From an uncultured Ruminococcus sp. (GTDB lineage: Bacteria > Bacillota > Clostridia > Oscillospirales > Ruminococcaceae), in assembly GCA_949291125.1 (NCBI GenBank), contig CASEUJ010000002.1, forward strand, positions 1 to 64,000: a stretch of 64,000 nt of DNA, in the 5' to 3' direction. This document shows, one piece after another, positions 1 to 64,000 of this stretch (the first letter of the stretch is position 1; each line of letters starts with the position of its first letter). A model generated the notes under the pieces. It was not told where the DNA came from, searched no databases, and saw nothing but the letters and a program-made list of their open reading frames with translations. The translations under genes and the position numbers were made by a program.

Positions 1-62
1 TCACTTATCAGCGCTCGTCTTGCCTGCTGTTCTTCTGTTCCTTTTCTTCCTCTTCTGCTCAT
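1..62 (-). CDS. N-terminus of an unidentified protein, possibly an IS256-type transposase (partial)
   Basis: An ATG at 60-62 on the minus strand opens a frame that runs off the window after 20 codons. Its first residues, MSRRGRKGTEEQQARR, are very basic. A GGAGG Shine-Dalgarno lies 8 nt upstream (74-70) and fixes the start. The basic, charged N-terminus and the IS-like terminal sequence just upstream suggest a transposase, but 20 residues are too few to assign a family. The rest of the gene lies before base 1. Confidence 0.5.
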   Translation of the reverse strand, partial: MSRRGRKGTEEQQARRALIS

Positions 63-70
63 AATTAAAA

Positions 71-115
71 CCTCCGAAGTAGTGTCTCTTCTATTTTACA
101 CTACTTCAGAGGTTT
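71..115 (-). promoter_or_regulatory. Hairpin that pairs the ribosome binding site of the partial gene
   Basis: Bases 71-85 and 101-115 are inverted repeats (arms CCTCCGAAGTAGTGT and ACACTACTTCAGAGG). In the minus-strand RNA all 15 positions can pair, one as a G-U wobble, around a 15-nt loop. The 3' arm contains the GGAGG of the downstream start codon, so the ribosome binding site would be masked when the stem forms. Such stems are known in insertion sequences, where they block transposase translation on read-through transcripts. Confidence 0.6.
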
Positions 116-136
116 ACACAAATTCTGGGATAGACT

Positions 137-169
137 CGCTATGTGATGTTTTAACAATGCGCTATGTGA
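137..169. repeat. Direct repeat CGCTATGTGA x2, 23 bp apart
   Basis: CGCTATGTGA occurs at 137-146 and again at 160-169 in the same orientation, about two helical turns apart. The first copy begins at the presumed outer edge of the IS-like end. It could be a regulator-binding pair or part of a target site. Nothing else is seen between 138 and 210. Confidence 0.35.
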
Positions 170-210
170 TTTTGTTTTTATGAGTACATTTATCATGCTC
201 TTAACAAGTC

Positions 211-254
211 AAAAAACCTGTCTACGCAATCTCAAATGTAGACAGGTTTTGTTT
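211..254 (-). terminator. Rho-independent terminator (bidirectional) after the Gld-like operon
   Basis: An ACCTGTCTAC / GTAGACAGGT stem of 10 bp encloses a 12-nt loop. On the minus strand it is followed by TTTTTT, directly downstream of the DUF4340 gene. A shorter T run on the plus strand makes it plausibly bidirectional. Confidence 0.85.
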
Positions 255-271
255 GTATATATGTCGATAGT

Positions 272-1699
272 TTAGCTTTCTGCGGATGCAATTGCCTCCA
301 TCAGCGTCGTGTAGCAATCCAGCAAGTTTCCATTATTACTCAGAGTCTTTTGTCGTATTGTAACGCGGCTAAATTCTCCGTCAATAAATGCCCAATAGAT
401 GTTTTCTTGATATGGGACGAGTTCAACGGTGTGTACTGTTTCATCGTGAAGCGTATAGGTGAGTCGCAGTGCGACATCCTCTTCAGTATATATCGGCTCT
501 TTTGCATTTTTCTCGATTGATTCATAACGTAGATTTGACGCAGCATTGAAGAATTCCCGGAACGCTGCCACAGCGTTTTCAGAGCCGGAAAAATCTGTAC
601 CATTACAAGCATATGTCGCATTTTCAGAATCAATCGTGAAGGAAGTTTCGATATCCAAAGTCTGGTCGTTGTATGATCCTTGATACTGAATGGTCATGTC
701 GGTAACCGTGTCGATCCCAGGAGCATAAAGCGTATTCATAAGGTAATCATCTGTATCTGCCTGTAAAAAAGAAAGATAAGAAGAGTCGAAGATCAGCACT
801 TCGCCAGTTTCGACATTTAGGCAGTCTACATAGCTTGTGACAAGCGGATCATATTCTTCGAATAACAGCGTAGTCTTTGTACCATCAACTTGTTCAAATT
901 CAAAGACGAAACCTGGATCATCAAACCCGTATTCAGCATAATCTGCCTGTGTTACACCTTCATCGCCGAAATCATCGATCTCTAGCTGTTGGATCGTGAT
1001 GACCAGCGATGAGATTTTGGAACTGTCCAAACTGATCGGGATTTGATAGGGCTGCATCATAACCCAGCTGCCATCTTCCATAGAAAGGTCATAGACAATA
1101 TCATCACCGTTTTGCAGCATGATCCGGCAAAAATCGGATGTTGAATCTTGTACAACATAGCGATAACGCAGTTGTGTTTCCGTTACATCAAGATAACCGG
1201 CTACGTTGGCATCCACAAGATAGACGTGATCGCTGCCACCTTTCATCATGTAGAAATATTCACCTGTTGAGGTTTGCTTTCCGACATAGACGGTATAGGA
1301 TGTATCATCGACATCATATGTGATCGAAACCGGATCGTCTAGACCATATTTAGCAAGTGTTTCATTATCTGTCGTTCCAAGGTCTTCTTTCGCAGTCAGT
1401 GTGCTGCCATAACTACAAAGTGCTGTAATGTAATACGTGTTAATTTTCAGATCTTTAACGTTTGTCACAGTCCAGTTTTTGGTTTCGTCATCAATTTCTA
1501 TCGTATAATCCTGCTCGGTGGTATGCAGTTCAAGTTTTGTGACATTGTCGGCGTTAAAACTGGTGAGCTGCAGAGCAGCGGCTTTCTGCTCGGCATCTTG
1601 CTGCTGTTTTTGCTGGAAATGGTCAATAAAAAAGTATGTTCCCGCAGCGATTATAACCAGCAGAACTAAAACCAGCCCCAAAATGAGTTGTCGTTTCAT
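272..1699 (-). CDS. DUF4340 domain protein, membrane-anchored, Gld-like ABC operon
   Basis: 475 residues with one N-terminal transmembrane helix (about residues 5-26) and a long extracytoplasmic part rich in Tyr, Thr and Asp. The repeated pattern of short beta units, with blocks such as LAKYGLDDP and YAEYGFDDPG, is typical of DUF4340. It is the last of four genes in an operon with a GldG-like protein, an ABC-2 permease and an ATPase. DUF4340 proteins regularly sit at that place, and their biochemical role is unknown. AGGAGG lies 8 nt before the ATG, and the preceding gene ends 18 bp upstream. Family assignment is firm from pattern and context; function is not established. Confidence 0.82.
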   Translation of the reverse strand: MKRQLILGLVLVLLVIIAAGTYFFIDHFQQKQQQDAEQKAAALQLTSFNADNVTKLELHTTEQDYTIEIDDETKNWTVTNVKDLKINTYYITALCSYGSTLTAKEDLGTTDNETLAKYGLDDPVSITYDVDDTSYTVYVGKQTSTGEYFYMMKGGSDHVYLVDANVAGYLDVTETQLRYRYVVQDSTSDFCRIMLQNGDDIVYDLSMEDGSWVMMQPYQIPISLDSSKISSLVITIQQLEIDDFGDEGVTQADYAEYGFDDPGFVFEFEQVDGTKTTLLFEEYDPLVTSYVDCLNVETGEVLIFDSSYLSFLQADTDDYLMNTLYAPGIDTVTDMTIQYQGSYNDQTLDIETSFTIDSENATYACNGTDFSGSENAVAAFREFFNAASNLRYESIEKNAKEPIYTEEDVALRLTYTLHDETVHTVELVPYQENIYWAFIDGEFSRVTIRQKTLSNNGNLLDCYTTLMEAIASAES

Positions 1700-1717
1700 G
1701 AGATCTGCCTCCTGCGA

Positions 1718-3211
1718 TTAGGAATTGCGGCGCTTGACCCAGATCGCGACACCAATCACCAGAATTACGATCGGAATAATCGTCAGAACAACGATCAGCG
1801 TTGTGGCAAAGGATTCGTTTTGCAATGCAATATAGTCGTAAGATGATGATTTTGCATCAATACCCATATCCATATCGCTGTCATACATCCAGCTGATTGT
1901 ACTGAGCATCAGATATACTGGAATAATAACAGCTTCACCGATCGTTTCGCTTGTAATATGTTCATCATCCAAAAATTCTGCATTTCCAAAGACTACCATC
2001 TTAGATGAATTCCATGCATTGTTGGTAGAGTGCGCTGCAAGGATCATATTTGTTCCTTCAATTTCTTCCGGGTCGTCACTGACGCCACCATATGGTTCAC
2101 CGACCGCAGTATCATATGTAGTGATCAAGGATGCGATAGTGTATTTGCCGCCTTCATCATAATAGGTGAAGCTACGAGATTCCGGCATAAAGGTATAGAT
2201 CCCTTGATTGATCAGAGATGATGTGAGGTCTGCTGCTTCGCTGTCATCCTCTAACTCAGTAAGTTGACACAAAACCATAGTATTGTCGCCAGAAAGGTGG
2301 TAATTCGAATTGGTCTCATAAACACGGTCATAGTCCATGTGGAACCCATAGTTTTCCATAATGTTTTCAAGATTAGTATAGGCAAATTCGCCGTCATTTG
2401 GAGACATCATCAGAGTGATATTTCCACCGGCCTCGAGATATGTGTTGAGGATCTCTTCTTCTGCTTCAGTGATATCGGCTGTCGGAGCAGCAACAAGGAT
2501 TAATGCAGCATCATCTGGTACAGCATCTGTCTCGGAAAGATTGAGCTCTTTTGCCAGATAGTTATAGTTAATCAGATTGTTGGTGAAGGTTGTATATTGA
2601 TCCAGAGATTTTTCACCGTGACCAGTCAGAAAATAAACAGTAGGTGTAAAGTCTTCGACAACGCTTTTGATTGTTCCGGTGATGAGGTTTTCACCGGAGA
2701 ATTCCTCATCAATCGTGTTTCCCTCATCATCTGTATAAGTTAGATACATCGAGCTCCCCGGAATACGCCGCGTATTGTTACCACATCGAATGATCATATC
2801 GCCGGTTGAGAGCGAGTATACTTCATCAGGATTGATTGATTCGAGCGTTTCAGTGTCTACATTTGGGTCAAAGTCGATCAGGTTGATACAATCGTGATTT
2901 TCATAGGCACGTAGTACCCGGTAGAGGGTTAGCGAATTGATATCGTTTTCGATATCGTTCATATCTGCCAGCAGATAAAAGTCAACAGTCACATCCTGCT
3001 CGTCCAATTCGCTGAGATAAGATTCTGTGGTGTTGCTCAGACTGAACTGCTTGTTGGCAGAAATATCCCAGTTAAAGTCGAGCCGCATGACGATCATATT
3101 AATAATAACCGCAATCACCAAGATTAGGATCACCAGAATCCATGCCATGCTAGCAAATTTGGTGTTTTTCCAGTTGCGGAATTTGTATTCTTTTTGTTGT
3201 TTTGTACTCAT
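1718..3211 (-). CDS. GldG-like ABC-type auxiliary membrane protein
   Basis: 497 residues. One transmembrane helix lies near the N-terminus (about 22-42) and one at the C-terminus (about 470-490, followed by KRRNS). Between them is a large extracytoplasmic domain with the segment VYFLTGHGEKS, characteristic of the GldG / ABC_transp_aux family. In Bacteroidetes GldG partners GldF and GldA; in Firmicutes the same trio occurs without gliding motility and its substrate is unknown. GGAGG lies 9 nt before the ATG, and the permease gene ends 6 bp upstream, so translation is probably coupled. Confidence 0.82.
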   Translation of the reverse strand: MSTKQQKEYKFRNWKNTKFASMAWILVILILVIAVIINMIVMRLDFNWDISANKQFSLSNTTESYLSELDEQDVTVDFYLLADMNDIENDINSLTLYRVLRAYENHDCINLIDFDPNVDTETLESINPDEVYSLSTGDMIIRCGNNTRRIPGSSMYLTYTDDEGNTIDEEFSGENLITGTIKSVVEDFTPTVYFLTGHGEKSLDQYTTFTNNLINYNYLAKELNLSETDAVPDDAALILVAAPTADITEAEEEILNTYLEAGGNITLMMSPNDGEFAYTNLENIMENYGFHMDYDRVYETNSNYHLSGDNTMVLCQLTELEDDSEAADLTSSLINQGIYTFMPESRSFTYYDEGGKYTIASLITTYDTAVGEPYGGVSDDPEEIEGTNMILAAHSTNNAWNSSKMVVFGNAEFLDDEHITSETIGEAVIIPVYLMLSTISWMYDSDMDMGIDAKSSSYDYIALQNESFATTLIVVLTIIPIVILVIGVAIWVKRRNS

Positions 3212-3217
3212 ATCAGG

Positions 3218-3949
3218 TTACCTCCTGCTCCAGCGTCTTTTTTCTACAGAAATGATCGTCCATGCTAGGAAGACTATGATCTCTGTGACATAGCCCACCA
3301 GGTCGGAAAGCTGGATCAGCCCCTGGGAAAAGATATCAAATTTTGTTTCATTTGAAAACCAGTCGAGCACGTCAGATAAAACTGGAACACTTGACAAGAA
3401 TGCAGTTGCTGCCATATTATCTGTCAGCAGCAAGATTAACATTGCAAGTTCGCTAAAAACAATTGCGATCAGTGGCATTTCAGTCAGAGAAGAGATCAGA
3501 ATACCGACCGCGATGCAGACCAGGCCAAACAGATAAAAGCCAATGTATGTACAGATTAGACTTGACCAGATCACACGGCCATAGATTGAAGTGATAATCG
3601 GATAAACCAGCGTTGCTGCAAGTAGGATCAATAAGACTGTCGCAGTTGCAAGAAACTTTGCCAATACGATTTGCGTGACATTCAGCGGACTCGACAATAA
3701 CAGTGTTTCTGTTCCGTTTTTGCGTTCTTCTGAAAAAGCCCGCATTGTCAGAAGCGGCAACAGGATAATAAAGTAGAATAAATTTACATAAAAAATCGAT
3801 GCGAATGAAAATTCATATGTTGCCGATGTGACGTTTGAAATATCCATGATCAACGTCAGAGAAAACGTCGCCATAAAAAAAGCAATGACAACATAGGCAA
3901 TGGGAGATAAAAAATAACTTTGTAACTCCTTTTTATATAGTGCAAACAT
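3218..3949 (-). CDS. ABC-2 type permease, GldF-like
   Basis: 243 residues from the chosen start MFALYKKELQSYF. Six hydrophobic segments span the chain, and the opening KKELxSYFxSPIAYV plus RAFSEERKNGTE are hallmarks of GldF-type ABC-2 permeases. An upstream in-frame ATG would add 29 basic residues that lie inside the ATPase gene, so it was rejected; AGGAGG is 12 nt before the chosen ATG. It should form the membrane channel driven by the ATPase encoded just upstream. The transported substrate cannot be told from sequence. Confidence 0.85.
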   Translation of the reverse strand: MFALYKKELQSYFLSPIAYVVIAFFMATFSLTLIMDISNVTSATYEFSFASIFYVNLFYFIILLPLLTMRAFSEERKNGTETLLLSSPLNVTQIVLAKFLATATVLLILLAATLVYPIITSIYGRVIWSSLICTYIGFYLFGLVCIAVGILISSLTEMPLIAIVFSELAMLILLLTDNMAATAFLSSVPVLSDVLDWFSNETKFDIFSQGLIQLSDLVGYVTEIIVFLAWTIISVEKRRWSRR

Positions 3950-3956
3950 GGCGGCA

Positions 3957-5030
3957 TTATTCCTCCTCTTTCTTTGCCTGAGGTGCAGTCTTTTCTCGGT
4001 TATCAGATGTCTGTGGCTTTGTTTTGCCTTGCGCATCTGTTTTCACCTCTGGCTCTGCTTCCATTTCTTCAAGCAGATCCTTCAGATTTGCACGCTTGTC
4101 CGGTTGGTTAACGAGCTTGACAAATACCTGCTCGAGATCCTTCTTCTCCGTGGTGACCTCTAATACTTCCATGCCGCGCTGTAACAACGCCGACAGTAAA
4201 GGGTTTCGCACGCTTTCGTTTTCAATTTCCACATCATAATTGTAGACACCAGTTCGTACAAACTGAATGTTGTCGACGCGTACAACTCCATTCACGCTTC
4301 TTGCAACACGCGGTACTTCACGAGAACTGCCTTGTACTGTCAGACGCAGTATGATGCCAGATTCTGCATTATCCTCAAGATGTTCAATCGTATCATTTGC
4401 CTTGATTACACCGTGATTGATAACAACGACCCGGTCGCACACAGCGCTGATTTCACTTAAAATATGTGAGCTTAAAATGATCGCATGATTGTGGCGCAGA
4501 TCCAGAATCAGATTGCGCACTTCCAATAGCTGCGTCGGATCAAGTCCTACTGTCGGTTCATCGAGGATCAAAACCGGCGGATCGCCAAGCAGTGCCTGTG
4601 CAAATCCCACACGCTGTTTATATCCTTTTGATAGATTGCGTATCAGACGTCCCTGGACATCCGTGATCTTTAACAGTTCCATCACACGTGCGACTTCAGT
4701 GCTGCGTTTTGCACCGGGAACACCTTTCAAACCTGCTGCAAAGCGCAGATATTCTTTTACCTTCATATCCGGATAAACCGGCGGGATCTCGGGGAGAAAG
4801 CCGATACAGCGCTTTGCCTGAACAGGTTGCTGTGCGATATCATACCCCTGAATCTTCACGGTACCTGCTGTAGACGGAATGACTCCTGCCATGATATTTA
4901 AGGTTGTGGACTTTCCAGCGCCGTTTGGGCCTAAGAAACCCAACACCTCATTTTCTTTGATCGTAAAGCTGATACCTTTTAATGCAGCTTTATTTCCATA
5001 GTATTTGGTCAGATTCTGAATTTCAACCAT
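3957..5030 (-). CDS. ABC transporter ATP-binding protein, GldA-like
   Basis: 357 residues from MVEIQNLTKYYG, with AAAGGAG 6 nt upstream; an in-frame ATG 33 bp earlier lacks a ribosome binding site. Walker A GPNGAGKST is at 34-42, the signature LSKGYKQR at about 133-140 and Walker B VLILDEP at 153-159. The first 300 residues match the GldA type of ABC-2 ATPase. The last 45 or so residues are a charged Glu/Lys-rich tail without recognisable fold. It leads the four-gene operon. Energy coupling to the permease is family knowledge; the substrate is unknown. Confidence 0.9.
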   Translation of the reverse strand: MVEIQNLTKYYGNKAALKGISFTIKENEVLGFLGPNGAGKSTTLNIMAGVIPSTAGTVKIQGYDIAQQPVQAKRCIGFLPEIPPVYPDMKVKEYLRFAAGLKGVPGAKRSTEVARVMELLKITDVQGRLIRNLSKGYKQRVGFAQALLGDPPVLILDEPTVGLDPTQLLEVRNLILDLRHNHAIILSSHILSEISAVCDRVVVINHGVIKANDTIEHLEDNAESGIILRLTVQGSSREVPRVARSVNGVVRVDNIQFVRTGVYNYDVEIENESVRNPLLSALLQRGMEVLEVTTEKKDLEQVFVKLVNQPDKRANLKDLLEEMEAEPEVKTDAQGKTKPQTSDNREKTAPQAKKEEE

Positions 5031-5081
5031 AAAATGCTCCTTTCCGCTTTTTTCTTTCGGCAAAAAAAGCAGCTACAATCT

Positions 5082-5109
5082 ATTATCGCAAAATAATATG
5101 TCGTTGTAA
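5082..5109 (-). promoter_or_regulatory. Possible promoter of the Gld-like operon
   Basis: On the minus strand TTACAA (5109-5104) and GATAAT (5087-5082) are spaced by 16 bp, about 50 bp before the ATPase start. Both boxes deviate from consensus, so this is a moderate call. Confidence 0.4.
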
Positions 5110-5414
5110 CATATATAAAATTACAATATTATGAAAATTAGAAAAAATGGATAAAAGACTCTATCGAACTGTCAGAAATGCTGGCAAGTATCGCAGAAAT
5201 TATATAAACCGATAGACCGATATAACGATTTCAGTATGCCATAGCTATGTGATAGTAGTATGAAAAAAATCAGGGCGTTCAGCGAAAAATCAAAAAACAC
5301 GGAAATCTTACACGAAAAAAGAATAGGATAAGACAAATTGCACAAAACAAGAATGCGAAATCTGTACATTGCTACAAAAATAACTGTGCTTTCGCTCTAA
5401 AATTGTGCAAAGGG
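5110..5414 (+). promoter_or_regulatory. AT-rich region upstream of the GH48 gene with inverted TTGCACAA/TTGTGCAA boxes
   Basis: No gene is seen in this stretch between the divergent Gld-like operon and the GH48 promoter. It contains TTGCACAAAA at 5338-5347 and the inverted TTGTGCAA at 5403-5410, the latter 4 bp before the -35 box. CTTACACGAAAAA at 5308-5320 resembles CTTACACAAAAA upstream of the GH9 promoter. Short direct repeats (CCGATAGACCGATA) lie near 5209. These are candidate operator sites; the regulator is unknown. Confidence 0.35.
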
Positions 5415-5443
5415 TTGACATTGAGCCGGAAGGGGTGTATAAT
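5415..5443 (+). promoter_or_regulatory. Strong sigma-70 promoter of the GH48 gene
   Basis: TTGACA (5415-5420) and TATAAT (5438-5443) are perfect consensus boxes with 17 bp between them. Transcription would start near 5450, leaving a leader of about 190 nt before the GH48 start codon. Confidence 0.85.
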
Positions 5444-5449
5444 TTTTGA

Positions 5450-5638
5450 TATGAAAGTGGATATCCTTGTGTTCGTTTTGTGAGAAATGAGAGGATTTCT
5501 CCACGAAAAGGCTGTTTCGTTTTGACATAAGCGATTAATCTGCCGGATGCCGCCGTACAAGGCGGAGCGACGCGGAAAACGGCCGCATCCATTTCTATTT
5601 TCTTACCTTATTTCTTATTGAGAGGGGAAATTCAAAAA
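5450..5638 (+). promoter_or_regulatory. Long structured 5' leader of the GH48 mRNA
   Basis: The last part is much richer in G+C than its surroundings. CCGCC-GTACAA-GGCGG (5550-5565) can form a tight hairpin inside an outer GGATGC (5545-5550) / GCATCC (5585-5590) pairing. GCCG (5542-5545) could alternatively pair with CGGC (5580-5583). No known riboswitch core was recognised. The ribosome binding site AGAGGGG sits just downstream at 5621-5627. Confidence 0.45.
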
Positions 5639-8600
5639 ATGCAATTCAAAAAGAGCAAAACATTTTTGGCTGCACTTCTGGCAACTGCGATGACCTGTTC
5701 GGCACTTGTACCGACTGCTGCATCTGCTGCCGGAACGAGAACCAAAGACGAGGCATATGGTGATGACACCTATGCAGCACGTTTCATGTCGTTATATGAT
5801 GACGTGGTAACAAACGGTGTGGCGAATGGCTATATGTCGTCGACATCTACTGTAAGCGGCGGTCTGGGTGTTCCTTACCACTCGGTAGAAGAGTTGTGTA
5901 TTGAAGCACCGGACTATGGTCATGAGACCACTTCCGAAGCTCTGTCCTATCTTGTATGGGTTGCTGCGATGCGCGATAACATTGTTAACGCTGCAAAAAA
6001 TGGTGAGGTTACGGTTGCAAATGTAAAGGATGCATCGACCGAATCCATCGGCGACCTTGTAAAGGCTTGGACAACGCTGGAAGCTACCATGATTCCGGAT
6101 GTACAGAGCGGTGGCGGTTCAACTTTCATGTCTCAGGGCTCAAATTTGAGCGCTACTTACAGCAGTGAGTGGCCACAGATTGAACTGTATCCGACGGCTA
6201 TGAAGAGCGATAAGACAGCAAGAAACCCGATTCATCAGTATTTCACAAGCGCTTATGGCAGTGACGAAGGTCTTTACCTGATGCACTGGTTGGCTGACGT
6301 AGATGACTGGTATGGATACGGTGCTGCAAATGGTTCTCAGTATTCTCAGGAAAATGTTAGCGGTAACTTTACACTGATTAATACTTTCCAGCGCGGTGAG
6401 CAGGAATCTTGCTGGGAGACAATTCCGCATGCCTGTGTAGATGTACACAATAGAGGATATGGTCTTTATGGTACAACTGGCATGAAGGGTTTCTTCAATA
6501 CCGAAGAACAGCCAGGCGAACAATGGTCCTATACCAACGCACCGGACGCAGAAGATCGTGCAATTCAGGCGGTTTATGCGGCAAACCGTTGGGGTGTTGG
6601 CGACCAGAGCGTCAACTCTAAGTGGGGTGGTCAGAAGACTCTGACACAGCTGGCTGCAAAAATGGGTGACCAGACACGTAATAATATGTATGATAAGTAC
6701 TATCAGAACATCGGTATTGGTGCGAATTATACTTCCTCCCAGAATGCAAATAATTATGGAGTTCAGTGGACTAGCCAGGATTTAGAAGCTAGTAAGCACT
6801 ATCTGATGAACTGGTATACTTCGTGGGGCGGCGGTCTGACTCAGAACTGGGCATGGCAGATTGGTGCGTCGCATTGTCACCAGTTCTATCAAAACCCGCT
6901 TGCAGCATATGCTCTGGCTTATGATACTGATAGTGATGGTGATCGTGGTCTGTCTGGTAATATGCTGGCACAGGGCGCGCAGAGCGACTTCCAGACTTCT
7001 TTGGAACGTCAGATGGAATTTTATCTGTGGCTGCTCTCGGCAGACGGTCCGATCGCTGGTGGTGCGACAAACTCCTACACAACAGAAGGAGGCAGCTACA
7101 CTGGCTATAGTGATTTGGATATCGCTACCTTCTATGATATGGCATATGTAGAGCATCCGGTATATGCCGACCCAGGTTCCAACCACTGGATTGGTAACCA
7201 GGTATGGTCTATGCAGCGTCTGGCTGAACTGTATTACTATGTAAACGGCACAGAGGATGGTAACATTCAGATTGCACAGACTGGTATGACACTTTCTGAG
7301 GCTCTGGAAACTGTTCTGGACAAGTGGGTTGGCTGGTTTATAGACAACACAATCTTGGGTGTAGCAAACGGTGAAAAGACATTTTCGGATTACTATGAAC
7401 CGTATGATACCACAATGACTGAGTTCACGATCCCGGATCTGTCTCAGGGTATTACAGATGATGGTGAATCCTTCTCTATTCCGTCCAGCCTGATCTGGTC
7501 TGGTCAGCCGAATACTTGGAATGGTTCTTATCAGGAAAACAGTGATCTTCACTGCACCATCGTTGGCTATGGTGATGGTGACCTCGGATGCGTATCTTCG
7601 CTGGCAAATACGTTGATCTACTATGCAAAGGCAAAGGGCGTTGAGGGCTCTGATCTGGCTGATGCTGAGGCTTCTTACAAGAGCAAGACTTCTGCTGCTG
7701 AAACAAGTGCAGATGATCTCGCAAAGCAGTCGCTGTATTTGGCAAAGGAATTGCTTGACAGAGAGTGGAATAAGTATCGTGATGATATCGGTTTGGGTGT
7801 ATCTGATCACAACACGAACCTTAATAGACTCTGGGAGACCAAGCTGGTTCTGCCGAACGGCACATATGTAACCGGCGATGGTCAGACGCTCCAGGCTTCG
7901 CGCTATACTGGTACCATGCCGAATGGCGATACGATCCAGGATGGTGTTGCATTTGTAGATATTCGTTCGAATTATAAGAATTCTGACATGTATCAGACTG
8001 CACTTGACTACTACAATGGTAATGGCGAAGATGTAGACGGCAACGGCTCGGTTGGCGTAGAAGACTACTACTTCACACTTCACCGTTTCTGGCATGCAGG
8101 CGATATCATGATGGCTCTCGGTGCAATGTATGAGCTGTATCCGGATGTAACACCGGACGACGCGACAACTCCAGATCCGGAAGGTGAACTTGTTCTGACT
8201 CCGAGCGATGTTGAAATCGAAGTTGGCGAAACTGAGACCATTGTTCCGACTGTTGATGGTGAAACTGTAAGTGGTGCAACATTTGAGTCGAGTGATTCTT
8301 CTGTTGCAACTGTTGATGAGAACGGTACAGTAACTGGTGTTGCAGAAGGTGAAGTTACTATCACGGTAACAACTCCGGATGGTCAGACTGCTACTGCTAC
8401 AGTTACGGTTACTCCTGCTGATACTACGACAACAGAACCGGCTGACACTACAACAGAACCAGCTGACACTACAACTGAGCCTGCTGATACCACAACGGTT
8501 GCTACTGCTGATCCGGATAGTAGTGGATTGCTTGGTGACGTAAACCTTGACGGCAGTGTAAATATGTCTGACAGTGTTCTGTTGAACAAGTACACTGTAA

Positions 8601-8740
8601 ACGCTGTTGACTTCGTTGCGCAGCAGGAGGCAAATGCAAACTGCTTCAATGATGGCACAAACAACATTGATGGTAACGACGCAATGTCTTTGCTGAAGTT
8701 CCAGGTACAGATCCTGAGCGCTCTGCCGGAAACTCCGTGA
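5639..8740 (+). CDS. Cellulosomal GH48 cellulase with Ig-like module and dockerin
   Basis: 1033 residues. A signal peptide (about 1-31) is followed by a GH48 catalytic domain to roughly 840. The motif APDYGHETTSEA holds the expected catalytic acid at Glu100. Next come a bacterial Ig-like (BIG2-type) module (ending VTITVTTPDGQTA), a linker of four TTTEPAD-like repeats, and a C-terminal dockerin (GDVNLDGSVNMSDSVLLNKY and NIDGNDAMSLLKF). GH48 enzymes are reducing-end processive exocellulases and the most abundant cellulosomal enzymes. The start at 5639 was chosen because AGAGGGG precedes it; a TTG 21 bp upstream overlaps that site. An Ig-like module between GH48 and dockerin is unusual. The second calcium loop of the dockerin looks altered (NCFNDGTNNIDGND, two residues long). 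It is transcribed alone and ends at a strong terminator. Confidence 0.96.
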   Translation: MQFKKSKTFLAALLATAMTCSALVPTAASAAGTRTKDEAYGDDTYAARFMSLYDDVVTNGVANGYMSSTSTVSGGLGVPYHSVEELCIEAPDYGHETTSEALSYLVWVAAMRDNIVNAAKNGEVTVANVKDASTESIGDLVKAWTTLEATMIPDVQSGGGSTFMSQGSNLSATYSSEWPQIELYPTAMKSDKTARNPIHQYFTSAYGSDEGLYLMHWLADVDDWYGYGAANGSQYSQENVSGNFTLINTFQRGEQESCWETIPHACVDVHNRGYGLYGTTGMKGFFNTEEQPGEQWSYTNAPDAEDRAIQAVYAANRWGVGDQSVNSKWGGQKTLTQLAAKMGDQTRNNMYDKYYQNIGIGANYTSSQNANNYGVQWTSQDLEASKHYLMNWYTSWGGGLTQNWAWQIGASHCHQFYQNPLAAYALAYDTDSDGDRGLSGNMLAQGAQSDFQTSLERQMEFYLWLLSADGPIAGGATNSYTTEGGSYTGYSDLDIATFYDMAYVEHPVYADPGSNHWIGNQVWSMQRLAELYYYVNGTEDGNIQIAQTGMTLSEALETVLDKWVGWFIDNTILGVANGEKTFSDYYEPYDTTMTEFTIPDLSQGITDDGESFSIPSSLIWSGQPNTWNGSYQENSDLHCTIVGYGDGDLGCVSSLANTLIYYAKAKGVEGSDLADAEASYKSKTSAAETSADDLAKQSLYLAKELLDREWNKYRDDIGLGVSDHNTNLNRLWETKLVLPNGTYVTGDGQTLQASRYTGTMPNGDTIQDGVAFVDIRSNYKNSDMYQTALDYYNGNGEDVDGNGSVGVEDYYFTLHRFWHAGDIMMALGAMYELYPDVTPDDATTPDPEGELVLTPSDVEIEVGETETIVPTVDGETVSGATFESSDSSVATVDENGTVTGVAEGEVTITVTTPDGQTATATVTVTPADTTTTEPADTTTEPADTTTEPADTTTVATADPDSSGLLGDVNLDGSVNMSDSVLLNKYTVNAVDFVAQQEANANCFNDGTNNIDGNDAMSLLKFQVQILSALPETP

Positions 8741-8795
8741 ATGGATTGATCTGAGTTCAAACGAATCATTATTGCATGATTTTATGCATATTTTG

Positions 8796-8836
8796 AAAAG
8801 TACCATAGTTCCATTTTAGGAGCTATGGTACTTTTT
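8796..8836 (+). terminator. Terminator after the GH48 gene (bidirectional)
   Basis: A 15-bp stem (arms AAGTACCATAGTTCC and GGAGCTATGGTACTT, one G-U) with a 6-nt loop is flanked by A and T runs, so it can serve the GH48 gene and also the convergent YolD-like gene. Confidence 0.92.
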
Positions 8837-8853
8837 GCGTTCTTGGACGCAAT

Positions 8854-9282
8854 TTACTTGGTGTTGCTGTAAATCTTAATTGTGCGAATTGTTGCAATAG
8901 GAATCATAAGGCCATCAGTTAGATAAAGTTGGTGAAACCATGTGTCAATGCGATTCACATTACCTTGGGCAGTTACATAAGAACCCCCTTCTTTTTGAGT
9001 ATCCGGTACAAAATATGTCACACAAATAAATGGTTTTTCTTTGATAGATTCCATAATCAATTGCAGACAGCTATTGATTTGCGCAGCATCGTCATCGTCT
9101 ACTTCTTGAAAACATGCTGTCTGCCTTGTTGATTCTGTAATTGTTGCATCAAATCCGGTAAGAGCTGCAAACGGTGCGAATTGTGCTGCACGGTTGTGCC
9201 GTGACATTTTGGAGTGTACATGGGATGTATGGTGAGGGAGATTTATAATATCAGCATAACGATTCAAAGGTTCTTTTTTCAT
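8854..9282 (-). CDS. YolD-like protein, partner of Y-family polymerase
   Basis: 142 residues. The segment MSRHNRAAQFAPFAALTGFD, preceded by ADIINLPHH, is the signature of YolD-like proteins, which accompany UvrX/ImpB-type translesion polymerases in Firmicutes and mobile elements. The C-terminal half (ICVTYFVPDTQ, GNVNRIDTWFHQLYL) fits the family's small beta domain. It lies 22 bp downstream of the polymerase on the same strand, so they form one operon. A UmuD-like accessory role is proposed for the family but not proven. Confidence 0.82.
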   Translation of the reverse strand: MKKEPLNRYADIINLPHHTSHVHSKMSRHNRAAQFAPFAALTGFDATITESTRQTACFQEVDDDDAAQINSCLQLIMESIKEKPFICVTYFVPDTQKEGGSYVTAQGNVNRIDTWFHQLYLTDGLMIPIATIRTIKIYSNTK

Positions 9283-9304
9283 ATTAAACCGCCTTTCTTC
9301 ATGT

Positions 9305-10804
9305 CTATGCTCTATGGCCGCCTACCTGTCCGTTGCGTAGTATTGTGGTTGCACCTTCTTCCAGGTCCATTCCTTTCAGAATCGCATTTTTTCCATACTT
9401 TTTTTTGATCTCAAGTATTGCTATTTGCATATTTCTTTCGCGTGTAAGTTGATTTTTCTCTTCAACTTGTTTTTTTCGCTGCATCTCATAATCGGTAAAT
9501 AGATCAAGTTGCGTAAAATGTGGGTGAGTTACAACCGAATGTTCGTGTGTTACATGATTTGCAACTACATATATGCGGCGAACAAGTAAGTCACGGTTTA
9601 CAATATTATGATAAAGTTCAGATATCTTTTTTACAATCGTTTTGGTGGAAGATGTGAATTTACCAAGATTAATTGAGCCATGTGCTGATTTTGGGATTCT
9701 TCTGCCATAACGGTCAATTGTCATTTTCCCCATGTAGTCTTCAGGAATCCCTTCTGTGTCATATCCAACGGTAAGCACCATTTGATCTGTGACAAGTCCT
9801 TTGTCTACTAGATCAAGCGCAAGTAAGTCTGTCATTTCTCGGACAATTAAGTTGCCTTTTTCAAAGTTATAAGGACATTGTAGTACTTGTCCGGAACTAA
9901 TGCTATTATTTTCTGGCACATATGCTTTAATATCTGCAATTGTGCACGGCTCCCAGCCCCATGCATGGTCAATAAGCAATTCTGCATTTACCCCAAACAT
10001 TTTGTATAATAAATCTTCGTGATAAATGGAACATTTTGCGATGTCGCCCATCGTAAAAAGATATTGCGATTCTAGTTTTTTTGCATATCCCGTACCAATA
10101 CGCCAGAAATCCGTTAGCGGACGATGTTCCCATAGCTGTTTACGATAAGAAGCTTCGTCTAACATAGCGATCCGAGATCCATTCTCATCGGCAGGAATGT
10201 GTTTTGCAACTATGTCCATTGCAATTTTGCAAAGATACAAATTTGTACCAATTCCAGCTGTGGCAATTATTCCTGTTTCTTTTAGTACATCGCGTATGAG
10301 CATTCGGGTAAATTGATATGCTGTCATGTGATATGTTTTCAGATAATTTGTTGCATCGATGAATACTTCATCAATCGAATAGATATGGATATCTTCCGGT
10401 GCAACATACCGCAAATAGATGTTATATATTTGTGCACTGACGGACATATAATGTGCCATTTGTGGTGGCGCAATGAGATAAGAAACCGCAAGCGTCTTAT
10501 CAGCTTGGAGCTCATTGACGTTGTACGATTCGCCCATGAGGAAACTATTACACGTGCGGCGTCGGCTCCAATTCACTTGTTGAATAGTTTGCATAACTTC
10601 AAAGAGTCTGGGACGTCCGGGAATTCCATACGCTTTAAGTGAGGGCGAAACAGCGAGACAAATTGTTTTTTCTGTGCGGCTTTTATCTGCAACCACAAGA
10701 TTTGTTGTCATGGGGTCAAGCCCGCGTGCAATACATTCTACAGATGCATAGAATGATTTCAGATCAATGGCAATATATCTGTGCAGTTCTATTTCAGATG
10801 CCAT
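9305..10804 (-). CDS. Y-family translesion DNA polymerase (UvrX/DinB/UmuC-like)
   Basis: 499 residues from MASEIELHRYIAIDLKSFYA. The palm motifs are IAIDLKSFYASVE (catalytic Asp14) and YSIDEVFID (two further acids, about residue 145), followed by the helix-hairpin-helix/thumb and a long C-terminal tail with basic coiled segments. Such enzymes copy past lesions in the SOS response. Two ATGs compete: the one at 10813 touches the AGGAG, whereas the one at 10804 has AGGAG 9 nt away and is preferred. No GAAC-N4-GTTC LexA box was found upstream. The arrangement with a YolD-like gene is typical of chromosomal and element-borne UvrX loci. Confidence 0.9.
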   Translation of the reverse strand: MASEIELHRYIAIDLKSFYASVECIARGLDPMTTNLVVADKSRTEKTICLAVSPSLKAYGIPGRPRLFEVMQTIQQVNWSRRRTCNSFLMGESYNVNELQADKTLAVSYLIAPPQMAHYMSVSAQIYNIYLRYVAPEDIHIYSIDEVFIDATNYLKTYHMTAYQFTRMLIRDVLKETGIIATAGIGTNLYLCKIAMDIVAKHIPADENGSRIAMLDEASYRKQLWEHRPLTDFWRIGTGYAKKLESQYLFTMGDIAKCSIYHEDLLYKMFGVNAELLIDHAWGWEPCTIADIKAYVPENNSISSGQVLQCPYNFEKGNLIVREMTDLLALDLVDKGLVTDQMVLTVGYDTEGIPEDYMGKMTIDRYGRRIPKSAHGSINLGKFTSSTKTIVKKISELYHNIVNRDLLVRRIYVVANHVTHEHSVVTHPHFTQLDLFTDYEMQRKKQVEEKNQLTRERNMQIAILEIKKKYGKNAILKGMDLEEGATTILRNGQVGGHRA

Positions 10805-10957
10805 TTGTTTCATCTCCTGTGATACGTTTATGCAATCGTTTTTCAAATTGATTATACCAGAAAAGACTATAGAATTCAAGTGGTGAATTTCTGGAATTTT
10901 TGATCTGTAGTCAATAAAAAAGTGCATTTGCTGAAACAGCATCTGCACATCTATATT

Positions 10958-12115
10958 TTATATGAAATTCTGGATGAGAGCACGATCAGTATCGGAGATG
11001 ATTGTGCAATTTGTTCTGGAATAGAAATTATCCGTTACATCCCATAATACAGGGACAAATCCATATTCTGTTATCAGCTGAAGCATTTGTTCTAAACATT
11101 CAGTCGATGTAGTATAATCTGCATTTGCAATAATGTGTTCTGGTTCGTAAATCGACGTGCATTCTCCAATAAATACCGGGTATCCGTTTTTGGTAAAAGC
11201 ATCTGCTAAAAGTTCACATTGTTCTCGACTGTAATCAATCCATGCCTGATCACCAATTTGATTTGTCCAGTATTTTGCATTATCCACATAGTGTACGGAA
11301 ACCATCATGCGATCCTGTGTTGAATCTTCCGGCATCAAAAACCGTGCATCTGTTGTCAGATCAATGTTGGTCCAATATCCTGAAACAATAAGCATACGCT
11401 CTGCATTGTTACCACCTGTGCTGCGAACCGCATTAACAAATGTTTGATTCATCTCATTAACATAGTCAAATAGTTGATCATCCGTATAGCTATCGTTTTC
11501 TTGTGAGGACCCCAAACTTTCGTTAAATCCCTCGAAAATCAGATAATCGGAATAGTTGCGAAACCGCTCTGCAATTTGTGTCCATAATGTCTCTGTAGCT
11601 TTTAGAACATCCTGTTTATTATGATTCTGAATCAGATATGCATCATAGTGATGTATGTTGATAACCACATAGAGTGCGTCTTTGCGGCAGTATTCGATGA
11701 TTTCTTCTACTCGGTCAAAATATGCATCAGAGATCTGAAATGTGCCATCGTCTTCCATCATATTTCCCCAGTATACAGGGATGCGTACTGTATCAAATCC
11801 AGCGTCACGTATGCCGTCGATCATTTCTTGTGTTGTGATTACTGCACCCCAACAGGTTTCATAATCTTGCGGTGTGTTTTCGCCAATGGTCATACAGCCG
11901 GATGTAGTATTGCCGAGATCTTCCCAAAATGCCTCCATGGTATTTCCGAGATTCCAACCAATACCCATTTCTTGAGCCATTTCCTGTGCTGTCAGGTCTT
12001 CGCGCATTTTACCGTTATCAACGGTGTTATTTGCAGTCTGCGTAGTGATATTGCATCCGCTAAAGAATACTACACTCAGACAAACGGCAACGGTCACTGC
12101 GATTTGTTTGATCAT
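10958..12115 (-). CDS. GH5 family glycoside hydrolase, predicted lipoprotein, no dockerin
   Basis: 385 residues. The N-terminus ends in a lipobox (FFSGC, Cys21), so the enzyme should be lipid-anchored on the outer face of the membrane. The GH5 motifs are IGWNLGNTM near 52-60, VINIHHY (151-157), FEGFNES with acid/base Glu199, SVHYVDNA and IGEC with nucleophile Glu318. The catalytic domain fills the protein; no CBM or dockerin is present, unlike the other GH5 gene at 34239-36086. AGGAGG is well placed upstream. Endoglucanase or related beta-glucanase activity is likely; the exact substrate cannot be read. Confidence 0.92.
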   Translation of the reverse strand: MIKQIAVTVAVCLSVVFFSGCNITTQTANNTVDNGKMREDLTAQEMAQEMGIGWNLGNTMEAFWEDLGNTTSGCMTIGENTPQDYETCWGAVITTQEMIDGIRDAGFDTVRIPVYWGNMMEDDGTFQISDAYFDRVEEIIEYCRKDALYVVINIHHYDAYLIQNHNKQDVLKATETLWTQIAERFRNYSDYLIFEGFNESLGSSQENDSYTDDQLFDYVNEMNQTFVNAVRSTGGNNAERMLIVSGYWTNIDLTTDARFLMPEDSTQDRMMVSVHYVDNAKYWTNQIGDQAWIDYSREQCELLADAFTKNGYPVFIGECTSIYEPEHIIANADYTTSTECLEQMLQLITEYGFVPVLWDVTDNFYSRTNCTIISDTDRALIQNFI

Positions 12116-12138
12116 ATTTATGTTTTCCTCCTGAAATT

Positions 12139-12176
12139 AAAAACAGGCGCGCACTGTCCGTACACGTCTGTTTTTA
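12139..12176 (-). terminator. Terminator-like hairpin between the zinc-ribbon gene and the GH5 gene
   Basis: On the minus strand an AAACAGACGTG / CGCGCCTGTTT stem with an internal mismatch is followed by a T run, 70 bp after the zinc-ribbon gene and just before the GH5 ribosome binding site. No clear separate promoter for GH5 was seen, so read-through or attenuation is possible. Confidence 0.6.
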
Positions 12177-12246
12177 CGATTTGAAGCGCATTTCTTCCAT
12201 TTTGCTTCGTGTTGATCATTTGAAATTTCTCTTTTTCCGTGGGTGT

Positions 12247-12822
12247 TTAACCTTGGGATTCGTCATCTGTACAAATTGTGGCATCTGCCTGAATCACAAT
12301 TGGTGTATTGTCATCTGAAATTGTCTCAGTCGTTGTTTCGTAGGAAGCGTTTTGCGCTGCTTTTTCTGCTTTGCGTGCTTCTCGCTCTGCACGTTCTGCT
12401 TCTTTTGCAGCACGTCTGGCTGCTTCTGCCGCCTCTGCTTCTGCCTTCCATTTGCCAAAGGCATTATTTTTTGTGCCGCATTCTGGGCAGAATTTCTGGT
12501 GATCGTTCACAGCTTTGCCGCAATTTGGACAAAGTGTTGCATGATCAAGTCCCGCTAATTCCGCTTTTAACACATCGATTTGCGCTGTCAGATCTGTTGC
12601 TCGTTCAAATAGCCCTGCATATTGTGGTTCCGGTTCACACTGGTTTTCCACATAATATCTTTCACCAATTTCGGTGTATATAGATTGTAGTGCAGTATTA
12701 CATCCATTGATCATGCGGCGAATTCTTGCTTTTGCCGCTGCCTTTTTAGACGAGCCTGCAACATCGCGCGCCATTTTTCCGACATCGTCGCTTACTTTTC
12801 GAAATTGATCCCGAAAATCCAT
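12247..12822 (-). CDS. Double-CxxC zinc-ribbon protein with coiled coil, function unknown
   Basis: 191 residues from MDFRDQFRKVS, with GGAGGG 7 nt upstream; an ATG 24 bp earlier lacks a site. The N-terminal half is helical and basic. A zinc ribbon follows (LCPNCGKAV and FCPECGTKN, CxxC-x10-12-CxxC), then a long Ala/Glu/Arg coiled coil (AEAAEAARRAAKEAERAERE) and an acidic tail. Clostridial genomes carry many such small zinc-ribbon proteins without assigned function. No membrane segment or signal peptide is seen, so it is probably cytoplasmic. Confidence 0.75.
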   Translation of the reverse strand: MDFRDQFRKVSDDVGKMARDVAGSSKKAAAKARIRRMINGCNTALQSIYTEIGERYYVENQCEPEPQYAGLFERATDLTAQIDVLKAELAGLDHATLCPNCGKAVNDHQKFCPECGTKNNAFGKWKAEAEAAEAARRAAKEAERAEREARKAEKAAQNASYETTTETISDDNTPIVIQADATICTDDESQG

Positions 12823-12993
12823 TTGCTTTCCCTCCAGAACATTCACGTAGAATATAGAGCTTTATCAGCCGAAATGTGTTTATGCAGCTAGAATGGATGT
12901 TTCCCATCATAGCTTGCAGTAGAAAAACTTTTCCTTGTTATAATATGAGAATGTTGCCAAAAACTTTCCGATTATTTTGTAGATGAATGTGTC

Positions 12994-14139
12994 TTAACCG
13001 CAGGTATAAGCAAAACGTGCACTCTTCAGTCCCAGGAGATTGCTGAACGCAAAGCCGCTGACTGTTTTTTGCCCGTCGATGTGGACATAGCGAACATAGC
13101 CGCTGCTACCAAGCTCCAGCTGGAACCAGTTAGATGGATCAGCAGAAAGGCTGATACCATATGCGCTTTCAATACAAGAGCGTACTGTATCAACAGAAAT
13201 GCTGGTGATCTCGCCATAATTGGGATCATACAGTGCATCATATTCGCACGGAACACTTACCAGATAAGGATAATTCGTTCCAAAAATATCTCTGGAATCT
13301 GCCGTTGCACCGCCGCTTGATGCACCATACACAGTCATTGCATAGTTGCCATCATAATAAAGTGCCTGTCCGGCTACGGATGCCACAGCATCCACTACAT
13401 TTTGTGGTGGATTTGGTTTCAGAACCAATCCGCTTGTACTTCCACCGTTGCACATAATGTAAGTATATGCAGCAACTGCTTGTGCTTTCATTGCTTCAGG
13501 GTGCATGACTGAACTCATTTCGTTGTACACGATTTGTGCTAGTACATTCACCAAGCCTTCTGTTGAACCGCCAATGGTATTGGTCGTATCTTCTTGTACC
13601 AGTGTTGTACCTGGATAATAGTGGAACAGGATAGACTGATAATCATATCCGCCATAGGACGCATAGTAATTTGCACCATTCTGGCTGAGTCCGACACCGT
13701 GTCCATAGCCATATGTAGTGAATGTAAACTGTCCCGCTTCTGCCACGCCTAACGCAATGGCAGCACCGGCATCTACACTGCCCACACCGTTAGAAGAAGC
13801 AAGCGTTTCTGTTGATCCCGCATTACCGCCTGCTTGTATCATGAGATCTTCGCCGTCTGTCGCAGTTGTATCCTGTTTCATTGCAGCTTCAATCGCATTG
13901 ATCTCATCTTCTGTCGGAGTGACTTCTTCGTATTGTACTAATGATAAGCTGGAATCATAATCTGAAATTTCAGCTTTCCACAATGCATTTTCGCTTTCTT
14001 TTGCAGCATTAGTATTAGTAGATGCTGATGATCCAGGAGTCGCTGAATCATCAACAGCATAAACATGTGCTGCACAAGTTACTGCAAGAAATGCCGCAAT
14101 TGCAATCGCAATTGTTGCCTGTGGGTAACGTATTTTCAT
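12994..14139 (-). CDS. SpoIID/LytB domain protein, secreted
   Basis: 381 residues with a signal peptide (about 1-28, ending HVYA). A disordered Ser/Thr/Ala region runs to about 130, and the C-terminal SpoIID/LytB domain shows YGHGVGLSQNGANYYA, HPEAMKAQAVAAYTYIM and YPYLVSVPC. SpoIID domains are lytic transglycosylases acting on denuded peptidoglycan; related LytB domains act in vegetative cells. The long N-terminal spacer and neighbouring sortase genes suggest a cell-wall role rather than sporulation, which is inference. It lies 130 bp after the sortase gene on the same strand. Confidence 0.82.
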   Translation of the reverse strand: MKIRYPQATIAIAIAAFLAVTCAAHVYAVDDSATPGSSASTNTNAAKESENALWKAEISDYDSSLSLVQYEEVTPTEDEINAIEAAMKQDTTATDGEDLMIQAGGNAGSTETLASSNGVGSVDAGAAIALGVAEAGQFTFTTYGYGHGVGLSQNGANYYASYGGYDYQSILFHYYPGTTLVQEDTTNTIGGSTEGLVNVLAQIVYNEMSSVMHPEAMKAQAVAAYTYIMCNGGSTSGLVLKPNPPQNVVDAVASVAGQALYYDGNYAMTVYGASSGGATADSRDIFGTNYPYLVSVPCEYDALYDPNYGEITSISVDTVRSCIESAYGISLSADPSNWFQLELGSSGYVRYVHIDGQKTVSGFAFSNLLGLKSARFAYTCG

Positions 14140-14269
14140 AATAAAACTCCATTTTTACCGACAAAATTGTCGGGTAATTTTTGCACAGGGCGTACCGGAA
14201 AAATCAAAATAAGATCTTCCGGTCGTGCACGCACGTGCAAACGAACGCAGTATTTCAATTGTCCGCTTG

Positions 14270-15076
14270 TCACTCCTGTGCAGTACTCTCTTCACCATCC
14301 TCTCCTTGAATGATTTCCAACAGCGATTGTGTAGTTTCATTTTCACGCAGTCTCCTAGCAACGATCAGGAAACGGCTGTTGTCTTCATCAGAATAACAGG
14401 TCGAAAGTGTCAGCAGACTATCGCCGTACTGCACATCGATCGGGTTATCAATCATGTTTTTGGATTCTACTGAGCTAATATAGCTGTTAAATTCTTCTTG
14501 ATCCATGTTGATCAATCTCCAATAGGGGAAGTCTGCATCAGCATTTCCACTAGTAATGACTAATCCGACCATGACATAGGTGTAATCAGCATAATTTGAA
14601 CTAAATGTGATAAATGGATAGTCATGATAATATTCCGGGTCTTGACGATATCTACGCAGCGAGCCGAACATTGTGTTGTCCGCCATATTATGTCCATACA
14701 GAACAATATTTTCTGACCACTCATCTGGATATGCACCGAATTTATCCTCATAGTCCATGAACACAGTTCCGGCACGGAACTGCTGACCGTCAAAACCGGT
14801 ATCAAGATAATATTCATTGTCCACAGTCTGTACTACAGGGTTATCTACCTGTGTCCCTTCAATCGTGATGTATCCGACCGTGTCGGGGTTCTGTTCCAGT
14901 AACTTTTTCGCACGTTCTGTCAGTTCTGGTGCTTCTGTCGGAGCTTCGGTTGGTGCTTCAGTTATCGGAGCTGTTTCAGGCACTGCAGTCTGATCGATTT
15001 CTTGTGCACATCCTGCTGTCAGAAGTGAAAGACAAAGCAGGATAGCCAATGTACGTATGTTACGTTTTTTTATCAT
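14270..15076 (-). CDS. Class B sortase, predicted lipoprotein
   Basis: 268 residues from MIKKRNIRTL, with GAGG 7 nt upstream. The N-terminus carries a lipobox (SLLTAGC, Cys23) and a TEAPTEAPTEAP spacer, so the enzyme appears lipid-anchored instead of held by a transmembrane helix, which is atypical for sortases. Catalytic residues of SrtB are present: His129 in YGHNM, Cys227 in LSTC and Arg235 in NSRFLIVARR. SrtB enzymes join surface proteins or pilins to peptidoglycan; in R. flavefaciens a sortase anchors the scaffoldin ScaE. It follows the second sortase gene by 39 bp. Confidence 0.9.
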   Translation of the reverse strand: MIKKRNIRTLAILLCLSLLTAGCAQEIDQTAVPETAPITEAPTEAPTEAPELTERAKKLLEQNPDTVGYITIEGTQVDNPVVQTVDNEYYLDTGFDGQQFRAGTVFMDYEDKFGAYPDEWSENIVLYGHNMADNTMFGSLRRYRQDPEYYHDYPFITFSSNYADYTYVMVGLVITSGNADADFPYWRLINMDQEEFNSYISSVESKNMIDNPIDVQYGDSLLTLSTCYSDEDNSRFLIVARRLRENETTQSLLEIIQGEDGEESTAQE

Positions 15077-15115
15077 TTCGATTCCTCTTTCCATCAATGT
15101 GCACCGCGTTTGAAA

Positions 15116-16495
15116 TCAACCATATGGTACGAAGGGTGCATCTGGGTCGTAGGTATTTTCGTTCCACAGATAGTAAATACTCGGCCATTTAATATTGGGA
15201 TTTGCTGTTGTGCCTGCAACACGTTCATATGGATCTTCATCTTCGCGGACTTGCCGCGCGACAATGACAAGACGTGCTGTATCAAAAACACTGTTGCATG
15301 TGGACAAAGTCAATAGCTGATCGCCGTATTCTACATCCACATTTGTCAGACGCAGCGTACGTCGTTTTACTTCATTGACGTAATCATAAAACTCTGTTTC
15401 ATCTGCAAAGTTGATAGCGTTCCAATATTCAAACCGTGTTTCTGTGGTGTCCTCTGCATCCGCAATAAAATATCCGAAAATCTTGAATTGATAAGTTTCG
15501 TAATTGGAATTCAGTTCAATGACCGGGTGCTCTTCATAGTAATTCTCATCTGTTCGGTAATATTTCAGCGTTCCGAACATAGAAAGATCACGCATGTTAT
15601 GACCGTAGATAATCAGGTTGTCGGAATTTTCAACTTCAAGCGTACCATCTTTGCCCACGCGGTCAAAGGAGCAACGATAATCCAGAAAAATTGATCCTGG
15701 TTTTGAATCTTCTCGTTCGACATTGCGGTAAAGATAATATTCATTTCCTGGTTCATCGTCAAGATGCTGGAGCACCGGATAGTCTACATTGGTGTCGGGA
15801 ATCGTGATCCAGCCGACGATTTCATCGTTGATTGCAAGAAGATCTTCTACTCCCGGTAAGAGCGTGTAGATTTTTTCTTCTGGTTCTTCCACTGACTCTT
15901 CTATGGATTCGGTGACGCGTTCTGGAAGTCGGGCATGATAAGAAGTACCAATTTCATCATAGAGCTTGCTTGCGCGATATAGATCAATAAAATAAAGTGC
16001 AATCAAAACCAAACAAACAAGAAACACTGTCATCGAGAGCAAAAAGATCGATTTTCTGGCAATTTCTCCACCGCTATCACCTTTTCGTGGGAACATATTG
16101 ACTAAAAAATTTCCATTCTTCTTTTGATGCCGATCAGATGGCTTCGAGAAATCCGGCGGTTTTGCCACGAATTTTTCTGGATGTTCTTTGTGCTCCTTGA
16201 CCTGCTTGATCTGATATGCTACACGAAGAGAAATCATTTCCTCATCCTCTTGTTGTGCGATCTCATACAGACTGGTGTGAATTGCGGTAATTTTATCTGC
16301 CGTCGATAATGGTGCATTTATTTGTTCAGCATCAGCTGTATCATCTGAATCCGGAGAGTCGGGCATCGCTGCATCTGATGAATCCGGCAGAGGCGGATGA
16401 TCGGTTTCAGTTTCTTCTGCCGCCTCTGTCTGCTTTTCTGGGAATGATTCAGGAGATGCAGATAATTTTACCGCAGATTTTTTTTCTTCCTGCAT
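15116..16495 (-). CDS. Class B sortase with long cytoplasmic N-terminal extension
   Basis: 459 residues from MQEEKKSAVK, with GGAGG 7 nt upstream. About 148 hydrophilic residues precede a single transmembrane helix (149-170). The extracellular sortase domain begins near 210 with active-site His299 (IIYGHNM), Cys400 (TLSTC) and Arg408. The acidic, Pro/Ser-rich N-terminus is far longer than the usual SrtB leader and could be a cytoplasmic interaction segment. The gene overlaps the end of pncC by 28 bp, so it is translated from the same message. Paired sortases suggest two substrate classes or a sequential assembly. Confidence 0.9.
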   Translation of the reverse strand: MQEEKKSAVKLSASPESFPEKQTEAAEETETDHPPLPDSSDAAMPDSPDSDDTADAEQINAPLSTADKITAIHTSLYEIAQQEDEEMISLRVAYQIKQVKEHKEHPEKFVAKPPDFSKPSDRHQKKNGNFLVNMFPRKGDSGGEIARKSIFLLSMTVFLVCLVLIALYFIDLYRASKLYDEIGTSYHARLPERVTESIEESVEEPEEKIYTLLPGVEDLLAINDEIVGWITIPDTNVDYPVLQHLDDEPGNEYYLYRNVEREDSKPGSIFLDYRCSFDRVGKDGTLEVENSDNLIIYGHNMRDLSMFGTLKYYRTDENYYEEHPVIELNSNYETYQFKIFGYFIADAEDTTETRFEYWNAINFADETEFYDYVNEVKRRTLRLTNVDVEYGDQLLTLSTCNSVFDTARLVIVARQVREDEDPYERVAGTTANPNIKWPSIYYLWNENTYDPDAPFVPYG

Positions 16496-17070
16496 TCTGC
16501 TTCCTCCATCAGGTAACATTTTGCAATACCAAAGGCACATACTGCTGCGCCGCGACGAATCTCTTCGCGTGTTTGCAGACCGTATTGCCATAGTTTTAAG
16601 TGTGCCACAGCTGTTGTTGTGTCATACGCTATACCGACATAGACGGTTCCGACCGGCAAATCAGGTGTGCCGCCGCCAGGACCAGCAAGTCCGGTCACAG
16701 AAAGGCACAACTGTGCGTCAGACAGTGTTTTCAATCCACATAGCATTGATGCGGCAACCTGAGCACTGACAACGCTATGTTGCCGGATCAGATCAGCCGG
16801 GACGCCCAATAGCTGCGTTTTCATGCGCTCTGCATAGGTGCATACGCCCACCTCAAAGACGTGCGATGCACCTGGGACAGAAGTCACAAGCTGAGAAAGT
16901 AATCCGCCGGTACAACTTTCTGCCGTTGCAATGGTTTTACCTTCTCTATCTAACCATTGTACAATATATGCTATGGTTTTGTCAAGGGCTTTTTCAGTCT
17001 CTTTATATATCCGACATATTTGTGTTTCATCCAACATATGATATTGCATGTTTTCACAAAGATTCGTCAT
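16468..17070 (-). CDS. pncC: CinA C-terminal domain protein (nicotinamide-nucleotide amidase)
   Basis: 200 residues consisting of the CinA C-terminal amidase domain alone. The motif TIATAESCTGGLLSQLVTS carries the catalytic Ser, and SVTGLAGPGGGTPDLPVGTV is the second conserved block. The enzyme deamidates nicotinamide mononucleotide to nicotinate mononucleotide in pyridine nucleotide salvage. About 35 residues precede the domain. It sits 12 bp after thiI and overlaps the sortase gene, in a nifS-thiI-pncC-srtB run. The N-terminal ADP-ribose pyrophosphatase domain of full CinA is absent. Confidence 0.88.
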   Translation of the reverse strand: MTNLCENMQYHMLDETQICRIYKETEKALDKTIAYIVQWLDREGKTIATAESCTGGLLSQLVTSVPGASHVFEVGVCTYAERMKTQLLGVPADLIRQHSVVSAQVAASMLCGLKTLSDAQLCLSVTGLAGPGGGTPDLPVGTVYVGIAYDTTTAVAHLKLWQYGLQTREEIRRGAAVCAFGIAKCYLMEEAECRKKKNLR

Positions 17071-17082
17071 ATTCCACCTGCT

Positions 17083-18261
17083 TTACATGTAGGAGAAAAT
17101 TTTCATTTCAGTTTCTGCAACAGCCTTTTCAATCATTTCAGTAAAATCAAATCGGCTTTGTGCACGCGTGATTTCCGCCAGTGACGGACGCACTTTGGGG
17201 TGCTTTGGTGTGAAGACAGTGCAACAGTCTTCATAAGGGAGTGTCGATGTTTCAAACGTGCCAATCGCACGCGCCGTTTCGACGATCTCGGTTTTATCGA
17301 GCCCGATTAGCGGACGGAACACCGGAATACGGCTGACAGCATCGGTGCAAGCGATTGCCTGCATGGTCTGGCTTGCAACCTGTCCGACGCTTTCGCCGGT
17401 GATCAAGGCAAGACAATTGTCCTTTTCTGCGATTTTCTGGGCAATCTCCATCATCAGCCGCCGCATGATTACCGTAAAGTATTCCTCCGGACAATGCGTT
17501 TTGATTGCCTCCTGAATCTCTGTGAACGGAACGCAGAAGAAGGCGATGTTGCCGCAGTACGGTGTCAGTTCCTGACAGAGCTGTTCCACCTTTTCCTGCG
17601 CCCGGTCAGAAGTGTATGGTGGGCTAACATAGTGGATTGCGGCAATCTGTACGCCACGACGTGCCATGCGATAACCAGCAACGGGACTGTCGATACCGCC
17701 AGAGAGCAGAAGCAATGCCTTACCGCTGCTGCCCACTGGGAGTCCGCCAGCACCTTTCAGGTTTGCGCCATGTACAAATGCGTTGGTGTCACGGATCTCT
17801 ACCATGACTGTCACATCCGGATTGCGCACATCGACCGTCAGATGTGGATATGCCTCGGATAAAATGCCACCAAGCTGTGCGCAGATTTCTGGCGATTTCA
17901 GTGGGAATGCCTTATCCGCACGCTTTGCCTCTACTTTAAAGGTGTTTGCATTGATCAGCACCTCTTCCAGATATGGGACAGCTTTTACTGAAATATCCTT
18001 CATGGTCTTTTCACAGATGCATGCGCGGCACAATGTTGCAATGCCGAATACGCGCTGCAGATCATCCAACACTTCGTTCAGATCGATCTCGTCGGCTTTT
18101 GGTTCAATATAAATCGTAGATTGTGCTTTTGTCAGGCGGAATGTGCCAAATCTGCGCAGTCTGCGGCGAAGGTTTTTCATAAGGATATCTTCAAAGGTAT
18201 TGCGATTGAGCCCTTTGAGCGCCATTTCACCGTATTTTGCCAATATCAGTTCATTTGTCAT
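17083..18261 (-). CDS. thiI: tRNA 4-thiouridine synthase ThiI
   Basis: 392 residues: an N-terminal ferredoxin-like/THUMP region (about 1-165) and a PP-loop adenylation domain with LLLSGGIDSPVAGY. The enzyme activates U8 of tRNA for sulfur transfer and can feed thiamine synthesis. The C-terminal rhodanese domain of E. coli ThiI is missing, as in Bacillus, where a dedicated cysteine desulfurase supplies the sulfur. The desulfurase gene lies directly upstream here, which supports that pairing. It is preceded by AGGAG and followed 12 bp later by pncC. Confidence 0.95.
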   Translation of the reverse strand: MTNELILAKYGEMALKGLNRNTFEDILMKNLRRRLRRFGTFRLTKAQSTIYIEPKADEIDLNEVLDDLQRVFGIATLCRACICEKTMKDISVKAVPYLEEVLINANTFKVEAKRADKAFPLKSPEICAQLGGILSEAYPHLTVDVRNPDVTVMVEIRDTNAFVHGANLKGAGGLPVGSSGKALLLLSGGIDSPVAGYRMARRGVQIAAIHYVSPPYTSDRAQEKVEQLCQELTPYCGNIAFFCVPFTEIQEAIKTHCPEEYFTVIMRRLMMEIAQKIAEKDNCLALITGESVGQVASQTMQAIACTDAVSRIPVFRPLIGLDKTEIVETARAIGTFETSTLPYEDCCTVFTPKHPKVRPSLAEITRAQSRFDFTEMIEKAVAETEMKIFSYM

Positions 18262-18303
18262 TGCGACAACTCCTTTATGTAATAAAACATGGGGATATTA
18301 TTT

Positions 18304-19434
18304 TTAATGTACCAGTTCGTGTTGTGCAGACTGTAATCCTTCAACAAGTGCAAGAATATCTTCCTGGGTGTTTTCTGCGCAAAAGCTGATGCGCAGTGCA
18401 CTGTCCACAGCTTCTGGTTTTGCACCAAATACCTCAAGTACGCCACTGCTTGCGCCTTTAGAACAAGCAGAACCGCTGGAAATGTAGACATCTCGCTTTT
18501 CAAGATAGTGTAGTACGATTTCTGAGCGATAGCCCAGTAGAGAAAGATTCAGCACATAAGGGGAGGCATTGGGAAGATTTCGGATCAGAACGCCATTCAT
18601 TTCGTTTAGACGTTCAATCAAGAAGCTGCGGAGTGCGAAAACGGATTCATAGCGTTCTTTCAAAGTTGGAGCCAGCTTTTTCACTGCCGCCCCAAATGCC
18701 GCGATCAGTGGAACGCTCTCTGTTCCCGGTCGGATCTTTTTTTCTTGATTCCCGCCGAATAAAATGGGTTTTATACGAACGCCCTGTTTGACATAAAGTG
18801 CACCGATTCCCTTGACACCATGCACTTTGTGACCGCTAATGGAAATGAGATCTGCACCAAGTGTTTTTGTCCGAAACGGTACCTTCAAAAAGCCCTGCAC
18901 TGCATCGCAGTGGGTGATCACTTCTGGGTCGCGTCGTTTCACTGCGTTGAATACTTCTTCTACTGGCATGCGATATCCGTTTTCATTGTTAACTAGCATT
19001 ATGCTCACCAAACAAGTGTCCGGATCAACTGCATGTAGAAAATCTGCGGCATGGTAGTTGCCATCATCACCCGGCATTACGCGAACGACTGTAAACCCTT
19101 GTTCTTCTAAGTAGGTGAGTGTCTGTCGGATGGAAGCGTGCTCAACAGCACTCGTTACGATCTTTTTGCGACGTCTGCCGTAGGAGGCTGTGATTCCGCG
19201 CAGTGCAAGATTATTGCTTTCAGTTGCGCCGGAAGTAAAATAGAGTTCCTGCGGCTTGCCACCGAGTGCGTCGGCTATTTGTTTGCGTGCCTGATCCATG
19301 ACGTGCTGTGCTTCCAGACCCATGCGATGGAGCGAAGAGGGGTTGGCATATGCTTGTATCACGCTTTTCATCATTGCTTCTGCTGCTTCTGCACACGGCT
19401 TTGTTGTGGCAGCGTTATCTAGATAGTGTTCCAT
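18304..19434 (-). CDS. Cysteine desulfurase (NifS/IscS-like), ThiI partner
   Basis: 376 residues, a class V PLP enzyme. It opens with YLDNAATTKP, binds PLP through the Lys of ISGHKVHG and has the mobile catalytic Cys in SSGSACSKG. It removes sulfur from cysteine as a persulfide. No Fe-S scaffold gene is adjacent; thiI follows 42 bp downstream, so tRNA thiolation is the likely sink, as for B. subtilis NifZ. A promoter with TTGCAC-17-TATAAT lies about 50 bp upstream and probably drives the nifS-thiI-pncC-srtB run. Confidence 0.93.
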   Translation of the reverse strand: MEHYLDNAATTKPCAEAAEAMMKSVIQAYANPSSLHRMGLEAQHVMDQARKQIADALGGKPQELYFTSGATESNNLALRGITASYGRRRKKIVTSAVEHASIRQTLTYLEEQGFTVVRVMPGDDGNYHAADFLHAVDPDTCLVSIMLVNNENGYRMPVEEVFNAVKRRDPEVITHCDAVQGFLKVPFRTKTLGADLISISGHKVHGVKGIGALYVKQGVRIKPILFGGNQEKKIRPGTESVPLIAAFGAAVKKLAPTLKERYESVFALRSFLIERLNEMNGVLIRNLPNASPYVLNLSLLGYRSEIVLHYLEKRDVYISSGSACSKGASSGVLEVFGAKPEAVDSALRISFCAENTQEDILALVEGLQSAQHELVH

Positions 19435-19484
19435 ATATCATTCCTCAGATTTAAAAAATCACAATATCTCTATGTTCTGGTACT

Positions 19485-19513
19485 ATTATATCACAAGTAC
19501 ACAGGTTGTGCAA
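19485..19513 (-). promoter_or_regulatory. Promoter of the cysteine desulfurase operon
   Basis: On the minus strand TTGCAC (19513-19508) and TATAAT (19490-19485) are separated by 17 bp, with the start codon 50 bp downstream. Confidence 0.7.
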
Positions 19514-19545
19514 GGGGGAGCTTCGACTAACCGGACATGTCTTTA

Positions 19546-19573
19546 AACAAAAAGCCCCGGCAAAGCCGAGGCA
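19546..19573 (-). terminator. Terminator of the tRNA-Leu gene
   Basis: GCCTCGGC-TTT-GCCGGGGC followed by TTTTTG on the minus strand, about 10 bp after the tRNA 3' end; one G-U pair in the 8-bp stem. Confidence 0.85.
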
Positions 19574-19583
19574 TTCATAAATA

Positions 19584-19670
19584 TGGTGCGGATAAGAGGA
19601 CTTGAACCTCCACCTCCTTGCGAAGACTAGCACCTGAAGCTAGCGCGTCTGCCAATTCCGCCATATCCGC
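19584..19670 (-). tRNA. tRNA-Leu (anticodon CAG)
   Basis: The acceptor stem GCGGATA/TATCCGC has discriminator A, and CCA is encoded (19584-19586). The anticodon arm CTAGC-TTCAGGT-GCTAG gives anticodon CAG. A long variable arm (TCTTCGCAAGGA) marks it as class II, and the T-loop GGTTCAAGTCC is canonical. It reads CUG codons. It has its own promoter and terminator and sits alone between glgA and the desulfurase gene. Confidence 0.97.
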
Positions 19671-19703
19671 ATGTTTTTCATGTCAAATCCAGCAACAATA
19701 AAT

Positions 19704-19732
19704 ATTATATCATAACATATAAAATTTGTCAA
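19704..19732 (-). promoter_or_regulatory. Promoter of the tRNA-Leu gene
   Basis: TTGACA (19732-19727) and TATAAT (19709-19704) on the minus strand, spacer 17 bp, about 33 bp before the tRNA 5' end. Confidence 0.88.
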
Positions 19733-19791
19733 GACGGAAATTTCAATTTTTTCGATTTTTTTGTTTACTTCCTAAAAAATGGAGATATATG

Positions 19792-19830
19792 AAAAAAGCA
19801 CTGTTTCTTATTAAAACACAGCGCTTTTTT
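19792..19830 (-). terminator. Terminator after glgA (bidirectional)
   Basis: An AAAAAAGC-A-CTGT / ACAG-C-GCTTTTTT stem with one internal mismatch and A/T flanks, 32 bp after the glgA stop codon. Confidence 0.75.
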
Positions 19831-19862
19831 CTTATTTATGATAAGTTTAAATGAATGTTAGC

Positions 19863-21326
19863 TTATCCCTGCATACCGCGAATGATCCAATCATACATGC
19901 CCTGATATTGCAGTGCCGAGCTGCCCCACGAGAAGTCTTGCTGCATACCGCGGCGAACGATATCATCCCAGTCATTGCGGCATTCAAAGTAGATCTTCTT
20001 TGCATAGTTGATGGTGTAAAGCAGGTCGTTTGCGTTATAGTGTGTGAACGTAAAGCCGGTACCGGTCTTTTCGTATTCATTATACGGAAATACGGTGTCC
20101 TTTAGCCCTCCGGTTTCGCGAACGATCGGCACTGTGCCATAGCGCAGGGAGATCAACTGAGTCAGACCGCACGGTTCAAACCGGGATGGTACGAGCATGG
20201 CATCTGCTGCCGCATAGAGTTTGTGTGCTAGCGGATCGGAATAGAAGATATTTGCCGAAACGCGATCCGGGTATTTCCCTTGGTAATAGCGGAACATATT
20301 CTCATACCGCTCTTCTCCGGTGCCGATGATAACAAACTGAGTAAATTCGTCGGTGATCCGGTCGGCAATCCAGTCTACCAGATCCAGACCCTTCTGGTCG
20401 GTGAGACGAGAGATGATCGCGATCATGAACTTGTTTTCATCTACTGGCAGTCCAAGCTCTTGCTGGAGTTCCTTTTTCGCTTCTTTTTTCTTTTCTACGG
20501 CATCCTTTACCGTATAGTGCACAGGGATCTTCGGATCTGTCTCCGGATTATAGACATCGTAGTCAATGCCGTTCAAAATGCCGCGCAGCGACTGGGAGCG
20601 TGCACAGAGCAATCCATCGAGCTGTTCGCCGTAATAGGGTGTTTTAATCTCTTCGGCGTAAGTTTCGCTGACTGTTGTGATGTAGTCGGCATATACCAGT
20701 CCACCTTTAAGCATATTAGCATCTTTCTTGAATTCCAGTTTGTCTGGTGTGAACATATAATCTGGAAGATTGGTGTTATAGACAAAATGCTTGATATCCC
20801 AGATTCCCTGGAACTTCAGGTTATGGATGGTCATGATGCTTTTTGTGCCCCAGTAGAAGCTGTGAGTAGCAAAAGTGCTGCGCAGGAATACCGGGATCAT
20901 ACCGGTCTGCCAGTCATGGCAATGGATGATATCCGGATGGAAACCGATAACCGGCATTGCCGCTAGAACCGCCTTTGAGAAAAAGATAAAGCGTTCAATA
21001 TCCCAGCGTGTCGAATCACTGTATGGACGGTCACATTTGAAGTAATACTCATTGTCAATAAAGTAGAAGTGTATGCCTTCATAGACATATTCCATAATGC
21101 CGACATGCAGGTTTTCCACATGTTGACCATAGTCCATATAGAAGTGACTGACATAGTGGAACTGACTGCGGTATTCCCACGGAATGCAGGTATAGTTCGG
21201 GATGATGACTCTGACGTCATATTCTTCTCGGTAGAGACTTTTCGGCAATGCGCCGACAACATCTGCAAGTCCACCGGTTTTGATGAAGGGGACACATTCA
21301 GATGCAGCAAATAAGATATTTTTCAT
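19863..21326 (-). CDS. glgA: Glycogen synthase (ADP-glucose type)
   Basis: 487 residues, GT5. The N-terminus ILFAASECVPFIKTGGLADV contains the KTGGL ADP-glucose-binding motif, and the C-terminal lobe has PSRFEPCGLTQLISLRYGT. It elongates alpha-1,4-glucan using ADP-glucose, storing surplus glucose from cellodextrins. No other glg gene is adjacent. The start is fixed by the canonical N-terminus, yet no Shine-Dalgarno lies in the normal position; AAGGAG is 31 nt upstream with a small hairpin between. The leader is described separately. Confidence 0.96.
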   Translation of the reverse strand: MKNILFAASECVPFIKTGGLADVVGALPKSLYREEYDVRVIIPNYTCIPWEYRSQFHYVSHFYMDYGQHVENLHVGIMEYVYEGIHFYFIDNEYYFKCDRPYSDSTRWDIERFIFFSKAVLAAMPVIGFHPDIIHCHDWQTGMIPVFLRSTFATHSFYWGTKSIMTIHNLKFQGIWDIKHFVYNTNLPDYMFTPDKLEFKKDANMLKGGLVYADYITTVSETYAEEIKTPYYGEQLDGLLCARSQSLRGILNGIDYDVYNPETDPKIPVHYTVKDAVEKKKEAKKELQQELGLPVDENKFMIAIISRLTDQKGLDLVDWIADRITDEFTQFVIIGTGEERYENMFRYYQGKYPDRVSANIFYSDPLAHKLYAAADAMLVPSRFEPCGLTQLISLRYGTVPIVRETGGLKDTVFPYNEYEKTGTGFTFTHYNANDLLYTINYAKKIYFECRNDWDDIVRRGMQQDFSWGSSALQYQGMYDWIIRGMQG

Positions 21327-21483
21327 GATTCAGATACACTGTGCCTGTCGGCACATACTCCTTCCCCATGGAATTGGAGATCAGCTTGCGAAATGTATGT
21401 ATACGCTGCCAGATCTCAGATAGCTTTCAAAACATCCTATAGAAATCCCTGTATGTGCCCACAGGCATGTATCAGTGACTTCT
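21327..21483 (-). promoter_or_regulatory. Structured glgA leader with competing helices around the ribosome binding site
   Basis: In the minus-strand RNA, 21466-21451 can pair with 21358-21343 (15 of 16), extended by 21473-21468 with 21338-21333, closing about 90 nt. Inside is a second stem, GAGATC (21417-21412) with GATCTC (21382-21377), capped by GCG/CGC. The AAGGAG (21363-21358) abuts the closing helix. Alternatively 21354-21350 and 21345-21341 form a local GTGCC-GACA-GGCAC hairpin that would bring AAGGAG nearer the ATG. This layout suggests a translational switch. No known riboswitch class was recognised. Confidence 0.55.
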
Positions 21484-21489
21484 GTTTAT

Positions 21490-21518
21490 ATTATACAACA
21501 TTTTGAGGAATACGTCAA
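21490..21518 (-). promoter_or_regulatory. Promoter of glgA
   Basis: TTGACG (21518-21513) and TATAAT (21495-21490) on the minus strand with a 17-bp spacer. The start would lie near 21483, giving a leader of about 157 nt. Confidence 0.85.
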
Positions 21519-21585
21519 GTGATTTTCAAAAAAACATATATGTTTTTCACAACTATCTGTCGCTTTTTGTAAATATTGTACAGAC

Positions 21586-22845
21586 TTAGATAGATGAGGC
21601 AGATTTGAATCGACATGGAAGTGTGGCAATAAAGCAGATGCCGTTTTCTCGGCATTGTGCACGCAGTGTTCCTCCATGTTGGCTTGCTGCTTTTTTTGCG
21701 ATAGATAGCCCAATGCCGTGTCCACCGGTTTCAGAAGAGCGTGCATTGTCCGGGCGATAAAATCGATCAAAAAGTCTGTTGCAGTCAATGCCGGGTTCTA
21801 AATGTGCTGTATTAAACAGTGTCAATGTTGCGTGTCTACCATTTCGTGTGAGTGAAATGCGAATCGCACCATTGTGCGACACATATTTTACGGCATTTTC
21901 TGTCAGTACTGAGATCATCTGCCGTAGCTGTTCTTCATACCCTTTGACAGAAATGTGTGGGGTGATATTGATTTGCATGGATACATTTTTTTGCGCTGCG
22001 ACTTCCTGGAATGGCTTTACAGTTTCTTCGACAAGTGTGCTGAAATCAAGAGACGTTTGTGCAGATTCATGTGCCAGTTCATCCATTTTGGAAAGCGTAA
22101 GCAGATTTCCGATTAGCTCACTCATGCGCTTGGTCTGCGTTGTAATATTTTCAGTCCAGCTGTTTTTGCCGTTTTTGTACTGCAGCACTTCTGCATTGGC
22201 GGAAATAATCGCAAGCGGTGTTTTCAACTCATGACTTGCATCTGTGATAAATTGCTTTTGCCGCTTGGCATTTTGTTCAAACGGACGGACGACATATCGC
22301 GAAAAGAACGCAAAGATCAATGTTACAAGAAAGATGATCAGAATTGCAATGCAGATCACGATCTGCATCGTAACATGACGAATGCTGAAAGATTCCGTAC
22401 AATCGAGAAAGATTACAGTATTGCCATTATTACTTTTGGTGATGCGATAGCGATATTGTTCAAGGTAACCTGTTTCATTGCCCCCTGCTATGGCGTCTTC
22501 TGCCAGTGACAGCGCAGTTTCCTCACCGACTGCGGCAATGTGATCAGTATTCATGTTGGAAAGTTGTGCTTGTTCATCGAAGTATACAATAAAATAGCGT
22601 GTGCGGAATTCAGACTCTTCATTAAATAGCAGGGGATGCGGAATATCATCCGTATAATCCTCATTTTTATACTCCTGAAATTCCGGAACCATGCCGCCGT
22701 TTAGGCTGATCAGCTGTGTCATCCCATCAGCCTGATGGGTGTTATACAGTGTGAGTGCACCATATAAAATGATTATGACAGCTAAGAATACACCTGATGC
22801 TGCGAAGAATACCATACAGATGAGTTTATATCGTAATTTTTTCAT
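21586..22845 (-). CDS. Sensor histidine kinase
   Basis: 419 residues. A transmembrane helix lies at about 8-34 and another at about 160-182, with an extracytoplasmic sensor of some 125 residues between them. The HisKA box is QFITDASHELKTPL with phospho-acceptor His205. HATPase motifs are NAVKYV, DRFYRPDNARS and GGHGIGLSIAK. The start codon overlaps the response regulator stop (ATGA), so the two are translationally coupled. The sensor domain has no motif pointing to a ligand. The three-gene operon begins with an alarmone synthetase. Confidence 0.94.
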   Translation of the reverse strand: MKKLRYKLICMVFFAASGVFLAVIIILYGALTLYNTHQADGMTQLISLNGGMVPEFQEYKNEDYTDDIPHPLLFNEESEFRTRYFIVYFDEQAQLSNMNTDHIAAVGEETALSLAEDAIAGGNETGYLEQYRYRITKSNNGNTVIFLDCTESFSIRHVTMQIVICIAILIIFLVTLIFAFFSRYVVRPFEQNAKRQKQFITDASHELKTPLAIISANAEVLQYKNGKNSWTENITTQTKRMSELIGNLLTLSKMDELAHESAQTSLDFSTLVEETVKPFQEVAAQKNVSMQINITPHISVKGYEEQLRQMISVLTENAVKYVSHNGAIRISLTRNGRHATLTLFNTAHLEPGIDCNRLFDRFYRPDNARSSETGGHGIGLSIAKKAASQHGGTLRAQCRENGICFIATLPCRFKSASSI

Positions 22846-23513
22846 ATAGATTCCACATCCTCTAATTGATAGTAATCTCCATATTGACGAATGACGACAG
22901 AAGCTTGAAGCTGCACCAGCTTATCCTGCAAATAAGAGATGTAAAGGGCTACAATTTGTGTATCATTTGCTTTTTTCCACAGTTTTTTCTGAAGTTCATT
23001 CGCGGAGAATCGTGTAGATTTGTGCTTCATAAACAGAGACAGAAGCTGCGTTTCTTTATGGCAAAGCCGCAGACTACTGACATCTGAATGCAGTTCACCC
23101 GTGGCACAATCCAACGTAATATTTCCGACAATATATACAGGATTCTGATAACTTGTATCACGCCGCAGTATGGCACTAAGTCTTGCCAAAAGTTCGCCGG
23201 CAGAAAACGGCTTTCCTAAGTAATCATCTGCACCAGCAGAAAGTCCGACGATACGATCTTCCACTTCTGCCTTCGCTGTTAAAAGAATCACTGGCGTGTA
23301 ATCTTCATTTTCACGCATTTGTCGGAGAACAGCAATGCCGTCTGCTTTTGGCATCATGATATCAAGAATGACCGCATCATATGCACCTGTTTTCAAAGCG
23401 TCAATTGTCTGTATACCGTCGTATACTGCTTCAACTTCGTATCCTTCCATTTTCAAAATCTCAACAATCGCCATAGAAAGGGATTTTTCATCTTCAGCAT
23501 ATAGAATTTTCAT
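22842..23513 (-). CDS. OmpR-family response regulator
   Basis: 223 residues. The receiver domain has the acidic pocket AEDEKS, phospho-acceptor Asp in VILDIMMPKADG, the Thr of LLTAKAE and the Lys of YLGKPFSAGELLAR. A winged-helix DNA-binding domain follows from about 125 (LCHKETQLLSLFMKH, YISYLQDKL). Partner of the kinase encoded directly downstream. Its ribosome binding site AGGAG lies inside the end of the alarmone synthetase gene, whose stop is only 4 bp before the ATG. Confidence 0.94.
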   Translation of the reverse strand: MKILYAEDEKSLSMAIVEILKMEGYEVEAVYDGIQTIDALKTGAYDAVILDIMMPKADGIAVLRQMRENEDYTPVILLTAKAEVEDRIVGLSAGADDYLGKPFSAGELLARLSAILRRDTSYQNPVYIVGNITLDCATGELHSDVSSLRLCHKETQLLSLFMKHKSTRFSANELQKKLWKKANDTQIVALYISYLQDKLVQLQASVVIRQYGDYYQLEDVESI

Positions 23514-23517
23514 GGTT

Positions 23518-24144
23518 TTACTCCTGATCTTGGCTTGAGTTACTGCGAATCATCTCACGAATTGTCTGCATCGTCAGATCGGTCGATGCCATTTCTTCTG
23601 CACATCGCAATAGTTCTGCACCGATCAATGTTGCATTTGGGATATGTTTTTTGTATCTCATCTGATGTTCTAAGCTTGCCCAACAGTCCATGGCGATTGT
23701 CCTCAGCTGAATCTCTACTTGAATAGAGGAAAACAAACCGCACATAAATGGCACACGCACAATCATGTGCAGGCTACGATAACCACTTGGCTTTGGTTTG
23801 GCAATATAATCTTTGATGCGGATAACTTCCCATCCTGTATGCTTGCGAATCTGATCAGCCATATGGTAGACATCACCGATAAATCGCATCACCACACGGA
23901 TTCCAATTACATCAGAAAGATTTTGAAGTGCTATTTCCGGTGTCGGGGTAAGGCTGCGACGTTTCAGTTTCTGACAGACACTTTCCGGGCTTTTGATTCG
24001 GCAGGAAAGGTGTTCTGCTGGGACATCGCCATCCTCCTGCGGAAGTGTATTCAAAAGCTGATGTAGCTGTTCCAGTAGTTTCGCTTTCAGCTGCACCAAA
24101 GTATCTGCATATATATTATAGAATTGAAGCTGTTTCGTTTGCAT
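23518..24144 (-). CDS. Small alarmone synthetase, RelA/SpoT domain
   Basis: 208 residues with only the (p)ppGpp synthetase domain. Visible motifs are DVIGIRVVMRFIGDVY, the substrate-binding KPSGYRSLHMIV, and the catalytic Gln/Glu strand VEIQLRTIAMDCWASLEHQ. There is no HD hydrolase or regulatory TGS/ACT domain, so it is a RelP/RelQ-like small alarmone synthetase. It makes the stringent-response alarmone from GTP or GDP and ATP. It is first in an operon with a response regulator and kinase. A second, related synthetase is encoded at 59351-60031. Its upstream region falls inside a dispersed repeat. Confidence 0.92.
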   Translation of the reverse strand: MQTKQLQFYNIYADTLVQLKAKLLEQLHQLLNTLPQEDGDVPAEHLSCRIKSPESVCQKLKRRSLTPTPEIALQNLSDVIGIRVVMRFIGDVYHMADQIRKHTGWEVIRIKDYIAKPKPSGYRSLHMIVRVPFMCGLFSSIQVEIQLRTIAMDCWASLEHQMRYKKHIPNATLIGAELLRCAEEMASTDLTMQTIREMIRSNSSQDQE

Positions 24145-24170
24145 GTATGATCTGCTCCTCCTTTTCTATG

Positions 24171-24321
24171 GGCAACGCCGCACAAAGAGCGTCTGATGGC
24201 TTTGCGTTCCATTTGTTTACATATAATATTCGCTCCGCTTTTTATTTTATCTGACGAAAAATCTGACGAGTTTATGCTCGTAGAGGACATCTGACACATA
24301 ATCTCTGTGCTGTATTGCCTA
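24171..24321. repeat. Dispersed intergenic repeat, copy A (MITE-like), upstream of GH9
   Basis: Begins GGCAACGCCGCACAAAGAGC and ends TGTATTGCCTA. It aligns along its length, with gaps, to the copy at 27244-27417, sharing ACAAAGAGCGTCTGA, ATTCGCTnCGCTTTTT, TTTATG and TATTGCCTA. The ends are imperfect inverted repeats (GGCAAC / TTGCC), and no coding capacity is seen. It occupies most of the 422-bp gap between the alarmone synthetase and GH9 genes; 24322-24465 holds no gene, only the CTTACACAAAAA motif at 24428-24439. Confidence 0.65.
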
Positions 24322-24465
24322 TACAAATAAGCATATTGTAAAAATGTGTCCAACCAGTGACAAAATGGAAGGCTCCGAATGATAAAATGAAGAAAGTTCC
24401 GGCGTGATCCTGAATGAAAAATAGCAGCTTACACAAAAATAAGAACTTAATTTACGAAAAAGATG

Positions 24466-24494
24466 TTGACTTTTTCATGATTATCCCGTATAAT
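24466..24494 (+). promoter_or_regulatory. Promoter of the GH9 cellulase gene
   Basis: TTGACT (24466-24471) and TATAAT (24489-24494) with a 17-bp spacer; transcription would start near 24501, leaving a 66-nt leader. CTTACACAAAAA lies 26 bp upstream of the -35 box. Confidence 0.83.
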
Positions 24495-24566
24495 TAAAAA
24501 TATATTGTAGCTTTTCGACAAAAGACTTCGCAGGATAAGATCGGCGAACTAGAAAGGAATCGTTTT

Positions 24567-27206
24567 ATGAAAAAAGTGACACATGTTTTCAAACGGATTG
24601 CCGCGGCATCAGTCAGCATAGCGATGCTTGCAAGCGCATGTGCGTTTGGTATGACGGAAAGAGCGCATGCGGATAATTACGACACAGAAGCCAATTTTGC
24701 ACGGGCACTGCAATATTCCATTTATTTTTATGATGCCAATATGTGTGGTACAGAGGTTAGTGAAAATAATCGCTATACCTGGCGTGGCAATTGTCACACC
24801 TATGATGCACAAGTGCCGCTGAATTCGGCAGCGACAAACCTTAGTGATTCGTTTTTGACTGAAAACGCAAAATATTTAGACCCGGACGGGGATGGCTATA
24901 TCGATGTTTCCGGTGGGTTTCACGATGCCGGTGACCACGTAAAGTTCGGTATGCCGGAAAACTATGCAGCGTCCACCTTGGGATGGGGATATTATGAATT
25001 TCGGGATTCCTATATCATGACTGGCCAGGATGACCATATTGAAACGATCCTGCGGTACTTCAACGATTATCTTATGAAATGTACTTTCCTGAATGAGAAT
25101 GGTGAAGTCGTTGCGCATTGTTATCAAGTGGGCGACGGCGACATTGACCATGCCTACTGGAATGCGCCTGAGATTGATGACATGGATCGACCCGCCTTTT
25201 TCCTCACCAAGGATAAGCCTCAGACCGACTATGTTGTTTCAGCGGCAGCATCTCTGGCAATCAACTATCTCAACTTCAAGGATACTGATCCGGAATATGC
25301 TCAAAAGTCTCTGGACTATGCCCTGGCACTGTTCTCCTTTGCAGAGGAAAATCCCAAAGAACTCAGTGACAATGCCGATGGTCCCAAGGGGTATTATATG
25401 TCCTCAAAGTGGGAGGATGACTACTGCTGGGCGGCAGCATGGCTGTATAAAATCACGGAAGACTATCACTATCTTGAACAGATTTTCCCGTATTATGACT
25501 ATTATGCGGCACCCAGCTATGTCTACTGCTGGAACGACATGTGGGGTGGCGTGCAATGTATCCTGGGCGAGATCACCATGGAGCAGTATCCTGACTTCAT
25601 CAAGGACTATAAAGCGGCTGCCGGTAAGAGTGAATATGAAGAGATGGATTGCTGGGGCTCAGTGGCGGAGGCGATTAACAAGTACATGACCGGCGGCGTT
25701 GGCACAATTACGCCGGCTGGGTACTTCTGGCTCAATACCTGGGGTTCAGCACGATACAACACGGCAGCACAACTGATGGCATTGGTGTATGATAAGTATA
25801 ATCACAACGGTCCTTCTACCTTTAGCGATTGGGCCAAGGGACAGATGGAATATCTTCTAGGGGACAATCCGCTTGGACGCAGCTATGAGGTGGGCTATGA
25901 CGATAACTCTGCCAGATTTCCACACCACCGTGCCGCATCCGGTCTGTCCAAGTGTGAGGATACTAGTGAACACCGCTATGTCTTGTATGGTGCGTTGGTT
26001 GGTGGTCCGGATGCAAGTGATAATCACGTGGATACCACTGCAGACTATATTTACAACGAAGTGACTATTGATTATAATGCGGCGTTTGTGGGTGCGTGTG
26101 CTGGACTCTATGCCTTTTACGGTGATGAAACCATGGAGATTACACCGAACTTTCCTCCAGAGCCGGAGCATGGCAGTGGATCCGGCGGAAATGATTTTTG
26201 GGTTTCTGCATATGCGGTGGATGATGTCCAGACCAGTGGTGCAGGTGTGACGAAGATTGCTATGCTGGTGTTCACAGATTCTATTGAGCCGAAGACAGAT
26301 CTGTCGATACGCTATTTCTTTAGCATCGAAGAAATGGAAAACAAGAGCATGATCAGCGAAGTGAAAGGCTCGGAACTCTATGACCAAGCAGCTGTCGAGG
26401 CTGGTGCCGACGGGATAATCTCCGGGCCTTATCAGTATAATGCTTCCTATGACCCCAATATCTACTATGTGGAGATCGCCTTTGATGGCTATAAGATCGC
26501 TAACTCCAATAAGAAGTATCAGTACACTGTAGGGCTCTACTGGGGTGATAACTGGGATCCAACCAATGACTGGAGTTATCAGGGTATCACCAAGGCACAG
26601 GATACCTATCAGGACGGCTTAGAAACACGAACAGATTATATCTGTGTCTATTCCGATGGTGTATTGGTAGGCGGTATTGAACCGGATGGCAGTGTTCCAG
26701 AAATAGATGTGCCGGATGTGACGACGGAAAACACGACTACTGTAACGCAATTGACGACAACAACGATTGCCTCGACAACAGCGAGCGTAGCAGAAACAAC
26801 ACAAACGATAACAACCGATAATACTTCGTCAGAAACTGATTCGGATAAAACAACAGCCACTTCAGTCGAAAGCGGATCAACACTGACAACGACATTGTCT
26901 GAAACAGAAACAACCTCGCTAGCAAGTGAAGTCCAGACCATGGAGACATCCGATTCTTCCCCGGTGACTACGGACTCGACAACAGCTGTATCGATAAGCA
27001 TGCTTTGTGGTGACATCAATCTCAATGGTGAGGTGGAAATGTCAGATGTCATTTTACTTAATAAAGCAAGACTGAATATTGTGACTTTAACAGGGGCGCA
27101 GGAGGCAGTATCAGACTGTAATGGTGATGGTGTAAGAGATGGAAACGATGCGATGAAACTGCTGCGGTTTATGGTGCAGTTAGAAGACTCTCTCGGCACG
27201 CTCTAA
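24567..27206 (+). CDS. Cellulosomal GH9 cellulase with CBM3 and dockerin
   Basis: 879 residues. After a signal peptide (about 1-36) the GH9 (alpha/alpha)6 domain runs to about 520. It contains GGFHDAGDHVKFG with the catalytic-base Asp120/Asp123, PHHRAASG (His in the -1 subsite) and NEVTIDYNAA with acid Glu498. A CBM3c-like module follows (about 545-705; VSAYAVDDVQ, VYSDGVLVGG), then a Thr/Ser-rich linker and a dockerin (CGDINLNGEVEMSDVILLNK and CNGDGVRDGNDAMKLLRF). GH9-CBM3c enzymes are processive endoglucanases. AAAGGA precedes the ATG. The gene stands alone between two copies of a dispersed repeat. Confidence 0.96.
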   Translation: MKKVTHVFKRIAAASVSIAMLASACAFGMTERAHADNYDTEANFARALQYSIYFYDANMCGTEVSENNRYTWRGNCHTYDAQVPLNSAATNLSDSFLTENAKYLDPDGDGYIDVSGGFHDAGDHVKFGMPENYAASTLGWGYYEFRDSYIMTGQDDHIETILRYFNDYLMKCTFLNENGEVVAHCYQVGDGDIDHAYWNAPEIDDMDRPAFFLTKDKPQTDYVVSAAASLAINYLNFKDTDPEYAQKSLDYALALFSFAEENPKELSDNADGPKGYYMSSKWEDDYCWAAAWLYKITEDYHYLEQIFPYYDYYAAPSYVYCWNDMWGGVQCILGEITMEQYPDFIKDYKAAAGKSEYEEMDCWGSVAEAINKYMTGGVGTITPAGYFWLNTWGSARYNTAAQLMALVYDKYNHNGPSTFSDWAKGQMEYLLGDNPLGRSYEVGYDDNSARFPHHRAASGLSKCEDTSEHRYVLYGALVGGPDASDNHVDTTADYIYNEVTIDYNAAFVGACAGLYAFYGDETMEITPNFPPEPEHGSGSGGNDFWVSAYAVDDVQTSGAGVTKIAMLVFTDSIEPKTDLSIRYFFSIEEMENKSMISEVKGSELYDQAAVEAGADGIISGPYQYNASYDPNIYYVEIAFDGYKIANSNKKYQYTVGLYWGDNWDPTNDWSYQGITKAQDTYQDGLETRTDYICVYSDGVLVGGIEPDGSVPEIDVPDVTTENTTTVTQLTTTTIASTTASVAETTQTITTDNTSSETDSDKTTATSVESGSTLTTTLSETETTSLASEVQTMETSDSSPVTTDSTTAVSISMLCGDINLNGEVEMSDVILLNKARLNIVTLTGAQEAVSDCNGDGVRDGNDAMKLLRFMVQLEDSLGTL

Positions 27207-27243
27207 AGGGCCCATCTATTCCATAAAATAAGATATTAAATAA

Positions 27244-27417
27244 GGCGACGCCATACAAAGAGCGTCTGACAGTTTTGAGTGCCATCTGTTTGTATATTTT
27301 CCGTTATCTTTTACAAAAATGCTCGTGAATACACAAAGTATTCGCTACGCTTTTTGTTTCATTTGACGAAGTTTATGTAGAGTACATCTACCGCACAATT
27401 TCTTGCGGTATTGCCTA
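27244..27417. repeat. Dispersed intergenic repeat, copy B (MITE-like), downstream of GH9
   Basis: Same orientation and same ends (GGCGACGCCATACAAAGAGC to GGTATTGCCTA) as copy A at 24171-24321, with about 25 bp more in the middle. It has no coding capacity. Together the copies bracket the GH9 gene as direct repeats about 3.07 kb apart. No clear terminator for GH9 was seen before it. Confidence 0.65.
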
Positions 27418-27487
27418 AAAATTTGCAGAGAATGAGATCTGGAAATTATATCAGGATGACAAGACATCCGGAAGGAAGTGACTGAAT

Positions 27488-29080
27488 ATGAAAATGGTAT
27501 TCATCGGAGCTACTCATGAAGTAACAGGAAGCTGTACATATCTAGAAATCTGCGGACGGCGCTTGCTCGTGGATTTTGGTATGGAACAGGGGAGAGATAC
27601 CTATGAGAATGTTAAGATCCCTTGCGCACCGAATCAGATTGATTATGTGCTTCTGACGCATGCGCATATTGATCATTCTGGCTTACTACCGCTGTTATAC
27701 GCCGGCGGATTTTCTGGAGAGATCCATGCAACAGCGGCAACAGTTTCACTTTGTGAGATCATGCTGCGAGATAGTGCACACATTCAGGAATTCGAAGCAG
27801 AGTGGCGTAACCGCAAGGCCATGCGCAACGGCGGTGAACCATATGAGCCGCTCTATACAATGAAAGAGGCGCTGGGGGCGTTGAAGCTTTTTGTGCCACA
27901 TCCTTATGATGAAATTATCGAGCTGTTTCCAGGTGTTAAAATCCGTTTTCTGGATGCAGGTCATTTGCTCGGTTCCTCTTCGGTCGAAATTTGGATGACG
28001 GAAAATGATGTGACCAGAAAAATTGTTTTTTCCGGTGATATCGGAAATTATAATCAGCCTTTGATTCGTGATCCGCAAGTTCCAGATGCGGCAGATTATG
28101 TCGTCATGGAATCAACCTATGGAAACCGCCTGCATGATAAACCAAAGGGGTATATTCCAGGGCTGGTACAGGTGCTATGTGATACATTATCTCGCGGCGG
28201 CAGTGTGATTATTCCATGTTTTGCCGTGGGACGAACCCAAGAACTGCTTTATTATTTCAAGCAGATTAAAGATCAGAATTTGCTGCCGGAATTCCGTGAT
28301 GTTCCTATTTATATGGATAGTCCTTTGGCAATTGAGGCGACGGAGATCTTTATGCGAAATAAGGAGAGTTGCTTTGATGAAGAGGCACTCGCCTATGTCC
28401 ATCGGGGTGAGAATCCCATTGGTGTACCGGGACTGATCCCGGCGGTGACCAGCGATGCCTCCAAGGCCATCAACGGGGACAAGCGTCCGAAGGTGATCCT
28501 TTCTGCTAGCGGCATGTGTGAAGCTGGACGAATCAAGCACCACTTAAAGCACAATCTCTGGAAGCCGGAGTGTACGATTCTATTCGTTGGATATCAGGCA
28601 GAAGGATCGTTGGGCAGGCGGCTGTTGGATGGGGCGAAACAGGTGACATTGTTCGGGGAGTCCATTCAAGTCAACGCAAAGATCGTCCAGCTCCCCGGCA
28701 TGAGTGGTCATGCCGATCAAAAGGGATTGATCGCATGGGTACAGGCGATTCATGGTCTGCAAAAGGCGTTTATTATTCACGGTGCTGCGCAGTCAGCAGA
28801 CGATTTCCGGGATAAACTCTGGTTGGAATACGGTTTGGATGCCTATGCACCCTATAGTGGCGCAGAAGTAGATCTAATGACTGGAAAGGTGCTGTATGAC
28901 GCGCCGCCGCAGCCCATTTTGCAGAAGGCAAAACGTTCAACAACCACATATGATCGCCTGACACAGGTGATGCAGCGCATTGCGGCTGTGATTCAGAATA
29001 GCCGCGGACTCTCGAACAAAGAGCTTGCAAAGATGGCGGATCAACTCAGCGAGCTGTGCACAAAATGGGAGCGTAAGTGA
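27488..29080 (+). CDS. MBL-fold beta-CASP exonuclease/endonuclease-like protein
   Basis: 530 residues. The metallo-beta-lactamase motif THAHIDHSG (57-65) binds two zinc ions. The beta-CASP part follows (VMESTYGNRLHD, IPCFAVGRTQELLYYF, GMCEAGRIKHHLKHNL, MSGHADQKGL), giving the RNA-specificity (YSH1/CPSF73-like) subfamily also called RMMBL. Such bacterial proteins are probable ribonucleases, distinct from RNase J. About 60 C-terminal residues are helical and unassigned. GAAGG lies upstream, and the YcxB-like gene follows 34 bp later. Confidence 0.9.
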   Translation: MKMVFIGATHEVTGSCTYLEICGRRLLVDFGMEQGRDTYENVKIPCAPNQIDYVLLTHAHIDHSGLLPLLYAGGFSGEIHATAATVSLCEIMLRDSAHIQEFEAEWRNRKAMRNGGEPYEPLYTMKEALGALKLFVPHPYDEIIELFPGVKIRFLDAGHLLGSSSVEIWMTENDVTRKIVFSGDIGNYNQPLIRDPQVPDAADYVVMESTYGNRLHDKPKGYIPGLVQVLCDTLSRGGSVIIPCFAVGRTQELLYYFKQIKDQNLLPEFRDVPIYMDSPLAIEATEIFMRNKESCFDEEALAYVHRGENPIGVPGLIPAVTSDASKAINGDKRPKVILSASGMCEAGRIKHHLKHNLWKPECTILFVGYQAEGSLGRRLLDGAKQVTLFGESIQVNAKIVQLPGMSGHADQKGLIAWVQAIHGLQKAFIIHGAAQSADDFRDKLWLEYGLDAYAPYSGAEVDLMTGKVLYDAPPQPILQKAKRSTTTYDRLTQVMQRIAAVIQNSRGLSNKELAKMADQLSELCTKWERK

Positions 29081-29114
29081 CCAGATCATATCAAATAGTA
29101 GGAAGCGATGATGC

Positions 29115-29651
29115 ATGAAGGATTATTTTGAAAATACGACACAGATTACAGAAGATGGCTACGCTGCGATTTTGCGATCAAAGCGAAAACGTCAAAGGCT
29201 TGTATGCCGCTGTTTTAGTCTAGTACTCTCTGCTCCGTTTTTAGGGCGACTAATATATATTTTAGTTCTCTGGATCAGCGGTGTGGGAGATCACGTACAG
29301 TTTCATGTTTCTGATTTGCTGGTTGTGTTGTCATTGCTCTGTGCAATATGGATCTGGCGTTATCCGGATATGCAGATCAGAGAATACATTCATCATAAGC
29401 GTGCAAAACTGGATCTGGATGTAGTAAATCACTATACATTTTTTCCGGATCATCTACAGATGATGACAACTTCTTCTTCTGAACGATTTGATTTGAATTA
29501 TCATTCGCTTACATGGGTACATTCCAGCGGAAATTGGCTTGTGCTTTATTTTGCACAACAGAATTTCACTATGCTGGTGGATCGAGCTGGTTTCACCAGG
29601 GGTACAGCAGATGCTTGCCTTGCGTTTTTACGCAGCAAGTTAGCATCATAG
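29115..29651 (+). CDS. YcxB-like membrane protein
   Basis: 178 residues. Two hydrophobic helices (about 34-54 and 62-82) sit near the N-terminus, and the C-terminal half has the alternating strand pattern of YcxB-like domains (FDLNYHSLTWVHSSGNWLVL, FTMLVDRAGF). The family has no known function. It follows the MBL-fold gene closely on the same strand and ends before a strong terminator, so the two form a transcription unit. Confidence 0.7.
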   Translation: MKDYFENTTQITEDGYAAILRSKRKRQRLVCRCFSLVLSAPFLGRLIYILVLWISGVGDHVQFHVSDLLVVLSLLCAIWIWRYPDMQIREYIHHKRAKLDLDVVNHYTFFPDHLQMMTTSSSERFDLNYHSLTWVHSSGNWLVLYFAQQNFTMLVDRAGFTRGTADACLAFLRSKLAS

Positions 29652-29691
29652 AAGTCAGCATTATAAAGATTGCAAAACTATGGATAAATAG

Positions 29692-29746
29692 AAGGCAACA
29701 CGATCGAAGTATGTGAAATAAAGCGATGGTGTTGTCCTTTTATTAT
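29692..29746 (+). terminator. Terminator after the YcxB-like gene
   Basis: AAGGCAACACGATCG pairs with CGATGGTGTTGTCCTT (few mismatches) around a 17-nt loop, followed by TTTATTATT. Confidence 0.8.
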
Positions 29747-30041
29747 TCAAATATGTACGACAGATCTTCAAGTCAGGCATGATTTTTGGTAGGTTTATTT
29801 TGGTATTGCTTATTAGTCGCATTCCAAGCTTACTGCCGATGTTATTTGCTCCTGAGGTGTAAATAGTGGATTTCCATTTATTCGCCGTCGTTTTTCAAGA
29901 AAACCATAGGATACAAATAAATAATAGTACTCTTCATGATTCGGCAAACCTTGATGGAGGGATAGATACTTCTGTTTCTTAGCATAATATTCAAAATATA
30001 GAAAGTGCTTTTGTGCAAAATACAGAAATTCCCGCATATCT
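29747..30041. other. Gap without a convincing gene; possible gene remnant on the minus strand
   Basis: A minus-strand frame at 29813-30037 encodes 74 residues, rich in Tyr, Phe and Lys (EYYAKKQKYLSLHQ, NHEEYYYLFVSYGFLEK). Its composition looks protein-like, but it has no good ribosome binding site and no family was recognised. It could be the remnant of a divergent gene next to the MerR-type operator. Nothing else is seen here. Confidence 0.25.
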
Positions 30042-30073
30042 CTTGACCTGGAGTACGCTCAAAGTGATATAAT
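30042..30073 (+). promoter_or_regulatory. MerR-type promoter/operator of the DUF3737-malY operon
   Basis: TTGACC (30043-30048) and TATAAT (30068-30073) are separated by 19 bp, the overlong spacer typical of MerR-activated promoters. The spacer holds an imperfect dyad: the segment 30042-30064 starts CTTGACCTGGAG and ends CGCTCAAAG, close to known NmlR/AdhR-type operators (CTTGAnnnnGAGT...CTCnAAG). No MerR gene lies in the window. Confidence 0.7.
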
Positions 30074-30218
30074 AAAGAAAATCCGTATGCACGATCTGCA
30101 CAAGTTGCTGACGGATGTACTTGGGCTTTGTCGACATGAAAGCACAATGGTGAGGAAAACCGGACGTTTTTGGGTTTTGCACCGTTATTCACGTGCAATA
30201 CAGAAAGGATATCAGGAT

Positions 30219-31070
30219 ATGGATCAATGGAATGCAATACATCAGCAATATCTCACAGGAGAACGGGCACTTTTTCAGGCAAAAGATCTCGCAATATCCG
30301 ACACCGTCTTTACAGATGGCGAATCGCCGCTGAAGGAGAGTCAGAATATAACGCTAATTGGCTGTTTGTTTCAGTGGAAATATCCGCTTTGGTATTCGAA
30401 GAATATCGAGCTAGAGGACTGTGCCATATTTGAAATGGGCAGAGCTGGAATCTGGTATACTGATGATATTTCTATCCGGAACACTATTATCGAAGCGCCG
30501 AAAAATTTCCGGAGATGTCATGGCGTAAGGCTTGAACAGGTCAACTTGCCTAATGCAGCGGAAACCTTGTGGAATTGTCAGGATGTGGTGATGAAAGATG
30601 TAACGGCAAAGGGCGATTATTTTGCCATGAACTGTCAGGATATGCAAATCGATGGCTTCACTCTTGTGGGAAACTATTCGTTTGATGGCGCAAAAAATGT
30701 AGAGATTCACCATGCTAAGCTGCTCTCAAAGGATGCGTTTTGGAACAGCGATAATATTATGGTCTACGATTCTTTTATTTCCGGTGAATATCTTGGCTGG
30801 AACGCGAAAAATCTGACCCTTGTGAACTGCACGATTGAAAGCCTGCAAGGATTTTGTTATATTGACAATTTGGTGATGAAAAACTGCAAGTTAATCAACA
30901 CCACCCTTGCCTTTGAATATTCCACAGTGGATGCGGATATTTCCAGCCATATTGATAGTGTATTGAATCCTACAAGCGGTACTATTCGTGCGGAAAGCAT
31001 CGGAGAATTAATCTTGCAAAAGGATAAGATTGACCCTACGCAGACGACAATTATTTGCAAAGGGGAATGA
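30219..31070 (+). CDS. DUF3737 parallel beta-helix protein
   Basis: 283 residues from MDQWNAIHQQYLTGERALF, with AAAGGA 9 nt upstream. The frame opens earlier, at 30087, but without a ribosome binding site, and family members start at this point. The conserved blocks are FTDGESPLKESQNI, LFQWKYPLWYSKNIE, MGRAGIWYTDDI and LWNCQDVVMKDV. Regular hydrophobic steps indicate a right-handed beta-helix. DUF3737 genes usually sit beside MerR regulators and malY/patB-type aminotransferases, as here; their function is unknown. Confidence 0.85.
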   Translation: MDQWNAIHQQYLTGERALFQAKDLAISDTVFTDGESPLKESQNITLIGCLFQWKYPLWYSKNIELEDCAIFEMGRAGIWYTDDISIRNTIIEAPKNFRRCHGVRLEQVNLPNAAETLWNCQDVVMKDVTAKGDYFAMNCQDMQIDGFTLVGNYSFDGAKNVEIHHAKLLSKDAFWNSDNIMVYDSFISGEYLGWNAKNLTLVNCTIESLQGFCYIDNLVMKNCKLINTTLAFEYSTVDADISSHIDSVLNPTSGTIRAESIGELILQKDKIDPTQTTIICKGE

Positions 31071-31112
31071 TCGTTATATACCGATTCATAATAAAAAAAG
31101 GAGGGAATTGAA

Positions 31113-32273
31113 ATGCAATATGATTTTGATGCGCTGATAGATCGCAGCCAGAGCCATAGCCTGAAATGGGACGTGAAAGCGAAAGAGTTGCCAATGTGGG
31201 TGGCAGATATGGACTTTCAAACAGCGCCAGAGGTAATTACAGCAATTAAAAAACGTGCGGCACATGGCATTTTTGGCTATACAACAATCCCGGATGCGTG
31301 GTATGACGCTTACATCGACTGGTGGAAGTCACGGCATCAGTTTGTCATAAAAAAAGAATGGTTGATGTTTTGTACTGGTGTCGTACCCGCAATCTCTAGT
31401 GCGGTGCGCAAGCTCACCACGCCCAATGAAAATGTGCTGATCCAGACGCCGATTTATAACATCTTTTTTAATTCCATCTTGAATAATGGCAGACGTGTGC
31501 TGGAATCTCCATTACAGTATGACGGTACATGTTATACAATAGATTTTGATGATCTTGAAAAAAAGCTCTCCGATCCGCAGACGACGCTGATGATCCTGTG
31601 TAATCCACAGAATCCGGCTGGCATTATCTGGGATAGAGAGACGTTGGCAAAAATCGGAAAAATTGCTGAAGAAAATGGTGTGGTCGTGATTTCGGATGAG
31701 ATCCACTGCGATCTAACTGATCCAAGACGTGAGTATGTGCCATTTGCTTCGGTCTCCGAGACCTGTCGGAACAATTCAATCACATTGATTGCGCCGACAA
31801 AGGCGTTCAATATCGCCGGGTTGCAAACGGCCGCGATTTATGCGGCAAATCCCCGGCTGCGCTATAAGATTTGGCGCGCCATCAACACAGATGAGGTGGC
31901 AGAGCCCAATGCGTTTGCGGTGGATGCAGCGATTGCGGCATTTCAGAAGGGCGGCGCATGGCTCGATGCACTGCGGCAATACATTTTCGAGAACAAGCAA
32001 CTCGTTTTGTTCTTTCTGGACAAAGAGTTGCCGAAGATCCGACTTGTAAAGTCGGAGGCAACTTATCTGCTCTGGTTAGATTGTACCGCATTGACGGATG
32101 ATTCCAAAACTTTTGCCGCACGCATTCGTGAATCTACAGGATTATATCTGTCCGATGGTGCAGAGTACGGCGGCAATGGGAATTACTTTTTGCGTATGAA
32201 TATTGCGTGCCCTAGGTCGCGGGTGGAAGATGGTCTGCACCGGTTAAAAGATGCGGTAGAGCAGTTATTGTGA
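31113..32273 (+). CDS. MalY/PatB-type cystathionine beta-lyase (PLP aminotransferase fold)
   Basis: 386 residues, aminotransferase class I/II fold. The opening MWVADMDFQTAPEV, the NPQNPAGIIWDRETL block, VVISDEIHCDL and the PLP-binding Lys in APTKAFNIAGLQTA define the MalY/PatB branch. It cleaves cystathionine to homocysteine, pyruvate and ammonia. AAGGAGGG precedes the ATG, and the gene follows DUF3737 by 42 bp under the same MerR-type promoter. A redox- or sulfur-responsive role of the pair is inference. Confidence 0.9.
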   Translation: MQYDFDALIDRSQSHSLKWDVKAKELPMWVADMDFQTAPEVITAIKKRAAHGIFGYTTIPDAWYDAYIDWWKSRHQFVIKKEWLMFCTGVVPAISSAVRKLTTPNENVLIQTPIYNIFFNSILNNGRRVLESPLQYDGTCYTIDFDDLEKKLSDPQTTLMILCNPQNPAGIIWDRETLAKIGKIAEENGVVVISDEIHCDLTDPRREYVPFASVSETCRNNSITLIAPTKAFNIAGLQTAAIYAANPRLRYKIWRAINTDEVAEPNAFAVDAAIAAFQKGGAWLDALRQYIFENKQLVLFFLDKELPKIRLVKSEATYLLWLDCTALTDDSKTFAARIRESTGLYLSDGAEYGGNGNYFLRMNIACPRSRVEDGLHRLKDAVEQLL

Positions 32274-32282
32274 GAACGCCGC

Positions 32283-33128
32283 TCAAAGATGCTCCAGTAA
32301 CTCTTGTATGGTTTGCTCCAATGACTTTAGTTCTGCATGCTTTTCTCGGATTTCCTGGCGGATATGCTCCCAGTGTTCAGACAGGTGCACTGGATTGTCT
32401 AGAATTTCCTGTTCTTTCATCGGAAAATCTCTGCGGATGTGTGCAACAGTCTTTTGTGTTTCCGCCAGTTTTTGACGCAGCAGGAGGATATTTTCTGTGA
32501 CGCTTTCTGGCGTTAGTTCGCGTTCTTCAAATGGTGTGATGTCCAACTCCGCCACTTCTTGCTCTATAATCCATAAATCTTCTGGTCGACTGCGATTGCA
32601 TGCTTGTGTGACACGCTCTAACAATACTTTACGAGTCTCATCGTATTCCGCATTGAGAAATGGATGGAGCACCAACAGCAGCGACAGCATGGTCTGCTTC
32701 ATTTCAGTACACTGTTCTATCGTCAATTCCGGATTTTGCCGATAAAGTCTGGCATTGTAAAGACGCATCTGATAAGCGTTGATTTCTGCCTGAGCTTCTA
32801 TTGTGGCTGGATCTTCCTCCATCTGACGAACAAGCTTTTCAAAATGTACTGTCTTTCCGCGGAAATTGCGTTCCCGGATGCGTGCAATTAGTCGGCGTGT
32901 ATAGCCAAGCTGGCTGCGAAGTTTAACAAGTTCAAGTTCTTCTTTGCCGTAGGTTTGGGCATAGTGCATCAGATATTGCGGTACCGTGTGGTAGAATAGC
33001 CAGATCATTTCCGTTAACTGTGTAGCAAGTTCGTTTCGCAGGGTGAACATCTCCTGCTTTTTTTCTGCATCTGTTTGTTCTGATGAATAAAATGACAGTC
33101 CGTTATCTGGCGTTTCAAAATATTCCAT
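32283..33128 (-). CDS. Helical protein of unknown function, operon with trmL
   Basis: 281 residues from MEYFETPDNG, with AGGAG 10 nt upstream; an earlier in-frame ATG lies inside the trmL end. The whole chain is predicted helical and charged (TLRNELATQLTEMIWLFYHT, RRLIARIRERNFRGK, EKHAELKSLEQTIQELLEHL). It has an early DUF4157-free, Trp-containing segment and no signal peptide, membrane helix or catalytic motif that I can name. It lies just downstream of trmL and ends 9 bp from the convergent malY stop. Real gene by start signal and operon position; family not recognised. Confidence 0.65.
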   Translation of the reverse strand: MEYFETPDNGLSFYSSEQTDAEKKQEMFTLRNELATQLTEMIWLFYHTVPQYLMHYAQTYGKEELELVKLRSQLGYTRRLIARIRERNFRGKTVHFEKLVRQMEEDPATIEAQAEINAYQMRLYNARLYRQNPELTIEQCTEMKQTMLSLLLVLHPFLNAEYDETRKVLLERVTQACNRSRPEDLWIIEQEVAELDITPFEERELTPESVTENILLLRQKLAETQKTVAHIRRDFPMKEQEILDNPVHLSEHWEHIRQEIREKHAELKSLEQTIQELLEHL

Positions 33129-33160
33129 TCTAGAATCGCTCCTATTGCATCTGTTTTTCA

Positions 33161-33670
33161 TTAGTCCCAGGCGAATTTCGTGAGTGCGCCTTCAGTGGAT
33201 AGATTGGGATAGTCCCATTGCCGTAGTACCTCATAAACAGCGATAGCCACTGAATTGGATAGATTCAGGCTACGCAGAGTGCTACGCATAGGGATCCTCA
33301 CACAGAGCTCCGGATTCTCATAGAGCAATTCTTCCGGCAGTCCCTTGTCCTCTCGACCAAAGATCAGATAGATAGACTTATTTTTGGGATAGACCAGATC
33401 ACTGTGGACGGTTCTACCCTTTGTGGTGAAATAAAAATATGTGCCGTCTGGATTCGCGTCAAAAAAATCTGCGAGACTTTCGTGATAGTGGATATCCAGC
33501 TTATCCCAATAGTCCAATCCGGCACGTTTCAGGTGCTTGTCTGTTACGGTAAATCCCATGGGCTTGACCAGATGGAGACATGCGCCAGTCACGGCACAGG
33601 TGCGGGAGATATTTCCGGTATTTTGGGGGATTTGCGGTTCTACGAGTACGATATGCAGAGGTGCTGCCAT
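33161..33670 (-). CDS. trmL: tRNA (cytidine/uridine-34-2'-O)-methyltransferase
   Basis: 169 residues, a SPOUT methyltransferase. It shows LVEPQIPQNTGNISRTCAVT at the N-terminus, the knot strand IYLIFGREDKGLPEELL and the SAM-binding end RIPMRSTLRSLNLSNSVAIA. It 2'-O-methylates the wobble base of leucine tRNAs. Length is typical (about 155-170). AAAGGA is upstream. It leads a two-gene operon with the helical protein. Confidence 0.93.
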   Translation of the reverse strand: MAAPLHIVLVEPQIPQNTGNISRTCAVTGACLHLVKPMGFTVTDKHLKRAGLDYWDKLDIHYHESLADFFDANPDGTYFYFTTKGRTVHSDLVYPKNKSIYLIFGREDKGLPEELLYENPELCVRIPMRSTLRSLNLSNSVAIAVYEVLRQWDYPNLSTEGALTKFAWD

Positions 33671-33802
33671 ATTTTCAACGATCCTTTCTTTACCATATCT
33701 GGCACACTTCGACAGGGATAAAATTCGTGTCAGATTGGTATACTAAAACTGCATCAGGAATCCGCAAAACGCGGCTGTGCAGAAAGGGGGACAATAGTTC
33801 CC

Positions 33803-33976
33803 ATGACATTAAAATCAATTGTACGTGGTGTGACGATCGGCGCAACTGTCGGTGGTGTGTGCTATATGATGTCCAAAGCCACCTCAAAGCAAAAACATGA
33901 TATCAAGAAGAATGCCGGAAAAGCGGTAAAGGCTGCCGGCTGTGTGCTGGATGACATTACTTCGCTGATGTGGTAA
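33803..33976 (+). CDS. Small protein with one hydrophobic segment (YtxH-like)
   Basis: 57 codons from ATG 33803 to TAA 33976, preceded by AAAGGGGG. The residues GVTIGATVGGVCYMM form a Gly/Val-rich hydrophobic segment near the N-terminus. A Lys-rich helix follows (KKNAGKAVKAAGCVLDDI), resembling short YtxH-like proteins common in Ruminococcus. It stands alone between trmL (divergent) and a bidirectional terminator. Family assignment is by resemblance only. Confidence 0.6.
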   Translation: MTLKSIVRGVTIGATVGGVCYMMSKATSKQKHDIKKNAGKAVKAAGCVLDDITSLMW

Positions 33977-34047
33977 GCGCCGATGTTCTGGCACGACCGT
34001 TTGATCTTGTTTTAGTATAGCACATTTGCGTTGCTTCGTCAAATCGA

Positions 34048-34090
34048 AAAAATCCTCTCTATTTCCAAAGTGGAAGCAGAGAGGATTTTT
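34048..34090. terminator. Bidirectional terminator between the small ORF and the GH5-dockerin gene
   Basis: AAAAATCCTCTCTATTTCCA pairs with TGGAAGCAGAGAGGATTTTT around AAG: a near-perfect 19-bp stem with A and T runs on both sides. The remaining stretch to 34238 holds no gene. Confidence 0.9.
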
Positions 34091-34238
34091 GTATCAAAGT
34101 TTGTGTTTCAGAGCCTGTCTTCACAAGATGCCGCGGCTTTTTAGTATCTTTGCACCATGACTTTACCCGAAATCCTTGCAAGACATCCAGTATTGCTGTG
34201 GTTCTCGTATTTTGCCATGGCACAAATTTGCCGAAAAA

Positions 34239-36086
34239 TCAGTAGACAATCTCTTCTGATCCGCCCGGCTGCATGGACAGGAAGTACGCTCTGATGTCAT
34301 CGTATGTAATGATAATATTACGATAACGTGCAAGATCAAATCCGTTTACGTTGCCATCCTGTGTCAGATCGGCATTGGAATATGCCATGCTGTCAAGCGC
34401 AGCATCTCCAAGCAGATATTTTTGCAGCAATACAAGATCGGATAGGTCATAGTTGCCATCCATGTTGATATCGCCATAGTTGATGATGTCCGGTGTTGGC
34501 TCCGGTTTTGGTTCTTCTCCAAGGGTTGCCGCCGGGATAGAAGCAATGGCATAGATGGTCATGTCTGCGCCGGCACGGGCAAAGAGATGTGCCGCCGTGC
34601 TTAAATCGCCCCATGCGTTCTGGATGCTTTCAGAAGAATAGTAAGCGATGCTGTTTTCCTCATCAATGTCATATGCACTGATTTCTGTCCAGTTGCCCCA
34701 GCTTGCATCTGTCAGCGCCAGGATCGGCGCAACACTGCCCTGATATTGGATTGCGATTTCTCTGGTGTAGTCCAGCTGTTCCGGAGTGATGTTCAATCCC
34801 GATGTACAATTTCCGCCGTTTCCGTCGCTGGCAACAAGATTCAGTCCATCAGGATTGTCATAGATAATGTCGCCGTCTGCTAGATTGCTGTGAATCCAGT
34901 TTGGCAGGTGACGGCTGCTGCCCCAGACGATGGTGTCATCAGACATGACTGTCATCATGGTGTCCACCACTGGCTCAGAAGCCTCATACCAGGTATCATT
35001 GGAACGATTGAGATAGCCGTGTGCTTCTGATGCAGAAAGCGAATTTGAGATAGCATTGTTGTCCCAGAGGACACAGGGGATACCGAGTGTTTTGGTCCAG
35101 GTTAGATAATATTCTGCCCAATCACAGCGAGCATCAGTATTATCAAAGTTTGACGCGCCGAATTCGCCCATGACCACGGGAATATCGCGGTCGGTGAAGT
35201 AATACTGAATATCAGAAAACAACGAGTCCAGATCACTTTTATACCGATCTGAAAATACGGTATGGTCACCGTCGCCCATGGCAAATGCATAGGGTGTGTA
35301 GGCGTGGAGGGATACGGCAACGTATGCATCATCCTCCGGTACTTCTAAGTAAGAATAGGTGCTGGCATAGGCGGATGCCGCATAGGACGGGATCATCAGC
35401 AGACGAGTGTCTTGATAGGGCGAATCAATAGAACGCACAGTTTCAATAAAGTCGGCATTCAACTGATTGACAACTTTAAAACAGTCGGTATTGCCCTGCC
35501 ATTCGTAAGTAACACCAGTCTGGCGCGGTTCGTTCATGCCCTCGAAGATTAGATGTTGGTCATAGTCCTTGAAGTAGGTGGCGATCTGTGTCCACATCTG
35601 GATCAGTCGTGGAGACATTTCATTGTAGGCATCTGGAAAATCTGCACGATTGATCCATTCCTCGTGGTGAAGATTCAGGATAACATACATATCTTGGTCA
35701 TAGGCATAGTCCACCACTTCCTTGACCCGTGCCAGCCAGTCTGCATCGATCGTATAGACAGGGTTGCCGTTTGCATCGCTGGTCTGGGTCACCTCAGTAT
35801 ACCATGTGGTAGGAATGCGAATGGTGTTGAACCCTTTTTCTTTGACTGTGTCAATCAATTCTTGTGTCACTGTTGGATTCCCCCAAGAGGTCTCATGAGT
35901 TGGATAGAGACTGGAGCTGTCCAAAGAGTTGCCGATATTCCAACCAATCTCCATCTCTTGAGTGATCTCTTCTGCATTGAGAGTAGCAGTCGCAGAGACC
36001 GAGCTTTTGGGGAAAATGGAAACTGTAGAAAGCAGCACCACTACGGATACAGTAGTAAAGAGCAATTTTCGGATGTTTTGATGCAT
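34239..36086 (-). CDS. Cellulosomal GH5 endoglucanase with C-terminal module and dockerin
   Basis: 615 residues from MHQNIRKLLF, with AAGGAG 7 nt upstream. A signal peptide (about 1-32) precedes the GH5 domain. It has EIGWNIGNSLD, IRIPTTWY, LNLHHE, FEGMNEP with acid/base Glu186, VSLHAYTPYAFAM and VMGEFG with nucleophile Glu308, the layout of GH5_4-like enzymes. Residues about 390-520 form a beta-rich module (IVWGSSRHLPNW, IAIQYQGSVAP) that may bind carbohydrate; I cannot name its family. A Pro-rich linker leads to a dockerin (YGDINMDGNYDLSDLVLLQK and DLTQDGNVNGFDLARYRN) differing from those of GH48 and GH9. Confidence 0.95.
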   Translation of the reverse strand: MHQNIRKLLFTTVSVVVLLSTVSIFPKSSVSATATLNAEEITQEMEIGWNIGNSLDSSSLYPTHETSWGNPTVTQELIDTVKEKGFNTIRIPTTWYTEVTQTSDANGNPVYTIDADWLARVKEVVDYAYDQDMYVILNLHHEEWINRADFPDAYNEMSPRLIQMWTQIATYFKDYDQHLIFEGMNEPRQTGVTYEWQGNTDCFKVVNQLNADFIETVRSIDSPYQDTRLLMIPSYAASAYASTYSYLEVPEDDAYVAVSLHAYTPYAFAMGDGDHTVFSDRYKSDLDSLFSDIQYYFTDRDIPVVMGEFGASNFDNTDARCDWAEYYLTWTKTLGIPCVLWDNNAISNSLSASEAHGYLNRSNDTWYEASEPVVDTMMTVMSDDTIVWGSSRHLPNWIHSNLADGDIIYDNPDGLNLVASDGNGGNCTSGLNITPEQLDYTREIAIQYQGSVAPILALTDASWGNWTEISAYDIDEENSIAYYSSESIQNAWGDLSTAAHLFARAGADMTIYAIASIPAATLGEEPKPEPTPDIINYGDINMDGNYDLSDLVLLQKYLLGDAALDSMAYSNADLTQDGNVNGFDLARYRNIIITYDDIRAYFLSMQPGGSEEIVY

Positions 36087-36139
36087 AATTCTTCTCCTTT
36101 TCGGGAATGGCTTGCTCATGGCATGTAAATTTATTTGTT

Positions 36140-36169
36140 ATTATACCATGGAATAAGAAACAATGTCAA
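36140..36169 (-). promoter_or_regulatory. Promoter of the GH5-dockerin gene
   Basis: TTGACA (36169-36164) and TATAAT (36145-36140) on the minus strand with an 18-bp spacer, 53 bp before the start codon. Confidence 0.8.
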
Positions 36170-36196
36170 CAAAAATCAATTTAATAGTGGACGAAA

Positions 36197-36208
36197 TTTT
36201 GCACAAAA
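36197..36208. promoter_or_regulatory. Palindrome TTTTGCACAAAA upstream of the GH5-dockerin promoter
   Basis: A near-perfect 12-bp palindrome located 27 bp upstream of the -35 box. The same core (TTGCACAA/TTGTGCAA) occurs twice upstream of the GH48 promoter, so it is a candidate operator shared by cellulase genes. Confidence 0.4.
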
Positions 36209-36257
36209 TAGAATATGTCCCATTGTCCAAATTGCCCAGAATCCGTGTAATTTTGCT

Positions 36258-37892
36258 TTAGCCTTGATTTTCTTGTTCAATTAGATGATCGCCGCAATAG
36301 CGCTTGCGCAGCAACGGTTTTTCGATTTTGCCAGTGGCGTTGCGAGGAACTGGCGCAAAGATGATCTTTCGGGGGCGCTTATAACGAGGCATATCCTGAC
36401 AAAACGCCATAATTTCCGCTTCTGTGCATGTGACTCCCTGTTTTAGCTCGACAATTGCCGCAGCAATTTCACCTAAACGATGATCTGGCAGCCCAATAAC
36501 GGCTACATCCTTGATCTTCTCAAATTTAGCCATAAAGTTTTCTATTTCTACTGGATAGATATTTTCACCACCAGAGATGACCACGTCTTTTTTACGGTCC
36601 ACCAGAAAGTAGAAACCATCCTCATCCTGCCGCGCCATATCGCCGGTATAGAGCCAGCCGTCATGAAGCACTTCTGCGGAAGCCTTAGGATTATTGTAAT
36701 AGCACTTCATCACACCCGGTCCCTTGACTGCAAGTTCGCCGACTGTGCCTTGGGGAACATCGTTTCCGTTTTCGTCAACGATCTTTACTTCCCAGCCATA
36801 GCCTGGCACACCAATGGCACCCACCTTGTGGATATTTTCAATGCCAAGATGTACACATCCCGGGCCGATGGATTCGCTTAATCCATAGTTGGTATCATAC
36901 TGGTGATGGGGGAAATATGCTTTCCAGCGCCGGATCAAGCTTTGCGGTACTGGCTGCGCACCAATGTGCATCAGCCGCCATTGATCCAGCTGATAGTCTT
37001 CCAGCTTGACGCTACCATTGTCGAGAGCCTCCAGAATATCCAGTGCCCATGGAACCAATAGCCATACGATGGTGCACTTTTCATTGGAAACAGTTTGCAA
37101 TATTGTTTCCGGATTGACACCTTTTAATAATACGGCACGTCCGCCAGTAAGGAGACTACCCAACCAGTGCATTTTCGCACCGGTGTGATAGAGGGGAGGA
37201 ATACACAAAAAGACATCATTTTTTGTCTGGTGGTGGTGGTTCTGTTCCACGACACAAGCGTGCATCAGGCTCCGGTGCGTGTGTAGAATTGCCTTCGGGA
37301 AGCCTGTCGTTCCAGAGGAAAAATAAATCGCTGCGTCGTCGTCATCCTGAATCTCGATGCCGGGGGAAACACTTGCACAATTTGAGGTCAGCTTGTCATA
37401 ATCCTCTGCAAAAGACGGGCAGTTTCCACCGGTGTAGAAAAGCAATCGGTTTTTGCTGATTTCTTCTGCAATGTTTTCGATGCGCCCGATAAATTCTGGT
37501 CCGAATACCAGAACTTTTGCTTCTGCCAGATCCAGACAATAGCGGATTTCCTCTGCGCTATAGCGGAAGTTCATGGGAACTGCAAGTGCGCCTGTTTTCA
37601 GGATGCCGAAATAGATCGGAAGCCATTCAAGGCAGTTCATCAGCAAAATTGCGACCTTATCCCCTTTCTTTACCCCTCGACTGATCAGTAGCTGGGCAAA
37701 GCGATTGGCTTTTTCATTGAAGACGTGCCATGTGATTTCTCGACGATACCAAAATGATGAGGTTGGCTGGATCAGGTCATAGTCCTTCCAAAGCATCCGC
37801 CGAGTCTCCTGAATCTGAGGATTCACTTCCACCAGACAGACATCGTCTGCATATTCTTTTGCGTTTTTTTCTAATAATTCTGTAATTGGCAT
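36258..37892 (-). CDS. AMP-forming acyl/aryl-CoA ligase
   Basis: 544 residues of the ANL superfamily. The P-loop is AIYFSSGTTGFPKAILHTH, followed by DTNYGLSESIGPG, the hinge YTGDMARQDEDGFYFLVDRKK and the C-terminal Lys in PRNATGKIEKPLL. It adenylates a carboxylic acid and forms the CoA thioester. AGGAG lies 9 nt upstream, and the gene follows iorB by 6 bp. The substrate is likely an arylacetate handled by the IOR enzyme, but sequence alone does not decide between aryl- and medium-chain acyl-CoA. Confidence 0.9.
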   Translation of the reverse strand: MPITELLEKNAKEYADDVCLVEVNPQIQETRRMLWKDYDLIQPTSSFWYRREITWHVFNEKANRFAQLLISRGVKKGDKVAILLMNCLEWLPIYFGILKTGALAVPMNFRYSAEEIRYCLDLAEAKVLVFGPEFIGRIENIAEEISKNRLLFYTGGNCPSFAEDYDKLTSNCASVSPGIEIQDDDDAAIYFSSGTTGFPKAILHTHRSLMHACVVEQNHHHQTKNDVFLCIPPLYHTGAKMHWLGSLLTGGRAVLLKGVNPETILQTVSNEKCTIVWLLVPWALDILEALDNGSVKLEDYQLDQWRLMHIGAQPVPQSLIRRWKAYFPHHQYDTNYGLSESIGPGCVHLGIENIHKVGAIGVPGYGWEVKIVDENGNDVPQGTVGELAVKGPGVMKCYYNNPKASAEVLHDGWLYTGDMARQDEDGFYFLVDRKKDVVISGGENIYPVEIENFMAKFEKIKDVAVIGLPDHRLGEIAAAIVELKQGVTCTEAEIMAFCQDMPRYKRPRKIIFAPVPRNATGKIEKPLLRKRYCGDHLIEQENQG

Positions 37893-37898
37893 GTTGGT

Positions 37899-38495
37899 TT
37901 ACTCCTGTCCTGCATTTGGCTCATTATAGGCGTATCCAGCGAGGAATGCCGTTTGGTTGATCTCTACCGTTTTGGGTGGCACAGTTTCAGCGATCACACG
38001 CAGCCAATCTTCTTTGGAAAATTCCATGTGTTTTGCAGCAACGCCTAGAATAATCACATTGAATACCCGGGGATTTCCAAGCTTTTCCGCTTCTGTAGTG
38101 GCATTGACGGCAAGTACTTGGTGAAACTTGCGCAGATGTTCCACAATTCCCTCTGGATAGACAGCGGCACCAGTAACTACAGACATCGGGTCAATGCGGA
38201 TATCGTTGATGATGATGGCGCCATCGGGTTTGAGGAAGTGTGCGTATCGCATGGCTTCGAGTCGTTCAAAGGCGATCAAGATGTCGGCCTGTCCCTCTTC
38301 GACAATAGGTTCTGCCACTTCATCGCCATAGCGGACAAAGGTCACGACGCTGCCACCGCGCTGAGCCATGCCGTGAACTTCGGACAGTTTGACATCATAG
38401 CCGCCGGTGAGTGCGATTGCCCCCAAAATACGGCTGGTTAGTAGGGTGCCTTGTCCGCCAACGCCGACGATCATTATATTTTTGGTCTGCATCAT
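37899..38495 (-). CDS. iorB: Indolepyruvate ferredoxin oxidoreductase, beta subunit
   Basis: 198 residues, the gamma-type domain of 2-oxoacid:ferredoxin oxidoreductases. It begins IMIVGVGGQGTLLTSRILG and has SEVHGMAQRGGSV and the C-terminal VEINQTAFLAGY. It pairs with IorA to interconvert arylpyruvates and arylacetyl-CoA plus CO2 with ferredoxin. The start overlaps the iorA stop (ATGA), so synthesis is coupled. GGAGG lies upstream inside iorA. Confidence 0.94.
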   Translation of the reverse strand: MMQTKNIMIVGVGGQGTLLTSRILGAIALTGGYDVKLSEVHGMAQRGGSVVTFVRYGDEVAEPIVEEGQADILIAFERLEAMRYAHFLKPDGAIIINDIRIDPMSVVTGAAVYPEGIVEHLRKFHQVLAVNATTEAEKLGNPRVFNVIILGVAAKHMEFSKEDWLRVIAETVPPKTVEINQTAFLAGYAYNEPNAGQE

Positions 38496-40249
38496 GCCTT
38501 TCCTCCTTTTTCACGTGGGATCAGCTCAATGGCATTGAATTTACAACGCTTTGCGCACAGTTCGCAACCGTTGCACATAGCGGCATCGATTTTTGGAATG
38601 CCATTTTCCTGCTTTTGCATCGCCGGACATCCTGGCGTGAGGCATTGACCGCACTTCTTGCAGGATTCTTCGTGGATGATACATTTGCCCTTCGGCACAA
38701 ATTCCTTAAGCAGCGCACAGGGCGACTTCGTGATGATAACCGAGAGTGCATCACGCTTTGTCTCGCGCTTTAACAACGCTTCCAGTCCCACAATGTCAAA
38801 CGCATCGATCTCATAGACGTGTTCCACTCCCATTGCTTTGCACAAATGATAGATGTTAATGGCATAGGTGGTTTCGCCCTTCAGAGTCTTTCCCGTTGCA
38901 GCGTGATCCTGATGACCAGTCATGCCGGTGGTGGAGTTGTCAAGGATGATGACAGTTCCTGTCGCCTTATTGTACACCATATTCATCAACGAGTTCACGC
39001 CGGTGTGCAGAAATGTCGAGTCGCCGATGAGCGCCACCCAATTCTGCACATATTCCTTGCCCTTTGCCTTTTCGATGCCGTGTAAGGTAGAGATGCTGGC
39101 ACCCATGCAGACGTTAAAGTCCATGACTCCCAGCGGTGCTACTGCGCCCAGAGTGTAACATCCGATATCTCCGGCGCCGTGAAGCTTTAGCTTTTTCATC
39201 ACAGAAAAGACGCTGCGGTGGGGACAACCAGGGCAAAGGATTGGTGGACGCTGTGGCACCTGCTCCGGCGTGATTTTGGCAATTTCTTTGTGTAGGATCG
39301 CCTTTCGCAGCATATTGGCACTATATTCGCCCTGTACGGTAAAAATCTCCTTGCCGATCACCGGGATGCCCCATGCACGAACCTGCTCTTCGATTACCGG
39401 TTCTAACTCTTCTACCACATAGAGTGTTTCTACTTCTTTTGCAAACGCTTCGATCAGCGCTTTCGGCAAGGGGTGCACCAGCCCGAGCTTCAACACCGAT
39501 GCATCCGGCAGTGCCTCACGGACATACTGATAGGGGATGCCGCTTGTGATTACGCCAATCTTCTTATCGCGATATTCGGTGCGGTTGATGGAAAAGCTAC
39601 ATGCATCCTGTGCCATTTGCTTCATCCGCTGTTCCACGATAATGTGGCGTTTTTTTGCGTTGGCTGGCATGAGAACATTTTTCTCAATATTGCGCACATA
39701 GGGCTTATCCGGCACCTCTTCACGTGTTTCTGGATGTACCACCCCCTGAGAGTGGGATAGACGTGTAGTGGTGCGGATGATGACCGGCGTATCATATACT
39801 TCACTGTATGTAAAAGCAAGTTTGGTGAAAATGCGCGCCTCCTCACTGTCCGAAGGCTCCAGCACTGGTACCATGGCGGCACGTGCTACCATCCGGGTGT
39901 CTTGCTCATTCTGGGAACTATAGATACCAGGGTCGTCTGCCGCCACTAAAACAAGACCGCCATTGACGCCAGCATAGGCGATGGAATACAGTGGATCAGC
40001 AGCCACATTGATCCCGACCAGCTTCATCGAAGCCATGGCACGGACGCCGGCAATGGATGCACCGATGGCGACTTCCATTGCCACTTTTTCGTTGGGGGAC
40101 CATTCGGCATAGACCTCCGGATATTTTGCGATATATTCACTGATTTCAGTGCTTGGGGTTCCGGGATATGCGGCCGAGACCTTGACGCCTGCCTCGTAGG
40201 CGCCCTGTGCAATGGCTGCATTGCCCAGCATAATTCTGGAATTATTCAA
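38492..40249 (-). CDS. iorA: Indolepyruvate ferredoxin oxidoreductase, alpha subunit
   Basis: 585 residues. The N-terminal pyrimidine domain (VSAAYPGTPSTEISEYI) is followed by the thiamine diphosphate-binding part (ALIGDSTFLHTGVNSLMNM, then ILDNSTTGMTGHQ) and a C-terminal two-cluster ferredoxin domain (CKKCGQCLTPGCPAM and CNGCELCAKRCKF). The chosen start is a TTG at 40249 with AAGGGA about 9 nt upstream; the first ATG is 18 bp inside and lacks a site. In rumen cocci this enzyme can run reductively, fixing CO2 onto arylacetyl-CoA. It leads the operon iorA-iorB-ligase. Confidence 0.95.
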   Translation of the reverse strand: MNNSRIMLGNAAIAQGAYEAGVKVSAAYPGTPSTEISEYIAKYPEVYAEWSPNEKVAMEVAIGASIAGVRAMASMKLVGINVAADPLYSIAYAGVNGGLVLVAADDPGIYSSQNEQDTRMVARAAMVPVLEPSDSEEARIFTKLAFTYSEVYDTPVIIRTTTRLSHSQGVVHPETREEVPDKPYVRNIEKNVLMPANAKKRHIIVEQRMKQMAQDACSFSINRTEYRDKKIGVITSGIPYQYVREALPDASVLKLGLVHPLPKALIEAFAKEVETLYVVEELEPVIEEQVRAWGIPVIGKEIFTVQGEYSANMLRKAILHKEIAKITPEQVPQRPPILCPGCPHRSVFSVMKKLKLHGAGDIGCYTLGAVAPLGVMDFNVCMGASISTLHGIEKAKGKEYVQNWVALIGDSTFLHTGVNSLMNMVYNKATGTVIILDNSTTGMTGHQDHAATGKTLKGETTYAINIYHLCKAMGVEHVYEIDAFDIVGLEALLKRETKRDALSVIITKSPCALLKEFVPKGKCIIHEESCKKCGQCLTPGCPAMQKQENGIPKIDAAMCNGCELCAKRCKFNAIELIPREKGGKA

Positions 40250-40364
40250 CGAAATTCCCTTCTTTCCATGGAATTGTGCTGTTTCTAATAAGAACAGCGA
40301 AAAGGAGACACCGCATAATACAGCATCTCCTTTTTATTATAATACATTTTTCGATAAACCACAA
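40250..40364 (-). promoter_or_regulatory. iorA promoter and leader with a possible aromatic leader peptide
   Basis: On the minus strand TTGTGG (40364-40359) and TATAAT (40341-40336) have a 17-bp spacer. The leader then contains AAAAAGGAGATG, where a 13-codon frame (40326-40285) encodes MLYYAVSPFRCSY: three Tyr and one Phe. AAAAGGAGA can pair with TCTCCTTTT (40335-40301), masking that start. A second stem (GCTGTT/AACAGC) follows. The zero spacing between GGAG and ATG weakens the leader-peptide idea. Confidence 0.4.
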
Positions 40365-40474
40365 GACATTTTGCAAGCTTTGTTTATTTTGTATAGATAA
40401 AAAGCGGATTCTTGTGCATTTTTACGGTATCGTCGGATCCCGGACAGGTCGACTGATGTTAGCCTATGATCTTC

Positions 40475-40708
40475 TTATTCAAACGAGTCAAAATCGATTT
40501 CAGCCAGTAGATCTTTTAATGTGGCCATTTCATCTGCGGAAAGTGTTACGCCTTTTCCCATCTTGCTGTGATCCGGTGCCCAGTCTCGGATGTCATACTT
40601 GGGCTCGCGTTCATTCCAGCTAATCATATTCAGCTCTTTGCTCCAGCCTCTTGCGTTTTCGCCGAGGACACCGATATGTTCGGTGATCTCATATTTTAAT
40701 TCTGCCAT
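40475..40708 (-). CDS. YdbC/PC4-family single-stranded nucleic-acid binding protein
   Basis: 77 residues. The pattern EITEHIGVLGENARGWSKEL, then ISWNEREPKYDIRDWAPDH and the short C-terminal helix, matches bacterial PC4/YdbC proteins, which bind single-stranded DNA. A Shine-Dalgarno (AGGAGAA) precedes the ATG. It is a single gene between the ior operon and the divergent VTC operon. The exact role in the cell is unknown. Confidence 0.88.
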   Translation of the reverse strand: MAELKYEITEHIGVLGENARGWSKELNMISWNEREPKYDIRDWAPDHSKMGKGVTLSADEMATLKDLLAEIDFDSFE

Positions 40709-40870
40709 GATGATAATTTCTCCTTTTGATTTAAATTTGCGCAGTTACCTGAAACTGTACTTGTTCTATTATACAAGAGCAGTTTCAAAAAAGCAACCAT
40801 ATTTTTCACAGGATTTTTCGGAATCGGTGATTTCACCAAAATCATTAAGATTATTTCAAGCATTGTATTC

Positions 40871-40876
40871 TATAAT
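40871..40876 (+). promoter_or_regulatory. Probable -10 box of the VTC operon
   Basis: A TATAAT lies 59 bp before the VTC start codon; no good -35 box is present at 16-18 bp, so this is tentative. Confidence 0.35.
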
Positions 40877-40905
40877 GACAACAGTTGATTGGAAAGGAGG
40901 TACTC

Positions 40906-40980
40906 ATGTCGGGTAACGCCGGCTGGGGCACAACATGGCAATTCAAACATTTGCACGCAAGGAAATTAAGTTTTTACTGA
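40906..40980 (+). CDS. Short upstream ORF overlapping the VTC gene start
   Basis: 24 codons starting MSGNAGWGTTWQF, with the best ribosome binding site in the region (AAAGGAGG, 5 nt away). It overlaps the first 15 codons of the VTC gene in another frame. The VTC start itself has no good Shine-Dalgarno. It may be a regulatory leader ORF rather than a functional peptide. Confidence 0.35.
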   Translation: MSGNAGWGTTWQFKHLHARKLSFY

Positions 40981-41711
40981 CTGCCGAACAATATCGATCT
41001 TTCCTACCACTTTTAGAACAGCACATGCAACCAGATAAATTTTGCATGGATGGAAGAGAATATGGCATATATAACATTTATTATGACACACCTGATGATT
41101 TTTTGATTCGTGAGTCGCTTTCCAAACCTTATTATAAAGAAAAAATTCGATTACGGAGCTATCTTTCTCCGGCCAATCAAGACGACACGGTATTTCTGGA
41201 GATCAAAAAGAAAATCGGTGGCATAGTCAATAAACGTCGGGTCACCATGACCTTGGCGCAGGCAGAGGCCTATATGCTGCATCACGAGATCCCCGATCTG
41301 GGCAGTCAGTATCTTCAGCATCAGGTGATGGAGGAAATCGAAGTTTTCCGTAACCGCTATGATGTGGCACCGAAGGAGTACATCAGTTATCAACGTGCTG
41401 CCTATTTTGGTAAGAATGACCCGGACTTTCGTTTGACCTTCGATCGGGCATTGACGGCAAGACGCAGTCAGGTGACGCTGGCACAGCGCAGCTTTGGCAC
41501 GCTCTTGATCCCGGAAGACAGTCGACTAATGGAAGTTAAGATTGCAGATGCCATGCCTATGTGGCTTGCAGAACATCTGGCGGCGCTGCGAATTTATAAA
41601 ACTAGTTTTTCGAAGTATGGCACCGCTTATCAGATGTACGTAAAAGAACAGCATACATGGAGTATACCAAACATTCAATTGGAAAAAAGGAGACGTTACG
41701 ACTATGCTTAA
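40935..41711 (+). CDS. VTC-domain protein (polyphosphate polymerase-like)
   Basis: 258 residues covering a full VTC catalytic tunnel domain. The strand motifs are FARKEIKFLLT, YGIYNIYYDTPDD, KEKIRLRSYL, VFLEIKKKIGG and MEVKIADAMPMW, with the Arg/Lys and Glu residues of the triphosphate tunnel. Yeast Vtc4 makes polyphosphate from ATP; bacterial homologues often pair with DUF4956 membrane proteins, as here. An in-frame stop at 40914 excludes a longer start. Polyphosphate synthesis is inference from the family. Confidence 0.85.
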   Translation: MAIQTFARKEIKFLLTAEQYRSFLPLLEQHMQPDKFCMDGREYGIYNIYYDTPDDFLIRESLSKPYYKEKIRLRSYLSPANQDDTVFLEIKKKIGGIVNKRRVTMTLAQAEAYMLHHEIPDLGSQYLQHQVMEEIEVFRNRYDVAPKEYISYQRAAYFGKNDPDFRLTFDRALTARRSQVTLAQRSFGTLLIPEDSRLMEVKIADAMPMWLAEHLAALRIYKTSFSKYGTAYQMYVKEQHTWSIPNIQLEKRRRYDYA

Positions 41712-41877
41712 TGAGTGGATTACGAATTTATCTGGGAATATTTCGGCGATGACGACGGCTGCCACAGATACATTAGGAGCTGCGTTGAATGATTATTCCA
41801 ACTATCTATACGCATGCCGATATGGGAGAGTTATTATGGGCACTGGGACTTGGTGTAGTGATGGGATTTCTAATTAG
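41704..41877 (+). CDS. Small ORF bridging VTC and DUF4956 genes
   Basis: 57 codons beginning MLNEWITNLSGNISAM. The ATG overlaps the VTC stop codon (ATGCTTAA) and has GGAG 11 nt upstream. It overlaps the first 89 bases of the DUF4956 gene in another frame. It may be a true small protein, a coupling ORF, or the original N-terminus of DUF4956 separated by a frameshift. I cannot decide from sequence alone. Confidence 0.4.
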   Translation: MLNEWITNLSGNISAMTTAATDTLGAALNDYSNYLYACRYGRVIMGTGTWCSDGISN

Positions 41878-42472
41878 TCTGGTATACATCCTTACCCACC
41901 GCAAAAGTGGGTATTCGCAGAGCTATGTAACAACAGTATTAATGTTGCCTCCGATTGTGGCAATCGTACTTGTGATAATCAATTCCACCGCAAGTGCCTT
42001 GAGTCTCGCTGGCGTATTTACTTTGTGTCGGTATCGTACTGTTCCGGCCGACCCGAAGGATGTTTCCTATGTATTTTTCGCTATGGCGGCAGGTGTGATC
42101 TGCGGTATTAGCAATAATCACTGGATTGTCTTTTTGTTCTTTGTGGTGATTGCAGCTGTACTGGTTTTTGTAGAAACTGTAGGCTATGGTAGATGCAAGA
42201 CCACCACCATGACGCTGAAGATCACCATTCCGGAAAACCTCAACTATGCCGACTTGTTCGATAAAACACTGGATCTGTATACCACAAGCTGGAAGCTAAA
42301 GCGGGTTAAGACCACGAGCTTTGGTTCGCTCTTCGAACTGATTTATATGATCGAGATAAAGGAAACGACTGACCAGAAGGAATTCATCGATGAACTGCGT
42401 AGGCTTAATGGCAACTTGACTGTAATTTTATCGCTGTTTCGGTATGAAGATATGGTTTTCGACGCTAAGTAG
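41789..42472 (+). CDS. DUF4956 membrane protein, VTC partner
   Basis: 227 residues. Four hydrophobic segments occupy residues about 14-140 (LGLGVVMGFLISLVYIL, TVLMLPPIVAIVLVIINS, AAGVICGISNNHWIVFLFF and a following helix). A cytoplasmic C-terminal domain (LKITIPENLNYADLFDKTL) resembles a ferredoxin-like fold. The conserved loop LAGVFTLCRYRTVPADPKDV marks DUF4956. AGGAG lies 9 nt before the ATG. The family is found beside VTC-domain genes; a role in moving or organising polyphosphate is speculation. Confidence 0.85.
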   Translation: MIIPTIYTHADMGELLWALGLGVVMGFLISLVYILTHRKSGYSQSYVTTVLMLPPIVAIVLVIINSTASALSLAGVFTLCRYRTVPADPKDVSYVFFAMAAGVICGISNNHWIVFLFFVVIAAVLVFVETVGYGRCKTTTMTLKITIPENLNYADLFDKTLDLYTTSWKLKRVKTTSFGSLFELIYMIEIKETTDQKEFIDELRRLNGNLTVILSLFRYEDMVFDAK

Positions 42473-42482
42473 TACTTAAGAA

Positions 42483-42627
42483 AAAAAGATAATATAATTT
42501 CATTTTTATTGTCAATTTAATTTTTCAAAAAGAATTTCGCGGTTTTTCTTCGATTTTCTTTATATTTCAAGAATTTTTAAATTGACATATATAACCCTAT
42601 TGACAAATTAAATATATGTGGTATAAT
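42483..42627 (+). promoter_or_regulatory. Promoter and possible operator of the RHH-clpB operon
   Basis: TTGACA (42600-42605) and TATAAT (42622-42627), spacer 16 bp. A second TTGACA lies at 42582-42587, and TGTCAATTTAA near 42511 is the inverted copy of TTAAATTGACA ending at 42587. The very AT-rich region with repeated TTGACA-like boxes may bind the RHH protein encoded next. Confidence 0.55.
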
Positions 42628-42658
42628 AATTACAGAGATGGAAAGAGGGGTGAAGCCG

Positions 42659-43324
42659 ATGAAACGAAGTATGTATAGTGTAATTTTGATGGATGATGTC
42701 ATTGCTGCTATTGATCAGATGGCACAGCAGCATGGGACAAGCCGTTCGAATTATATCAATCAGGTCTTAGCGCAGCATGCAGGCTTTGTGACACCGGAGC
42801 AGCAGATGCGCCAGGTTTTTTCCTGCATGATTGAACAGATGGATTCTGCATTTCGTGTGCAACATCAGGGGTCGGACGCTATGCTGTCGATCTTTGGGGC
42901 ATTACAGTATAAATATCGTCCGACGGTGCGTTATAGCGTAGAATTGCTGCGCGATCAGCGCCAGCAAGAAGCCGGGCTTTTGAAGATCTCATGTCGCACT
43001 CAGAGTAGTACTCTGTTACAAGCAATGCAATCATTTTACCAATTTTGGATTCATTTGGAACAACAACTGAACCCAGATATGGCAGATTTTACTAGCATTT
43101 ATGAGATTGATGGTGGTAAATTAACGCGGGTTTTATTACGGACAGAACAGATCAAAGATGATGCGCAGTTTGGTGCGGCGATTGGCAATTATATCCGGAT
43201 GTTCCATGCAGTGTTGCAATCCTATTTTACTGGATTACAGAAAGATTTGTCGGCACCAATCTTACAACATGTGCTGGAACAGCAATATTTGGCGTTGCGA
43301 AGTAGCTTGAAACCTAATTTATAG
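42659..43324 (+). CDS. Ribbon-helix-helix domain protein upstream of clpB
   Basis: 221 residues from MKRSMYSVILMDD, with AGAGGGG upstream. The N-terminal 45 residues fit a ribbon-helix-helix DNA-binding fold (strand YSVILMDDVI, then IDQMAQQHGTSRSNYINQVL). The remaining 175 residues form an unassigned helical domain rich in Gln, possibly for sensing or oligomerisation. It is much longer than typical antitoxin-type RHH proteins. It is separated from clpB by 51 bp with no terminator, suggesting co-transcription and a regulatory link. Confidence 0.7.
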   Translation: MKRSMYSVILMDDVIAAIDQMAQQHGTSRSNYINQVLAQHAGFVTPEQQMRQVFSCMIEQMDSAFRVQHQGSDAMLSIFGALQYKYRPTVRYSVELLRDQRQQEAGLLKISCRTQSSTLLQAMQSFYQFWIHLEQQLNPDMADFTSIYEIDGGKLTRVLLRTEQIKDDAQFGAAIGNYIRMFHAVLQSYFTGLQKDLSAPILQHVLEQQYLALRSSLKPNL

Positions 43325-43375
43325 AGTCAGAACAAACTTCATAGGGAAGAGAGAATTTATTAAGGAGGAGTTTTT

Positions 43376-45982
43376 ATGAATGCACAGAAATTGACGCAAA
43401 AGTCCATTGAGGCCATTCAGGCAGCCAATGGACTTGCCATTGAAAATCAGAATCAACAAATCGAACAGGTGCATTTGTTCAGTGCGTTGCTTTCACAAGA
43501 CGGTGGATTGATTCCACAGCTGTTCGAGAAGATGGGAACTTCGGTTGATAATTTGCAGATTCGCTTGAAAAACGCCATTGATGAACTACCAGCAGTAACC
43601 GGTAGTGGCAGAAAGGCGGATGAAGTATATGTTTCTCGTTCGGTGGATCGTGCCTTGCAGGAGGCAGAGAAGGAAGCCGGACGCATGAAAGACGAATATG
43701 TCTCGGTAGAACACCTGATGCTCGGTCTGTTTAATACGGCTGATTCGGCATTGCGTGAGGTATTCAAGACTTTTTCGATTACCAAGGATGCCTTTTTGCA
43801 AGTGTTGATGCAGGTGCGCGGTAATCAGCGCGTGGTGGATCAAAATCCAGAGGAAACTTATGACGTTCTTACCAAGTATGGACAGGAACTGGTCGAACAG
43901 GCACGTGCCGGAAAGTTGGATCCCGTTATTGGACGGGACAGTGAGATCCGCAATGTCATCCGTATTTTGTCGCGAAAAACAAAGAATAACCCAGTTTTAA
44001 TCGGAGAACCAGGTGTTGGTAAGACGGCAATCGCAGAGGGTCTTGCGCTGCGGATTGTCCGCGGCGATGTGCCAGATAACCTGAAAGAACGTAAGATCTT
44101 TTCGCTGGATCTGGGTGCATTGATTGCCGGTGCGAAATACCGCGGCGAATTCGAAGAACGTCTAAAAGCAGTACTCAACGAGATCAAAAAGAGCGACGGC
44201 AGAATTATCCTTTTTATTGATGAGTTACACACCATTGTAGGTGCAGGCAAGTCAGATGGCGCTATGGACGCCGGGAACTTGTTAAAGCCTATGCTGGCTC
44301 GTGGTGAACTCCATTGTATCGGCGCAACAACGCTCAATGAATATCGCCAGTTCATCGAAAAAGACGCTGCATTGGAACGTCGGTTTCAGCCGGTCATGGT
44401 GGATGAGCCAAATGTAGAGGATACCATCTCTATTCTGCGTGGCTTAAAAGAACGCTATGAGGTATTCCACGGCGTTAAGATCCAAGATCAGGCGCTGATT
44501 GCGGCGGCTACCCTTTCCAACCGTTATATCACTGATCGGTTTTTACCGGACAAGGCGATTGACCTTGTCGATGAAGCTTGTGCCATGATTCGCACAGAGA
44601 TGGATTCCATGCCCACAGAACTGGATGAGATTCGCCGCAAGATCATGCAACATGAGATCGAAGAAGCTGCGCTGAAAAAAGAGGACGACAAGCTATCTAA
44701 AGCACATCTGGAAGAAGTGCAGAAAGAATTGTCGGAGATGCGAGACCAGTTCCACGAAATGAAGGCAAAGTGGGAAAATGAAAAGGACGCCATTTCAAAA
44801 GTGCAAAAGCTTCGGGAAGAGCTCGAACAGGTTAATGCTGAGATCGAGCGTGCAGAACGTGATTATGATCTGAATAAGGCGGCAGAACTGAAATACGGTA
44901 GACTTCCGGCGCTGCAAAAGGCACTCGAGGAAGAGGAAGAGCTTGCAGAACAGCAGAAGTCACAGAAGGATTCGCTGCTGCGTGACAAAGTGACAGAAGA
45001 GGAAATCGCTCGGATTGTGGCACGTTGGACTGGTATTCCTGTAGCAAAGCTCATGGAGGGCGAACGAGAAAAGCTATTGCATATGGACGATGTGCTCCAC
45101 CAGCGGGTCATCGGTCAGGACGATGCTGTAGAAAAAGTCAGTGAAGCGATTTTACGTTCTCGTGCCGGTATTCAGGATCCGAATCGTCCGTTGGGATCGT
45201 TCCTGTTCCTGGGTCCGACTGGTGTCGGCAAGACCGAGCTTGCGAAGGCGTTGGCTGAGGCACTCTTTGACAACGAAAATAATATCGTGCGTATTGACAT
45301 GAGCGAGTATATGGAGAAGTTTAGCGTCAGCCGTTTGATCGGAGCACCTCCTGGATATGTGGGTTATGATGAGGGTGGTCAGTTGACAGAAGCGGTTCGC
45401 CGCAAGCCCTATTCGGTAGTTTTGCTGGACGAAGTGGAAAAGGCACATCCGGATGTGTTCAATATTCTGCTCCAGATCTTGGATGATGGCAGAATCACTG
45501 ATTCTCAGGGTAGAACGGTGGACTTTAAGAATACTATCATTATCCTGACCTCGAACCTCGGTTCGCCAAATATTTTGGAAGGAATCGATGCATCCGGTAA
45601 TATCTCTGACCAGGCAAAGGCAGAGGTTAATGCGCTGCTGCGTCAACAATTCCGACCGGAATTTCTGAATCGTCTTGATGAGATCGTCTTTTATAAACCA
45701 CTTCAGAAAAAGGAAATCTATCAGATCACTGATCTGCTCCTGGCTCGGCTTCAGCGGAGAATGGAAGAGGAAAAGCATTTGCATTTAGAGGTGACAGATG
45801 CCGCCAAGGATTATATCGTTGCACAGGGTTATGACGTCAACTATGGCGCACGACCGCTAAAACGGTTTATCCAGTCGAAGTTAGAAACATTGATCGCCAG
45901 AAAGATTATCGCCGATGATCCGGCACCGGATACGATGATCCGCATCGATTATGATGGTACAAAGCTGTATATTGCAGATTAA
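43376..45982 (+). CDS. clpB: ATP-dependent disaggregase ClpB
   Basis: 868 residues with a ClpN domain (1-145) and a first AAA module ([13 protein letters not shown] and Walker [10 protein letters not shown]). The middle coiled coil (about 405-525, Glu/Lys-rich) is intact, and the second AAA module has [14 protein letters not shown] and [12 protein letters not shown], ending in the D2-small domain. It rescues aggregated proteins with DnaK. There is no ClpP-binding loop tripeptide, as expected for ClpB. AAGGAGG precedes the ATG. Neither a CIRCE nor a CtsR site was recognised upstream; the RHH gene is the likely transcriptional partner. Confidence 0.96.
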
Positions 45983-46001
45983 CCTTGATAAAAAATAAAG
46001 T

Positions 46002-46045
46002 GTGCTGTACAGAGGCGTAGTAGTACTTTGTACAGCACTTTTTTG
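46002..46045 (+). terminator. Terminator after clpB
   Basis: GTGCTGTACA pairs with TGTACAGCAC around a 17-nt loop, followed by TTTTTTG. Confidence 0.9.
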
Positions 46046-46116
46046 TGTGCTTTTTCATAAAAAGCAACCCGAAAAAGAGCGGAATTCCGTGCTTATGTCA
46101 TTTTTTTGCGAAGTTC

Positions 46117-46145
46117 TTGACAAATCAAAAGGAATGGTATATAAT
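46117..46145 (+). promoter_or_regulatory. Promoter of the HU gene
   Basis: TTGACA (46117-46122) and TATAAT (46140-46145), spacer 17 bp, both perfect; the leader is about 95 nt. Confidence 0.87.
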
Positions 46146-46246
46146 GCATTAGAAGCAATTGATATTGCGGTACATTTGCATTCATATTTCATGGGAACTG
46201 ATGATGTGCCACATGAAATACCGCAAAAAAATGAAGGAGTAAAATT

Positions 46247-46522
46247 ATGACAAAAACTGATTTAATTGAAAAGTTGTATGAGGAACACTACTGCACAAAA
46301 AAAGATGCTGAAACACTGGTAAATGCAGTGTTTGACACGATCCGAGAGGCATTGATTGCCGGAGATAAGGTGACAATTTCGAAGTTTGGCACGTTTGAAG
46401 TACGCGAGCGCAGCGCAAAGGAATGCAAAAATCCACGAACTGGTGAACCGGTGCAGGTGGCTGCATCTAAGGCACCGGTATTCAAAGCAAGCAAGAATCT
46501 GAAAGCATCTGTAAACGAATAA
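46247..46522 (+). CDS. HU-family DNA-binding protein
   Basis: 91 residues, full-length HU/IHF fold. It begins MTKTDLIEKLYE, has ISKFGTFEVRERSAKECKNP and the DNA-minor-groove loop NPRTGEPVQVAA. It bends and compacts DNA as a dimer. GAAGGAG lies upstream of the ATG. The DUF6465-like gene follows 22 bp later and is probably co-transcribed. Confidence 0.95.
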   Translation: MTKTDLIEKLYEEHYCTKKDAETLVNAVFDTIREALIAGDKVTISKFGTFEVRERSAKECKNPRTGEPVQVAASKAPVFKASKNLKASVNE

Positions 46523-46544
46523 TTCAGCAGAGGGGGAAAAGGAG

Positions 46545-46880
46545 ATGGCAAGAACGAAAAAAACGCAGGCGACTGCCGAGAAAATAGCAGCTGCTGTAAC
46601 ACAGACAAAAAAAAAGACAATGTCGAAGTCGACCCCTACAAAAAGATCATATGTTCGCAAGACTGTATCCGTACATGTGCAGTTTAATGGCATGGATTGG
46701 GACACAGATCGTTTGGCTGATTATGCATCTGAAATATGGGCAAAAGAACATGGGCAGAAAAAAACAGCTGCGAAAGATATTCGTCTTTATGTTAAGCCAG
46801 AGGAAGATGCAGTGTACTTTGTGATTAATAAAGATACAGGGTCATTTAGACTCTCGGATCATGGTGAGCTATCCGTTTGA
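46545..46880 (+). CDS. DUF6465-like protein with Lys/Ala-rich N-terminus
   Basis: 111 residues. The first 50 are Lys/Thr/Ala-rich and histone-like (KKTQATAEKIAAAV, TQTKKKTMSKSTPTKR). The folded part has VSVHVQFNGMDWDTDRLADY and IRLYVKPEEDAVYFVINKD, which I associate with DUF6465 proteins of Clostridia. The family function is unknown. Its basic tail and position after HU suggest nucleic-acid contact, which is inference. AGGGGG lies upstream of the ATG. Confidence 0.72.
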   Translation: MARTKKTQATAEKIAAAVTQTKKKTMSKSTPTKRSYVRKTVSVHVQFNGMDWDTDRLADYASEIWAKEHGQKKTAAKDIRLYVKPEEDAVYFVINKDTGSFRLSDHGELSV

Positions 46881-47061
46881 CAGGTAATTAAAAAAACTGG
46901 ATATGGAATTTTTTATGAGATAAAAAATGATAATTTTATGGGTTGGTTTGAAGATTGGGAACAAAAGGAATGTTTTGATGTCATCATACTATTTTGAAGA
47001 TGATTATAACAATTTTATTTTGAATATTTCTTCTCAATTTTCAGTTAAACAACAATCCAAT

Positions 47062-47112
47062 TTTTTATACGGAGTAGAACCACAATCACGTGGATTTTGC
47101 TCCGTATTTTTT
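47062..47112 (+). terminator. Terminator after the HU operon
   Basis: ATACGGAG pairs with CTCCGTAT around a loop with an inner CCAC/GTGG stem, followed by TTTTTTGG. Confidence 0.8.
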
Positions 47113-47183
47113 GGCCGTAAGTTAAAGGTGAAATGAGCTTGCACCTTTGCGATGTATGTAATCACATAAGACGGAGATGAGAG

Positions 47184-47471
47184 GTGAGCAAGTGTGAGAA
47201 AGCGGCTGAACACATCAAACGGCAGGATACGATATCCAATCTTGCCGAGGAAATTCACGTTTCAGTGCACACAATCAAATATGACATAGAAGAATTGACA
47301 CTTGCTTATCCCATTGAAATAATTCTAGGAAGAAAAAAGGTAGCGTTCGAATGAAAGATGGTTACTATGTTCAAAAAAATTCTGAATGAAGAGCAGTAAA
47401 AGCTTTTGAAAAAGTTGTTGTCAATATTAGTGAGAGGAGGACAAAAGATCGTAGAAACAATTGTACATAGC
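47184..47471 (+). pseudogene. Decayed HTH-type transcriptional regulator
   Basis: From a GTG at 47184 the reading frame encodes a helix-turn-helix block (DTISNLAEEIHVSVHTIKYD, then IEELTLAYPIEI). It ends at a TGA after KKVAFE. The rest of a roughly 100-residue clostridial HTH regulator can still be followed in other frames (MKDGYYVQKNSE, then NEEQ, stop, KLLKKLLSILVRGGQ). At least two frameshifts and one stop are needed to read it, so it is judged non-functional. Nothing else is recognisable between 46881 and 47655 apart from two hairpins. Confidence 0.65.
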
Positions 47472-47530
47472 AATAGCGTAGCACTGCTCATGGAAATGGG
47501 TTATTTATATAGTTTCATTTTAGATTTCCT

Positions 47531-47598
47531 TCAAAAAAATAAATCCCCTTAGTGCACCCTTGAAATTTTTATTTTTCGAGGGTTTGCGCTAAGGGGGT
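47531..47598 (-). terminator. Terminator after folC
   Basis: On the minus strand CCCCCTTAGCGCA pairs with TGCACTAAGGGG with inner CCCT/AGGG pairs, followed by ATTTATTTTTTT. Confidence 0.75.
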
Positions 47599-47655
47599 GA
47601 TATTATAGCGTAGGGAACTACCTGTTATTCATCTAATAAAAATAGACAATAAAAA

Positions 47656-48927
47656 TTATAATCCAACTTCATCTGTGTCTGATCCTAATACAGCACTTGC
47701 TAGGTAGAGTGAACCACAGATAACAACTATGCCGTCATCTTGCTTTGCCTGTTGAATCGCAGTCTGTATTGCTTGCCGAAAAGGCGCAGTATGAACGGAG
47801 GATAATTGTGGAAAAAATTTCATAAGAACATTTGCAGAAACAGAACCTTCTTCTGTAAAATCATCAACGCAGATCACGCTATGCAGTGTCTGCTGTAAAA
47901 TGCAACATGCTGTTTCATAATCCTTTCCTTTCATCATGCCACAAACGCCATGGATTGGCGCATGCGTGGTATGTTGCAGCAAATCAGAAAGCGCAGCGAT
48001 ACCAGCCTGATTGTGACCACCGTCTAAAAGCACCAGAGGGTCTTTTTGTAAAATCTGGGTTCTTGCCGGTACACGTACTTCGCTAAATGCTTGATGCACA
48101 ATGTTTGCTGTGATTAAAAATCCATGCATACCAAGAATTCGGATAACCTCAATGGCAGTAATGGCATTGTAAACCTGATGTCGACCCGGCATATGCAAGG
48201 TATAGGAAACACCGTTGTAAGTGAAGGTAGTTTTTGTGATCGTTTCCTCTATGATACGGCAGTCCATCATAGACGGCATCACCAGCATAGCGTTTTTTTT
48301 CTGTGCTGTTTCTTGAATCAGACAAGTGACATCTACGGAATTGTCCGGCGATAAGACTACCGGACATCCCGGTTTAATAATGCCTGCTTTTTGTGCTGCA
48401 ATCCGTGTCAGAGAATTGCCTAAAATAGACATATGGTCATAAGAAATAGATGTAATAACACAAACTAGTGGGTTTTGGATGACATTTGTTGCATCTAATA
48501 AGCCACCGATGCCGGTTTCTAGGATCACTAGGTCGCAGTCCTGTTCCACAAACCAGAGCAATGCAATAGCAAAGGTGATCTCAAATTGCGAACAATCTAA
48601 AGAAACTGTACAATTTTTGACACGTTCACAATGTCGACACAGTGCTTCCGTCGGAATATCCTGACCATCAAACCGTATGCGGTCGCGATAATGGCGGATG
48701 AAGGGTGAAGTCAGTGTTCCCACATGAAATCCCGCCGCAGTTGCCGCAGCAGCACAAAAACTCAGAACCGAGCCTTTACCATTTGTCCCGGCGATATGCA
48801 CGACACGAAGTGTATCTTGGGGATCACCAAGTTCACGGAGCAGTGTCCGGATTCGTGAAAGATCGTGAACAGGCCTACCGCCTTTTTGAAAACTCTGGAT
48901 ATAATCCATGGTTTCTGTAATTGTCAT
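47656..48927 (-). CDS. folC: Bifunctional folylpolyglutamate/dihydrofolate synthase
   Basis: 423 residues of the Mur-ligase family. The ATP P-loop is HIAGTNGKGSVLSFCAA, followed by TSPFIRHYRDRI, LETGIGGLLDATN, the Mg-binding VITSISYDHMSILG and the C-terminal DGGHNQAGIAAL. It adds glutamate to dihydropteroate and to folates. valS lies upstream on the same strand, the arrangement known from B. subtilis, but here a DUF3795 gene is inserted between them. A strong terminator follows. Confidence 0.94.
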   Translation of the reverse strand: MTITETMDYIQSFQKGGRPVHDLSRIRTLLRELGDPQDTLRVVHIAGTNGKGSVLSFCAAAATAAGFHVGTLTSPFIRHYRDRIRFDGQDIPTEALCRHCERVKNCTVSLDCSQFEITFAIALLWFVEQDCDLVILETGIGGLLDATNVIQNPLVCVITSISYDHMSILGNSLTRIAAQKAGIIKPGCPVVLSPDNSVDVTCLIQETAQKKNAMLVMPSMMDCRIIEETITKTTFTYNGVSYTLHMPGRHQVYNAITAIEVIRILGMHGFLITANIVHQAFSEVRVPARTQILQKDPLVLLDGGHNQAGIAALSDLLQHTTHAPIHGVCGMMKGKDYETACCILQQTLHSVICVDDFTEEGSVSANVLMKFFPQLSSVHTAPFRQAIQTAIQQAKQDDGIVVICGSLYLASAVLGSDTDEVGL

Positions 48928-48967
48928 GACAATTCACCGCTTCCTTTCAGTCATTATCGTATAGTTT

Positions 48968-49342
48968 CTACTTTTTCAAATTTTCTATTTTGTGAAAGAA
49001 TGCTCCAGCGATCATTGCGTATTCATCTTTTGTACAGAGATCTTGACAAGCTTGTTCATATTCTTTGGAACGCGCTAACATTGTCTTGATCTTTTCGCAG
49101 GGGAATATACCGCATTGGTTACATTTTTCCACGCCATGTTCTTTGGTGCAGTCAACCAGCTGGTAGGTGCAAGTTTTATGGGAAGAACAGCCTGTACATC
49201 GGATTTCTTCCCGTGTCAATAGTCGATCGCTCATTCCGATCCGATGCCACAACTCCCGGACATGGTCAAGCGCCTCATCCGTTTGCGCCAGATAGCGTGG
49301 ACATTGCAAACAATCATCGCCACATAGTATGATTTTTTCCAT
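48968..49342 (-). CDS. DUF3795 cysteine-rich protein
   Basis: 124 residues with eleven Cys. The arrangement CGDDCLQCPRYL, then IRCTGCSS and CNQCGIFPCEKIKTML matches DUF3795, whose Cys clusters probably bind zinc or an iron-sulfur centre. AAGGAG precedes the ATG. It lies 12 bp downstream of valS and before folC, so it is probably part of that operon. The function is unknown. Confidence 0.82.
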   Translation of the reverse strand: MEKIILCGDDCLQCPRYLAQTDEALDHVRELWHRIGMSDRLLTREEIRCTGCSSHKTCTYQLVDCTKEHGVEKCNQCGIFPCEKIKTMLARSKEYEQACQDLCTKDEYAMIAGAFFHKIENLKK

Positions 49343-49354
49343 AGAAAATTCTCC

Positions 49355-51970
49355 TTATTGCAATGCCTCTAGCGACTGGACAATTTTTTCCATCTTCTCC
49401 TGTGCCTTCTGGAGCTTTGCCTTTTCAGCTTCGATTAGTTTCTCCGGTGCCTTCGCCAAAAAGCCCTGATTGGACAGCTTTTTGCTCAGGAAGTCCAAGT
49501 CTTTCTGCACTTTCTTCTGTTCCTTTTTGAGTCTTGCCAGTTCCTTGTCCTTGTCTACCAATTCTTCCATGGGGATGAAGATACGAACAGAATCAGTTAC
49601 AGCAGTTGCAGCATCGGGCATATCGAAGTGTACACTTACTTCAACGGAAGAAGCAGATGCCAGCTTCTCGAAGAACATGGCAGTGCTTTCATAAAGTTCT
49701 GGCTCTGTGGTTTCGATGCAGACTTTTGCCGTTTTAGATGGCGGCACTTGAAGTTCTGTGCGGCGGTTACGGATGGCACGAATGGCGTCGATAACCTTTT
49801 CAAACTGTGCCGCATCGTCATAGTGATACGCGGGATCATATACCGGATAAGATTCAGTGATAATCAAGGATTCGCTGCCGGTAAGCACCTGCCAGATCTC
49901 TTCAGTGATAAAGGGCATAAAAGGATGCAGTAGTTTTAACATGCCGCGCATGACCCAAACCAGAACTGCCTGTGCCTTTCTCATGGTTGCGCCGCCTGTC
50001 TGAATCCGCGGTTTTGTCAGCTCAATATACCAGTCACAGTATACATCCCAGATGAAATCATAGATCTTGGCGCTTGCCACACCGATCTCGAATTTGTCTA
50101 TATTTTCGCCGACTTCCTTTGCCACGGCATTGAACTTTGATACGATCCATTTATCTTCCAGTTCCAGCTCCTCCGGCAGCCCAGTGTAAGTAAAATCTTC
50201 CGGCAGGTTCATCATGATGAAGCGAGATGCATTCCACAACTTATTGGCAAAATTCCGGGCAGCCTTGACTTTGTCGTCGCTATAGCGCATGTCGTTACCT
50301 GGTGCATTGCCAGTAGCCAGCATAAAGCGCAGTGCATCCGCACCATATTTGTCGATGACTTGAAGCGGATCAATGCCATTGCCCAAAGATTTGGACATCT
50401 TCCGACCCTGTTCATCTCGCACCAAGCCATGGATCAGTACCGTCCGAAACGGCACTTCACCCATGTTCTTCAGACCGGAGAACATCATGCGGACAACCCA
50501 GAAGAAAATGATATCATAACCGGTGACAAGCGTATTCGTCGGGTAGAAGTACTTGAGATCTTCCGTTTCATCCGGCCAGCCCAGTGTTGAGAACGGCCAT
50601 AGGGCAGAGCTGAACCATGTATCTAAGGTGTCCGGATCCTGACGCATTGGTTTGCCACACTTCGGGCAAACTGCGCTGTTTTCCTTGGTGACCACCATTT
50701 CACCGCAGTCATCACAATAGAACGCCGGAATCTGATGCCCCCACCATAGCTGACGAGAAATACACCAGTCTTTGATGTTTTCCAACCAGTGAAAATAAAT
50801 CTTGTTAAAGCGTTCGGGTACGAACTTTGTCTTACCGGACTTCACCGCGTCAATCGCTGGTTGTGCAAGCGGTTGCATCTTAACAAACCACTGTTTAGAC
50901 ACACGTGGCTCTACTGTTGTACCACAGCGATAGCATGTGCCGACATTGTGGTTATAATCTTCAATTTCCACCAGCGCACCCTCTGCTTCCAAATCTTTGA
51001 CAATTGCCTTGCGTGCTTCATAGCGATCCATGCCGGCATATTTCGGATAGTCGTCAGTGATCTTTGCATCATCTGTCATGACATTGATCACAGGCAGATT
51101 GTGACGAAGACCCACTTCAAAGTCGTTCGGGTCGTGTGCCGGCGTGATCTTTACGACACCTGTCCCAAAGTCCATTTCTACATAATCGTCTGCAACGATC
51201 GGGATTTCCCGATGTACCAGAGGCAAAATCAGCGTTTTTCCCACCAGATCGCGATAGCGTTCATCATTTGGGTTGACAGCAACAGCAGTATCACCGAGCA
51301 GCGTTTCCGGACGTGTGGTGGCAAGTTCCAGATAACCGCTGCCGTCCTTGAGCGGATAACGCAGATGCCAGAAATGTCCTGCCTGATCTTCATATTCCAC
51401 TTCTGCATCTGAAATAGAAGTTAGACATTTTGGGCACCAGTTAATAATACGTTCGCCGCGATAGATCAGTCCTTCTTTATAATATTTGATAAAGACTTCC
51501 TTGACCGCCTTGTTACAGCCCTCGTCCATGGTAAAACGTTCTCTTGTCCAGTCACAGGAAGAGCCAAGCTTTTTGAGCTGTTCCACAATTCGTCCGCCAT
51601 ACTGTTTCTTCCAGTCCCATGCACGCTTTAAGAAAGCGTCACGTCCGATATCTTCTTTTTTCAGTCCCTCTTTGCGCATTGCCTCCACAATCTTTGCTTC
51701 CGTTGCAATGGAGGCATGGTCTGTGCCCGGTAACCACAGCGTGCTGTAGCCAGACATACGTTTGTGGCGGATCAGGATATCCTGCAATGTTTCATCAAGT
51801 GCATGTCCCATATGCAACTGTCCTGTGATGTTGGGTGGCGGAATAACAATAGTATACGGCTCTTTTTTTGAGTCCACCTGTGGGGTAAAGCTGCTGCTGT
51901 CATTCCACATGTGATAGATGCGGTCTTCAAAGTCTTTTGGCTGGTAAGATTTTGCCAGTTCTTGTTTCAT
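49355..51970 (-). CDS. valS: Valyl-tRNA synthetase
   Basis: 871 residues, class I. The HIGH motif appears as HMGHAL within PPNITGQLHMGHALDETLQD, and the KMSKS loop as GRKMSKSLGNGIDPLQ. An editing domain lies between (LATTRPETLLGDTAVAVNP), and a C-terminal Val-specific coiled coil ends the chain (LKKEQKKVQKDLDFLSKKL). It charges tRNA-Val and edits threonine. It is controlled by the T-box leader upstream. Confidence 0.97.
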   Translation of the reverse strand: MKQELAKSYQPKDFEDRIYHMWNDSSSFTPQVDSKKEPYTIVIPPPNITGQLHMGHALDETLQDILIRHKRMSGYSTLWLPGTDHASIATEAKIVEAMRKEGLKKEDIGRDAFLKRAWDWKKQYGGRIVEQLKKLGSSCDWTRERFTMDEGCNKAVKEVFIKYYKEGLIYRGERIINWCPKCLTSISDAEVEYEDQAGHFWHLRYPLKDGSGYLELATTRPETLLGDTAVAVNPNDERYRDLVGKTLILPLVHREIPIVADDYVEMDFGTGVVKITPAHDPNDFEVGLRHNLPVINVMTDDAKITDDYPKYAGMDRYEARKAIVKDLEAEGALVEIEDYNHNVGTCYRCGTTVEPRVSKQWFVKMQPLAQPAIDAVKSGKTKFVPERFNKIYFHWLENIKDWCISRQLWWGHQIPAFYCDDCGEMVVTKENSAVCPKCGKPMRQDPDTLDTWFSSALWPFSTLGWPDETEDLKYFYPTNTLVTGYDIIFFWVVRMMFSGLKNMGEVPFRTVLIHGLVRDEQGRKMSKSLGNGIDPLQVIDKYGADALRFMLATGNAPGNDMRYSDDKVKAARNFANKLWNASRFIMMNLPEDFTYTGLPEELELEDKWIVSKFNAVAKEVGENIDKFEIGVASAKIYDFIWDVYCDWYIELTKPRIQTGGATMRKAQAVLVWVMRGMLKLLHPFMPFITEEIWQVLTGSESLIITESYPVYDPAYHYDDAAQFEKVIDAIRAIRNRRTELQVPPSKTAKVCIETTEPELYESTAMFFEKLASASSVEVSVHFDMPDAATAVTDSVRIFIPMEELVDKDKELARLKKEQKKVQKDLDFLSKKLSNQGFLAKAPEKLIEAEKAKLQKAQEKMEKIVQSLEALQ

Positions 51971-52017
51971 ATTGGTATTTTCCTTTCCAGATATAATATC
52001 ACCAGATTGACGGGATA

Positions 52018-52322
52018 AAAAAACACCCCGGCAATCTGAAACGATTGCTCAGGGCGAACAAGTTTTGTCCGTGTTACCACCTGAGTTCGGTACGATCATG
52101 GCACCGCACTCTGTGTAGGATCTTTCTTCTACATGAATCCTACTGCGCAATAACGGGCGCACCCGTCGTAGACTACACATTCTGGCATTGCAGAACTTCA
52201 TCTACGCTGCTCCAAGGCTACCTTTTCCTGCACCGCCCAAAAACTTACACCAACCGTTTTCTCTCTGTAGGGTAAGCAACAGGATACTCTTCCTATTCAT
52301 TGCATTTCACATATACTTATTC
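52018..52322 (-). promoter_or_regulatory. T-box riboswitch of valS, specifier GUU (Val)
   Basis: The leader of about 300 nt has the T-box sequence GGTGGTAAC (52081-52073). It is followed by a terminator, CGCCCTGAGCAATC pairing with GATTGCCGGGGTG, then TTTTTTT (52056-52018). In Stem I the specifier loop shows GAA-GTT-C with the codon GTT at 52196-52194, and AGTA occurs on the opposite strand of the stem. Uncharged tRNA-Val should pair there and stabilise the antiterminator, so valS is expressed when valine is short. Confidence 0.93.
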
Positions 52323-52323
52323 T

Positions 52324-52352
52324 ATTATATAGAATTCCAAGAAATTTGTCAA
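52324..52352 (-). promoter_or_regulatory. Promoter of the valS T-box leader
   Basis: TTGACA (52352-52347) and TATAAT (52329-52324) on the minus strand, spacer 17 bp, immediately before the T-box. Confidence 0.9.
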
Positions 52353-52417
52353 GTTCAAATTCGGTAAAAAATCAAGAATGGCAAGCAGAAAATCGTAGCT
52401 GTTAACCTGTCAGTCCA

Positions 52418-54217
52418 TTAATCTGTGTCAAGTTTCAAAACGCTCATAAATGCTTCCTGCGGCACTTCTACGGTGCCAAGCTGACGCATACGTTTTTTGC
52501 CTTCTTTCTGCTTTTCCAAAAGTTTCTTCTTTCGCGTAATATCACCGCCATAGCACTTCGCCAATACATCTTTCCGCATTGCCTTGATTGTTTCTCTGGC
52601 AATAATTTTTCCGCCGATCGCTGCCTGCACCGGAACTTCGAAGAGCTGACGCGGGATATTCTCTTTAAGCTTTTCTACAATTTTTCTTGCACGTTCATAC
52701 GCTTTGTCAGCATGGATAATGAATGAGAGTGCATCCACCACATCACCATTTAAGAGCACATCCAGTTTGACGAGCTTGGACTGCTGATATCCACAGAGTT
52801 CATAATCAAACGAAGCATATCCGCGTGTGCGGGATTTTAACACATCAAAGAAATCATAGACGATTTCATTGAGCGGCAGTGTATAGCGCAAAGAAACGCG
52901 TGTATCATCAAGATACTGCATATTTTCAAAAATGCCTCTGCGATTCTGACAGAGTTCCATAACATTTCCAACAAAATCAGACGGTACTAGAATCTCTGCC
53001 TTAACCATCGGCTCTTCGGCCTTTGCAATGACAGCGGGATCCGGATAGTTGGTCGGGTTATCAATATATTCCACTTCGCCGTTCGTCAATGTAACACGGT
53101 AGATTACCGATGGTGCAGTAGTGATCAGATCAAGGTTGTATTCTCGTTCCAGTCGCTCCTGAATGATCTCCATGTGAAGCAATCCTAAGAAACCACATCG
53201 GAATCCAAATCCTAATGCGATCGATGTTTCCGGTTCAAAAGAAAGGGAAGCATCGTTAAGTTGAAGCTTTTCCAGTGCCTCACGTAGATCGCCATATCTT
53301 GCACCATCCGCCGGATAAATGCCTGAAAATACCATTGGGTTTACCTTTCGATAGCCAGGCAGAGGTTCATCACATGGTCTATTCACATGCGTCACTGTAT
53401 CACCAACTTGCGTGTCTCCGATACTCTTGATAGACGCAGTGAGATAGCCGACATCTCCGGCACGTAGTACACCTTCATTGATAAGTGTATCTGTTGTCAT
53501 ATAGCCTGCTTCCACAACCGTAAATTCAGATCCGGTTGCCATCAGACGTATGGTATCGCCGACTTTCACTGTACCTTGCTTTACACGAACATAAATAACT
53601 ACGCCCTTATAAGAATCGTAATAGCTATCAAAAATCAGCGCTTGTAGCGGTGCATCTGGATCACCATTTGGTGCAGGAATTTCAGAAACGATTTTTTCCA
53701 TAACTGCTTCAATATTGATGCCAGCTTTTGCGGAGATACGTGGCGCATCCATTGCAGGAATTCCAATAACGCTTTCGATCTCTTCGCAAACACGATCTGG
53801 ATCTGCAGCAGGAAGATCAATCTTATTGATGACAGGCACAACTTCCAAATCGTGTTCAATTGCCAGATACGTATTTGCCAGCGTCTGCGCTTCAATTCCT
53901 TGTGAAGCATCAACCACTAGGATCGCACCTTCACAAGCTGCAAGACTGCGGGAAACCTCATAGTTAAAGTCGACATGTCCCGGTGTATCGATCAGATTAA
54001 ATGTGTATGTTTCGCCATCTTGTGCATGATATTGCAGACGGACAGCGCGCGCCTTGATCGTTATACCGCGCTCTCGCTCAATATCCATATTATCAAGGAT
54101 CTGATCTTCCATCTCACGTTTGGATACGGTGAAGGTTTGTTCTAAGATGCGGTCAGCCAGTGTAGATTTTCCGTGATCGATATGTGCGATAATGCAAAAG
54201 TTGCGAATATGATCCAT
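52418..54217 (-). CDS. lepA: Elongation factor 4 (LepA)
   Basis: 599 residues from [20 protein letters not shown], with GGAGGA upstream; an earlier in-frame start would overlap rpoD. The GTPase motifs are G1 [10 protein letters not shown]3 DTPGHVDF and G4 NKIDLP. The domains follow the EF-G-like order, and the LepA-specific C-terminal domain is present ([16 protein letters not shown]). It back-translocates stalled ribosomes. It follows rpoD by 25 bp on the same strand. Confidence 0.97.
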
Positions 54218-54242
54218 TCTGTTCTTTCCTCCTCCATATGAT

Positions 54243-55325
54243 TTAATCCAGAAAATCCTTGACCTTCTTGCTCCTGCTCGGATGACGAAGTTTACGCAGT
54301 GCTTTTGCTTCGATTTGGCGGATCCGTTCACGAGTTACTTCAAATTCCTTGCCCACTTCTTCCAGCGTCCTGGATCGTCCATCCTCTAGACCAAAGCGCA
54401 GACGCAATACTTTGGCTTCGCGATCTGTCAATGTAGACAGCACCTCATTCAGCTGTTCTTTTAGAAGCATCAGGGAAGCAGCGTCAGCTGGTGCCGGAGC
54501 GTCATCATCAGGGATAAAATCTCCGAGATGGCTGTCTTCTTCTTCACCGATCGGTGTTTCCAGGGAAACCGGATCTTGTGCAATACGCATGATTTCACGA
54601 ACACGTTCCGGAGCCATTTCAAGGCGGGCTGCAATTTCTTCTGCGGAAGGATCATGTCCGGTTTCATGAAGCAGCTGACTGGAAACTTTTTTGACCTTTG
54701 TGATCGTTTCTACCATATGCACTGGAATCCGAATGGTTCTTGCCTGATCGGCAATTGCTCTGGTGATCGCCTGACGGATCCACCATGTGGCATAGGTCGA
54801 GAATTTAAATCCCTTTGTATAATCAAATTTTTCGACTGCTTTCAAAAGTCCTAAGTTGCCTTCCTGAATTAGGTCGAGGAATTGCATACCTCTGCCAACA
54901 TATTTCTTCGCAATGCTGACAACCAGACGCAGATTTGCCTCTGACAGACGCTTTTTTGCATAGCTGTCACCCTCTGCCATGCGCTTGGCAAGTTCAGTTT
55001 CCTCATCGGGCGTGAGTAACGGCACACGGCCGATTTCTTTCAGATAGATCTTGACCGGATCATCAATCGAAACACCTTCTGTCGAAAGAGAAAGCTCTAA
55101 ATCATCTACAAGATCAATATCTGTATCTTTGAGCGCATCATCGTCCACGATCGAATCATCTACAATTTCAATGTTCAGCTGTTCACAGCTATTAATGATA
55201 GACGTCAGCTGATCGGTATCAAAATCCAGCTCATCCAGGACATCTGTGATTTCTTTGGTTGTCAGCTTACCATTTGCTTTGCCCTGTTCCATCAATGCAT
55301 CAATGGTCATTTTTTTCTGTTCCAT
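54243..55325 (-). CDS. rpoD: Primary sigma factor RpoD/SigA
   Basis: 360 residues from [16 protein letters not shown], with AAAGGA upstream. Region 1.2 ([16 protein letters not shown]), region 2 ([15 protein letters not shown]-type, [36 protein letters not shown]) and region 4 with the -35-recognition helix ([20 protein letters not shown]) are all intact. It recognises the TTGACA/TATAAT promoters seen throughout this window. The dgt-dnaG-rpoD order is the standard Firmicutes macromolecular-synthesis operon. Confidence 0.97.
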
Positions 55326-55391
55326 ATTATGAATTCCTTTCCATTCGCACGAACTTTTCGTGTGCAGCATTTTTCATAGATTCGCATTTCA

Positions 55392-57122
55392 TTATGTATG
55401 ATCAGATCCGAGTTTCTTTTTTTGAATCAAGGAGATCAAGTCATCATTACTCTCGATTTGTTTGTCAAGTGATTGACCGAGAATTTGCAGACAGTCTATT
55501 GCCTCTTGTTTTGATGCAGGGAAATCTTGTTGTTTTGCCAGAATCCCGGTTATTTTACCCATTTCCTCATCAGATAATACGTTTCCAAGCATAGAAAGCG
55601 AAATTTCTCCTTTTTCCTGAAAAAAATCAAATACTTTTTGATAGAGTGGATTTGAGAGATTATGCAGATCCATCGATCCTAAAATCCATGCACTTTCCTT
55701 TGGAAATGTAAATATATAATACAATACACGCTGCGCAGCACGTGTTTCGCGAATCTGTTCCGGCGTCTGCGGTAAAGCTTGCTCCGATTTTGTAGTATGA
55801 TCAACAATCGTCTGCCACTGCTTTGCCTTTTCTAACCGTTTTTTGCTTTTCAATTGACGTTCCACCTGTTGATGAAGCACGTCCACTGTAATATCCCATT
55901 TGTTTGCTGTGCGGGAGAGATAAACCTCACGCTCCAGAGGATCCTGAATTTCAGTCAGAACAGTAACCAGACGCTTTAATAAATTTACTTTTCCTGCTTC
56001 GGTTGTTGTATCAATGCCTTCTTCACAGCGATCCAGCCGGAAATTAATTGCATCACCAGCCTGTTCCAAAAGCAGCCGGAAACGCTCCGAGCCAAACTTT
56101 TTGATATATTCATCCGGATCCTTTGCGTCAGTCATATGCAGAATTCGTGTCGGAAGTCCCACTTCACTGAAGCGATTGATCGCTTTTTGCGTTGCTGTTT
56201 GTCCAGCGCCATCGCTATCATATGCAATTATCATTTCTCTTGCGTATTGCGTCAGCTTGCGTGCTTGTTCCGGCGTGATTGCAGTGCCCAGTGTTGCGAC
56301 AACATTTGAAAATCCTGCTTGGTTGATTGCAATGACATCCATATACCCTTCTGCAAGAATCATAGAGCTTGAATTGCTGTTCTGGGCAAAGTTTAGAGAG
56401 AAGAGATTGCGTCCTTTATCAAACACCGGTGTTTTTGCAGTGTTGAGATATTTTGGCTGGCTATTATCCATAACTCTGCCGCCGAATCCGATCACTGCAC
56501 CGCGTGTATCGACAATGGGGAACATTACTCGGCATCGATATACATCATACAAATTGTTTTTGCTAGAACGATGAGAAATATCTGCTGCGATCAATTCTTC
56601 TTCTTGAAATCCTTTTTTTAACAGGTGGTCTGTTAGCTCTGTCCAACTATCCGGTGCATAGCCAAGTCCATATTTGCGGATTGTTTCTGGTTTTAGTTTT
56701 CGTGAGATCAGATATTCCAGTCCACGTTTATCTTTTCCGGAAATTAGATTTCGGAAATAAAAATTTGCCGCTTCACGGTTAATGGCAAGGATCTGTGTTC
56801 GTAATTTTACCCGTTGTTCTGCCTCACGGTCGTTTGGGATTTGGATACCGCTTTTTTCCGCAAGAAATTTCACTGCTTCTGGAAATTCCAGACCTTCAAT
56901 TCTCCGGATCCAGGTGATTACATCGCCGCCGGCGCCGCAGCCAAAACAATAAAAGCTCTGAGTATCCGGAAATATTGTACACGACGGTGTCTTTTCAGAA
57001 TGAAATGGACAATTGCAGACATAGTGACGCCCGCGTCGCTGTAAATTGACATAGTTGGAAGCAACTGATTCCATGGGAGAAGAGGCGCGTATTTGCTCTA
57101 AAAAATCATCGCTGTATGTCAT
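55392..57122 (-). CDS. dnaG: DNA primase DnaG
   Basis: 576 residues. The CHC2 zinc finger is CPFHSEKTPSC with Cys38, His41, Cys59 and Cys62. The TOPRIM core shows LILAEGYMDVIA-like ILAEGYMDVIAINQ and IAYDSDGAGQTATQKAINRF, with the catalytic Glu and Asp residues. A C-terminal DnaB-interacting helical domain follows. It makes RNA primers at the replication fork. It precedes rpoD by 66 bp on the same strand. Confidence 0.96.
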   Translation of the reverse strand: MTYSDDFLEQIRASSPMESVASNYVNLQRRGRHYVCNCPFHSEKTPSCTIFPDTQSFYCFGCGAGGDVITWIRRIEGLEFPEAVKFLAEKSGIQIPNDREAEQRVKLRTQILAINREAANFYFRNLISGKDKRGLEYLISRKLKPETIRKYGLGYAPDSWTELTDHLLKKGFQEEELIAADISHRSSKNNLYDVYRCRVMFPIVDTRGAVIGFGGRVMDNSQPKYLNTAKTPVFDKGRNLFSLNFAQNSNSSSMILAEGYMDVIAINQAGFSNVVATLGTAITPEQARKLTQYAREMIIAYDSDGAGQTATQKAINRFSEVGLPTRILHMTDAKDPDEYIKKFGSERFRLLLEQAGDAINFRLDRCEEGIDTTTEAGKVNLLKRLVTVLTEIQDPLEREVYLSRTANKWDITVDVLHQQVERQLKSKKRLEKAKQWQTIVDHTTKSEQALPQTPEQIRETRAAQRVLYYIFTFPKESAWILGSMDLHNLSNPLYQKVFDFFQEKGEISLSMLGNVLSDEEMGKITGILAKQQDFPASKQEAIDCLQILGQSLDKQIESNDDLISLIQKKKLGSDHT

Positions 57123-57169
57123 AATATCCCACCCTTCACATCAGTAAAATGAAAGAGATAGAAGTTGAT

Positions 57170-58159
57170 TCAATGCCATCCTCTCGGAATGAATAAATCC
57201 TGATAAAGGTTTACTGCATAGCTGTCACTCATACCAGAAATATAATCACACACTGCACGATGGACATCTTCCTTTTTTGCAATTGCTAGATATTCTTCTG
57301 GCAATTCGTTCGGATGTGCAATGAAATAATCGTAAAGTGTTTCGATCAACAGTTTTGCTTTATTTTCTTCCTGCTTAGCAATAGGATTGTAGTAGACACG
57401 TTCGAACATAAATGTATGAAGCTGATCATGCTTTTTCTGGATTTCCGGTTCCATGCCAATTTCATCAGTTCCATGGGCAACAACAGATGCCACAAGTGTT
57501 GTGATTCGATGCGTTTTGGTGTTTCCAAGTATATCTGTTACATCCGATGGAATGTCATCTGTGTGTAAGATCCCAGCACGAATAGCGTCTTCGATATCGT
57601 GGTTTATATATGCGATTCTGTCAGCGACACGTACAACATTGCCTTCTTTCGTATCAGCAATTTTATTTGTGTGACAGAGAATACCATTGCGCACCTCATA
57701 TGTCAGATTCAGCCCTGCACCACCTTTTTCGATGCAATCAACCACACGCAGGCTTTGTTCATAATGGCGATATCCATGGGGACAAATGCTATTGAGAATA
57801 GATTCACCGCTGTGTCCGAACGGAGAGTGCCCTAAATCATGTCCGAGTGCGATTGCCTCTGTCAGATCTTCATTAAGGCGCATTGCGCGTGAAATCGTTC
57901 TGGCAATCTGTGACACCTCGAGTGTGTGTGTCAGACGCGTGCGATAGTGGTCACCGACGGGAGAAAGAAAAACCTGAGTTTTTCTTTTTAATCGTCGAAA
58001 GGAGTTGCAATGTAAAATGCGGTCGCGGTCACGCTGAAAATCGGTGCGGTAAGAGCAAGGAGCCTCCAAATGCTGACGCTTTGCATGTCCGCTATTCGGG
58101 CATGCATCCGGGCTTAAAAATTGCAATTCTCGCTGTTCCAATTCTTCGCGGATCGTCAT
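57170..58159 (-). CDS. dGTPase-like HD-domain triphosphohydrolase
   Basis: 329 residues. It begins with the conserved FQRDRDRILHCNSFRRLKRK, has the HD metal-binding motifs (RLTHTLEVSQIARTI, ALGHDLGHSPFGHSGE) and the strand RVADRIAYINHDIEDAI. Family members hydrolyse dGTP to deoxyguanosine and triphosphate, balancing nucleotide pools. It heads the dgt-dnaG-rpoD order and is 47 bp from dnaG. Nucleotide preference is family knowledge. Confidence 0.92.
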   Translation of the reverse strand: MTIREELEQRELQFLSPDACPNSGHAKRQHLEAPCSYRTDFQRDRDRILHCNSFRRLKRKTQVFLSPVGDHYRTRLTHTLEVSQIARTISRAMRLNEDLTEAIALGHDLGHSPFGHSGESILNSICPHGYRHYEQSLRVVDCIEKGGAGLNLTYEVRNGILCHTNKIADTKEGNVVRVADRIAYINHDIEDAIRAGILHTDDIPSDVTDILGNTKTHRITTLVASVVAHGTDEIGMEPEIQKKHDQLHTFMFERVYYNPIAKQEENKAKLLIETLYDYFIAHPNELPEEYLAIAKKEDVHRAVCDYISGMSDSYAVNLYQDLFIPRGWH

Positions 58160-58225
58160 AATATCACCTCTGTGAATTTAATTCCATTATTTTATACGCA
58201 CGATCTCTCAAAAAGTCCTTCTTTT

Positions 58226-58873
58226 TTATTGCTTTGGCGTGCTGTCAGAAAAATCGGCATATTGCATTTCACCAACCTGTATAATTATCTGATTTCCAGA
58301 CAGCTCTACCAATTCTTTTTGCAGCACATTCCATTGCGGTACATGTACTAGAAATCGCATTTTCACCTGATCCGTAAATTGCGTATCTACTTGTGTTAGA
58401 TGATTTTCCGGCAGCCGATATAAGACCTTACCATATATTGTATAATCCATTTGCAGCGAAACTGGATATGCAGGCAGCATAATTTTCAGCTTTGCCTGTG
58501 CAACTGCTAGTGCAGCGCTGTGGGAATAGGCACGCACTAGACCATTTGCACCGAGCAAAACGCCACCGAAATATCGCGTCACCACACAGCAAATATCCGT
58601 TAGTACATTTTTTTGTAATACCTCAAGAACCGGCATCCCGGCTGTACCCTGCGGTTCGCCATCATCAGAATAGCGCGTGATGTGATCTTCTCGCAGACAG
58701 TAGGCATAGACATGATGCCTTGCTTTTCGATTTTGTCGGCGAACTTCTTCAATGAATGCCATTGCTTCATCATTTGTTTGAACTGGCATAAGTTGTGCTA
58801 TAAATTCCGATTTTTTTTCGATATAAGATGCGCTGTTTGATGTGGCAATGGTGCGATATTCTTTTAGATCCAT
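58226..58873 (-). CDS. YigZ/IMPACT family protein
   Basis: 215 residues. The N-terminal UPF0029/Impact domain includes KKSEFIAQLMPVQ, HHVYAYCLREDH, YSDDGEPQGTAGMPVLEVLQ and TRYFGGVLLGANGLVRAYS. A C-terminal DUF1949 (EF-G-like) domain follows. The family is linked to translation control in eukaryotes; in bacteria the role is unclear. It is separated from rpmE by a terminator and sits upstream of dgt. Confidence 0.93.
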   Translation of the reverse strand: MDLKEYRTIATSNSASYIEKKSEFIAQLMPVQTNDEAMAFIEEVRRQNRKARHHVYAYCLREDHITRYSDDGEPQGTAGMPVLEVLQKNVLTDICCVVTRYFGGVLLGANGLVRAYSHSAALAVAQAKLKIMLPAYPVSLQMDYTIYGKVLYRLPENHLTQVDTQFTDQVKMRFLVHVPQWNVLQKELVELSGNQIIIQVGEMQYADFSDSTPKQ

Positions 58874-58900
58874 ATTTTACGGCCCCCTTTCTCATGATAC

Positions 58901-58931
58901 AGAAAAAGGACGGTAACATAAACTACCGCCC
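58901..58931 (-). terminator. Terminator after rpmE
   Basis: GGGCGGTAG and TACCGTCC (minus strand, G-U pairs included) around TTTATGT, followed by TTTTTCTG. Confidence 0.82.
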
Positions 58932-58960
58932 AATTCACTGCAAAAGTAAAAATACTCGAT

Positions 58961-59161
58961 TTAGTCCAGATTGAAACGCTTCTTGAAACGATCCACACGC
59001 CCACCGGTATCAACAAGCTTCTGCTTACCGGTAAAGAACGGATGACACTTTGCACAGATTTCAACCTTAATGTCCTTCTTCGTAGACATTGTTTCCATAA
59101 CATTGCCACAGTGGCATGTAATAGTAGTCTTTTCAAAAGTCGGATGGATTCCTTCCTTCAT
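58961..59161 (-). CDS. rpmE: 50S ribosomal protein L31 (zinc-binding form)
   Basis: 66 residues. It begins [20 protein letters not shown] and has the zinc-binding Cys16, Cys18, Cys36 and Cys39 ([20 protein letters not shown]), so it is the C+ form that needs zinc. Many genomes keep a zinc-free paralogue for shortage; none is in this window. AGGAGG lies upstream. It has its own promoter, leader and terminator. Confidence 0.97.
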
Positions 59162-59275
59162 GGTATTTCACCTCCTGTATCGTCTGTATCTATCATCTAC
59201 AGCAGCCCATCGGCCAAAACACCGACAGTAGTCCTGAGAATTCATAAATTTATGGCATAACAACCACAGCTATGA
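59162..59275 (-). promoter_or_regulatory. rpmE mRNA leader, possible L31 autoregulatory structure
   Basis: The leader can fold with CTAC/GTAG closing and TCGG/CCGA inside (about 59235-59194 region on the minus strand; segments GGACTACTGTCGG and CCGATGGGCTGCTGTAG). L31 leader families are known in Firmicutes, but I have not matched this one to a covariance model. Confidence 0.45.
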
Positions 59276-59304
59276 ATTATAGCACAAGTCGCCATAAATG
59301 TCAA
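59276..59304 (-). promoter_or_regulatory. Promoter of rpmE
   Basis: TTGACA (59304-59299) and TATAAT (59281-59276) on the minus strand, spacer 17 bp, both perfect. Confidence 0.88.
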
Positions 59305-59350
59305 GTGATACGATAAAAATTTTCACTTTTTTCATTTTTTTGATTACCAT

Positions 59351-60031
59351 TCAAAGTTGATTGATCTGTTTGAACATATCCTGCATCTTATGATCAATGG
59401 ATGCGATTGTTTCTGCACATTCTTTCAGTTCATCAGTCAATGTTGATGCAACAGCTTGATTTCCGGTAGATTTATAGTGAAGTTGGTGCTCTAAGCTTGC
59501 CCAGAAATCCATTGCAATCGTGCGGATCTGGATCTCAACAGGTGCGATTTCTTTCCCTGTGGACATATGCACCGGCACATCGACAATCATGTGAAAACTG
59601 CGATAGCCGTTTTTCTTTGGATTTTTGATATAATCTTTCACCTTGCGTAGTGAAAACGCGCTATGTTCTGTCAGAAGATTAGCAATGGCATAAATGTCAT
59701 CAATATAACAGCAGATGACACGTACACCAGCAATATCCATAAGATTCTCTCTGGCACTATCGGGTGTGACCGGAAATCCTTTACGCTGCAATTTTCCGAC
59801 GATGCTCTGCGGTGTTTTAATACGGCTTTCGATATGATGAATCGGATTTCGCTGAAACCGCATGCTAAATTCATTATCAAAAATGTTTAGCTGCGTCTTG
59901 ACAATTTCGATAGCAGAGTCGTATAAGTGTTCTAACTCTAGAAAAGAATAAAACACATGCTGGATCTCGTTTTCTTTGTGTGCTGGTACGACATCGCGGA
60001 TCGCATCCAGATAAAAATCTTTTTCGTCCAT
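59351..60031 (-). CDS. Second small alarmone synthetase, RelA/SpoT domain
   Basis: 226 residues with the synthetase domain only: MDIAGVRVICCYIDDIYAIA, KVKDYIKNPKKNGYRSFHM and VEIQIRTIAMDFWASLEHQL. It lacks HD, TGS and ACT domains. It is clearly related to the protein at 23518-24144, including the RTIAMDxWASLEHQ block, but differs elsewhere and has a longer N-terminal helix. It lies 54 bp after the gatB::aspS gene on the same strand. Synthesis of ppGpp or pGpp is family knowledge. Confidence 0.92.
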   Translation of the reverse strand: MDEKDFYLDAIRDVVPAHKENEIQHVFYSFLELEHLYDSAIEIVKTQLNIFDNEFSMRFQRNPIHHIESRIKTPQSIVGKLQRKGFPVTPDSARENLMDIAGVRVICCYIDDIYAIANLLTEHSAFSLRKVKDYIKNPKKNGYRSFHMIVDVPVHMSTGKEIAPVEIQIRTIAMDFWASLEHQLHYKSTGNQAVASTLTDELKECAETIASIDHKMQDMFKQINQL

Positions 60032-60085
60032 AAAATCACCTCTTTCAGGGGAGGGGAGATGGATAAAAATTTCGATATGGGGGGA

Positions 60086-62953
60086 TTACGGCAGTAGACG
60101 ATTGATATCACGCGGGAACATGCTTGCCTGACGAATATTTGAGAGCTTGAGTAATTTCATAACTAGACGTTCCAAACCAATACCAAGACCGCCGTGTGGC
60201 GGCAGACCGTATTTATGTGCTTCTAGGTAGTACTTAAAGTCTTCTGGATCAAGACCTTGTGCGCGCATTTTATCTAGCTGTTCCTGATAGTCATGAATTC
60301 GCTGACCGCCGCTTGTGATCTCCAATCCGCGGAACAACAGGTCAAACTTATATGCCAGACGCGGATCTTCTTTTGAATTCATTGCATAGAATGGGGGCTT
60401 GGATGACGGAAAATGGGTGACAAAGATAAAGTCACTGTCAAACGTTTCTTTTGCATATTCGCAAAGTGCCACCTCGTCTTCTGGTTCTAGATCAAGCTTG
60501 TTCTTCGATCCCTTGTTACCCAGAATTTCCTTTGCTTCCAAAAGCGTTACACACGGAATCTCACCAATCACTGGAATATCTGCTTCTAATAAATCCAGTT
60601 CGTATGCATAGTGCTCGCGTAGATAGTCCATAATGAAGCGTAGCGTTGCAGTTTCCATTGCCATAACATCATACATGCTGTCAATATAGCCCATCTCAAA
60701 GTCCAGACCGATATACTCGTTGATATGACGCGAAGTTGCGTGCTTTTCAGCGCGGTATACCGGTGCGATCTCAAACACACGATCGAAGAACGCAACGGCT
60801 GTCTGCTTATAAAACTGTGGAGACTGGTTAAGGAATGCAGGCTTGTCGAAGTATTCTAGGTGGAAAATATTGGCACCGCCTTCTGCACCCTGTGCCACGA
60901 TCTTCGGCGTGTGAATTTCAGTGAAGCCTTCCTTTAGCATGAACTGACGGAAACCGTTTGCAACACCTTCTTGAATGCGGAAGATGGAACGTTCATAGAT
61001 GTTTCGCAATGCAACAGAGCGGTTGTCGAGGTTGATATCCAGACCGCACCCCAGCTTTTTATTGGAGACCTTCAGCGGATATTCCGCATTAGAATGTGAG
61101 ATTACTTGCAAAGAAGAAAGCTGAATTTCAACGCCGCCCACTGCCTTTTCATTTTTGGTCACAACGCCGGATACACAGACAAAGTTTCCTTCACGCAGAC
61201 CGCTAATCGAATCTTTGCACTGTTCCGGAACATAGAGTGATTGTATCAGATAACGCCCTGTTCGCAGGATGATAAACGCGAAGCCACTCATCTGTCGAAT
61301 CTTGTGCACACAGGCGCGAATTGTGATAGATTCGCCCACATGATCGGAAGCATCAGAAAAGTCGAACTCATGGATCAGAGTGTCACCGCTGATCTGTAAT
61401 ACATCATTTCTTCGGGACGGTTTATAAGGATCAGGATTGGAATATGCAGTGCATTCATAAGTAACTGTAGCAGTAGTGTCTGCTTTCTCATCTGCACGTT
61501 CTGCCTGTGCTGTTGGCTTTGCTTCAGAAAGTTTCTGCTCCAAGATCTGCTTGATCACAGCCGGTGTGCAAACGCCACGCAACGTCTTTGTACACTGCCC
61601 CATCAAAAAGCCGAATACCTTCTTTTCGCCACCCTGATACTGCGAAACTGCTGCTGCATTTTCGGTAAGGATCTTTGCAATTTCAGCCTCTGCCTTTGCG
61701 GTATCATTCTGGATTAGCATGCCGGATTCCTTTGCAATTGTCATGGCATCTTTTCCGGTTTCAATCATGCTGCGCAGAATCTTCTTTGCATCATTTTTCG
61801 ACACCTGTTCAGTATCCGCCATTTTCACAAGTTGTGCAAATTCTTCCGGTGAGAAGGGGAGCGCCTCGATCGAAACTTCGCCCAAGTTTACACGGCGCAA
61901 GAGTTCAACAATAATGAAGTTTGCAATGTTTTTAGGCTGAGGATACGCAGTGACTGCTGCATCATAAAAATCAGAAACAATCTTCTGACCAATAATGATC
62001 TGGGCATCTGTCTTAGAAAGACCATAGTCTGTGGTGTAACGGCGCATTCTCTTATGTGGAAGCTCCGGCAGAGTTGCTTTGATCGTGTCCAGCATTTCAT
62101 CGGTAAAGTTCACCTGTAAAATATCCGGCTCCGGAAAATAGCGATAATCATGTGCATTTTCCTTGCTGCGCATTGAGGAGGTTTCACCCTTATTTTCGTT
62201 AAAGCGGCGCGTCTCCTGTACGACTTTCTTTCCGGCATCAAGCAGTCTAGACTGACGCTTGATTTCATAGTTAATGGCACGTGTGATGGACTTAAGCGAA
62301 TTCATATTCTTGATTTCAGTACGTGTGCCAAGTTCTTTGTCCTCCGGACGCATAATAGAAACATTGACATCACAGCGAAGCGATCCTTCTTCCATCTTAC
62401 AGTCGCTGACACCAGCATACTGCAGTAACAGAATAACTTTTTCAATAAACGCCTTTGCTTCTTCCGCAGAAGAGATATCCGGCTCAGTAACGATTTCCAC
62501 TAGCGGAATACCACAACGGTTATAGTCCGCCAGAGAAACGGCGTTGAAATCATCGTGCACCAACTTCCCGGCGTCTTCTTCCAGATGGATGTGGTTGATA
62601 CGGATCGATTTAGAACCATTTTCTGTTTCGATATCCACTTTCCCCTTCAAGCATAACGGGCGATAGAGCTGAGAAATCTGATACGCCTTCGGAAGATCCG
62701 GATAAAAATAATTCTTTCGATCGAAAACAGAAAATTTATTGATATCGCAGCCCAGCGCAAATCCAGCCTTTACAGCATATTCAACGGCGGTTTGGTTGAT
62801 TACCGGCAGTGTACCCGGCATACCGCTGCATACTGGGCAGCAGCGAGAGTTTGGGCTGCCGCCAAACTGTGCACCACAGGTACAGAATACTTTTGATTTT
62901 GTCAGGAGTTCCGCATGAATCTCCAGACCAATAACAGGAATATAGGATGACAT
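60086..62953 (-). CDS. Fusion of GatB amidotransferase subunit and aspartyl-tRNA synthetase (AspRS, likely non-discriminating)
   Basis: 955 residues in one frame from MSSYIPVIGLEIHAELLTK. Residues 1-475 are GatB: zinc Cys (VFCTCGAQ and CCPVCSGMPG), IHLEEDAGKL, EIVTEPDI and the C-terminal YqeY-like tail. A 50-residue Ala/Thr/Glu linker leads to an archaeal-type AspRS (526-955) with VFEIAPVYRAEKHATSRHIN, SSGGQRIHDY and GGLGIGLERLVM. His550 and Val605 occupy positions that in discriminating archaeal AspRS are Trp26 and Lys85, so this should charge tRNA-Asn with Asp. No in-frame start with a ribosome binding site lies at the junction. The fusion would join Asp-tRNA(Asn) formation to its amidation. 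AGGAGG is 13 nt upstream. Confidence 0.93.
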   Translation of the reverse strand: MSSYIPVIGLEIHAELLTKSKVFCTCGAQFGGSPNSRCCPVCSGMPGTLPVINQTAVEYAVKAGFALGCDINKFSVFDRKNYFYPDLPKAYQISQLYRPLCLKGKVDIETENGSKSIRINHIHLEEDAGKLVHDDFNAVSLADYNRCGIPLVEIVTEPDISSAEEAKAFIEKVILLLQYAGVSDCKMEEGSLRCDVNVSIMRPEDKELGTRTEIKNMNSLKSITRAINYEIKRQSRLLDAGKKVVQETRRFNENKGETSSMRSKENAHDYRYFPEPDILQVNFTDEMLDTIKATLPELPHKRMRRYTTDYGLSKTDAQIIIGQKIVSDFYDAAVTAYPQPKNIANFIIVELLRRVNLGEVSIEALPFSPEEFAQLVKMADTEQVSKNDAKKILRSMIETGKDAMTIAKESGMLIQNDTAKAEAEIAKILTENAAAVSQYQGGEKKVFGFLMGQCTKTLRGVCTPAVIKQILEQKLSEAKPTAQAERADEKADTTATVTYECTAYSNPDPYKPSRRNDVLQISGDTLIHEFDFSDASDHVGESITIRACVHKIRQMSGFAFIILRTGRYLIQSLYVPEQCKDSISGLREGNFVCVSGVVTKNEKAVGGVEIQLSSLQVISHSNAEYPLKVSNKKLGCGLDINLDNRSVALRNIYERSIFRIQEGVANGFRQFMLKEGFTEIHTPKIVAQGAEGGANIFHLEYFDKPAFLNQSPQFYKQTAVAFFDRVFEIAPVYRAEKHATSRHINEYIGLDFEMGYIDSMYDVMAMETATLRFIMDYLREHYAYELDLLEADIPVIGEIPCVTLLEAKEILGNKGSKNKLDLEPEDEVALCEYAKETFDSDFIFVTHFPSSKPPFYAMNSKEDPRLAYKFDLLFRGLEITSGGQRIHDYQEQLDKMRAQGLDPEDFKYYLEAHKYGLPPHGGLGIGLERLVMKLLKLSNIRQASMFPRDINRLLP

Positions 62954-62972
62954 AGTGATGTGCGTACCTCCT

Positions 62973-64000
62973 TTAAAGTACCGGTGCAACCGGTGTAAAT
63001 TGCTGCTCATAGGCATCAGCAACCTGTAAGATCGTGGCTTCATCAAACTGCTTGCCGATCAGGGACATACCGATGGGCATACCCGACGCATCATATCCGC
63101 AGGGTGTAGAAACAGCAGGAAGGGAAGCAATGTTGACGGTAACAGTACAGATATCTGCTTGATACATCTTTGCCGGATCAGAAATGTTTTCATGAATGCC
63201 ATATGCTACTGTCGGTGTTGTTGGCGTCAAGATTACATCACAGGATTCAAAGATGTGAGCATATTCGCTACGGATACGTTGTTTCAGTGCCATTGCTTTG
63301 CCGTAATAAGCATCATAGTAACCGCTGGAGAGAGCATAGTTTCCAAGGAGAATTCGGCGTTTTACTTCATCACCAAACCCCTCACTACGTGAGTTGCAGA
63401 TCAGTTCCTGAAATGTATCGCCTACTTTGCTACGATGTCCATATTTGATGCCGTCATAACGCGACAGATTAGAAGATGCCTCAGCAGAAGCGATCAGATA
63501 ATATGCTGCAACAGCATACTTCAAACTCGGCATGCTACATTCAATTAACTGTACGCCCATTTTTTCATAGGTTTTTGCTGCCTGCATAACAGCGGTTTTC
63601 ACGCCATCATCAATGCCGTCTGCATAAAATTCCTTTGGCAGTGCAATTCGCATTCCCTTGATCTCTTTTCCAAGCTTTGCGGTATAATCTTCCACTGCAT
63701 GTTTGGAAGATGTACCGTCATGGGGATCGAACCCAGAGATAGCGCCAAGCAGCAGTGCACAGTCTCTGGCATTATTGGCGATTGGTCCGATCTGGTCAAG
63801 CGAAGAAGCGAATGCTACCAAGCCATATCGCGAAACTCTGCCATAAGTCGGCTTTAAACCAGTTACACCACAGAATGCCGCCGGCTGACGAATCGATCCG
63901 CCAGTATCTGAGCCAATTGCAGCAGGTGCAAGAGAAGCAGCAACGCTTGCGGCCGAGCCACCCGATGAGCCACCAGGAACACGACCAAAATCATAGGGGT
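62973..64000 (-). CDS. gatA: Asp-tRNA(Asn)/Glu-tRNA(Gln) amidotransferase subunit A (partial)
   Basis: The frame enters at the window end and ends at 62973, giving about 342 C-terminal residues. Amidase signature blocks are present: VPGGSSGGSAASVAA and GSDTGGSIRQPAAFCGVTGL, with the Ser nucleophile in DTGGS and the cis-Ser in GGSSGGS. GLKPTYGRVSRYGLVAFASS and LTPTTPTVAYGI are further GatA landmarks. It releases ammonia from glutamine for the GatB kinase site. The catalytic Lys and start are outside the window. The gatB::aspS gene begins 20 bp after its stop codon. Confidence 0.96.
   Translation of the reverse strand, partial: PYDFGRVPGGSSGGSAASVAASLAPAAIGSDTGGSIRQPAAFCGVTGLKPTYGRVSRYGLVAFASSLDQIGPIANNARDCALLLGAISGFDPHDGTSSKHAVEDYTAKLGKEIKGMRIALPKEFYADGIDDGVKTAVMQAAKTYEKMGVQLIECSMPSLKYAVAAYYLIASAEASSNLSRYDGIKYGHRSKVGDTFQELICNSRSEGFGDEVKRRILLGNYALSSGYYDAYYGKAMALKQRIRSEYAHIFESCDVILTPTTPTVAYGIHENISDPAKMYQADICTVTVNIASLPAVSTPCGYDASGMPIGMSLIGKQFDEATILQVADAYEQQFTPVAPVL

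Follow-up and report, generated by a model that had tools for sequence, protein, structure and literature searches.

A natural fusion of GatB to an archaeal-type aspartyl-tRNA synthetase, the probable core of a covalent asparagine transamidosome

The window, the whole 64,000-nucleotide stretch of an uncultured Ruminococcus sp. analysed here, carries a gatB::aspS2 fusion gene in which the amidotransferase subunit GatB and an archaeal-type AspRS (AspRS2) share one polypeptide. Sequence comparison makes it very likely that this protein is the core of a covalent asparagine transamidosome making Asn-tRNA(Asn). The C-terminal AspRS would put aspartate on tRNA(Asn), and the N-terminal GatB, with GatA and GatC from its own operon, would amidate the resulting Asp-tRNA(Asn) to Asn-tRNA(Asn). 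A flexible tether of ~45 residues would run from the GatB tail domain to the anticodon-binding domain of AspRS, and because it joins the halves, the two transamidosome steps would be permanently linked and produced one to one. The protein presumably forms a complex with GatA, GatC and tRNA, and it is reasonable to expect that Asp-tRNA(Asn) would be channelled to the amidase. The relevant features are as follows.

60086..62953, minus strand: gatB::aspS2 fusion gene, 955 aa, one ORF with no internal stops on translation
61523..62953, minus strand: GatB moiety, residues 1-477, with catalytic domain at 7-288 and YqeY tail domain at 328-475 (NCBIfam, Pfam, fold match to 3H0L_B and 3IP4_B)
61385..61522, minus strand: spacer, residues 478-523, about 45-50 residues (alignment of fused rows, model)
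61418..61444, minus strand: spacer motif YSNPDPYKP, residues 504-512, fitting [YF]-x-N-x3-[YF]-x-P
60089..61354, minus strand: archaeal-type AspRS moiety (AspRS2), residues 534-955 (NCBIfam, Pfam, structure comparison)
61304..61306, minus strand: His550, equivalent of T. kodakarensis Trp26 (alignment to 3NEL)
61139..61141, minus strand: Val605, equivalent of T. kodakarensis Lys85 (alignment to 3NEL)
62967..62974, minus strand: Shine-Dalgarno-like AAAGGAGG, upstream of the gatB ATG
62973..64000, minus strand: gatA, same operon, exceeding the window and complete up to G000:C2:64424 (profile and homology searches)
G000:C2:64467-64745, outside the window: gatC, TIGR00135 over cut-off (profile search of the genome's contigs)

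An earlier note on this DNA had described one uninterrupted frame encoding a full GatB and a full archaeal-type AspRS, with no internal start signal at the junction, and both statements are borne out. The GatB half matches NCBIfam NF004012 at residues 3-477 (619.5 bits against a cut-off of 338), and the AspRS half matches NF003483, aspartate--tRNA(Asn) ligase, at residues 534-955 (523.5 bits against 353). Pfam domains over cut-off are GatB_N, GatB_Yqey, the OB-fold anticodon domain and the class II core tRNA-synt_2, with the GAD domain absent from the matches. We assign the AspRS half to the archaeal type because it shows the OB-fold and class II core without a GAD insertion; by contrast, this genome's bacterial AspRS carries the GAD domain. 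The sequences YRAEK (residue 733) and GIGLER (residue 924) are presumably class II motifs 2 and 3. The closest solved structure to the AspRS half is Thermus thermophilus AspRS2, the synthetase of transamidosome 3KFU (341.5 bits), and the GatB half likewise matches solved GatB chains, including that of 3KFU. Structures matched by an AlphaFold2 model of the fusion protein are those of GatB and AspRS, among them the GatB and AspRS chains of 3KFU; the relative placing of the two halves in this model is unreliable (pTM 0.49).

The operon runs gatC-gatA-gatB::aspS2, with gatC as a gene of its own and 19 bases between the end of gatA and the start of gatB downstream. In-frame start codons are absent over residues 476-538; the earliest are GTG539, GTG549 and ATG555, all within the AspRS domain.

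The fusion is not confined to one assembly. When we checked its spread in relatives, as the earlier note had proposed, the same single ORF turned up in 18 of the 197 family genomes sampled, spread over 12 of 125 genera, and also in L010 and L013, both named Ruminococcus MAGs. Archaeal-type AspRS was detected at E <= 1e-100 in 47 family genomes: 18 are fused, in a further 18 gatB and aspS2 are neighbours separated by a stop (9 in frame and 9 out of frame, with gaps of up to 309 bases), 4 carry the genes on different contigs, one (G146) shows the AspRS alone on the stretch examined, and 6 lie outside the junction count. A different order, with aspS2 upstream of gatA, is seen in 15 of 80 loci from named contig records, many of them Lachnospiraceae. 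The earlier note had held that a junction interrupted by a stop and a start in relatives would point to an assembly error. Such relatives do exist (18 of 47), yet 17 other family genomes, along with L010 and L013, are fused. Because both states occur among relatives, they form an evolutionary series rather than an error of assembly. That an assembly or frameshift artefact joined two genes, an idea to which the many stops at the junction lend some colour, is refuted by the same join in twenty genomes, in 19 of which the spacers are recognisably related, and we give it practically no credence.

A number of genomes looked fused at first pass. Direct translation revealed a stop at the junction in G089, G128, G092, G002, G176, G178 and G085, and likewise in G173, G098, G117, G132, G193 and G246, as well as in L011 and L012, which had appeared fused by match length; all are counted as unfused. 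A search of the order (394 genomes, E <= 1e-150, two candidates scored per genome) gave G246, with its stop, as the sole further match to both halves.

Most genomes that carry the fusion appear to depend on it for asparaginyl-tRNA. The window's own genome, 87% complete, encodes three full-length synthetases of the class II D/K/N group, namely the fusion, a bacterial AspRS adjoining HisRS, and LysRS, plus an extra weak D/K/N match inside HisRS; the search for a separate AspRS and an AsnRS that the earlier note had suggested thus found the former and, at this completeness, no AsnRS. Across the fused genomes AsnRS (TIGR00457, E <= 1e-90) had no match in 16 of 18, 11 of these 16 being at least 98% complete; AsnRS is present in G138, a same-genus genome that lacks the fusion. 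On gene content, then, no other route to Asn-tRNA(Asn) was found in most genomes that carry the fusion. Matches to AsnB in 17 of the 18 mean that the system is not needed for free asparagine, and it is more likely to be about Asn-tRNA. The tRNA itself is compatible with this role: a pattern search found tRNA-Asn in 7 of 10 genomes (none in G027, G138 and G111), genes could be parsed from 9 of 12 pattern loci (not L201, L204 and L206), and all nine have U1-A72 (six distinct sequences in six genomes, four of them fused, the window's own genome included). Recognition of the U1-A72 pair by bacterial GatCAB is described in PMC4206432. Archaeal-type AspRS, GatCAB genes and a U1-A72 tRNA-Asn thus occur together in the window's genome. 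The earlier note's interpretation as a covalent transamidosome fits this context, with its own GatA and GatC, a separate bacterial AspRS and no AsnRS match, and is on the whole partly supported.

Two fused genomes of one genus, G111 and G190, do have AsnRS. Among the 29 unfused AspS2 genomes, AsnRS is present in 20 (in G194 as a sub-cut-off fragment only) and missing in 9. A Fisher test of fusion against missing AsnRS over the 47 genomes gives p 0.0002 with kinship ignored; with kinship respected, 2-3 independent pairs remain and the association is not significant (sign test, p = 1), so the statistical link is weak.

The supply of Gln-tRNA bears on how exclusive the tether can be. At E <= 1e-40, GlnRS was found in none of 47 of the 48 genomes tested, the window's genome among the 47. 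This genome has a second GatA-GatB pair on contig 33. In 7 of the 18 fused genomes (G009, G035, G055, G056, G065, G103 and G113) a single GatB came up at E <= 1e-20, with all GatB candidates scored in G009, G056 and G065 (75, 85 and 99% complete), and GlnRS was found at the same threshold in none of the seven. With one GatB and no GlnRS match, the fused enzyme of these genomes should serve tRNA(Gln) as well, and the tether therefore cannot exclude other synthetases.

We infer from the alignments that the AspRS half is non-discriminating and would charge tRNA-Asn. Mapping on T. kodakarensis 3NEL confirms the earlier note's assignment of His550 and Val605 to Trp26 and Lys85 of the Thermococcus enzyme. 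The non-discriminating AspRS2 of T. thermophilus (1N9W) has His at the Trp26 place and Pro at the Lys85 place, a pair that we take to be the non-discriminating signature; of these two marks the window protein carries the His and has Val605 in place of the Pro. Position 550 is His in 18 of 20 fused rows (Tyr in 2) and in 38 of 38 unfused AspS2 rows aligned. Position 605 varies freely in the clade, with Pro in 1 of 20 fused and 13 of 38 unfused rows. The two-residue pattern that the earlier note had read as non-discriminating thus stands for the conserved His550 and fails for residue 605.

In the separate, bacterial AspRS of the window's genome one loop position is Leu. At this place the pattern matched 19 loci whose bacterial-type AspRS is adjacent or fused to GatB, and all of them have His; the His loop also occurs in L171, L172, L174 and L175, four rows outside the 19, and L164, L173 and L208 gave no match to the pattern. 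We assume that His versus Leu in this loop (P. aeruginosa H31) separates non-discriminating from discriminating bacterial-type AspRS; the term P. aeruginosa H31 did not occur among the papers listed in our literature search.

The spacer diverges much more than the two enzyme halves and has a sequence pattern of its own. The earlier note had called it a 50-residue low-complexity linker; the length holds at about 45-50, with low complexity in the first half only and a fusion-specific motif in the second. The full motif [YF]-x-N-x3-[YF]-x-P is present in 15 of 20 fused rows, in the same set of rows from which it was derived, and its end [YF]-x-P in 19 of 20. When both gene ends were inspected in adjacent-unfused loci, none of 22 had the full motif. 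The first 25 residues are more acidic than basic in 16 of 20 fused rows. Pooled dN is 0.50 in the first half and 0.25 in the second, compared with 0.05-0.06 in the enzyme halves; the frame is kept, and the pooled spacer dN/dS of 0.18-0.27 (seven pairs) is a rough ratio because dS is near saturation. Model confidence is low (pLDDT < 50) at residues 479-527, where the alignment holds only three fused rows, and also in six other stretches within the enzyme halves. A tether of this kind would plausibly span the transamidosome geometry.

How often this fusion arose depends on the gene considered, since the number of changes between fused and unfused states needed is 3 on the concatenated tree, 4 on the GatB tree and 2 on the AspRS tree. 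On the concatenated tree of 47 rows, from which L074, L035, L144, L021, L018, L159, L158 and L142 (long branches, outgroup or unpaired) and loci with one gene of the pair were left out, the fused rows as a single clade give p-AU 0.064. A single origin, with splitting or transfer afterwards, is tentatively preferred in view of the motif common to the spacers.

At L119-L122, L160, L162-L164 and L166-L170 the gatB is of the window's type, and the gene after it codes for a separate AspRS of bacterial type in place of the archaeal-type one, as if one synthetase had been substituted for the other. GatA next to unfused gatB-aspS2 at L132:4708-5478 and L133:8466-9338 is 47% and 40% identical to the window's GatA, as if swapped; for comparison, the GatA of L125, L126, L147 and L149 is 78-81% identical to it.

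AspRS and the amidotransferase are joined in other ways elsewhere in Clostridia. A Clostridiales Family XIII MAG encodes GatB followed by a bacterial-type AspRS in one 1148-residue ORF (L078:4042-7488), with the GAD domain present by Pfam, the His loop, and gatC and gatA upstream; this fusion, known from this one MAG, is unrelated to that of the window. The same MAG has a separate bacterial AspRS with the Leu-type loop RRLGG and a short LysRS-like fragment, so labelled by eye; no AsnRS was matched in the assembly, whose completeness is not given. A search of the class for such fusions (391 genomes, E <= 1e-170, two candidates scored per genome) listed no match to both halves, and a 1137-aa frame in G649 that had been considered as a GatB-AspRS fusion has a stop inside. 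In nine of ten clostridial loci chosen for long AspRS frames (L187-L195) the bacterial-type AspRS is extended at its C terminus, and downstream lie a GatA of only ~390-410 aa and GatB, or at least its start. The extension is GatC, over the Pfam cut-off, in both proteins scanned, L188 (4344-6419) and L189 (4654-6732); a weak GatC tblastn match (29.6-37 bits) is seen in 8 of the 9 loci, L193 offering a likeness by eye only. NCBIfam NF009460, bifunctional AspRS / GatC, spans most of the length of L188 and L189 at scores far below its cut-off. There are therefore three or more different covalent joints: GatB with archaeal-type AspRS, GatB with bacterial-type AspRS, and bacterial-type AspRS with GatC. 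That a second, unrelated GatB::AspRS fusion arose where the Leu-type AspRS is separate and AsnRS has no match implies that linking the two has value, and the recurrence of different fusions suggests that linked steps are favoured.

The synthetase-amidotransferase link itself is known, as AspRS-GatC is already a named NCBI model and 3AL0 contains a GatC-linker-GluRS chain. NF009460 describes a natural covalent link of the same kind, but with GatC as the partner of AspRS; on this model the window protein reaches 90.6 (cut-off 1379), and its gatC is a separate gene. In the glutamine transamidosome of T. maritima (3AL0), chain C tethers a synthetase to an amidotransferase subunit by a linker, as in the window protein, although it joins GluRS to GatC rather than AspRS to GatB. 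Chain C is presumably engineered, its name including 'Linker'. The asparagine transamidosome of T. thermophilus (3KFU; AspRS2 also 1N9W) uses, as proposed for the window protein, a non-discriminating archaeal-type AspRS with GatCAB on tRNA-Asn, but as separate chains and with the Pro, in contrast to the single chain and Val605 of the window. An additional AspRS and GatCAB are, as here, reported from a clostridium, Clostridium acetobutylicum (Saad et al. 2012, as discussed in PMC4206432); that discussion mentions no fusion, and the title of Saad et al. gives T-box control. No T-box reached the gathering score in ten of our loci, the window's operon included, or in 8 of 9 loci of another set. 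The exception, a T-box leader at L035:3964-4179 (113 bits), precedes a cluster of unfused gatA, gatB and aspS2. A fusion of gatC to gatA is reported from M. smegmatis (PMC7541841). Fusions of GatB with AspRS were absent from the open-licence literature among the matches listed, and the best 25 of 26 NCBIfam families for the window protein include no model of one.

Several observations weigh against the transamidosome reading: Val605 is not Pro, AsnRS occurs in G111 and G190, few independent events lie behind the AsnRS link, the seven single-GatB genomes sit awkwardly with strict channelling of Asp, and the model leaves the halves loosely placed. Two of these, Val at residue 605 and the need of single-GatB fused genomes for the fused GatB in making Gln-tRNA, would suit an AspRS half that discriminates for tRNA-Asp, or a GatB half serving tRNA-Gln only, with Asn-tRNA made otherwise. 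We consider this very unlikely, given the second, bacterial AspRS with its loop Leu in the window's genome, the 16 of 18 fused genomes with no AsnRS match and the conservation of His550. It is also improbable, though a little less so, that a protease cuts the disordered spacer to yield ordinary GatB and AspRS2; the predicted disorder would leave residues 479-527 exposed, but free AspRS with a near-natural start cannot be obtained by internal initiation in the window.

A neutral or stoichiometry-driven origin is harder to set aside and seems a possible, if rather doubtful, account of the tether. On this view the gatB stop would have been lost in a gene pair that was already adjacent and sometimes in frame, the pathway is the same, and the tether gives equal dosage, not channelling; because the pathway is shared with the transamidosome reading, the odds of the two overlap. 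The 18 of 47 genomes with adjacent unfused genes, half of them in frame, and the fast-evolving, low-confidence spacer are as it would predict, whereas a motif kept across most fused rows, the separate fusion in L078 and the AspRS::GatC fusions are not. Returning to the covalent transamidosome, we tentatively extend it to a picture that is quite possible, if short of our favour: Clostridia would have arrived at covalent transamidosomes on three or more occasions, each through a different joint, and in single-GatB fused species the amidotransferase would act as a hub for one fixed and one exchangeable synthetase, its flexible motif-bearing tether letting AspRS swing away.

The fusion would thus be a natural one-chain counterpart, found in some gut bacteria, to a complex put together elsewhere among bacteria from separate parts. 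The need for in vivo hand-over of mischarged tRNA by mesophilic transamidosomes is hard to test with parts that dissociate. Fused and unfused relatives within one family would provide matched pairs for tests of leakage, fidelity and stoichiometry, and the natural fusion may offer a ready-made stable particle for structural work.
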